Assembly (NCBI GenBank): GCA_016188575.1
Contig: JACPHN010000178.1
Coordinates: 1 to 33,834 of the forward strand
DNA length: 33,834 nucleotides
Reading direction: 5' to 3'
DNA from: Candidatus Schekmanbacteria bacterium
GTDB lineage: Bacteria; CSSED10-310; JACPHN01
Below, in pieces: positions 1 to 33,834 of this stretch. The position numbers and the translations under genes are program-made. Every line of letters begins with the position of its first letter. Position 1 is the first letter of the stretch. Under the pieces are notes generated by a model. The model was not told the DNA's origin, made no database searches, and saw nothing but the letters and a program-made list of their open reading frames with translations.

Positions 1-334
1 ACGCCGCGAGCTCTGCCTGGAGGCGATTGGTGGCCCAGGCGCGGCGTTCACCGCCACCGCCATCGCGGCCGCCATCGCCGCCGCCCGAGCAGCGCAGCGC
101 CTTCAGCGCCACGGGGCGGTTTTCCCACGTGTCGGTGGCGCGATAGACCACGGCCATGCCGCCGGCCCCGATCGGGGTGAGGTCGCGGTATCGGTCAGCG
201 ACGATCGCCGGTAGAATGTCTTCCTCGACAGCAGGAGCGCTGCCGGCCGCGGGCACCCACAGGCGCCTGTCCTCGTCGTCGTCGAGGAATCCGCGCAGAA
301 AAGTTCTGATGCCGGGGGTGTCGAGAGCGCTCAT
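1..334 (-). CDS. Serine/threonine protein kinase, N-terminal part (runs off window)
   Basis: Translated from the reverse strand, starting at the ATG at 334 and open to the window edge (111 residues visible). After about 47 residues that are rich in acidic residues and proline, a Hanks-type kinase domain begins: RYRDLTPIGAGGMAVVYRA holds the glycine-rich loop and VALKAL holds the ATP-anchoring lysine. Between the lysine strand and the expected alpha-C helix lies a glycine-rich insert (GGGDGGRDGGGGE), which is unusual. The catalytic loop would lie outside the window. It is divergent from the lipoprotein/sigma-factor genes across about 195 bp. Kinases of this type phosphorylate Ser/Thr in the cytoplasm and are often paired with FHA readers; one FHA protein lies at 29.6 kb, but a link is only inference. 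Confident on family, not on target. Confidence 0.85.
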   Translation of the reverse strand, partial: MSALDTPGIRTFLRGFLDDDEDRRLWVPAAGSAPAVEEDILPAIVADRYRDLTPIGAGGMAVVYRATDTWENRPVALKALRCSGGGDGGRDGGGGERRAWATNRLQAELAA

Positions 335-529
335 CGGCCCCTGTATATCATGACTGCAATCGCGCCGCTGCCCCTGAGGTCACCCTGGATCCGCCGCCCC
401 TCCGCCCAGCAGTCTCTCCCCAGCAGGCGAAGGGAGCGGTGAACAGTTGCAATGAAGAAATCGATCCGACTCGGGTAAGAAGTCGTGAGCGGACCGTACG
501 ACATCCAGTCCCTACCATCGGAGACCGAC

Positions 530-1324
530 ATGACCCGTCCCCTGTTTGGAGCCTTCATCGCATCGCTGTTCGGCGTCCTCTTTTTCCTCCTGGCCATCGG
601 CTGCAGTGGCGCCAGCGCCCCCAGCGCGAGCCCCGCGGCTTCCGCTTCCGGTGGCGGCGCCGCGACGGCGGCCGCCGAGCCGCTGGAGCTTCGCACGTAT
701 CCCCTTGCCGGGCACCACGAAAGCGCACTGTTGACCGGGCTGCGGCGCCTGCTCGGCGACCATGGCACCGTGCAGTTGCTGGCGGGAAATCAACTCGCCG
801 TGCTGGCGAGCCCGGGCGTCCACCGCGGCCTTGCCGACCTGCTCCGACAACTGGAGACGCAGTCGCCGGCCGCACCGGAGAAGCGCACCATTCGCCTCAC
901 CTACTGGTTCGTCAACGGCGTGCCGGCCGCGGCGGCGGAACCGTACTCGGCGGACCTCACCGAGACCTCTCCGGCGCTCGACGCGATTGTCACTGTCGAC
1001 GGCACGATGCGGTTCACCCTGCTGGAGAAGGTGGTGCTGCAGGCAAGCGAGGACGATAGCGCCACCGCGACGGGACGGCTGGTCCGGGTCACGCAACGGG
1101 CTACGCAGTATGGGAGCAGCGTCCAGGCCGACTTGAACCTCGGAATCGCCGCCGGCCCGACCCTCGACACGCAGGTGTCGCTCGCGGCGGGCCAGCTTTT
1201 GGTGCTCGCACAGAGCGGGTTCAGCAGCCCCGTGGCGCCGGCAAGTCCGGCCGAAGGTGGCGTGAAATCCACGGCGACGCTGTACTATCTGGTGCGTGCG
1301 GACGTCGTCGGCGCCAGGCAGTAG
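530..1324 (+). CDS. Lipoprotein with secretin N-domain-like segment
   Basis: I chose the ATG at 530 because GGAGA lies five bases upstream and a lipoprotein signal follows directly: a hydrophobic stretch ending LLAIGC (Cys25), then an Ala/Ser/Pro-rich linker. Residues from about 50 to 110 (LELRTYPL through DLLRQLE) have the pattern of the N1/N2 ring-building domains of secretins: a beta-alpha-beta fold with a central 'GNQLAVLASPG' strand and a closing helix. The remaining 150 residues are beta-rich and unassigned, ending in a repeated-strand pattern. There is no secretin pore domain. The gene lies 34 bp upstream of an ECF sigma factor and is probably co-transcribed with it, so an envelope-sensing or envelope-stress role is possible. 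Function unknown; the secretin-N resemblance is by eye. Confidence 0.7.
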   Translation: MTRPLFGAFIASLFGVLFFLLAIGCSGASAPSASPAASASGGGAATAAAEPLELRTYPLAGHHESALLTGLRRLLGDHGTVQLLAGNQLAVLASPGVHRGLADLLRQLETQSPAAPEKRTIRLTYWFVNGVPAAAAEPYSADLTETSPALDAIVTVDGTMRFTLLEKVVLQASEDDSATATGRLVRVTQRATQYGSSVQADLNLGIAAGPTLDTQVSLAAGQLLVLAQSGFSSPVAPASPAEGGVKSTATLYYLVRADVVGARQ

Positions 1325-1358
1325 CGTCGGCACGATCCACCGCCCTGGAGGAAAGGCA

Positions 1359-1952
1359 ATGCGCGCTGAAGGTGGAGTGGTCTGTGCCGGCTCGCCCGCG
1401 CCGCCGCCGCCGCTTCGCGGCGGTCGCGACGACGGCGCCACGAGGCTCGATGGCGCGGCGCTCGAGGACCTCTACGTGCGCCTGGAGAAGCGCCTGTACA
1501 ACGTTGTGTACCGCTGGGTGTGGGCGCCGGACGTCGCCATGGACATCGTCCAGGAGAGCTTTCTGCGGCTGTGGCAGATGCGAGCGCGCGTCGACATGGC
1601 GACGGTGGAGCCACTCGTTTTCCGCATCGGCGTTAACCTCGCCGCGAACCATCGCCGGCGCGCGTGGTGGCGGCGATGGCTCAGTTTGGAGGATGCGGAG
1701 GAGCCGGCCAGCGCGTCCCGCGGCGCCGACGCGCTGCTGGCCGAAGCGCAACGGGCAAGGGCGGTTCGGGATGCCCTGGAGGCGCTGCCCGAGGGGCACC
1801 GTCGCGTGTTGCTGTTGTGTGAGCTCAGTGGCATGAGCTATGCTGAAATTAGCAGCGTCCTGGGAATTCCGCCGGGGACGGTGGCGTCGCGGCGAAACAC
1901 CGCGGTGCGCCGCCTGCGCCGGCGGCTGGCGGGGGAGGAGATGAAGCTATGA
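1359..1952 (+). CDS. ECF-type RNA polymerase sigma factor
   Basis: A 197-residue sigma-70-family protein of the extracytoplasmic-function class, which directs RNA polymerase to stress or envelope promoters. The ATG at 1359 is preceded by GGAGGAAAGGCA, a strong ribosome binding site; an earlier in-frame GTG at 1296 would overlap the lipoprotein gene and is less likely. Region 2 is seen as YVRLEKRLYNVVYRW and DIVQESFLRLWQ, and region 4 as ALPEGHRRVLLLCE, then MSYAEISSVLGIPPGTVASR, the usual helix-turn-helix. Region 3 is absent, as expected. The first 25 residues are a Pro/Gly-rich extension. Its stop codon overlaps the start of the next gene (ATGA), which is the usual layout for a sigma/anti-sigma pair. 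Confidence 0.93.
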   Translation: MRAEGGVVCAGSPAPPPPLRGGRDDGATRLDGAALEDLYVRLEKRLYNVVYRWVWAPDVAMDIVQESFLRLWQMRARVDMATVEPLVFRIGVNLAANHRRRAWWRRWLSLEDAEEPASASRGADALLAEAQRARAVRDALEALPEGHRRVLLLCELSGMSYAEISSVLGIPPGTVASRRNTAVRRLRRRLAGEEMKL

Positions 1953-2419
1953 AGAAGCGGCTTGAAGCGAACCACTATCCCGCGCGGGAGCTGTCGCGGT
2001 TTTTTCCGGAGCTCACGCCGCCTCCCGGCGGTCTCGCCGCGCTGCGCCGTCGCCTTGGCAGCGAGGAAGCCGGCCGGCACGGCCGCACCTGGCGGGGCTG
2101 GCGACCCCTGGCGATGGCAGCCGCGATGGCGGTCGCGGCGATCGCGGTGGCGGGAGCGTGGCGGGGCGTTCTGACCGGAGTGGCGCCCGTGCCGCCGGTC
2201 CGAGCGGCGGCGGCGAGCATGGAGGCGCTCGCTCAGGAGCTCGGCTTGCGAAGGCCGGCGGACGTACCTGCGCCGGTCACGGTGCCGGCGACAGCGCGGC
2301 ACCGCAGCGGCGCGCTGGCCGTGCTGCGGAGCGACCGCGTTGTCTTCTACCGAATTGCGGTCCTTCCCCACCGCGATGCAGCGGCCGCCGCGGGCAGCGA
2401 TCTTCCGGACAGCCTTTGA
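1949..2419 (+). CDS. Single-pass membrane protein, probable anti-sigma factor
   Basis: This 156-residue protein starts in a 4-bp ATGA overlap with the ECF sigma gene, so the two are translationally coupled. Residues 1-47 are polar and basic (cytoplasmic side), residues 52-72 form one hydrophobic segment (AMAAAMAVAAIAVAGAW), and the rest would be periplasmic. It lacks the HxxxCxxC zinc motif of ZAS anti-sigma factors. The role is inferred from position, size and topology and not from a recognised domain. A dispersed repeat begins right after the stop codon and separates it from the convergent aromatic-pathway gene. Confidence 0.6.
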   Translation: MKKRLEANHYPARELSRFFPELTPPPGGLAALRRRLGSEEAGRHGRTWRGWRPLAMAAAMAVAAIAVAGAWRGVLTGVAPVPPVRAAAASMEALAQELGLRRPADVPAPVTVPATARHRSGALAVLRSDRVVFYRIAVLPHRDAAAAAGSDLPDSL

Positions 2420-2420
2420 C

Positions 2421-2505
2421 CGTTCGCCGCGACAACGCCCCCCGTCCCTCCCCCCGCAAGCGGCGGTAATCGAGGTAGGCGGTCTTCGTGACGCGCTTTC
2501 CGCGC
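2421..2505 (-). repeat. Dispersed ~85-bp repeat, copy 1
   Basis: Read on the minus strand it carries the shared parts GCGGAAAGCGCGTCACGAAG, CCTACCTCGATTACC, then the G/C hairpin around CCGCTTGCGG, then GGGAGGGACGGGGGGCG. It fills the gap between the convergent anti-sigma and DAHP synthase/prephenate dehydratase genes. The other copies are at 6243, 14791, 21074 and 32571. It encodes nothing. Confidence 0.75.
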
Positions 2506-2527
2506 GCCCTGCAGGGGATGGACCCGC

Positions 2528-4450
2528 TCAGGCGCCCGCCCAACCCGGGTAGACGCCCAGCACCTTCAAGCGCGTCGTCGCCTGCTCCAGCTCGCTGCAC
2601 AGCTCCGCCCCCAGCAGCCCCAGGAAGTCGACGTAGAAGTAGTATTCCCACGGCTTCCCCGGAATGGGTCGGGACTCCAGCTTGACCAGGTTGATACGGT
2701 GGCGCGCGAAGACCGCGAGCACTTTCAGGAGCGCTCCCGGTTCGTCACACGTGGCAAAAACCAGTGACGTCTTGTCGGCGGCCGCCAGCGGTGGCGCGGG
2801 CGCGCCGATCACCAGAAACCGCGTGTAGTTGCACGCGTGGCTCTCGATGCCGGCGAGCAGCACCTGGCCGCCGTACTCGCTCGCCGCGGCGCGGCCGGCG
2901 ATCGCCGCCGCATCTCGCAGGCCCTCCTGCAGCACCATCCGCACACTGCCCGCCGTATCGTAGACCTGATAGACCGTCCATTCCGGGTGCGCGCGCAGAA
3001 GCTGCTCGCACTGCGCCGCCGCCTGTGGATGGGCGTACACTCTCCGGATGTCCGCGAGCGTCACCCCGGGCGCGGCGATCAAGTTGTGCACGACGCGCAA
3101 GCGCGTTTCGGCGAGAATCTGGACGTCATACTCCAGCAGGAGATCGTAGTTGATGTGAATGGATCCGCCCAGGGTGTTCTCGATCGGGACGATTCCATGG
3201 CGCGACTTTCCCTCGACCACCGCCGCGAAGACGTCGCGAAACCCCGGGCAGGGCAGGCTCGTCGCAGCGCTGCCGAAGACCTGATGCAGCGCCTTTTCGC
3301 TGAAGGCGCCGTGCTCCCCCTGAAAGGCCACGTCGATTACCGGTGCCGTGGTCGCCGCCGCAGTTGCGACCGCAACCGGTCCCGCCGGCGGTGGCGCGCC
3401 GTGAGCTCGGCGGATTGCCGGGCGCATGGTTTCGCGGTCCAGCGCTCGTCCCACCACCGGTGAGATTACCTGCAGGTCGCGCAAGAGCTCGGCGAGCTCC
3501 TGGAAATCGAGACTTTGCGGGCCGTCCGAGATCGCGTTGTCCGGGTCGGGATGCGCCTCTACGAGAATGCCATGGGCCCCCGCCGCGATCGCCGCGCACG
3601 CCATCGGGATGACGTAGCGGCGCACCCCGGTGCCATGGCTGGGATCCACGAGGATGGGCAGATGCGTGCGCTCGCGCAACACCGGTATAGCGTTGAGATC
3701 CAACGTGTTGCGCGTCGACGGCTCGAAGGTCCGGATGCCGCGCTCGCACAGGATCACGGAGCGGTTGATTCCTTCCGCGAGCACGTATTCGGCGCTTTGC
3801 AGCCACTCGTCCACGGTGGCGGCGAGCCCCCGCTTCAGCACGACCGGCTTGTCGATCTGCGCGCACGCCTTGAGCAGGTCGTAGTTCTGCATGTTGCGGG
3901 CGCCGATCTGCAGCGCGTCCACGTAGCGCGCGACGAGCTCGACCGCCCCGGCGCTCATCACCTCGGTCACGACCGGCAGGCCGGTCTCCGCGGAAACTTC
4001 TGCGAGAATCTTCAGGCCGTCCTCGCCGAGCCCCTGAAAGGAATACGGCGACGTGCGCGGCTTGAACGCGCCTCCGCGCAACATCGACACGCCGAGCTCG
4101 GCGCAGCGCCGGCCGGTCTCCCGCATCATTTCCAGGCCCTCGACCGCGCACGGGCCGGCGATTACGACCACCCGCTCACCGCCGATCTCGACCCCGCCGA
4201 TGCGGACTACGCTGTCGCTCGGACGGACCTCGCGGCTGGCCAGCTTGTACGGCCGCCCGACGCGCAGCACCTGGACCACGCCGGCGAGCGGACGGAGCTC
4301 CTCCGGATCGAAGGACGGCTTGCCCAGGACGGCCAGAATCGCGCGTTCCGACCCCTCTATGAGCAGCGGGGCGCAGCCGAGGTGGCGAACCTTGGTCTCG
4401 ATGGCCTGACGTTCGCTGTCCGTGATCCCCGGCCTGAGCACGATGATCAT
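2528..4450 (-). CDS. Fusion of DAHP synthase (type I-beta) and prephenate dehydratase with ACT domain
   Basis: One 640-residue chain. Residues 1-70 are the ferredoxin-like regulatory domain of type I-beta DAHP synthases. Residues 75-335 are the TIM barrel that joins phosphoenolpyruvate and erythrose-4-phosphate: GPCAVEG with the metal-binding Cys101, FKPRTSPYSFQG, VLKRG, TRNTLDL, DPSHGTG and EAHPDPDNAISDGPQSL are all present. An Ala/Pro linker (about 350-370) leads to prephenate dehydratase (372-550), which makes phenylpyruvate, with VPIENTLGG and the active-site motif TRF (543-545). The ACT domain (560-636) carries GALLKVL and KLESRP, the phenylalanine-binding signatures. No chorismate mutase domain is present. 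The ATG at 4450 follows the small secreted-protein gene by 33 bp. Both allosteric modules suggest control by aromatic amino acids at two steps. Family calls are firm; the fusion itself is unusual. Confidence 0.95.
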   Translation of the reverse strand: MIIVLRPGITDSERQAIETKVRHLGCAPLLIEGSERAILAVLGKPSFDPEELRPLAGVVQVLRVGRPYKLASREVRPSDSVVRIGGVEIGGERVVVIAGPCAVEGLEMMRETGRRCAELGVSMLRGGAFKPRTSPYSFQGLGEDGLKILAEVSAETGLPVVTEVMSAGAVELVARYVDALQIGARNMQNYDLLKACAQIDKPVVLKRGLAATVDEWLQSAEYVLAEGINRSVILCERGIRTFEPSTRNTLDLNAIPVLRERTHLPILVDPSHGTGVRRYVIPMACAAIAAGAHGILVEAHPDPDNAISDGPQSLDFQELAELLRDLQVISPVVGRALDRETMRPAIRRAHGAPPPAGPVAVATAAATTAPVIDVAFQGEHGAFSEKALHQVFGSAATSLPCPGFRDVFAAVVEGKSRHGIVPIENTLGGSIHINYDLLLEYDVQILAETRLRVVHNLIAAPGVTLADIRRVYAHPQAAAQCEQLLRAHPEWTVYQVYDTAGSVRMVLQEGLRDAAAIAGRAAASEYGGQVLLAGIESHACNYTRFLVIGAPAPPLAAADKTSLVFATCDEPGALLKVLAVFARHRINLVKLESRPIPGKPWEYYFYVDFLGLLGAELCSELEQATTRLKVLGVYPGWAGA

Positions 4451-4483
4451 CGCTGCTGTCTCCTGCCCGCCGCGCCGCGCCGC

Positions 4484-4957
4484 TCAGTCCGGCAAAACCT
4501 TGATGCGGACGCGGAAATCTTTCGCGACGTCGATGCCATACTTCAGCGTCGACAAGGTCACCGTATCCGTGTCGTGGTACTCATCGCTGTCGAGATTCTC
4601 GCTGTCCAGGTAGCCGTCGATGACGCGGCCTTTCTCGTCCAGCCACGCGAGATCCAACCGCGCCTTCCAGTCGCGCTTGGCCTGGTTCGAGTAGTCGATG
4701 ACGATGCGCACCGTCTCCAGAAACTCGGTGTTTCCGGGCCGGAAGAACGACGACTTGGTGATGCCGGTCTGGCGTTCGATCATGATGCGGTGAATGGTGA
4801 TTGGGCCGTCGGTGACCTCGACTTTGTTCCACTCGTCGAGCTTGAACGGAAAGGTCATGTCGACGTCTCCGGCGTGCGCGTCACCGCTGCGGGCGAGCGC
4901 GAAGACGGCGAGCAGGACGAGGACGTGAGCGGACCTGGACACGATCGATCGATTCAT
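4484..4957 (-). CDS. Small secreted protein of unknown function
   Basis: The ATG at 4957 has GGAGG eight bases upstream and gives a 157-residue protein with a signal peptide (positive start MNRSIVSR, hydrophobic VLVLLAVFALA, probable cleavage near DAHAG). The mature part of about 128 residues is rich in alternating hydrophobic and charged residues and looks like a beta-sandwich. It has no Cys and no motif I recognise. It sits 17 bp after the cystathionine gamma-synthase gene and 33 bp before the DAHP synthase fusion, so it is in the same leftward operon, but it gives no hint of a part in amino-acid synthesis. Confidence 0.75.
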   Translation of the reverse strand: MNRSIVSRSAHVLVLLAVFALARSGDAHAGDVDMTFPFKLDEWNKVEVTDGPITIHRIMIERQTGITKSSFFRPGNTEFLETVRIVIDYSNQAKRDWKARLDLAWLDEKGRVIDGYLDSENLDSDEYHDTDTVTLSTLKYGIDVAKDFRVRIKVLPD

Positions 4958-4974
4958 GTGCTCCTCCAGAGAGA

Positions 4975-6195
4975 CTAGACCGCGGCCAGCGCCTGCTCGA
5001 GGTCGGCGATCAGGTCGGCGGCGTCCTCGATGCCGAGCGCCATCCGCACCAGGTTGTCCTTGATCCCCACGCTGAGACGTTCCGCGGTCGACTGTTCGTA
5101 ATAGGACATCAATGCCGGCTGCTCGATGAGCGACTCCACCCCGCCCAGGCTCGGCGCGATGAGCGGAATGCGGACCGCATCGACCAGGCGCGAGGCAGCT
5201 TTCAAGTCGCCGCGCACCTCGAAAGAGATCACGCCGCCGAAGCCCGTCATCTGGCGCGCCGCGATCTCGTGGTCGGGATGCGAAGGCAGACCGGGATACC
5301 AGACGCGCTCGATCTTCGCGTTTTGCTCGAGGAACGCCGAGACCCGCATGCCATTCTCGTTTTGCCGGGCGACGCGGAGCGCCAGTGTCTTGAGGCCGCG
5401 CAGCAGCAGGTAGGCGGCATGCGGGTTGACCACCGCGCCCATCACCCACAGTTGTTGGCGGAGCCCCTCGATCAGGTCGGCCGCCCCGGAGACGACGCCC
5501 GCAAGCATGTCGTTGTGGCCGCTCAGGTACTTGGTCGCCGAGTGCAGCACCAGATCGATACCAAACTCGAGCGGCCGCTGGTTGATCGGCGTCGCGAAGG
5601 TGCTGTCGATGAGTGTCCGCACCTTGTGCCGCCGCCCGATCTGCGCGAGCCGCTCCAGATCGAGCACGCGCAGATAGGGGTTCGTCGGCGACTCCGAGAC
5701 GATCAGCCGCGTATCCGGCGTGATCGCCGCCTCGATGGCCTCGTAGTCTCCCATCTGCACGACCGAGCAGGAAATGCCGAAGCGGCTCAGAAAGTTCTTG
5801 CAAAACTGGCGCGTCCGGCGGTACGCGTCGTCCGTGATGATCATGTGGTTGCTGGCGCGCAGCATCGAGAGCAGAACCGTAGTGACCGCCGCCATTCCGG
5901 AGGCGTAGAGCAACGACTGCTCGGCGCCGTCCAGCGCAGCGATCTTGGCTTCGGTTGCCGCCACGGTGGGGTTACCGTAGCGGCCGTATTCCGTGCGGGT
6001 TCGCGAGCCCTGCCACAGGCGGGCGTCCATGAAATCGACGAGATCCGCCGTGTCTCTGAACGTGTAGGTGGCAGTTTCCACGATCGGCACGGTGAGAGCG
6101 TGGTGTGCGTGGGGGTAGCTGCCGCCGCCGTGGACGGCGAGCGTTCCCTCACCGGGTCGGTGCGCGGGTTGTGATCGCATCTCGTCCGAAGTCAC
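4975..6195 (-). CDS. metB: Cystathionine gamma-synthase-type PLP enzyme (plant-like)
   Basis: A Cys/Met-metabolism PLP-dependent enzyme. It shows EYGRYGNPT, LLYASGMAA, SESPTNPYLR, and the Schiff-base lysine in HSATKYLSGHND (Lys222 counted from this start). The long stretches PIVETATYTF, LADL-type DTADLVDF, QMTGFGGVISFEV and IAPSLGGVESLIEQPA-MSYY resemble plant cystathionine gamma-synthases more than enterobacterial MetB. The expected reaction joins an activated homoserine with cysteine to make cystathionine, on the way to methionine; methionine gamma-lyase or O-acetylhomoserine sulfhydrylase activity cannot be excluded. Start is uncertain: GTG 6195 has GGAGG ten bases upstream, GTG 6240 also has GGAGG but lies at the edge of a repeat, and ATG 6180 has a weak site. 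It is first in a leftward operon. Confidence 0.85.
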   Translation of the reverse strand: MTSDEMRSQPAHRPGEGTLAVHGGGSYPHAHHALTVPIVETATYTFRDTADLVDFMDARLWQGSRTRTEYGRYGNPTVAATEAKIAALDGAEQSLLYASGMAAVTTVLLSMLRASNHMIITDDAYRRTRQFCKNFLSRFGISCSVVQMGDYEAIEAAITPDTRLIVSESPTNPYLRVLDLERLAQIGRRHKVRTLIDSTFATPINQRPLEFGIDLVLHSATKYLSGHNDMLAGVVSGAADLIEGLRQQLWVMGAVVNPHAAYLLLRGLKTLALRVARQNENGMRVSAFLEQNAKIERVWYPGLPSHPDHEIAARQMTGFGGVISFEVRGDLKAASRLVDAVRIPLIAPSLGGVESLIEQPALMSYYEQSTAERLSVGIKDNLVRMALGIEDAADLIADLEQALAAV

Positions 6196-6242
6196 CGTTT
6201 CGAGGCCTCCAAGTGGGACATATAGGGTCGTAGTGGGCACGT

Positions 6243-6322
6243 CGCGAAGACCTCCGACCTCACCTCTCCCCGCCTGCGGGGGGAGGGACGGAGGGGGGGT
6301 GCGCTGTTGCGAAGATGGCCGA
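6243..6322 (+). repeat. Dispersed ~85-bp repeat, copy 2
   Basis: Contains CGAAGACCTCCGACCTCACC, the hairpin CCCCGCCTGCGGGG and GGGAGGGACGGAGGGGGG. It lies in the divergent gap between the cystathionine gamma-synthase and siroheme genes. The rest of this roughly 300-bp gap holds a possible promoter and GC-rich leader DNA but no gene that I can support. Confidence 0.75.
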
Positions 6323-6326
6323 CCTG

Positions 6327-6355
6327 TTGATCACCGCCGTCGGCTGCAATAGACT
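6327..6355 (+). promoter_or_regulatory. Possible sigma-70 promoter for the siroheme/gsp operon
   Basis: TTGATC and TAGACT are separated by exactly 17 bp, in the only AT-rich patch of the gap, about 130 bp ahead of the first gene. This rests on hexamer similarity alone, so it is a weak call. Confidence 0.3.
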
Positions 6356-6491
6356 ATACACGATTGCTAGCTAGACGCAATGCGTCGACACGTCCCCGGT
6401 TCGTCCGCGCCCCGACCCGTCGGCCCCACCACTCCGGGGGGAGGAACGGCAAGGGCAAGCGACGCGGGCAGCGACGCCGGAGGAGCGAGAG

Positions 6492-7274
6492 GTGGAGGGA
6501 GTGTCGGGACGAGTGGTGCTCGTCGGCGCCGGGCCGGGAGCGCCGGATCTGATCACCGTGCGCGGCCAGCGCGCGTTGGAGGAAGCCGACGTGGTGCTGT
6601 ACGACGCGCTGGTGGACCTGCGGATTCTGGCGAACGTGCGCGCCGAGTGCACGTTTGTCGGCAAACGCAGCGGTCGCCACGCGCTGCCTCAGGACGAGAT
6701 CTGCGCCCTGCTGGTGCGGCTCGCCAAGGCGGGCAAGACCGTGGTGCGGCTCAAGGGCGGCGACCCTCTGGTGCTGGGCCGGGGTGGCGAAGAGGCTGCC
6801 GTCTGTGCGCGCGAGGGGGTCCCCTTCGAGATCGTTCCCGGGGTAACCAGCGCGATCGCCGTACCCGCGGCGGCGGGAATTCCCGTGACGCACCGGGGAA
6901 TTGCCGACAGCTTTGTCGTGGTGTCCGCCCATTGCTCGCAGGATGGTGCAGCGCTCTCGATTCCCCCGTATTCGCCGGCCACCACGGTCGTGCTGTTGAT
7001 GGGTGTGGCCACGCTGCCGATCTGGCACCGGCAGCTCGTCGCCCTCGGCTACCCGGCGGACTGCCCGATTGCCTTCGTGATGGAGGGCACGACCGACTCC
7101 CAGCGGCTCGTCGTGACCCGCGTCGGCGACGTCCTGGAGCGAGCGCCCTCGGCTGGTGTGCGATCCCCTGCCGTAATCGTGATCGGAGACGTGGTCGGCA
7201 TTCGCGGCCAGCTCTGCCCGGACGGCGGCGGCGGCGGTGTTGGCGCCGGCGGTCCTGCCGGCAAGGAACGGTAG
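6492..7274 (+). CDS. cobA: Uroporphyrinogen-III C-methyltransferase
   Basis: This 260-residue enzyme adds two SAM-derived methyl groups to uroporphyrinogen III, giving precorrin-2 for siroheme, cobalamin or heme d1. The family motifs are in order: VGAGPGAPDLIT near the start, YDALV, VRLKGGDPLVLGRGGEE, VPGVTSA, GIPVTHRG and SPAVIVIGDVV. The length fits the single-domain SUMT form. The last 20 residues are a Gly-rich tail (GGGGGVGAGGPAG) not typical of the family. The GTG start at 6492 has GGAGGA seven bases upstream. The next gene follows after 8 bp. Confidence 0.93.
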   Translation: MEGVSGRVVLVGAGPGAPDLITVRGQRALEEADVVLYDALVDLRILANVRAECTFVGKRSGRHALPQDEICALLVRLAKAGKTVVRLKGGDPLVLGRGGEEAAVCAREGVPFEIVPGVTSAIAVPAAAGIPVTHRGIADSFVVVSAHCSQDGAALSIPPYSPATTVVLLMGVATLPIWHRQLVALGYPADCPIAFVMEGTTDSQRLVVTRVGDVLERAPSAGVRSPAVIVIGDVVGIRGQLCPDGGGGGVGAGGPAGKER

Positions 7275-7282
7275 GCGCGCGA

Positions 7283-7987
7283 TTGTCCGCTCCTCGTCGT
7301 CAACCTGCGCCAGATGGCCCCGCGTCGACTCGCTACTATCCGGTCTTTCTGGACATTCGGGGGCGCGCCTGCGTGGTCATCGGCGGCGGGGCCGTGGCCG
7401 AGCGCAAGGCGATGACGCTGCTCGATGCGGGCGCCGCGGTGCGCGTGATTGCTCCCCGGGTAACCGCGGCGCTGCGCGCGCTCGCCGCTGCCGGCCGCAT
7501 TCAGCGCGTGGCGCGCCGCTATCGCCCGGGCGATCTGGCAGAAGCCTACGTGGTGATTGCGGCGACGGATGACGGCGCCGTCAACCAGGCCGTCTGGCGC
7601 GAGGCGCAGGCAGCGGGCGTCCTGGTCAACGCGGTCGACGACGTCGCGTGCTCGAGCTTCATCGCGCCCGCGCTCGTCCAACGCGGCGCGCTCACCATCG
7701 CGGTTTCCACCGGTGGCGTCGCACCGGCCTACGCCGCGCGCGTGCGCGCCGCCCTGGAACGGCAATACGGTGACGAATGCGCCGCGTTTCTCGAGCTCAT
7801 GGCGGGCCTGCGCGAGCGCATCAAGACCACCTGCGCCGACCCCGAAGCGCGCAAGGAGCTGATGTATCTACTGGTCGATTCGGAGATCATCGACCTCCTG
7901 CGCGGTGGCGACCAGGCTGCCGCGGCCGCGCTGGCCGAGCGGATCATCGCCGGCACCGCGCAGGACGGCGAGCGAGGTGACACGTGA
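7283..7987 (+). CDS. Precorrin-2 dehydrogenase / sirohydrochlorin ferrochelatase-like (siroheme synthase N-domain)
   Basis: A 234-residue protein matching the N-terminal half of CysG, also known as SirC or Met8p. It oxidises precorrin-2 with NAD and may insert iron to give siroheme. The sequence opens with YYPVFLDIRGRACVVIGGGA, the Rossmann NAD site, followed by AERKAMTLLDAGA, then VNAVDD and SSFIAPA-VQRGALTIAVSTGG, all conserved. No ATG or GTG is available after the previous stop, so TTG at 7283 is the probable start. Its end overlaps gspC by four bases (GTGA), so a tetrapyrrole gene is translationally coupled to a secretion operon. Confidence 0.88.
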   Translation: MSAPRRQPAPDGPASTRYYPVFLDIRGRACVVIGGGAVAERKAMTLLDAGAAVRVIAPRVTAALRALAAAGRIQRVARRYRPGDLAEAYVVIAATDDGAVNQAVWREAQAAGVLVNAVDDVACSSFIAPALVQRGALTIAVSTGGVAPAYAARVRAALERQYGDECAAFLELMAGLRERIKTTCADPEARKELMYLLVDSEIIDLLRGGDQAAAAALAERIIAGTAQDGERGDT

Positions 7988-8874
7988 GGCTTCTTGACCG
8001 CACCGCGATCCACGTGCTGGGGCTGCTGGCCGCCCTGGCCATCGGCGCCGAAGGGATCAACCACTGGCTGTTTGCGGAAACCGCCCCGGATATCCCCGAA
8101 CCCGCCGCGGAAACGCCCGTCGTGGCCGCGGCCGCGCGCCAGGCGGGGGCCGAGACGATGCTGGCCGAGCTGCGCCGCATCGATCCGTTTCGCCTGGGGC
8201 CGCCGCCCGCTGCCCCCGAGGAGCTCGAGCCCACGATCGGTGCCGAGGAGGTGGCCGAGATTGACGGCCTGCGGCTCGTCGGTACCGCGGCGACTCCGGG
8301 ACCCGGTGGCGTCGCGGTGTTTGAAAAAACCGGGACGTTGATCGCCGAGGTCGCCGGCCTGCAGGACACCGTCGGCGGCGCCTGGACAGTCGTCTCCATT
8401 CAGGCGCGATGGGTCGTGCTGAGCCAGGGCACGCGGCGCGTGCGGCTGACCCTGGCCGCGAATGAAAAGGCGGCCCCGCTTCAGATCGCCGCCGCCGTCC
8501 CCCAACAGGCGCCCTTGCCCAACGATCCGACCGACACCGCCATTGAGGAGCTCGGCCCGGGACGCTACCGGCTCGACCGCAACGTCGTCCAACAGAAGGT
8601 CAATGACCTGGCGTCGCTCAGCCACGAGATCGCCGTTGCCGCGCGGCCCGGAGATCGCGGCGGCGGCTTCATCGTCAAACGGCTCTCCGGGGACAGCGTC
8701 TTCCGGAAGATCGGCTTGCAGCGCGGCGACGTGTTGCTTCGCGCCAACGGCCGCGATATCTCCCAGCCCATGGAGCTCTTTGCCCTGCTGCGCAACGCCA
8801 CCAGCCTGCGCCACGTCACGCTTGAAATCGACCGCAACGGAACGACCAACACTCTCAGTTACGAGCTCAGATGA
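7984..8874 (+). CDS. gspC: Type II secretion protein GspC
   Basis: A 296-residue inner-membrane protein linking the inner assembly platform to the secretin. One N-terminal membrane segment (about 10-30) is followed by a Pro/Ala-rich periplasmic linker, the HR domain (around IDGLRLVGTAATPGPGGVAVF) and a C-terminal PDZ domain (GFIVKRLSGDSVFRKIGLQ, GDVLLRANGRDI). It starts with GTG in a 4-bp overlap with the preceding siroheme gene, with GAGGTG just upstream, and overlaps gspD by four bases (ATGA). The order C-D-E-F supports the assignment. Confidence 0.9.
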   Translation: MRLLDRTAIHVLGLLAALAIGAEGINHWLFAETAPDIPEPAAETPVVAAAARQAGAETMLAELRRIDPFRLGPPPAAPEELEPTIGAEEVAEIDGLRLVGTAATPGPGGVAVFEKTGTLIAEVAGLQDTVGGAWTVVSIQARWVVLSQGTRRVRLTLAANEKAAPLQIAAAVPQQAPLPNDPTDTAIEELGPGRYRLDRNVVQQKVNDLASLSHEIAVAARPGDRGGGFIVKRLSGDSVFRKIGLQRGDVLLRANGRDISQPMELFALLRNATSLRHVTLEIDRNGTTNTLSYELR

Positions 8875-11099
8875 TCATGAATCGCCGAAGGCGCCCTGTT
8901 GCACGCTCCCTGAACGGCCGGTGGGCGGCCGTCCTCGGAGGTCTCTACCTACTCCTGCTCGCGATGATGTTCGGCGCGACCGCGCCGGCGGCCGCAGAGG
9001 AAGGCGCTCTCACACGCACCGAAAGCGGCGGCGTCCAGCTCGATTTTCAGCAGGCCGACATCCGCGGCTTCATCGAGGCGGTGGCGAAAATCATCGACAA
9101 GACCGTCATCGTCGATCCCCGCGTTGCCGGCAAGGTCACCGTGACGACCCCGACCGAGATCGACGTCGCCGCCGTCGCCGACGTTTTCGAGCTCGTGCTG
9201 CGCTCGCACGGATACGCCGCCGTTCCGGAAGGCGACACGCTGAGTATCATTCCGCTCGTCGACGCCAAGTCGGAGTCGGTGACGACCGTGCTGGACGAGG
9301 GGAGCCTGCGCGGGCTCTCCGGGCAGCGGATCGCCACGCAGGTGTATCGCTTCACGAATATCGCGGCAAAGGACGTGGAAACGCTCTTCGCGACGTTGCT
9401 GACCAAATCGGGTGCGGTGGCGACGCACCTGGCGAGCAACACGCTGATTCTCACCGACGACGTGACCAATTTGCGGCGCCTGAGCGACATCGCGGCGGCG
9501 CTCGACAGCGCCGAGCACCGGGGGCGCGTGGAGGTGATACCGCTGCAACACGCGGAGGCCGCAGCGCTCGCCAGCGAGGTCAACGTGCTCTACGGCGGCA
9601 GCTCCCCGGGGATTCCCGGCAAGCAGCCGAGCGTCGTCGGCCAGGCGGTGTCCCAGCTCACAGTAGTGGCGGACGCGCGCACCAACTCGCTGGTGGTCGC
9701 GGGTGCTGAAGGCATGATTCACGAGGTGAGCGAGCTGGTCAAGCGCCTCGACATTCCGCCGCTGCTGCGCACAAGCAACCTGCGCGTCTACACGTTGCGC
9801 TACGCCATCGCGGAGGACCTCGCGAGCGTGCTGTTCGATCACTTTTCCGGCAACGCACCGGCACCCGGCGGGGCATCCGCCACCGCATCGGCACCCACCT
9901 CGTCCGCAGCGGCCGCGACCCACGGACCCGACGGAGGGGGGGCTCCGGCGCGCGCGCCGCGGCGCTCCTCACCCGACGCGTCCATCATCGTCACCGCCGA
10001 CAAGACGACCAACTCGCTGCTCGTGACCGCCAGCCCCGCCGACCACGCCATGGTCGAGCTGCTGCTGGAGCGACTGGACGTCGTGCCGCTGCAGGCCTAT
10101 GTCGAGGCGCTCATACTCGAAGCCTCCTTCGAAACGACGCAAAAGTTTGGCGTCGAATGGCGGTTTTCCGAGTTCGCCGAGGGCGAGAACCGCATCATCG
10201 GCGGCACCAACCTGCCGCTCGGAACCTCTGCCGACGGCCCCCTCAATCAAGCGGCCAAAGGTCTCTTCATGCAGGAGTCGGGGCTCGCGCTCGGGCTCGT
10301 CCGCGGCACGATCACTTACGGCGGCCAAACGTTCCTCAACATCGCTGCCCTCGTGCACGCCCTCAAGGGCGAAATCGGCGTCAACATCCTTTCCACTCCG
10401 CATCTGCTCGCGACCAACAACCAGGAGGCCGAGATCGTCGTCGGCGAGGAGCGTCCCTACCTGCGCGACTCGCAGATCACCGACGTGGGCACCGTGGTGC
10501 GCACCTTTGAATACCGCGACATCGGCATCACCTTGCGCCTGACGCCGCAGATCAGCCCGGACGGCCGCGTGCGCCTCAAGATCCACGAGGAAGTGAAAAA
10601 CTTCGTCGAGCAATCCGATCTGGGCGCCGTCACCGCGACCAAGCGCAAGGCATCGACCACGGCGATCGCCGCCGACGGCCAGACCATCGTCCTCGGTGGG
10701 CTCGTGCGCGATGAAGGGACAAACCAGGTGTCGGGTGTGCCCGCGGTGTCGGACATTCCGGTGCTCGGGTGGTTGTTCAAGGCGAAGCGGCGAAAGATGC
10801 AAAAGACGAACCTGCTAATCTTCATCACGCCGCACGTGATTCGCTCACCGCAGGAGCTCGGCGCGCTCACCAATTCGCGCCAGGAAGAAATACCGCGGGT
10901 GCCGCCGTTTGAAGGCGTCGTGCCCGAGGTGGGCGCCGCGCAGGCCGAGCGCGACGAAGGCGCCAGGGACGCGGCGCCGCAGGAGGAGAGCGCGACGGAC
11001 GCTGGCGCGCAAGACGAGGGCGCCAGGCACGAGGCACAGCAAGACGCGGGCGCCACTCCACCGTCGCCCGAGGAGCCCGCCGGCGATGCCGCACGCTGA
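8871..11099 (+). CDS. gspD: Type II secretion outer-membrane secretin GspD
   Basis: A 742-residue secretin that forms the outer-membrane channel. The signal sequence (about 20-43) ends near AAAEEG. The N0 domain starts at VQLDFQQADIRGFIEAVAKI, three repeated N1-N3 modules follow (with NTLILTD, TNSLVVAGAEG and TNSLLVTASPADHA), and then the pore domain with VGEERPYL and the hallmark VSGVPAVSDIPVLGWLF plus LLIFITPHVIR. A Gly/Ala/Pro-rich loop sits in N3 (about residues 325-365). Beyond the usual end there is an acidic tail of about 60 residues with a repeating D-[EA]-G-A-[RQ] pattern. ATG 8877 is an alternative start. It overlaps gspE by 14 bp. Confidence 0.95.
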   Translation: MIMNRRRRPVARSLNGRWAAVLGGLYLLLLAMMFGATAPAAAEEGALTRTESGGVQLDFQQADIRGFIEAVAKIIDKTVIVDPRVAGKVTVTTPTEIDVAAVADVFELVLRSHGYAAVPEGDTLSIIPLVDAKSESVTTVLDEGSLRGLSGQRIATQVYRFTNIAAKDVETLFATLLTKSGAVATHLASNTLILTDDVTNLRRLSDIAAALDSAEHRGRVEVIPLQHAEAAALASEVNVLYGGSSPGIPGKQPSVVGQAVSQLTVVADARTNSLVVAGAEGMIHEVSELVKRLDIPPLLRTSNLRVYTLRYAIAEDLASVLFDHFSGNAPAPGGASATASAPTSSAAAATHGPDGGGAPARAPRRSSPDASIIVTADKTTNSLLVTASPADHAMVELLLERLDVVPLQAYVEALILEASFETTQKFGVEWRFSEFAEGENRIIGGTNLPLGTSADGPLNQAAKGLFMQESGLALGLVRGTITYGGQTFLNIAALVHALKGEIGVNILSTPHLLATNNQEAEIVVGEERPYLRDSQITDVGTVVRTFEYRDIGITLRLTPQISPDGRVRLKIHEEVKNFVEQSDLGAVTATKRKASTTAIAADGQTIVLGGLVRDEGTNQVSGVPAVSDIPVLGWLFKAKRRKMQKTNLLIFITPHVIRSPQELGALTNSRQEEIPRVPPFEGVVPEVGAAQAERDEGARDAAPQEESATDAGAQDEGARHEAQQDAGATPPSPEEPAGDAAR

Positions 11100-12828
11100 G
11101 CAGACCGGAAAACCGCTGGGCCGCATCCTCGTCGCGCGGGGCTGTTGCAAGGACGCCGAAATTGAGACGGCACTGCGCCGGCAGCGGCGCGAGGGCGGGC
11201 GTCTCGGCGAGATCCTCGTGGCGACCGGGGTGGTTACGGAGTCCGAGCTGGCGCACGCGCTGGCCGTTCAGCACGGCATGCCGTGCCTGGCGGAGGCGCT
11301 CGCGGAGGCCGCCGACGCCGAGCTGGTGTCGCGCTTTCCACGCGCTTTCCTGACGCGCAACAAGGTCTTGCCGCTGCAGATCGAGCACGGCCGGCTCCGT
11401 GTCGCGGCGGCCGATCCGCTGCGGGGCGAGGTTATCGACGACCTGGCGCGGATGACCGGGCTCACTCCGGAGATCGTGGTCGCCCCGGCCGGTGCCCTGG
11501 TCGAGGCCATTCGCACCGTGCACCGCGCCGACGAGCTGGACGCGAGCAAGGCCATCAAGGAGATCCGCCAGGACGAGCACGCGGCGGTCTGGAAAGGCGC
11601 CGCCGACGCCGAGGAGCTGCTCGAACCCACGGAAGGCGCGCCGGCCATCCGGCTCGTCAACCTGCTCTTCACGCAGGCGCTCGCCGACCGCGCCAGCGAC
11701 ATCCACGTCGAGCCGTACGAGAAGACCGTGAGAGTCCGCTTTCGCGTCGACGGCGTGCTTCACGATGCCCACGTGCTCCCCAAGGGATTCCACCCGCCGC
11801 TGATTTCTCGCATCAAGGTGCTTTCCGACCTCGACATCGCCGAGCGCCGGCTGCCGCAAGACGGCCGCATCCGCCTACGTTCCGAGCGCAGCGACGTCGA
11901 CGTGCGCGTGTCGATCACCCCGTCGGCCCACGGCGAGCGCGCGGTGCTGCGCTTGCTGCCCCAGGAAAAGGTGCTGCCGGGGCTCGGCGAGCTGGGGCTG
12001 CAGGCCGACGACGAAAAACGCCTCCGCGAGCTCATCCAGGTGCCCGATGGCCTGGTGCTCGTGACCGGGCCGACCGGGTCGGGGAAGACCACGACCCTGT
12101 ACGCGCTGCTTCAGATCCTCAACGACGGGGCGCGGAACATCCTGACGGTGGAAGATCCGATCGAATACCAGGTGGAAGGCGTGGGGCAGATGCAAGTGAA
12201 CCCGAAGATCGGCCTGACGTTCGCGTCGGGGTTGCGGTCGATCTTGCGGCAGGATCCGGACGTGATCCTGGTGGGGGAGATTCGCGACGCCGAGACTGCG
12301 ACGATCGCGGTGCAGTCGGCGCTGACCGGCCACCTGGTGCTGTCGACGCTGCACACCAACGACGCGCCGAGCGCCGTGACGCGGCTGGTGGACATGGGCG
12401 TGGAGCCGTATCTGGTCGCGTCGACGATGCGCGCGGTGCTGGCGCAGCGGCTGGTGCGGCGGATCTGCGGGACGTGCGGGCAGTGGCGCGCCGCGGATGC
12501 TGCGGAGCGGGCGACGCTGGGGCGCCACGGCGCCGGCGGGGCGAGCCGGGTGCGCGAGGGGCGTGGCTGCGAGGCGTGTCTGAGCACCGGCTACCAGGGG
12601 CGCAGCGGTCTGTTCGAGCTGCTGGTGAGCGACGCGGCGGTCCGCCGCCTGATCGCCGCCGGGCGCGGCGAAGACGAGGTGTGGTCGGCGGCGCGGCAGG
12701 CGGGCGTCCGCGACCTCGAGGAAGACGGCCTGGAAAAGGTCATCACGGGAGCGACGACGGTCAAGGAAGTGCTGCGGGTGGCGCGGCGGGGGGAAGCGCC
12801 GGCGCCGAGCACCGGCATCGAGGGCTGA
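11086..12828 (+). CDS. gspE: Type II secretion ATPase GspE
   Basis: A 580-residue cytoplasmic hexameric ATPase that powers the pseudopilus. The N-terminal GspE/PilB_N domain spans about 1-150 (GRILVARGCCKDAEIE). The core has Walker A GPTGSGKTTT (about 328-337), the aspartate box VEDPIEYQ, Walker B VGEIRDAETA (about 396) and the HTND histidine box. The zinc-binding tetracysteine is kept (CGTC near 461 and CEAC). ATG 11086 lies inside the gspD end and has GGAG ten bases upstream. It could be a PilB homologue on sequence alone, but the gspC-D neighbours favour GspE. Confidence 0.93.
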   Translation: MPHAEQTGKPLGRILVARGCCKDAEIETALRRQRREGGRLGEILVATGVVTESELAHALAVQHGMPCLAEALAEAADAELVSRFPRAFLTRNKVLPLQIEHGRLRVAAADPLRGEVIDDLARMTGLTPEIVVAPAGALVEAIRTVHRADELDASKAIKEIRQDEHAAVWKGAADAEELLEPTEGAPAIRLVNLLFTQALADRASDIHVEPYEKTVRVRFRVDGVLHDAHVLPKGFHPPLISRIKVLSDLDIAERRLPQDGRIRLRSERSDVDVRVSITPSAHGERAVLRLLPQEKVLPGLGELGLQADDEKRLRELIQVPDGLVLVTGPTGSGKTTTLYALLQILNDGARNILTVEDPIEYQVEGVGQMQVNPKIGLTFASGLRSILRQDPDVILVGEIRDAETATIAVQSALTGHLVLSTLHTNDAPSAVTRLVDMGVEPYLVASTMRAVLAQRLVRRICGTCGQWRAADAAERATLGRHGAGGASRVREGRGCEACLSTGYQGRSGLFELLVSDAAVRRLIAAGRGEDEVWSAARQAGVRDLEEDGLEKVITGATTVKEVLRVARRGEAPAPSTGIEG

Positions 12829-12838
12829 GGGCGAAAGC

Positions 12839-14050
12839 GTGGCTGCATTCAAATACCGAGCACTGGACGCGCAGGGACGCGAGCGCGCGGGGACGATCAC
12901 GTCCGCCTCGGAACGTGCGGCGATGGAGCAGCTTCGCCGCGACGGGCTCTATCCCATTGCGCTCAAGGAGGGGAGCGGCCTGGGCGGCCGGCGCGTGCGG
13001 CGCAACCGGCTCGCGCTGCAGGCGACCCTGCTCCGGCAACTCGCGTCGCTGCTGCGCGCCGGGTTTCCGGTGGTGCGCGCGCTCGAGGCAATTGCGGAGC
13101 AGTGCGACGACAGCGGCGCTCGTGCGCGGCTGAACGAGATGCGCGAGGCGATTCGCGGCGGCGCCTCGCTCGCGGACGCGGCGGCGGGGCATCAGGCATT
13201 GCTCGGGGCGCTGTTCCCGCCGCTGGCGCGGGTCGGCGAGCGCGTCGGATCGCTGCCGGAGGTTGTTGATCGCCTGGCGAACGCTGCCGAACGGCGCCGC
13301 GCGCTGGCGGACAACGTGCGCTCGGCGCTCGCCTACCCGCTGTTCATGGCCGTGGTGGCGGTGCTGGTGACGCTGTTTCTCGTGGGCGTGGTCATCCCGT
13401 CTACGCAAGACATCTTCAAGCAACTCGGCGGCCAGCTCCCGCTACCGACGCGCCTGGTGTTCGGAGCGGCGAACGCGCTGGCGTCGCCACCGGGCGCGCT
13501 GACGATCGCGGCGCTGGCAGCGGGTGTGGCGGCGGCGCTGTCGCGACCGAAGTGGCGAGCACGGCTGACGGCGCGGCTGCAAGTGCTGGCGCTGCTCTTG
13601 CCGGTGGTGGCGCCGCTGGTGCTGCTGAGCGAGGCGGCGCTGTGGAGCCAGGCGATGGCGGCGCTGCAACCCGGGGGCGTGCCCGTCGCCGAGGCGCTGG
13701 AAGCGGCGCGTGGAGCGCTGCGCTTTGCGCCGCTGCGGGGCGAGCTGCTGGCGGTCTCGCGCGCGGTCACCGAGGGCACGCGCCTGGCCACGGCCATCGG
13801 CGGGCTGCCGTTTCCACCGCTCTTGCGCCACATGATCGCGCTCGGCGAGGAGAGCGGCCGCCTCGGTGAGCTGCTAGATGCTGCCGCCAAGACCTTCGAG
13901 TCCGAGCTGGAAACGCGGCTGCGGTCGAGCGTCGCGCTGATCGAGCCGGCGCTGATCCTCGTGATGGGGGTGGTCGTGGGCGTGCTGGCCGTGGCGCTCG
14001 TGCTGCCGCTGTACGACATCAGCACGACGCTGTCGTCGGCGTATCGGTGA
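12839..14050 (+). CDS. gspF: Type II secretion inner-membrane platform protein GspF
   Basis: A 403-residue polytopic protein of the GspF/PilC family. It opens with FKYRALDAQGRERAGTI and has two copies of the T2SSF helical domain (about 68-190 and 270-395), each leading into membrane helices (about 170-190, 215-235 and 375-395). It interacts with GspE and drives pseudopilin addition. GTG at 12839 is taken as the start, 10 bp after gspE. No gspG or later gsp gene follows; a perfect palindrome and a convergent unrelated gene do. Confidence 0.93.
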   Translation: MAAFKYRALDAQGRERAGTITSASERAAMEQLRRDGLYPIALKEGSGLGGRRVRRNRLALQATLLRQLASLLRAGFPVVRALEAIAEQCDDSGARARLNEMREAIRGGASLADAAAGHQALLGALFPPLARVGERVGSLPEVVDRLANAAERRRALADNVRSALAYPLFMAVVAVLVTLFLVGVVIPSTQDIFKQLGGQLPLPTRLVFGAANALASPPGALTIAALAAGVAAALSRPKWRARLTARLQVLALLLPVVAPLVLLSEAALWSQAMAALQPGGVPVAEALEAARGALRFAPLRGELLAVSRAVTEGTRLATAIGGLPFPPLLRHMIALGEESGRLGELLDAAAKTFESELETRLRSSVALIEPALILVMGVVVGVLAVALVLPLYDISTTLSSAYR

Positions 14051-14075
14051 AGGCGGACCGGAGAGGCAGGGCGGC

Positions 14076-14107
14076 GGTTGGGGGCGACGCATGCGTCGCC
14101 CCCAACC
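14076..14107. terminator. Perfect 32-bp palindrome between convergent genes, possible bidirectional terminator
   Basis: GGTTGGGGGCGACGCA is followed directly by its exact reverse complement, with no mismatch and no spacer. It lies 25 bp after gspF and 5 bp after the end of the convergent gene. There is no T-tract on either strand, so it is not a classical intrinsic terminator; a cruciform, RNA-stabilising hairpin or REP-like element is equally possible. Confidence 0.5.
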
Positions 14108-14112
14108 CACAA

Positions 14113-14607
14113 TCAGTTCTTCGGAGCGAGAGATTCACACAACTTGGTCGCCTCGTCCTCCGTCACGGTCTCGCCAAGCGTCTGCTTCGACAGCTTGGCC
14201 GAGCAAACGACCGTTGCCTGGCCGAACTTGCGGACGTACACCAAGTCCGTTTCCTTGCCTCTCTTGACCACGGCTTTCCAGCCCCCCGCGGTCTTGGCCT
14301 CGGAGACGACTTCGTCGATCGCGGTGCCGAGCTGCATCATCATCGGTGCCGCGGCCTTCAGATCGTCAATGCTGTCCAGCTTGTCCTTGACGAGGCGAAC
14401 GACGACCGACGGCATGTAGCCTTCCTTTTGCCACTTGGCAACCTTCGCGTCCGCGTCCCACGCCGGGGTCCAGCCTTCCATGGGCTGCAAGCTGAGGCCG
14501 AGCATTTCCTGGTCTGCGCTCGGATCGCCCGCAAGCAAGGGGGAGACCGATGCTACTAACAACAAGGTCAGCAACAGGCCCAATAACAATCCGAACCGCT
14601 TCTTCAT
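14113..14607 (-). CDS. Small secreted protein of unknown function
   Basis: A 164-residue protein with a clear signal peptide (MKKRF, then LLLGLLLTLLLVASVSP, cleavage near LLAGD). The start at ATG 14607 has AGGAG eight bases upstream. The mature part is alpha/beta, with a central SVVVRLVKD strand, a methionine run (APMMMQLGTA), paired strands GGWKAVVKRG and TDLVYVRKF, and two Cys (VVCSAK and KLCESL) that could form a disulfide. I recognise no family. It is transcribed toward gspF and is on its own. Confidence 0.75.
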   Translation of the reverse strand: MKKRFGLLLGLLLTLLLVASVSPLLAGDPSADQEMLGLSLQPMEGWTPAWDADAKVAKWQKEGYMPSVVVRLVKDKLDSIDDLKAAAPMMMQLGTAIDEVVSEAKTAGGWKAVVKRGKETDLVYVRKFGQATVVCSAKLSKQTLGETVTEDEATKLCESLAPKN

Positions 14608-14714
14608 CTCGTTGCTCCTCCTTCTTGCCAGAGGACGTCGGCAGCCACGCCCTGGCCATTTCCTGGAATACTGCCGCTCATCGAGCGAGGCGCTATAGGC
14701 AGCGTTTCGCAGTC

Positions 14715-14729
14715 CGTGCTAGTAGCACG
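14715..14729. promoter_or_regulatory. Short inverted repeat, possible operator
   Basis: CGTGCTA-G-TAGCACG is a perfect 7-bp inverted repeat with a 1-bp centre. It is in the roughly 320-bp gap between the divergent secreted-protein and methyltransferase genes. The remainder of the gap holds repeat copy 3 and no gene I can support. The size fits a repressor site, but no regulator is nearby. Confidence 0.3.
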
Positions 14730-14790
14730 TGATGCGCGATTGTTCAAGCTGAGGAATGCGATGGATCCACCGCGGGTTCGACTGCACGTT

Positions 14791-14880
14791 GCACGGAAAG
14801 CGCATCACAAAGCCCCACCACCACACCCCCGCCCGCCAGCGGAGGAAGGGACGGAGGGCGGCGCTGTCGCGTCGACAGCC
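14791..14880 (+). repeat. Dispersed ~85-bp repeat, copy 3
   Basis: Begins GCACGGAAAGCGCATCACAA and continues with a diverged hairpin part (CGCCCGCCAGCGG) and AAGGGACGGAGGGCGGCGCT, then GTCGCGTCGACAGCC, which copy 5 also resembles (GTCGCTTCGACGCC). It is upstream of the METTL9-like gene, and its presence argues that the long open frame here does not begin before it. Confidence 0.7.
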
Positions 14881-14928
14881 AACAGCCGGGGGCTCCAGGT
14901 CCAATCCGTTGGCTTGCTCGGAACAGAC

Positions 14929-15723
14929 GTGGACTATGATGGTGTTACGCTCAGCTACCGGTGCGACAAGCGCCTGTTGTCGCCCGTCGTTCGCCACTGC
15001 CTGGTGCCCGTGGCGTGCGATGAGCCGGTGCTCGCCTTTCTCGACCGATACCACCGCAGGCCCCACGGATTCGCGCGCACCCTCCTTCATGGATTGCTGC
15101 GGCTGCTCGTGTCGGACTTCGACGCGAACGCGATTCTCGCGATGTATCCCCTGCACCTGCTCGCGACCGGCCAGTGGCAGGCGCTCCTCGGCGGCCGCCC
15201 CGGAGGGCACCTCCTGGATGTCGGAGCGGGCTCGGGGGAGGTGACCTCAACACTCGCACCGCTCTTCGATGACATCCTGACAACCGAGGTCTCCCGCGCC
15301 ATGGCGTGGCGCCTCGGTCGCCGCGGGTTCCGGTGCCTGCGGATGGACGTCGCGACGGCGCAGATCGCGCTTCCGCCCAGCGACGTGGTGAGCTGCCTGA
15401 ACGTCCTTGATCGCGCGTCACGCCCGCTTTCCCTGCTGCGGGCAATCCGCGGCATGCTCGCGCCCGGCGGGCGCCTCGTCGTCGCTCTCCCGCTCCCGGC
15501 CCGCCCGTGGACGTATCACGGAGCGCAGATCGCCGCGCCCGAGGAGGAGCTGGGGTGCGGGGCGCCAACGTTCGAGGAATCCGCGTCGCTCTTCGCCGAG
15601 GCGGTGCTCGCGCCTGCCGGGTTCACCGTACAGGCGTTTACGCGGGCTCCGTACCTGTCGCGAGGCGATGCGGCGCGGGCGCTGTACGTGCTCGACGACG
15701 CGATCTTCGTGGCGGCGGGGTGA
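14929..15723 (+). CDS. DREV/METTL9-like SAM-dependent methyltransferase
   Basis: A class I methyltransferase of about 264 residues. It carries motif I as LLDVGAGSGEVT and then a series of matches to the animal DREV/METTL9 family that extends past the generic fold: TTEVSRAMAW (METTL9 has ATELSETMIW), DVVSCLNVLDR (DVISCLNLLDR), VVALPLP, FTRAPYLSRGD (FTRLPYLCEGD) and YVLDDAIFV (YVLDDAVFV). METTL9 methylates histidine N1 in alternating-His (HxH) protein segments; a protein-histidine substrate here is inference. The start is uncertain: the frame is open back to 14716, but that part holds repeat copy 3, so GTG 14929 or TTG 14914 is preferred. It stands alone, followed by a transposase remnant. Confidence 0.85.
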   Translation: MDYDGVTLSYRCDKRLLSPVVRHCLVPVACDEPVLAFLDRYHRRPHGFARTLLHGLLRLLVSDFDANAILAMYPLHLLATGQWQALLGGRPGGHLLDVGAGSGEVTSTLAPLFDDILTTEVSRAMAWRLGRRGFRCLRMDVATAQIALPPSDVVSCLNVLDRASRPLSLLRAIRGMLAPGGRLVVALPLPARPWTYHGAQIAAPEEELGCGAPTFEESASLFAEAVLAPAGFTVQAFTRAPYLSRGDAARALYVLDDAIFVAAG

Positions 15724-15907
15724 GCGTCTTCTCTTGTTGCCGGCCGCACGCCGGACAGGTCTGCGACGGCTTGATCGTCCGCGTGGGCGCTTCTACCAGG
15801 GCGATACGAGCCTCTGCCGCCTTGTGCCGCACCATGCCGAGAAGCGCCGCCGGAGCGCCGTCAAGGATACTCTTGTTCAAGGCAGTGCCTGCAGCACACC
15901 GAAAGGC
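15722..15907 (-). pseudogene. TnpB (IS200/IS605-family OrfB) C-terminal remnant
   Basis: On the minus strand, in one frame, runs GTALNKSILDGAPAALLGMV, then RHKAAEARIALVEAPTR, then the first zinc-ribbon knuckle QTCPACG and QQEKTL. This is the part of TnpB from the RuvC middle region up to the zinc ribbon: the 'N-[KR]-SILD' helix, the 'KA' helix, and 'T-x-x-SQTCxxCG'. The N-terminal two-thirds and the second knuckle plus the final RuvC aspartate are missing. It is squeezed exactly between the stop codons of the METTL9-like gene and the PhoH gene, so it is a dead fragment of an old insertion. Confidence 0.7.
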
Positions 15908-15910
15908 TCC

Positions 15911-17236
15911 CTATAGCAGACTGTTCCCAAGGTTTGCCAGGTCCGAGCGCTCGCCCTTCTCGAGCACGACGTGAGCGTAAAGCTCGTTGTCCCGAATGCG
16001 GTCGACGAGATAGGACAACCCATTGGTGTAGGCGTCCAGGTATGGAGTATCGATTTGAAAAACATCGCCTGTGAAGACGATTTTCGTGCCCTCGCCAGCG
16101 CGCGTAATAATAGTCTTTACTTCGTGAGGAGTCAGATTTTGAGCCTCGTCGACAATGAAGAGAATTTTTGAAAAACTCCGACCACGGATGTAGGCGAGCG
16201 GCGTTATGTGGAGCTTTTCGGTTTGCACCAGCTCGTCGATCTTCTTGTATTCCTTGTCTGTTTCCTCGAACTGATTCTTGATGAGGGCGAGGTTGTCCCA
16301 CAGCGGTTGCATGAACGGGCCGATTTTCGACGCCACATCGCCAGGAAGAAAACCAATATCCTTGTTGGACAGCGGCACAATCGGCCGGGCCAGGTAGATC
16401 TGTCGGTAGAGCCGGCGCTGCTCCAGTGCCGAGGCGAGGGCGAGCAGCGTCTTTCCCGTGCCCGCCGCCCCGGTAATCGAGACCAGAGGAATCTCCGGGT
16501 CGAGAATAGCGTGAATCGCGAACGTCTGCTCTGCATTGCGCGGTGAAATACCGTACACCGAGCGCTTTTCCACGCGATTCAGCGTCTTCGTCCCCGCATT
16601 GTAGGTCGCCAGCGCCGAATTGCTTGGGCTGCGGACGACGAAGAAGTGATTGCAGGGGGGCGGCACCACCAGAAAATCGGCAATGGGGACGGCGCCCTGG
16701 GCATAGAGCCTGTCCACGAGCGCGGGATCGGCAACCTCGAGCTGCGATCGCCCCGTGTACAGGCTCGCGATGTCCTTGATCTTGACGGACTCGTAGTCCT
16801 CGGCAGGGAGGTTCAGCGCGCGGGCCTTCAGGCGCAGGTTGATGTCCTTCGACACGAGGACGACCCGCCGAGTCGGCTCGTTCTCGGCGAGATGGAGGGT
16901 CACGTTGAGAATGCGGTGGTCGTTCTTTCTCCGTCCAAAAATGTCCCCGGCGTCCTGCGAGGAGGTCTCGGACATGACGACGCGCAACCGGCCACCGGAT
17001 TCACCATGCAGGGGTATCCAGTCCGACAGCATGTAGTTGTGCGAGAGGTTGTCCAGGTTGCGAATGAACTCGCGCGCGTGCAGGTTGAGGATATCGTTTC
17101 CCTTCTTGAATTGATCGAGCTCCTCGAGGACAGTAATGGGTAAGGCGACGTCATTTTCCTTGAAGTTGTAGATCGCCTTGAAGTCGTAGAGGATCACGGA
17201 GGTGTCGAGCACGTAGATCTTGGGCGTGTCGGTCAT
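15911..17236 (-). CDS. PIN-PhoH fusion ATPase (PhoH2 family)
   Basis: A 441-residue protein. The N-terminal PIN nuclease domain (about 6-150) has YVLDTSVILYDF with the first catalytic Asp, a conserved VLEELD, and RRVVLVSKDINLR with the later acidic residue. The C-terminal PhoH P-loop ATPase has SITGAAGTGKTLLALA (about 250-265), IYLARPIVPL, the Walker B-type FIVDEAQNLTPHEVK (about 360) and FTGDVFQID. The family joins an RNA helicase-like motor to an RNase and is often linked to toxin-antitoxin or stress RNA turnover. The length is normal. The ATG is at 17236 with AGGAGG eight bases upstream. It follows the glycosidase-kinase gene by 23 bp in the same direction and could share its transcript. 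Confidence 0.93.
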   Translation of the reverse strand: MTDTPKIYVLDTSVILYDFKAIYNFKENDVALPITVLEELDQFKKGNDILNLHAREFIRNLDNLSHNYMLSDWIPLHGESGGRLRVVMSETSSQDAGDIFGRRKNDHRILNVTLHLAENEPTRRVVLVSKDINLRLKARALNLPAEDYESVKIKDIASLYTGRSQLEVADPALVDRLYAQGAVPIADFLVVPPPCNHFFVVRSPSNSALATYNAGTKTLNRVEKRSVYGISPRNAEQTFAIHAILDPEIPLVSITGAAGTGKTLLALASALEQRRLYRQIYLARPIVPLSNKDIGFLPGDVASKIGPFMQPLWDNLALIKNQFEETDKEYKKIDELVQTEKLHITPLAYIRGRSFSKILFIVDEAQNLTPHEVKTIITRAGEGTKIVFTGDVFQIDTPYLDAYTNGLSYLVDRIRDNELYAHVVLEKGERSDLANLGNSLL

Positions 17237-17259
17237 GGTTCCTCCTCGGGAAGAGGGGC

Positions 17260-19581
17260 TCAGCGCCCGCCGAGTCGCCGCCAGAGCCGCTTCAGGCGGA
17301 GCGCGGCCGTGAAGCGATATTTGAGCGCGCGGTAGGCGAAATAGTGGAAAGGTCGAAAGCGGGCGCCGGCGTAGGCTGCGATGAAGCGGTGTTGAAGAGC
17401 GCGGGGGATGCCCAGCCGCACCAGGTCGGCGACGCCGCGGAGCAGACCGACGGGTGGACGCACGCGCGCGCGGTTGAGATCGACGAATGAGAAATGAACG
17501 GCCTTTGCTTCGTTCACGGACACGAGGACGTTGCCATCGGACAGGTCGCGGTGAAGAAAGCCTGCGGCGTGCAGCCGGCGCAGCTCAGGTGCCAGCGCGA
17601 CCGCCGTGAGCTCGGGATCGAGGTCGGCGCGCTCACCCAACCAGACGCTTCTCGCCGTCGGGGTCTCGCCCGCGTCTTTCGAGACGTAGTAGGCGTCGAT
17701 GACCATGCCCAGAAAGCGGCGTTCGCAGTAGCCGAGCGGCATCGGTGTCGCTTCACCCCGGGCATGGAGCCAGCATCCGACGCTGAAGGCCCGGCGTGCC
17801 TTCGAGTGAGACCAGAGCGTCCGTAGGCGATCCCAGGAGCGATCATAACGGAATCGCTTGACGACGGCGCTGTCGGGCCACCCGCCAAAGGAGGCCGGCA
17901 GCGCCAGGCGGACAAGGCGGTTTCGCGCATCGTGGAGGACCTGCGCGGGGAAGCCCGAAGTAGTGGAGGCCTCGCGGTTTTCGACCAGAGCCGGTAACCG
18001 GTCGACGAGCCACCGCAGCTCCGACTCGTCCGGGCCGACCAAGAAGGTTCCGGAGATCGAGCGGTCGCGGATGCGGCGGTAGCTCGCCGGCACGGGTGCT
18101 GCAGGGCGGGGCGCTTGCGGGCGGCGCGCGGGGCGGCGCCTGGACCCCGCGACCAGAGTATGTATGCCCCCTGCCGAAACGATGTAGGTCGGCGATGGCC
18201 CGAGAGGAATCTCCATTCCCGGTCGCGCGGCCTCGCTTCCCTGTCGGTCGCACACGCTCAGAGGGGCGCGTTCGCACACGAGCGCCGGACGGAAGTCCCG
18301 CCGAGGGCGGTGGCCGGCCCATGCTACGAGGCGGTCGGGTCCGCCGGTGGGATCGCGAAAATGTAACGCGAGGGCCCCACCGAGATCGGTGCGGTGAGAG
18401 AAGGTGCAGCCGCCGAGCGCCTCACGCAGGGTTCGCAGCGCCGCGAAGGCCGGCCGGCGGTGCCAGTGCTCCGGAGAGATCACGCTACCGCGCTCGTCCT
18501 GCTCGGAGACGAGCCCATAGCCGCGCGCCACGAGCTGCCACCAGTAGACGCGCTCCACCATACCGCTGCCGAGTGCGAGAAGATGATAGCGCACGAGATA
18601 ATCCGCGTACGTCTCCGGGTCGACCTCGACGGCGCCTGCGGCCGGGGCGAAATCGCCGTGGCCGGCAAGCGGCCAGTTGACCTCGGTGATCCAGGCAGTG
18701 CCGACCTCATGACCCGCACCGGCGCCGATAGCGGCGAGCAGCGCGCACTTGTCGACCATCTCGGTCCCCCAGTGCCGCCATTCGGGGGCACCCTGGCGAT
18801 CGACGTAGAGCTGGGCCCCGAGCTGATCGAATGACGGGCAAAGCGCGAGCTGCGCCCGGTTCAGCGCCGCGAAGATGGCGAGGTGGTAATGAAACTCAAA
18901 GTCCAGAACCGGTGGACCGACGAGGCGCACGGCCGGATGGTCGGCGCGATACTGCAGCGCCGGTGCGAGCAGACGCAGGTATTCCTCGACGGTCCACACG
19001 CCCCACTTCTTGCGATTGATGGCCTGACCGATCTGGAAGCACGCGCACCGCCCGGCGTACCGGTCGAGGATGGCCGTTACCCCCTCGGCCCAGGCCGCTT
19101 GCCGGACGATCGCATCGCGATCCTGCGGAACCGCGATCACGACCTCGGCTCCAGCCGCAAGGAGATGTTCGACTAGCGCGTGCTGCGCGCCGGCTTCCGA
19201 GTCGGAATACGCGCAGTCAGCGCCCGAGCGGTACGGCACGCGCACGAGGGCCTTGTTGAGGTCGAGCTCGCGCAGCAGCGCCACGGTTGCCGTCGCCGTC
19301 CCCGGCACCGCGGTGCACCCCATCGCGAGTCCGTCGCGCAGAGGGGCGGAAAGCGGAAACCGAAAGGCCTCCTGCCGCAGGCGAGCGAATCGCACGAGCG
19401 CCGCGGGAAGTTGTTTCAGGCAGTCGGCAGCGAAACGCAGATGGTGGGGCGCGTCCCCAAGAGATTCGACGATCCGCTCACGTTCGCTCAGGACCACGTC
19501 CGGCTGCGCGGCCCTGGGATTCCAGGAAAACTCGTCTCGTCGCGACGGTGCCGCGGGCGGTCTTGCGGGGGCTTCTGGCAT
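17260..19581 (-). CDS. Glycosidase-like TIM barrel fused to WaaP/Kdo-kinase-like domain
   Basis: A 773-residue, two-part protein without a signal peptide. Residues about 80-440 look like a clan-A glycoside hydrolase barrel: AWITEVNWPL puts a candidate nucleophile at Glu300. Where the acid/base 'NE' would be expected, the chain reads FQIGQAINRKKWGVW (about 182-196), so that residue seems absent or moved. Residues about 560-720 are a small kinase of the lipopolysaccharide Kdo/WaaP/InaA kind: VVKRFRYD with the lysine, then HRDLSDGNVLV (about 677) and FSFVDLNRARV with the metal-binding Asp. The C-terminus is strongly basic. A role in modifying a glycolipid or surface glycan is inferred. The start lies 20 bp past the pilin terminator with no clear Shine-Dalgarno, so it could be somewhat downstream. 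Confidence 0.75.
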   Translation of the reverse strand: MPEAPARPPAAPSRRDEFSWNPRAAQPDVVLSERERIVESLGDAPHHLRFAADCLKQLPAALVRFARLRQEAFRFPLSAPLRDGLAMGCTAVPGTATATVALLRELDLNKALVRVPYRSGADCAYSDSEAGAQHALVEHLLAAGAEVVIAVPQDRDAIVRQAAWAEGVTAILDRYAGRCACFQIGQAINRKKWGVWTVEEYLRLLAPALQYRADHPAVRLVGPPVLDFEFHYHLAIFAALNRAQLALCPSFDQLGAQLYVDRQGAPEWRHWGTEMVDKCALLAAIGAGAGHEVGTAWITEVNWPLAGHGDFAPAAGAVEVDPETYADYLVRYHLLALGSGMVERVYWWQLVARGYGLVSEQDERGSVISPEHWHRRPAFAALRTLREALGGCTFSHRTDLGGALALHFRDPTGGPDRLVAWAGHRPRRDFRPALVCERAPLSVCDRQGSEAARPGMEIPLGPSPTYIVSAGGIHTLVAGSRRRPARRPQAPRPAAPVPASYRRIRDRSISGTFLVGPDESELRWLVDRLPALVENREASTTSGFPAQVLHDARNRLVRLALPASFGGWPDSAVVKRFRYDRSWDRLRTLWSHSKARRAFSVGCWLHARGEATPMPLGYCERRFLGMVIDAYYVSKDAGETPTARSVWLGERADLDPELTAVALAPELRRLHAAGFLHRDLSDGNVLVSVNEAKAVHFSFVDLNRARVRPPVGLLRGVADLVRLGIPRALQHRFIAAYAGARFRPFHYFAYRALKYRFTAALRLKRLWRRLGGR

Positions 19582-19600
19582 GCGGGCGGGCTACGGGGAG

Positions 19601-19636
19601 AAAAAATGGAACGGCCCCAAGCAGGGCTCGGGGCCG
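19601..19636 (-). terminator. Rho-independent terminator of the pilin gene
   Basis: On the minus strand CGGCCCC (19636-19630) pairs with GGGGCCG (19618-19612) across an 11-base loop, followed by five bases and a run of six T. It lies about 50 bp after the pilin stop codon. Confidence 0.8.
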
Positions 19637-19687
19637 ATTCGGCTCGGCGTCCGCTGTGAAGCAAACGCCCGAGCGACTTCGCGTGAG

Positions 19688-20203
19688 CTACTCGATCGGC
19701 GAGCAGAGCGCGGTGCCACCTGGATCAGCGGCCAGGGAGTAGGCAGCGCCGGCGTTGTCGTTACCGCACACGACGCCCATCTGATTGATGTAGAAATCGC
19801 GCACGCCCGTCGCCTGATAGGTGATCGGGTGGGCGGTCGCATACCAGTTCCAGTAACCGTTCGCCGTAAAGCGATCCGGCGACAGGGAGAAGCTGTATCC
19901 CGACTTCACACCATCGGCCAGATTGGTATCGATGAAGCCGACACCACCAGCGCCAAGACCCGTGCCGAGGTTACCCAGCGTGTCCGCGTAGGTGTGCGGC
20001 GTGGCGTTGTTGTTATAGTCGGTCTGGGCGCCGGCGACGGTGCGCAGGGCGCCGATTGCCGCGGCTTCGTTGGCGCTCATGCGGGAGCGGAGCAGACTCG
20101 GAATGGCGATGGCGGCGATAATGCCAATGATCGCGACCACGATGAGGAGCTCGATGAGCGTGAAGCCTGCTTCACGTCGTCGATCTCGTAGAAACTGTGA
20201 CAT
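19688..20203 (-). CDS. pilA: Type IV pilin (PilA-like)
   Basis: A 171-residue class IVa pilin. A short basic leader (RDRRREAG) is cut by prepilin peptidase before Phe in G-FTLIELLIVVAIIGIIAAI; Glu at mature position 5 is present. SRMSANEAAAIGALRTV is the usual second half of helix alpha-1 in deltaproteobacterial and acidobacterial pilins. The globular part is rich in Asn, Gly and Tyr and ends with a Cys pair (VVCGND and ALCSPIE) likely to form the D-loop. AAGGAGG lies seven bases ahead of ATG 20203. A pseudopilin GspG is the alternative, but the disulfide loop, the sigma-54 promoter and the monocistronic layout favour a major pilin. No other pil gene is in the window. Confidence 0.9.
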   Translation of the reverse strand: MSQFLRDRRREAGFTLIELLIVVAIIGIIAAIAIPSLLRSRMSANEAAAIGALRTVAGAQTDYNNNATPHTYADTLGNLGTGLGAGGVGFIDTNLADGVKSGYSFSLSPDRFTANGYWNWYATAHPITYQATGVRDFYINQMGVVCGNDNAGAAYSLAADPGGTALCSPIE

Positions 20204-20270
20204 GCACGTTCCTCCTTGCTAAAATCGGTTCAGACAACAAATGCGAAACGGTAACGCCGAGCACACCCAA

Positions 20271-20288
20271 ATGCAAGTCCCATTCCAC
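20271..20288 (-). promoter_or_regulatory. Sigma-54 (RpoN) promoter of the pilin gene
   Basis: On the minus strand GTGGAATGGGACTTGCAT has GG and GC exactly ten bases apart and a perfect TTGCA at -12. The predicted start of transcription is about 20261, giving a 5' leader of about 58 bases before the pilin ATG. Pilin genes are classical RpoN/PilR targets. Confidence 0.75.
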
Positions 20289-20359
20289 GATCCTGGCCGC
20301 GCTTGTTGCCCAGCGCGCCGCCTTCGGAGCTCCGTCTCAGCACCCGCCCTGACGTTTTT

Positions 20360-20387
20360 TGTCATCTGGAGTGACGACAATTGACAG
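20360..20387 (-). promoter_or_regulatory. TGTC-type upstream activator sites, probably for a PilR-like regulator
   Basis: Three TGTC/GACA motifs (plus-strand TGTC at 20360, GACA at 20376, GACAG at 20383) lie within 28 bp, about 100-125 bp upstream of the predicted pilin start. PilR of Pseudomonas binds TGTC-containing repeats about 80-120 bp upstream of pilA. The sites run into the start of the divergent TMTC-like gene. Confidence 0.5.
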
Positions 20388-22384
20388 CGGGCCTCTCCGG
20401 CGACCCGCAACACGCCCCTCGCGCACCCCTCCGCTGCCGCCTCCCGCGCCGCGCTGCGACCTTCTTCGTGCTGGCGTGCGCGCTGGCGAGTCACCTGCCG
20501 GCGCTCGGCGTCGGCTTCGTCTCTGACGACGTCCTGGCGGTCGAAAACAACCCCATTTTCGCGCGCCCCGCGGACTGGACGGTCTTTCTGACCGCCCCCG
20601 GCCGGGCGGTACCGGCGTTCCCCCATTTCCGCCCGGCCGTGCTGTTGTCCTATGGCCTGGAAACAGTGATCTGGGGCCGCTCGGCAGTGGTCTACCACGT
20701 CACTAACGTGCTTCTTCACGTGCTGGCTGTGGCGCTGGTGCTGAAACTTGCGGGGACGCTATCGCCCTGGCCGCACCGCGGCGGACGCGCCGGCATGGCG
20801 GCGGCGCTCCTGTTTGCGATCCACCCGATGACCGTGGAGGCGACGAGCTTCATCTGGGCCCGTTCGAGCCTGCTGTTCTCGGTATTCGCGGTTGCCGCGG
20901 TGCTGCTCTTCGCACGTTATCGCCGCGCCGACAGGCCCGGCAGCCTCGTGCTGAGCCTGTCGTGTTACGTCCTCTCGCTGCTGAGCAAGGAACAGGCGGT
21001 GGCGCTGCCGGCGCTGCTGCTCCTCGTCGACGCCCCCTACTGGCTGCCACCGGGGAGCTACCTGCCCGGGTGGCAACGAAGACCCCCCACCCTTTCTCCT
21101 CCCGCTGGTGGCGGGCGGTACGGAGGGGGGCCGGGGCTGCCGCGGCTCGCAGCACACGCGGCGTTTGTCGCCATTACCGTGCTCTACCTGTGGCTGCGCC
21201 GATACGTGCTCGGGAGTATCGGCAATCCTCATCCGGAACGTCCGTTTGCCGCGGACATCAAGGTTCAGATGATCAGCCTCGCCGAGTATCTCCGCCGCTG
21301 GTCGATGGGGCTCGGCCTCGGCCTCGGCGAACATCGCCCACCACCCCCACCCCTGCTGGACGCCGTGGCTGCGGCCCTGCCCGCTCTGGTCGTGCTCGCC
21401 GGCGCGGCCTTCTGGTGGTATCGACGTCGCGACGCCGTCTCCGCGGGCGCCTTGTGGTTCAGCGCGGCGATCTTTCCCGTTTGCCTGCCGGTGGGCTTTC
21501 AGGCGCCGGTGAAAGAGCACTATTCCTACCTGGCCGGGATCGGCGTCTGCGTCACGCTGGCATCTCTCGCCATGCACCTCGTTTCTCGCGCTCCGCGCGG
21601 AACATCCGCCGCGTTTCCCCGGCCGTTGCTCCAAGTCGCCGTCCTGGCGGCCGCAGTGGCACTTGGGGGAGAGACCTACCGGCGCGGGCAGATGTGGGTG
21701 TCGCAACTGCCTCTCGCCGCGGAGGCCGCCGCGCGCTATCCCAACAATCCGTTGCACCTGAGCTCCTACGCATTCCGCCTCGTCGATCTCGGCCGGCTTG
21801 CCGAAGCCGCCGCCTTGCTGGAACGCGCCGCTCGCTTTGACCCGCCTTTTCCCGGCGCCCTGGTCGGCCTGGCGGCCATCGCCGAGCGCACCGGTGACCC
21901 GCTCCAGGCTGAGCAGTATTATCGCAGGGCCATTGCCGCGGACACGAAAGACCCGTTTGCGCCACAGAGCTACGCCGGCTTTCTCAAGCGCATGCGCCGC
22001 TTTGAGGATGCCGCGGTGGTCTTGGCGGATACTGCCGGGCGGATTGGAGCCGCCAACGCCCGCATCGAGCTCGGGCGCACGCTGTTGGCGCTCGGCAGGC
22101 CGCGCGAGGCAATGGCGGCGTTCTCCCGCTGCCTCGCGGCGATTCCCGGCCACGCGGCGGCGGCCGAGGGACTGGCAATCGCGACGTGGGCCGCCGGCGA
22201 CCGGCGCGAAGGACGGCGGCTCTATCACGGTCTGGTCAGCGGCCTGAGCGACGCGCAGGCCGACCTCGTTCTCGGCCGCGTCTATCGGGACTTTCGGCTG
22301 TCGTCCGGAGCGCTTGCCGCGCCGCCTGCCCCCGGTCCCGCGGCCGGCGGCGCGGGCGGGTCCGCAAATGCAAACACGCGATAG
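20381..22384 (+). CDS. TMTC-like membrane protein with TPR domain (GT-C fold, putative O-glycosyltransferase)
   Basis: A 667-residue protein divergent from the pilin. About ten membrane helices fill residues 27-420; the first external loop has GVGFVSDDVLAVENNP with the acidic pair expected in GT-C glycosyltransferases, and then HFRPAVLLSYGLE, FAIHPMTVEATSF, YVLSLLSKEQAVALP and KEHYSYLAGIG, all matching the TMTC pattern. TPR-like helical pairs follow (about 430-640: YPNNPLHLSSYA, GDPLQAEQYYRRAIAADTKD, RIELGRTLLALGRPREAM). TMTC proteins in animals O-mannosylate exported proteins; the same activity here is inference. TTG 20381 with GGAG nine bases upstream is the best start. Repeat copy 4 is inserted in frame at about residues 231-255. 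The 3' end overlaps the convergent gene by 103 bp. Confidence 0.8.
   Translation: MTAGLSGDPQHAPRAPLRCRLPRRAATFFVLACALASHLPALGVGFVSDDVLAVENNPIFARPADWTVFLTAPGRAVPAFPHFRPAVLLSYGLETVIWGRSAVVYHVTNVLLHVLAVALVLKLAGTLSPWPHRGGRAGMAAALLFAIHPMTVEATSFIWARSSLLFSVFAVAAVLLFARYRRADRPGSLVLSLSCYVLSLLSKEQAVALPALLLLVDAPYWLPPGSYLPGWQRRPPTLSPPAGGGRYGGGPGLPRLAAHAAFVAITVLYLWLRRYVLGSIGNPHPERPFAADIKVQMISLAEYLRRWSMGLGLGLGEHRPPPPPLLDAVAAALPALVVLAGAAFWWYRRRDAVSAGALWFSAAIFPVCLPVGFQAPVKEHYSYLAGIGVCVTLASLAMHLVSRAPRGTSAAFPRPLLQVAVLAAAVALGGETYRRGQMWVSQLPLAAEAAARYPNNPLHLSSYAFRLVDLGRLAEAAALLERAARFDPPFPGALVGLAAIAERTGDPLQAEQYYRRAIAADTKDPFAPQSYAGFLKRMRRFEDAAVVLADTAGRIGAANARIELGRTLLALGRPREAMAAFSRCLAAIPGHAAAAEGLAIATWAAGDRREGRRLYHGLVSGLSDAQADLVLGRVYRDFRLSSGALAAPPAPGPAAGGAGGSANANTR
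21074..21145 (+). repeat. Dispersed ~85-bp repeat, copy 4, inside a coding sequence
   Basis: CAACGAAGACCCCCCACCCT, a hairpin part CCCGCTGGTGGCGGG and GGTACGGAGGGGGGCCGGGG align with the other copies, though it is more diverged. It is translated in frame as a Pro/Gly-rich loop (RRPPTLSPPAGGGRYGGG) between two membrane helices of the TMTC-like protein. Confidence 0.6.
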
Positions 22385-24441
22385 CGCGGAATCGGGGCCG
22401 GGTACATGGGAACGGTTTCGGGCGACGCGAATACCGGCTTGAATCGCGCCGCCAGCTCCGCGGAAACGCCTTTGGGTCCAAAGAGATGAAGGCGGACGAG
22501 CAGGAGCTTTTCGACCTCCGGCGTTGACTGCACCAGGCGCGACAGTGAGCCCGGCTGCGTCTCCACCCAGGAAAAGTAGGCGCGCCCGCGCTGCAGAAAA
22601 GACGCCATGAACTCGATTCGCGGCGGATAAAATTCCGTGACCACGTAGCGGGCGCGGAATTTTCGCATCGCGGCGAGCAGCGCTTCGGCATCCTCGGCCA
22701 TGTACACGTCCGCCATCTGGGCGAAGTTGCCACCGAATGGGCTGAACACCATTGGCCGCTTGCTGACGTGTAGGAGCAGGTGGCAGTCGTCGGCCGGGGC
22801 CATGACGCCGTACCCCGGCCGCTGGCCCCACGCGGTTCCTGGGTCGGGAGTGCGGTCGCGCAGGAAGCGGGCGACCTGCACGGAGGCAGCCGCGGGCAAA
22901 TGTGCAGCTTCACCGCGGAAAAGCCGCCCAATCGTGGACAGGGTGGGAAGGAAGATCAGCAGGACGATCAGAACCGCGGTGAGGAAGCCCATGAAGCGGC
23001 GGCGGGCAGCGGCGCTCACCACCGCGCCGGCGTACAGGATGCCCCAGGCGAGGACCGCTGACTGCGCGCACATCCCCAGGGCGTAGAAACGCAGCGAGCG
23101 CATGCTCATGGCGTAAAAGACGCCGGTCCAGATCACGACCATCGCGACCTCGCGAGCCGATCGGCGGACGCGCGCCGCGCGCAGCCACAATGCGATGAGC
23201 GCGAGCGGCGCCAGCAGCAGACCGGAGCCGAGCTGCTCGTGGGGCGTCACCAGGTCGAAACCGAGGGGGCCGACGTACATCGGCTGCATTTCCGCCGCGT
23301 AGCGGTACCAACCCTGGCGCGCGCCCAGCCCCAGACCACCCAAAAAATATTCGATGAAGGCATCGGGATTGAGGCTGAACAGCCCGGCACCGGCGATCCC
23401 GGGGAGGACGACGCAGAATCGCCGGACGCGTGCCGCGGCGGCCGCCGTAGCGGCGGCGCGAGCGTGAGCCGCCGCGGCAGCCAGAAGCGCGGCCGCGGCG
23501 GCAGCCGCCAGGAAAATCTCCGGCTGCAGCCGCGTCGGTCCCCAGATGGACGCTCCCGGAAACTGCGACCACAAGGCGTAGAAGGGGCCAGCCACGACCA
23601 CCGCGACCGCGAACCCTCCGCTCAGCGTCGCCAGATGTGCGCCGCTGTCCCCGCCATCCAGCGCGGCGCGGATGCGCCGCCCGGCCGCCCCGAAGACGTG
23701 CACGCCACCCCACAGCAACAACGGCGCCACGACTACGAACGCCCCCATCCAGCCGAGCAGGAAAACCCCGAGCGCCAGACCGAGCATCCCCGCATCCGCG
23801 GCGGCGCCGCGCCCGTCACCGCCCCAGCGCGCCGGAAGCCGGCGGTGCCCGACTGCGCTCAACGCCGCGAGCAGGACGATCGCCCCCATCGCCTGCTCGA
23901 AGCCGTGATGGTCGATGCGCGAATAGATGGACAGCATCACGCTGCCGGGAAGAAGTGCCAGAAACAGGCTGGCGAGCACCCCCGCCCACCACCCAAAAAG
24001 GCGTACGGCCAGCGCCGCTCCCGCCCCGATGGCGACAACGCCCCACAGCACCGAATACGCCGACGCGGTCCCATCGAGGCAAAAATTCCGCACGACGCCG
24101 TCGGCGCCGCGCGACCACTGCGAGCCACAGCCGCGCACCACGGCCAGTCCGGCGGCTCCCAGGTCAAAAAGCGGCGGCCAGGCATCGGCGTGTCCGCCGG
24201 GGTAGTACACTCCGAAGTCCCTGGGTGGTAGCGCCGGCCAGCGCTTGAACATCTCCTCGATGCGGCGCAGATGATAGTAGCTGTCGGCATCGTAGTACCC
24301 GCCGTCCGGGCGGGATTGGCCGCCGGTCGCGGCCGGCCCGACGTAGCGAATGGCGGCTCCGGCCGCCGTGCAGAGCGCGATCAGCAGCGCCGGCAGCAGG
24401 GGCGGCCGCCGCCAGCCGCCGCCGCGGCCGCTCAAGCGCAT
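22282..24441 (-). CDS. AglB/STT3-like oligosaccharyltransferase
   Basis: A membrane protein of about 719 residues. The first external loop holds YYDADSYYHLRRIEEM, the acidic metal-binding motif in the form typical of archaeal AglB; then YSRIDHHGFEQ, the DHH motif also typical of AglB. After about 12 hydrophobic segments comes a soluble domain whose WGQRPGYGVM and KRPMVFSPFGGNF stand where STT3/AglB/PglB carry WWDYG and 'ARRP-x-xx-NPF'; the Trp and Gly-Tyr-Gly are there but Asp is not in its usual place. It should transfer a lipid-linked glycan to exported proteins. ATG 24441 is preferred over TTG 24450. It is last in an operon with sdaA, a methyltransferase and a GT2. One cytoplasm-side loop is an Ala run (about 23.45-23.52 kb). 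Confidence 0.8.
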   Translation of the reverse strand: MRLSGRGGGWRRPPLLPALLIALCTAAGAAIRYVGPAATGGQSRPDGGYYDADSYYHLRRIEEMFKRWPALPPRDFGVYYPGGHADAWPPLFDLGAAGLAVVRGCGSQWSRGADGVVRNFCLDGTASAYSVLWGVVAIGAGAALAVRLFGWWAGVLASLFLALLPGSVMLSIYSRIDHHGFEQAMGAIVLLAALSAVGHRRLPARWGGDGRGAAADAGMLGLALGVFLLGWMGAFVVVAPLLLWGGVHVFGAAGRRIRAALDGGDSGAHLATLSGGFAVAVVVAGPFYALWSQFPGASIWGPTRLQPEIFLAAAAAAALLAAAAAHARAAATAAAAARVRRFCVVLPGIAGAGLFSLNPDAFIEYFLGGLGLGARQGWYRYAAEMQPMYVGPLGFDLVTPHEQLGSGLLLAPLALIALWLRAARVRRSAREVAMVVIWTGVFYAMSMRSLRFYALGMCAQSAVLAWGILYAGAVVSAAARRRFMGFLTAVLIVLLIFLPTLSTIGRLFRGEAAHLPAAASVQVARFLRDRTPDPGTAWGQRPGYGVMAPADDCHLLLHVSKRPMVFSPFGGNFAQMADVYMAEDAEALLAAMRKFRARYVVTEFYPPRIEFMASFLQRGRAYFSWVETQPGSLSRLVQSTPEVEKLLLVRLHLFGPKGVSAELAARFKPVFASPETVPMYPAPIPRYRVFAFADPPAPPAAGPGAGGAASAPDDSRKSR

Positions 24442-25988
24442 CTCCCGCAAGCGCGCCGGGCGCGGAGCCCCGCTGGCGTCGTCGCCAGGCCACCGCGAGC
24501 GGTCTCGCGGTAGGCGGCGTCCATGCGCCGTCCCACCTCCGCGACCGTATCAATCACCTCATCGGCGGGAACCGGAAAGGCCATCCCGGCGAGCGCCATC
24601 TCGGCGGCCGCAATGGCCTGAACGGCCGCGGATGCGTTGCGATAGCCGCACGGGATCTCGACGAGCCCGGCGAGCGGATCACAGATCAGCCCGATCATCC
24701 CCTGTAGCGCGAGGCTGACGGCCTGCGAAACCTGCTCGGCGCTACCGCCTTCGGCATACGTTACGGCCGCCGCGGCCATGGCGGCCGCTGACCCCGTCTC
24801 CGCCTGGCAGCCGCCCTCCGCTCCCGATAGCGTCGCCCGTGCGGCGATGACCGCGCCCACACCGCCGGCGACGAGGAGAGCGTTTGCGAGCGCCTCCTTG
24901 CCCCAGCCGCGCGCGTTCGCCAGCACGAAGAGCACCGCCGGCAGGACTCCCGCCCCGCCCGCGGTGGGCGCGGCCGCGATCACGCCCATCCGCGCGTTTA
25001 CCTCGAGCACCGCCAACGCCGCGGCGAGCACGTCGCGAAGGGTATCACCGACCAGCCGCGGCGCGTGATCCGCAAGCGTGGCTGCCCGCCACCCGGAAAG
25101 GCCGGACGGGCTCGGCGTGCGCTCCCCGAGACCGCGGCGGACCGACGCCTGCATGACCTCCAGCGTTTGTTCGAGCCGCGCGCGCAACCCCTCCTTGCTG
25201 CCGCCATGCGCGGTCGCCATCTCGGCGATCGCCGCCGCGAGGTCGCCGCCGCCGGCTGTGCAGGCCGCCAGCAGTGACGCCATGGAGCCGGGAAGCTCCC
25301 CCTGGGCGCCGCTAGCCCGGCTTACCGGAGCGATGCTCCGCACTCGGTGCACCCAGGAAAATCGCGAGATCGCGCCGAGCGCCGCGGCACTCGGCGCCGT
25401 GTCGGTCTCCAGCACCATCACCGCATCCGCGCCCCGATAGCGGCGGCCGACGTGCATCGTCGCCAGGTTGACACCGTCTTCCGCAAGCACGCCGGTAATG
25501 TGGGCAATGGACCCCGGCACGTCGCTGGCGACCACCATGACGGCGGGCAAGTCGCCGCGCACCCGCACCGCAAACCCGTCAACGGCGCTGATCTCGACCA
25601 CGCCGCCGCCGAGCGAGGCGCCGGTCACCTCGACGCGTTCCTTGCAGCGCTGAAGCACGAAACGCACGCTGTTGGGGTGCGCACCCTGCCCGAGATCTTC
25701 GGAGTGGAATACCACTTTCATGCCGGCGGGGCCGGCCAGCTCGCGACTGGTGCCGAGGCGTTCATCCGCCGGGTCCAGACCAAGAAGGCCGCCGATCAAG
25801 GCCGGCTGCGTCCCGTGACCTTCGCCTGTCGCCGCGAACGACCCGTGCAAACCGATGCGCGCACGCTCCGGAGTGCCGCCTAGGATTTGCCGCGCGAGCA
25901 GGCCCAGCCGACACGCGCCCGCGGTATGCGAGCTCGACGGGCCGACCATGATCGGCCCCAGGACGTCGAACAGCGTAACCAGCGCCAT
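24432..25988 (-). CDS. sdaA: L-serine ammonia-lyase (iron-sulfur dependent), single chain with ACT domain
   Basis: A 518-residue enzyme that converts L-serine to pyruvate and ammonia with a 4Fe-4S cluster. The beta domain opens with LFDVLGPIMVGPSSSHTAGA, an ACT domain follows (about 145-220: VMVVASDVPGSIAHITGVLA), and then the alpha domain (SMASLLAACTAGG, APTAGGAGVLPAV). Cluster cysteines are visible in GGCQAETG, LICDPLAGLVEIPC and the very C-terminal ACGRCA, which ends one residue after Cys like the tail of E. coli SdaA. Bacillus has the two halves as separate subunits. ATG 25988 has GAGGGCGAG just upstream, 11 bp after the methyltransferase; the open frame extends further upstream only by chance. 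It overlaps the oligosaccharyltransferase start by 10 bp. Confidence 0.92.
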   Translation of the reverse strand: MALVTLFDVLGPIMVGPSSSHTAGACRLGLLARQILGGTPERARIGLHGSFAATGEGHGTQPALIGGLLGLDPADERLGTSRELAGPAGMKVVFHSEDLGQGAHPNSVRFVLQRCKERVEVTGASLGGGVVEISAVDGFAVRVRGDLPAVMVVASDVPGSIAHITGVLAEDGVNLATMHVGRRYRGADAVMVLETDTAPSAAALGAISRFSWVHRVRSIAPVSRASGAQGELPGSMASLLAACTAGGGDLAAAIAEMATAHGGSKEGLRARLEQTLEVMQASVRRGLGERTPSPSGLSGWRAATLADHAPRLVGDTLRDVLAAALAVLEVNARMGVIAAAPTAGGAGVLPAVLFVLANARGWGKEALANALLVAGGVGAVIAARATLSGAEGGCQAETGSAAAMAAAAVTYAEGGSAEQVSQAVSLALQGMIGLICDPLAGLVEIPCGYRNASAAVQAIAAAEMALAGMAFPVPADEVIDTVAEVGRRMDAAYRETARGGLATTPAGLRARRACGRCA

Positions 25989-25999
25989 CTCGCCCTCTG

Positions 26000-26638
26000 C
26001 TATCCGAACGCGGGTGGCGCGGGCGGCGCGGGCGGTGTGACGGTGGCGAGAATCATCGTCCACGGCAGCGGCGACCGGCTGGCGACCGGCCGCGCCTGCT
26101 CCGCAACCAGTCTTGCAAACGCCCTGCGCGACCAGTGCTGCAAGTGACCGGGGGTATTGCCCCAGGCCGATAGATAGGCACCGCGCACCATGTTTAGCCC
26201 GCGCCACAGCGGTTCGCGCGGGACGCTCAGGATGACGTGGCGCCGCGACACGCGCACGAGCTCGCGCAACCCCTGCCTCGGATCGCGCAGGTGCTCGAGC
26301 ACCTCGAAGGCACACACCAGGTCGAATGACCGGTCGGCAAACGGCAGCACCTCCAGCGTGCATTGCACCGGCGTCGCGTCAACCCGCTCGCGCGCCTCCC
26401 GGAGGACGCGTGCCCCCAGATCCGTGATCACGATTCGCGCCCGCGGCTCCAACCACGATTCGAAGCGCAACGCCATGCCGCCCTCGCCTCCGCCCGCGTC
26501 GAGCACACTGCGGGCGCCGAGCGGCGCGATCAACTCGCGGGCCGCAGCCAAAAATCCCCTCATCAGGAGCCGTGCCACGGGGTTCTTCGACCCGAGCTTG
26601 TCGTAGGTGTTGCCCTCCACCAACGCCATCTCGGTCAC
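26000..26638 (-). CDS. SAM-dependent methyltransferase (type 11)
   Basis: A 212-residue class I methyltransferase. Motif I is [17 protein letters not shown] (about 44-60), the acidic end of strand 2 is IVITDLG, motif II is [16 protein letters not shown] and the post-motif strand is [12 protein letters not shown]. The substrate is unknown; this type often acts on lipids, quinones or sugars and is frequent beside polyprenyl-phosphate glycosyltransferases. GTG 26638 forms a GTGA overlap with the GT2 stop codon; ATG 26629 is an alternative. The C-terminus is a Pro/Ala repeat ([11 protein letters not shown]). Confidence 0.85.
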
Positions 26639-27618
26639 GGTCCGAGCACCTCCTCCCGGCCCGGTCCGGAAGCTTGGTAGCGGCCTCGCTGGCTCGCGAC
26701 GACGGTTTCCCCGAGCAGCGCCGCCGCCCCAACGATCACTCCGACCAGAATGATCATGATGTCCGATTCGCGCACATCGCTATGAATCTGCCAGTCCCAC
26801 ACGAACTTCAGCAGCCCTCCGGCGCACAGCGCCAGGGACACGGGCATCAGGATCTTCATGGGCCGGAATAGCACCACCGTCCGCACGACGTTCATCAGAT
26901 AATTATACGTATCCTTGATCGGGTGAAACGTCGACTTGCCGATCCGGGGGTAGTAAGGAATCGAAACGTAGCGGACGATGTAGTCGTTGCACAGATAGGC
27001 GAGCGTGATCGTGGTGACCCACGAGTGGGTGTCGGGCAGGATGCCGAGGAAGAGCAGCGCCGTCGCGCGCCGAAAGGCGCGGAGGCCGCTGTTGAGGTCC
27101 GGAATGCGGCTCCCCGAAATTATCTGCGCCAGGTGCCGGATCGCTTCCTTGGCGATCGTTCGCAACACCCGCATCGTGCCCGCCTCGTGGTCGCGAGCGC
27201 CCACGACCATGTCGGCCCGCTCGAGCTCGCGGACCAAGTCCGGGATCCGGTCGTTTGGATAGGTCCCGTCGGCGTCGGTCATGACGATGATCTCGCCGCG
27301 CGCATGGCGCAGCGCCGTCTTGCGCGCGCGGCCGTTACCCATGTTGCGCTCGTGCCGCACCACCCGCGCCCCATTCTCGACGGCGAGCGCGGCGGTTCGG
27401 TCCGTACATCCGTCGTCGACCACGAGAACCTCGTACGTCCAGCCTGCTGCCTGCATCGCTGCGTGGATCGCGCAGAGATCGTGCACGATCGCCTTTTCCT
27501 CATTGTACGCGGGAAGCGCCACCGTGATCAACGGCGGGCTGCTTTCGGGCTCGGTCACCGTTTTCGATTCTCGCTGCTCTTGCCTTCCCGCGGTCTTGTG
27601 CCGGAGCTGCGCGTGCAT
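26635..27618 (-). CDS. Family 2 glycosyltransferase, polyprenyl-phosphate mannose/glucose synthase-like
   Basis: A 327-residue GT-A enzyme. It has [24 protein letters not shown], the DxD motif in MTDADGTYP, and GLRAFRR, as in dolichol-phosphate mannose synthases. Two membrane helices near the C-terminus (about 252-272 and 290-312) anchor it. It would charge a polyprenyl phosphate with a sugar for GT-C enzymes such as the oligosaccharyltransferase and the TMTC-like proteins. I took ATG 27618; the frame is open to 27840 but that would run into the divergent gene, and GTG 27558 is also possible. First in a four-gene leftward operon (GT2, methyltransferase, sdaA, oligosaccharyltransferase). Confidence 0.88.
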
Positions 27619-27736
27619 CACGAGCCGGCGGAAGGGATGCGACGCCCGGAGATTGTGGCACGGGACTTGTCGAGGCGCAACGGCCGCTGATAGATTGGCG
27701 CTCGTGTGAACCCCGGAACGGAAGAGGGATCTGCTC

Positions 27737-29533
27737 GTGCCCACACTGGAATCACTGGCAAGAAACCGCGCGGCGCTCACGGCAGCTCTTTTTTTGCTCT
27801 GTTGCGCCGCGTACGCGTCATCATACCTCAACGATTTCACTTATGACGACGAACCGGTCATCGTGCTCAACCCGGATGTCGAGAACCCTGATCTGGTCAC
27901 GATTTTCCTCGACCGGCCGTTCAACTACCGGCTGGATTACCGCCCGCTCACCCGTCTGGTCTGGGCGCTTTCTTTTCGGCGCGTCAACGGCGTCGCTGAC
28001 CCCCGGCCTTTCCACGTCGCGCACCTGATCCTGCACGCTACCGTCGCGGTGCTGCTGTTTGCTTTCCTGGCGCGGCTCGGCCCGGGACGCGCCTGGGCGT
28101 GGTGGAGCGCGGCGCTTTTCGGTGTGCATCCGGTCTATTCCGAGGCGGTTTTCAACGCCTCCTACCTCGGGGATACGCTGGTGGCCGCCGGCGGGCTGTC
28201 GGCGATGATCCTGCTCGATCGCGTCGTCCGCAGCGGCGACGCGGGCGCCTCCTGGCGTGGCCTCGCCGCCATGGGCTGCGCCGCAGCGTTGTTCGCCGCG
28301 CTGCTCTCCAAGGAGACGGCGATCTACCTGCTGCCGGCGCTGGCGTGCCAGCTCTGGTGGAACGGCGGGCTGCCGTACGGAGCAGCGCTCGGCGAACGCC
28401 TGCGCCAGGTGCGCCGCACCTGGCTCACGGTCGCCTTTTGGCTCCTCGTCACGGGGCTCTTCCTCGCCATGATGCACACCGCCACGGGGCGGCTCATGCG
28501 CGAGCAACAGCCGAAAAAGGCCGATGTCCCGACGATTGGCACCTCGCTTCCGGTGCGGCTGTACAGCGCCGCCGGCGTGACCGCGCGGTATGCCAGGCTG
28601 CTGGTGTGGCCGGTGGGCCTGTCTCCCGACTACTCGATCCCGGCTGTTCTCCCGGAGACTTCGCCCTGGTCGCCACGCGTGCTCGTGGGCGCGGGGTTGC
28701 TCGCGGCCCTCGCCGGCGGGGCGATCGCTGTCGCGCGGCGCCGGCGAGACAACGGTCCCCTCTTGCTCCTCGCGCTGTTCGCATTCCCGTATTTTCTGAC
28801 GTCCAACATCGCCTTTCCGACCTTCGCAATGGCGGAACGCTACCTGTATCTCCCGAGCCTCGGCCTGATTCCACTGGTCCTGCTGATCGCCTCCCCGCTG
28901 GTCCGGTATGCGCGCCTGCGGCCGCGATCCGCCGCATTTCTCGGCGCGGCGCTCCTCGCTGTCATCGCCAGCACGACGTTTCGGCGCGGCTTCGACTGGT
29001 TCGACAACTATTATCTGTTCGGCGCGACCGTGGCGCGCGGCCAGGCGAGCGCCAAGGCCGAGCACAACTTTGCGCTCGCGTGCCGCAATCGCCTGGCGCT
29101 TGACCGGGCGATCGAGCACGCTTCGCGGGCGCTGGCGCTGCGGCCCGATTATCGAGACGCCGCGACCTTGCGGGCGAGCACCTACGAGCTACTGGGCAAG
29201 TCTGCGGAGGCGCTCGCGGACTACGACCGGATCATTGAGCTTGGCGGCGATCATCGCGCGCTGTCCAACCGCGGTCGGCTGCGCCTCGCCAAGGGCGACG
29301 CGAGCGGCGCAGAGAAGGATTTTACCGAGGCGCTGCGCCGGAGCCCCGACTACGTTTTCGCGCTGCTCAATCGCGCGTATCTCTACCAGCAGACCGGCGA
29401 GCTCGGGCGCGCCCGTGCCGACGCGGCACGCGCCGTCGAGGTGGCCGAAGCTACCGGCGACAAGATGCTCGAACAGGCCCGCACGCTGTTGGCGAGCCTG
29501 ACCCAGGGCGAGCGGGACTTGCAGCCAGAGTAA
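27737..29533 (+). CDS. TMTC-like membrane protein with TPR domain (second copy)
   Basis: A 598-residue protein related to the one at 20381. The first external loop has LNDFTYDDEPVIVLNPDV with the acidic pair, then YRPLTRLVWALSF, FGVHPVYSEAVFNASYLGD, ALLSKETAIYLLPAL, a GLSPDYSIPA segment like the DUF1736 signature of TMTCs, and MAERYLYLPSLGLIP. About ten membrane helices precede TPR units (about 460-590: AIEHASRALALRPDYRDA, AEKDFTEALRRSPDYVFA). It should use a polyprenyl-linked sugar outside the membrane to modify proteins (inference). GTG 27737 is preceded by GGAAGAGGGA. It is divergent from the GT2 gene across about 118 bp. Confidence 0.82.
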   Translation: MPTLESLARNRAALTAALFLLCCAAYASSYLNDFTYDDEPVIVLNPDVENPDLVTIFLDRPFNYRLDYRPLTRLVWALSFRRVNGVADPRPFHVAHLILHATVAVLLFAFLARLGPGRAWAWWSAALFGVHPVYSEAVFNASYLGDTLVAAGGLSAMILLDRVVRSGDAGASWRGLAAMGCAAALFAALLSKETAIYLLPALACQLWWNGGLPYGAALGERLRQVRRTWLTVAFWLLVTGLFLAMMHTATGRLMREQQPKKADVPTIGTSLPVRLYSAAGVTARYARLLVWPVGLSPDYSIPAVLPETSPWSPRVLVGAGLLAALAGGAIAVARRRRDNGPLLLLALFAFPYFLTSNIAFPTFAMAERYLYLPSLGLIPLVLLIASPLVRYARLRPRSAAFLGAALLAVIASTTFRRGFDWFDNYYLFGATVARGQASAKAEHNFALACRNRLALDRAIEHASRALALRPDYRDAATLRASTYELLGKSAEALADYDRIIELGGDHRALSNRGRLRLAKGDASGAEKDFTEALRRSPDYVFALLNRAYLYQQTGELGRARADAARAVEVAEATGDKMLEQARTLLASLTQGERDLQPE

Positions 29534-29607
29534 CCCTCGGTATATGTGGCCTCTAGGCCGAAGGCGGCTGCCAGCGCACCGGCTAACGGGGACGAAAGGA
29601 GAGGACC

Positions 29608-31071
29608 ATGGCCGAAAATCAGGTCAATGCCGACGCTATCGAAAGCCCGCACTTGATTGTCACAAGCCCTGGAAAGGCGCCATTCGTCTTCCAGCTCCCG
29701 GTAGGGAAAACAGTGATAGGTCGCGATGCCGATAACGATCTCGTCCTGGACGTACAGGGAGTATCCCGCCACCACTGCCAGATCGAAACAGACGGTGAGC
29801 GCCACATTGTCATCGACCGCGACAGCAAGAACGGGATCGAGCTCGATGGCGTGCGTATTTCCGGGCGCGCCGAGCTGAGCCATCAGTCGCGGCTCGCGGT
29901 CGGGGACGCTGAGCTCACCTACCACAATCGGGCGCAACCGGCGGCAACCAGGCACGTCTCTGCTACTCTGCTCGACGCTGTCCGCGCGCAAGCCCAGGGC
30001 ACCGAAGCCGCGGATGCCCGGTGGGAAAAGATCGCCGGTGCCGACTTCGCCCGCGACAGACTCGCGCTGCGGGTGCGATCCGGGGCTGATGCCGGCACGG
30101 TATTCGACCTGTCCGGAGCCCTGTTCAGAATCGGCCGGCGCCCGGACTCCGATGTCGTACTTGCGCACGAGTCGGTGTCGCTCGACCATGCGCTGATCCG
30201 CAGGACGCCAACCCATTTCGTGCTCCACGACCTGTGCAGCGTCAACGGCGTTCGCGTCGGCGGCCAACCCGTAGATACCGCGGATCTGATCAACGGCAGC
30301 GAGATCAGTATTGGGTCGGTTCTCCTCCAGGTTCGCTGTGCCCCGGCACCCGCCGCCGACACGCGGCCGGCACCGCGCGAGCGCACCCGCGGAAGAGGAC
30401 GGTTCTTTACCGCGATCCTCGCGGCGTTATCGGCCGGCGCGATCCTCGCGACTGGCGGATTGTTCCTGCATGCGCGTGAGATGCTGCGGGTGAGCCGGCT
30501 TCCCGGCACCGCCGTCGCCGCGGAGCGCGCCGGTGGAGCGCCCGTCGGGAAGTCAGGGGGCGCCGGCGGCGAGCCCAGGGCTGAGGGGGCAAACGCCGCG
30601 ATCGCACCGGCCGGCGACGCGGCGCCCGTACCCCGAACCGAGGTACCCGCGCCGCCGGTGGCAAGCGCCGAGTCGTCCACCCCCGCCGCTCAGGATCAGG
30701 ACGCGGAGTCCGAGCTTGTCATCGCCGACATGCCCGGCCCCGACGCGACAATGGAAGAGCGCATGGCGTATTTTCGCACCCAGGCTCTCTACGACTACCG
30801 GAGCCAGGGTCCCGACTCGGCTCTCGCCCGGTTGCGGCAAGCCGTGCTGCTGGTTCCTGAGGGCGACGCGGATCGCTCCGAGTTGGAGCACCTGGCCGAA
30901 TCTCTGGAAGCGATAAAGTCCGCGCTTGCCCGGGCCGTGACGGTCGCAGCGGGCGGTGACGAGCAGGCCACACGCGCGGCCTGGCGGGCGGCGGTAGAAG
31001 TCGAGGCACAAGGCCTGCCGGAGGCGTATCGCGCACTGGGGCGCCAGCTTTCGGCGCTGGGCTCACGGTGA
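29608..31071 (+). CDS. Membrane protein with two FHA domains
   Basis: A 487-residue protein. FHA 1 (about 14-105) has TVIGRDADNDLVL, VSRHHCQIE and DSKNGIELDG, with all phosphothreonine-contact residues. FHA 2 (about 150-245) has FRIGRRPDSDVVL, SVSLDHALI and CSVNGVRVGG; its SxxH is kept. A basic stretch leads to one membrane helix (about 268-288, AILAALSAGAILATGGLFL), then a long Ala/Gly/Pro linker and a helical C-terminal domain (about 385-485) that would be periplasmic. So phosphothreonine reading inside may be linked to something outside. ATG 29608 has GGAGAGG upstream. The lipase gene starts 14 bp downstream, so the two form one unit. Confidence 0.88.
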   Translation: MAENQVNADAIESPHLIVTSPGKAPFVFQLPVGKTVIGRDADNDLVLDVQGVSRHHCQIETDGERHIVIDRDSKNGIELDGVRISGRAELSHQSRLAVGDAELTYHNRAQPAATRHVSATLLDAVRAQAQGTEAADARWEKIAGADFARDRLALRVRSGADAGTVFDLSGALFRIGRRPDSDVVLAHESVSLDHALIRRTPTHFVLHDLCSVNGVRVGGQPVDTADLINGSEISIGSVLLQVRCAPAPAADTRPAPRERTRGRGRFFTAILAALSAGAILATGGLFLHAREMLRVSRLPGTAVAAERAGGAPVGKSGGAGGEPRAEGANAAIAPAGDAAPVPRTEVPAPPVASAESSTPAAQDQDAESELVIADMPGPDATMEERMAYFRTQALYDYRSQGPDSALARLRQAVLLVPEGDADRSELEHLAESLEAIKSALARAVTVAAGGDEQATRAAWRAAVEVEAQGLPEAYRALGRQLSALGSR

Positions 31072-31085
31072 GGGGGAGGCAAGCA

Positions 31086-32540
31086 ATGATGACAATACGA
31101 GGGTCCTGGAAGAAACACCAGTGCCGTCTTCGCCAGGTCATGATTTGCGCCGCGTCGTTGTTCGTTCCGCTTCTCGTCTCTCCCGCCGCCGACGCCAAGG
31201 GCGGCGACAAGGAGCCGGCGCGTTGCCTCTGGGAACGCGACTGGGGGGAAGGCCCGTGCAACTCCGGCAAGGTCGAGGTTGCCGGGTGCAGCGGCAGCGA
31301 CTGCGGTTGTTCTATCTCGCGTTGTTTCAATAACCTGTCGAGCTACCAGGACTTCCGCGACTGCGGCGATCACCTGGATCGCGCCTGTCGAATCGACGAG
31401 CGGCCGGTGATCGAGGGCCAGTGGGGAGGAGCGTGCAAGTCCAACCGCGCGGAGGTTGCGGGCTGCTACGCGAGCTGCAACGGCTCGACGAGCATGTGCT
31501 TCAAGACGGTGGAGGAGGTGGACAGCAAGCGCGCGGTATTCGTGGCGGCGCTGGCCGCGAACCTCGCCTATGCAGGCGAAATCGACCGCGGCCCCACGAA
31601 TACGCCCGAACCGCTGGCCGACGTCGAAGCGGCGCTCGCCGAGGCTCTTCCGAGACTCTACGCGCCCCCCCTCGGGCCCAACGCGACCCGCGTCATCAAG
31701 GCCTTTCGCTACCCGGAAAAAGATCTGTTCGCCTTCGGCACCGTCGAAACCACCTCGATCGTGATCGCTTTTCGGGGGTCACGGGGGGGCTTCGGCGATG
31801 CGGTAAAGGACTGCTGGGAGCGCCACGGCACCGGTGTCCTGGGGGTCGCGCAAGCGATCGGAGATGTCATCATCGGCAATTTCGACGCCTGCCTGCAGGA
31901 CACCCTCGAAAGCGATCCGGACGGTGCAAACTGGGCGATGAACCTCGACCGCGCTCCCGACGACGCGTGCCCGGGGATGTCGGGGCTGCTCACGCATCAC
32001 GGCATCTGCACCGGCCTCGATCACGTCTACCTGGATATCAAGACCTGGATCGCGCAGCAACGAGGGGGGCGCAGGCTCATTGTAACGGGGCACAGTCTGG
32101 GAGGTGCGCTGGCGACCCTGCTGATGTATCGTCTCATGAAGGATGGCGCGACGACACCCATGGATCGGTTTTACACGTTCGCGGCGCCCTGGGTGGGGTA
32201 CCGGGACTGCGTGCTGGGCACGGAATCCCTGTACGCCGCGTATGGGTACAGGCAGAAGCAGACTGCCGTCAAGGGCTGGCGAATGGAAATGCTCGGCGAT
32301 CCCGTGCCGGTCATGACCAAGGTGGCGAACTTGTGCACCCGCGGGCCGGGCTTTGGATTTCCCTATTATCCGTTTCCCCGGATTGACTCTGAAAATCCGC
32401 ACAATGGAGACAACTACGTTGCGGCTGCCGCGGACGCCCACGTGGCGGCCGGGGGCGCGAGCTGCTCGAGCTCTGGCTCGTGCACCTGGCGGCAGGGATC
32501 GTGCTGCTTCGGCGGGGTGATTCCGGTGGCGGTGCCGTGA
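31086..32540 (+). CDS. Secreted class-3 lipase with Cys-rich repeats
   Basis: A 484-residue alpha/beta hydrolase. ATG 31086 has GGGGGAGG six bases upstream (an earlier in-frame GTG would overlap the FHA gene). The signal peptide (MICAASLFVPLLVSPAADA) is followed by two related Cys-rich units of about 30 residues, CNSGKVEVAGC and CKSNRAEVAGC. The lipase_3 domain has VIAFRGSRGG, the nucleophile elbow TGHSLGGALATLL (Ser337), FYTFAAPWVGYRD and MLGDPVPVM with the probable catalytic Asp; the His is in the segment with NPHNG or DAHVAAG. A Cys-rich tail (CSSSGSCTWRQGSCC) closes the protein. It should hydrolyse acylglycerols or phospholipids outside the cell and could be a type II secretion substrate, though that is only inferred. 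Confidence 0.88.
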   Translation: MMTIRGSWKKHQCRLRQVMICAASLFVPLLVSPAADAKGGDKEPARCLWERDWGEGPCNSGKVEVAGCSGSDCGCSISRCFNNLSSYQDFRDCGDHLDRACRIDERPVIEGQWGGACKSNRAEVAGCYASCNGSTSMCFKTVEEVDSKRAVFVAALAANLAYAGEIDRGPTNTPEPLADVEAALAEALPRLYAPPLGPNATRVIKAFRYPEKDLFAFGTVETTSIVIAFRGSRGGFGDAVKDCWERHGTGVLGVAQAIGDVIIGNFDACLQDTLESDPDGANWAMNLDRAPDDACPGMSGLLTHHGICTGLDHVYLDIKTWIAQQRGGRRLIVTGHSLGGALATLLMYRLMKDGATTPMDRFYTFAAPWVGYRDCVLGTESLYAAYGYRQKQTAVKGWRMEMLGDPVPVMTKVANLCTRGPGFGFPYYPFPRIDSENPHNGDNYVAAAADAHVAAGGASCSSSGSCTWRQGSCCFGGVIPVAVP

Positions 32541-32570
32541 CCTGAACCCACCGCCTGCTACCGCAAGCTG

Positions 32571-32660
32571 TGCGGAAAGCGCATTACGAAGACCTCCTAC
32601 CTCACCTCCCCCGCAAGCGGGGAAGGGACGGAGGGGGCGCCGTCGCTTCGACGCCGAACA
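32571..32660 (+). repeat. Dispersed ~85-bp repeat, copy 5
   Basis: The clearest copy: GCGGAAAGCGCATTACGAAG, ACCTCCTACCTCACC, hairpin CCCCCGCAAGCGGGG, AAGGGACGGAGGGGGCGCCG and TCGCTTCGACGCCGAACAG. It starts about 30 bp after the lipase stop codon, as copy 1 does after the anti-sigma gene. Confidence 0.75.
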
Positions 32661-32723
32661 GACGGTGTATTCGGGGCGGCAAGCGGGCGTGCGCCCTCGC
32701 CGAGGTGGTGATAAGGTGCCCGC

Positions 32724-33359
32724 ATGTCTTCGATGCTCCATCAAGCGCTGCTCGCGCTGTTCGAGAACTGCCACGAGCTGGCCGTCGAGCTGCTGCGCGG
32801 CGTTGCGGATGTCCATCTTCCCGCCTTCGACCGGGTGCGCGGGGATCCGCGACCAGTCGGCAAGCCCGCCCGGTGGAGCTGCGCTCCGACGCGGTGATTC
32901 TCCTTGAGCGCGCCGTCTGCCGGAGCTGGCGGTGCTGTCGGCGTTCTCATCAACTTCGGTAGTCACAGCAAGCTTGAGCGGACCTCCGGCCGCGCCCTCG
33001 TCGGCCTCGAATGCGATCTCGTCTGCACCGTGGTCGCCGTCGTACCGATCGCGCCGGACCACGCCGTGTTATCCCGTCTGAGCGATGCGACCCAGACGGC
33101 GCTCGCCTGGGCCGGCATCCTCGATGATGTCGACAGGGGCCCCCTCAACATCGACCGGGCGCAGAAGCGACAGGCGCAACAGGAGGCAAAGTCCGCGGCC
33201 GAGGTTCTGCCTCAGGCGATGCGCGAGACTCGGCTTGGGGGAGAGCTACTTCCGCGCGGACGCCCTCTGCTCGTGCTACCTTGGCACATTTCAGGTCAGG
33301 TCCGTTCAACCCGTCAATTGCCAACCCCCGGCGGTTCGGGCTATCGTCATAGCCTATGA
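32724..33359 (+). pseudogene. Frameshifted gene of a conserved hypothetical family
   Basis: ATG 32724 starts MSSMLHQALLALFENCHELA, then VELLRGVADVHLPAFDRVR, which resembles the start of a family of short proteins often found in many copies in actinobacteria and myxobacteria ('MPSMLHEAL...'). The frame then meets a stop near 32895, but the matching continuation RPVELRSDAVILLER lies in another frame at about 32870-32910. The first frame resumes after about 32920 with GAVGVLIN and VCTVVAVVPIAPDHAV, and ends at 33359. Two compensating frameshifts explain this; a sequencing error is the other option. The family link is from memory and the function is unknown. Confidence 0.4.
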
Positions 33360-33834
33360 GTCAAGCACGCGTGCTCCAGGAACCAGTCTTGCCGTGTTCC
33401 AAAGGGTCTTGGTCGAACCTATCCACGGACTATTTCCCGGACGAAGGCATGCCGTGGCCGGCGAGCTTGCCGCCTACGGTTCGTTCGCTCGAATGGTTGG
33501 GGCTCGATCCGGACCTCGACTGGGAGCTCATCAACAGGAGACTGTACTTGAAATTCCCGGAAGGAGTGCGCCACGGGCGTGCCAAGGGGGCGACGTCAAC
33601 CCACGTCGAAGATGCCATATCCACTCTGCCCGCGGCTGCCGGCATGGCGCGTGTCGTCCGGGAGGAGATTCGGATCCTCTCGTCCGAGGGGATGGACCAG
33701 CCCGATAGCTCGGTTTTCATCGGCGCCGTGCCGGATGACGACCACGCCGAGACGCCGCTCGCGCCCGTTCTCGTCATCGAGGTCGAGCGCCTGGCGCAAG
33801 GGAATCGGAAGAGACCCAAGGACAAGCGCGCAAG
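33356..33834 (+). CDS. Uma2-like putative PD-(D/E)XK protein, partial
   Basis: Open from ATG 33356 to the window edge (159 residues). The layout fits the Uma2/DUF820 family: a 'WELINRRLYLKFPEG' strand pair, an H, a helical part, DQPDSSVFIGAVPDD with the PD motif, and APVLVIEVERLAQGNRKRPK where the E-x-E/K part of a restriction-type nuclease fold would come. Uma2 proteins are abundant in cyanobacteria, actinobacteria and Myxococcota and mostly uncharacterised. No clear Shine-Dalgarno is seen before the ATG, and the frame has normal high-GC codon use. Confidence 0.5.
   Translation, partial: MSQARVLQEPVLPCSKGSWSNLSTDYFPDEGMPWPASLPPTVRSLEWLGLDPDLDWELINRRLYLKFPEGVRHGRAKGATSTHVEDAISTLPAAAGMARVVREEIRILSSEGMDQPDSSVFIGAVPDDDHAETPLAPVLVIEVERLAQGNRKRPKDKRA

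Follow-up and report, generated by a model that had tools for sequence, protein, structure and literature searches.

The reading frame at positions 14929–15723 of the window (the whole stretch of DNA analysed, 33,834 nucleotides) encodes a full-length bacterial member of the METTL9 family, as judged from sequence searches and a structure model. With a probability of roughly 0.65, we take its product to be a protein methyltransferase of this family (DREV in Pfam) that uses SAM and would act on N1 (pi) of a histidine; the target would lie in a short HxH-like stretch of at least one bacterial protein.

14929..15723, + strand: METTL9/DREV-family methyltransferase gene, 264 aa, predicted GTG start (basis: Pfam, PDB sequence matches, codon usage and structure model)

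Identification of a bacterial METTL9-family protein

The frame stays open 5′ of the GTG codon, and homologues also start near the same point. Codon usage at 14929–15723 speaks for a real gene. Pfam analysis of the 264-aa protein ranked PF05219 (DREV) first with an E-value of 2.2e-43 and 148.7 bits (curated cut-off 26 bits), covering the full length of the model (positions 2–262 of 265). The second family followed at 1.2e-11, with generic methyltransferase domains at 1e-11 and weaker. The DREV profile thus leads the next family by more than 30 orders of magnitude, in agreement with an earlier note on this DNA that had assigned the gene to this family and had named a different family in first place as evidence against its reading.

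When compared with all PDB sequences, the protein matched human METTL9 entries best (3e-37 to 9e-37), and together with the METTL9-like enzyme of Ostreococcus (3e-28) these were the only strong matches. Sequence identity is 40% to human METTL9 over the aligned core and 35% to the Ostreococcus tauri enzyme (PDB 8bvi), while the human and Ostreococcus enzymes are 39% identical to each other. The earlier note had pointed to three METTL9-like blocks, DVVSCLNVLDR, FTRAPYLSRGD and YVLDDAIFV, and all three are indeed present and align in order with the human protein. Given the PF05219 E-value and the position of METTL9 at the top of the PDB search with 3e-37, this match is far beyond chance.

Structure model

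An AlphaFold2 model was calculated from the 264-aa protein and four bacterial relatives (mean pLDDT 88.9, pTM 0.89). Foldseek returned nine METTL9 chains and the Ostreococcus enzyme at the top (E 1e-26 to 1e-20), followed by NNMT at 2e-9. With VIA-align the model superposed on the METTL9–peptide complex with Z 34.1 and 1.6 Å over 252 of the 264 residues, from residue 8 on, and on the Ostreococcus enzyme with Z 30 over 260 residues. The first chain that is not of METTL9 type scored Z 16, and OvoM and OvsM, among the nearest folds after METTL9, scored Z 15. The model therefore matches human METTL9 far better than any other methyltransferase. Since 252 residues superpose at 1.6 Å, the likeness to METTL9 extends beyond the Rossmann core to the N-terminal helices. 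Together with the full-length PF05219 match, this confirms that it is wider than the SAM-binding fold, as had been proposed.

Pocket and substrate-reading residues

The contact residues of human METTL9 were used as given in PMC10073072 and PMC12269839, and were located in the 264-aa protein as follows (METTL9 numbering in brackets).

15127..15153, + strand: N67–L75 (N118–M126), edge reading x of HxH; from an alignment of 50 bacterial members with the human and Ostreococcus enzymes
15286..15288, + strand: E120 (E174), SAM ribose ligand; from the alignment and the human contacts
15382..15414, + strand: DVVSCLNVLDR with N158, D161 and R162 (N210, D213 and R214), target-histidine pocket; from the alignment
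15490..15492, + strand: P188 (V241), which stacks on the target imidazole and is Pro in most bacteria; from the alignment
15637..15669, + strand: FTRAPYLSRGD with Y242 (Y295), S244 (C297) and D247 (D300); from the alignment
15685..15711, + strand: YVLDDAIFV with Y253 (Y306) and L255 (L308), cleft that takes the first His of HxH; from the alignment

Mutation of E174 abolishes activity in the human, fly and Ostreococcus enzymes, and D213 of METTL9 holds N3 of the target ring (PMC10073072, PMC12269839). D300 and Y306 are required for peptide binding by human METTL9 (PMC10073072). All of the SAM and target-histidine residues (E174, N210, D213, R214 and Y295) are kept in the 264-aa protein, among them the four that hold the substrate histidine in METTL9 (N210, D213, R214 and Y295), whose loss the earlier note had named as evidence against its reading. 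The HxH and backbone subsites D300, Y306 and L308 are likewise kept, as D247, Y253 and L255. Of the positions in contact with x, N118 is kept, and R123, G124, M126 and C297 are replaced by M72, Y73, L75 and S244, respectively. Further differences from METTL9 are R114 to D, V241 to P and Y302 to A.

Among the 50 full-length bacterial members E174, D213, R214, P294, Y295 and G299 are invariant, and L308 (49/50) and N210 (48/50) are nearly so. In two members from Polyangia (L072 and L073) the N of position 210, a ligand of both SAM and the target ring, is changed to D. At position 114, 45 of the 50 have D; position 123 is M, T or A, and every member has Y, H or F at position 124. V241 is replaced by P in most of them. 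In the aligned bacterial members the catalytic pocket is hence conserved, and the wall next to the middle HxH residue is consistently different. Because of the D, M/T/A and Y/H found at positions 114, 123 and 124, the sequence accepted by the bacterial enzymes probably differs from that of the human enzyme.

Two groups of bacterial sequences

Twelve bacterial sequences form a group B with support 99/99, which has PYLCxG and in which nearly all members have D300 and Y306 replaced. The other 38, including the 264-aa protein, are referred to as group A, which is the remainder after removal of group B rather than a tested clade, and mostly keep both D300 and Y306. As group B has mostly lost these two residues, the bacterial branch is not under a uniform HxH constraint. 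The nearest tree neighbours of the 264-aa protein are L013 (Myxococcota) and L106, with weak support.

The human and Ostreococcus enzymes form a separate branch (support 100/99). AU tests rejected neither a topology with the bacteria as one clade (p 0.92) nor one with the eukaryotes beside group B (0.36). OvoA was tried as an outgroup and found too distant, which leaves the tree unrooted. With neither topology rejected and the root unplaced, ancestry and transfer are not separable, as the earlier note had remarked. The bacterial sequences provide material for asking where eukaryotic METTL9 came from.

Proposed function and alternatives

From the family membership, fold and residue conservation observed above we infer the chemistry, the N1 position and the protein nature of the substrate. 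In the proposed mechanism E120 and N158 would bind SAM. D161 would hold the target imidazole through N3, so that N1 stays deprotonated, and R162 and Y242 would stack on the ring. The histidine two residues before the target may pack against Y242, Y253 and L255, and D247 would pin the peptide backbone. The first rank of PF05219, the Z-score of 34 against 16, the pocket residues, the 40% identity to human METTL9, the shown activity of the Ostreococcus enzyme, the separate OvoA and the retention of D300 and Y306 count for this proposal; the x-reading edge that is altered in all bacteria and the change of V241 to P in most count against it. So do the loss of D300 and Y306 in most of group B, the absence of an HxH excess in 0.95 Mb of the genome and the absence from the window of a conserved substrate gene beside DREV. 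The idea that proteins are methylated on histidine in this bacterial group is accordingly upheld as far as family, fold and pocket go, whereas the modification itself lies beyond the evidence and the x-reading groove is altered. Histidine methylation of proteins may thus also occur in bacteria.

The foremost alternative, which we consider unlikely, is methylation of a small molecule that resembles histidine (histidine itself in free form, a dipeptide that contains it, or some other imidazole metabolite), similar to OvoA, OvoM and OvsM on thio- or selenohistidine. Outside METTL9, the ovothiol methyltransferase domain is the closest relative that acts on a histidine-type substrate. OvoA_Cterm (TIGR04345) is the best NCBIfam match of the 264-aa protein, although a weak one (5e-8) that stays below the cut-off with 32.7 against 170 bits. 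The closeness of OvoM and OvsM in fold fits this reading, as does an N-V-L-x-R element common to the protein and the genome's own OvoA, and a bulky Y or H at position 124 could leave less room for a peptide in the groove. The METTL9 fold match is, however, twice as strong and full length, and Y306, L308 and D300, which serve the second histidine and the backbone, are kept where a small-molecule enzyme would not need them. The genome moreover contains a complete OvoA of 815 aa on another contig (L127 2688–5135, − strand, contig C194; 240 bits to TIGR04345), and the organism probably makes ovothiol. The 264-aa protein was therefore rejected as the ovothiol enzyme itself, and an ovothiol role, the commonest small-molecule role, is unlikely.

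Somewhat less probable again is a METTL9-fold protein methyltransferase whose target is no longer HxH, so that histidine in another context or another residue would be modified. The bacteria-wide changes at the x-reading edge and the loss of D300 and Y306 in most of group B point in this direction, and specificity already varies among eukaryotic orthologues; in one assay, the enzymes from worm and slime mould were inactive on ARMC6 and DNAJB12, the standard human substrates (PMC12269839). Against this, the 264-aa protein belongs to group A and keeps D300, Y306, L308 and Y295. For this protein, methylation of histidine in an HxH-like segment remains the preferred reading.

Genomic context

The gene stands alone between the type II secretion genes GspC-F, a small unknown gene on the opposite strand, and PhoH, which lies 188 bases downstream. 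Within the window no conserved substrate gene adjoins it. PhoH is 55% identical to that of a genome of the same phylum compared with ∼44% to Myxococcota, and since this neighbour is closest to its own phylum the contig looks native.

Contamination is unlikely on this sequence evidence: that the gene is a eukaryotic contaminant or sits on a stray Myxococcota contig in the metagenome bin has only a very slight probability, for while the genome is a draft (275 contigs, 3.7% estimated contamination) and just one of the eight genomes searched from its phylum has DREV, the flanks are bacterial secretion genes and a PhoH of its own phylum, and the family is also found in the isolate Stenotrophobium and in Polyangia genomes of >10 Mb assembled as one contig.

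Elsewhere in the window, a 773-aa protein (17260–19581, − strand) has a C-terminal Kdo/WaaP lipopolysaccharide-kinase-like region and a long, unassigned N-terminal part that by eye is glycoside hydrolase-like. A 640-aa fusion (2528–4450, − strand) combines DAHP synthase, prephenate dehydratase and ACT domains, so that one protein covers the first step of phenylalanine synthesis and also a late one.

A universal partner gene was rejected, as DREV neighbours recur within lineages only. These lineage-local neighbours include a GMC oxidoreductase, a PhoX-like protein, DUF2752 and, by eye, Fe-superoxide dismutase. In five Polyangia loci (L072, L073, L077, L090 and L091) DREV is directly preceded, on its own strand, by a gene for the DUF2752-type protein, and those of the proteins that were read contain a PNPxGHGTH segment.

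Distribution

Narrow peptide patterns run against 84,980 species gave four full-length relatives: two in Polyangiaceae/Myxococcales bins, one in a Deltaproteobacteria bin and one in the isolate Stenotrophobium rhamnosiphilum. By profile search DREV was found in 23 of 377 genomes of the phylum Myxococcota, in 51 of 317 of the Polyangia-type class (that of L016; the label is taken from the names of member genomes, and a 52nd, short and generic match was left out), and in 1 of 85 from the order that includes Stenotrophobium. A broad sample of 385 other bacterial genomes contained no member. Two members (L072 and L073) sit in single contigs of >10 Mb from Polyangia.

Plasmid and phage collections contained no relative of the 264-aa protein. 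A mobile-element origin was rejected, the lone viral-contig match covering residues 95–192 at 28%.

In the literature searched, which left most subscription journals and preprints outside, METTL9 is described in eukaryotes only, with no bacterial members. A search of its full texts for PF05219 or DREV together with bacteria gave nothing relevant; a Borg paper naming PF05219 does so beside glycosyltransferase domains in one subfamily and has no bearing on the METTL9 branch. The bacterial branch is thus new in the literature sense only, and databases may already label bacterial entries DREV. With members known from an isolate and from genomes in one contig, it becomes possible to test whether bacteria contain protein 1-methylhistidine, and these members are further enzymes for work on specificity.

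Candidate substrates

The earlier note had suggested a search for proteins with repeated HxH segments. In 0.95 Mb of the source genome (about a tenth, 638 called proteins) no protein with a clear run was found. HxH segments with a small middle residue numbered 47 compared with 40 ± 6 in shuffled proteins, so that an HxH-rich proteome was dismissed for this part of the genome; the count neither names nor excludes a substrate.

DUF2891 (PF11199) is the next gene after DREV in four Polyangia loci (L084, L096, L097 and L098); the two genes share a strand and either overlap or are separated by no more than about 20 bases. The invariant motif of DUF2891, DWHSA(V/M)H(G/S)HW, matches the METTL9 target, having a small residue between two histidines. 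DUF2891 occurs in 17 of 40 DREV-bearing genomes and in 4 of 40 without DREV (Fisher p 0.002, kinship ignored). DREV and DUF2891 are therefore put forward, from sequence, as a candidate enzyme–substrate pair in Polyangia. DUF2891 was rejected as a general substrate: neither the source genome nor Stenotrophobium has it, DREV is retained in its absence (G061), and its HGH-type motif is no less conserved where DREV is missing. Being absent from the source genome, it is at most a lineage-specific substrate.

A wider scenario, which we regard as doubtful, is that bacteria, above all Polyangia, would have their own METTL9-type system for protein 1-methylhistidine with altered sequence reading, that in some of them DUF2891, encoded beside the enzyme, would be its substrate and be methylated in the HGH-type motif, and that the eukaryotic enzyme would then descend from the bacterial branch or go back with it to a very old common origin.

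Comparison with known systems

The OvoA C-terminal domain, OvoM and OvsM share the class I methyltransferase fold with the 264-aa protein and, like it, have N-x-x-x-R where the imidazole binds, but are only 15–20% identical to it at a Z-score of about 15. The genome's own OvoA is a separate gene and lacks the PYLxxGD and YVLDDAxFV blocks.

The Ostreococcus tauri enzyme, which makes 1-methylhistidine in DNAJB12 (PMC12269839), has Ser at the position of C297 just as the 264-aa protein does, but unlike it retains the eukaryotic residues R123 and G124 at the edge that reads x. With human METTL9, a protein-L-histidine N-pros-methyltransferase, the bacterial protein shares full-length homology, the fold, the residues for SAM and the target histidine, and D300, Y306 and L308. 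It differs in lacking the N-terminal stretch of the human enzyme, since it starts close to the domain, and in the residues at positions 114, 123, 124, 241, 297 and 302 (D, M, Y, P, S and A in place of R, R, G, V, C and Y).
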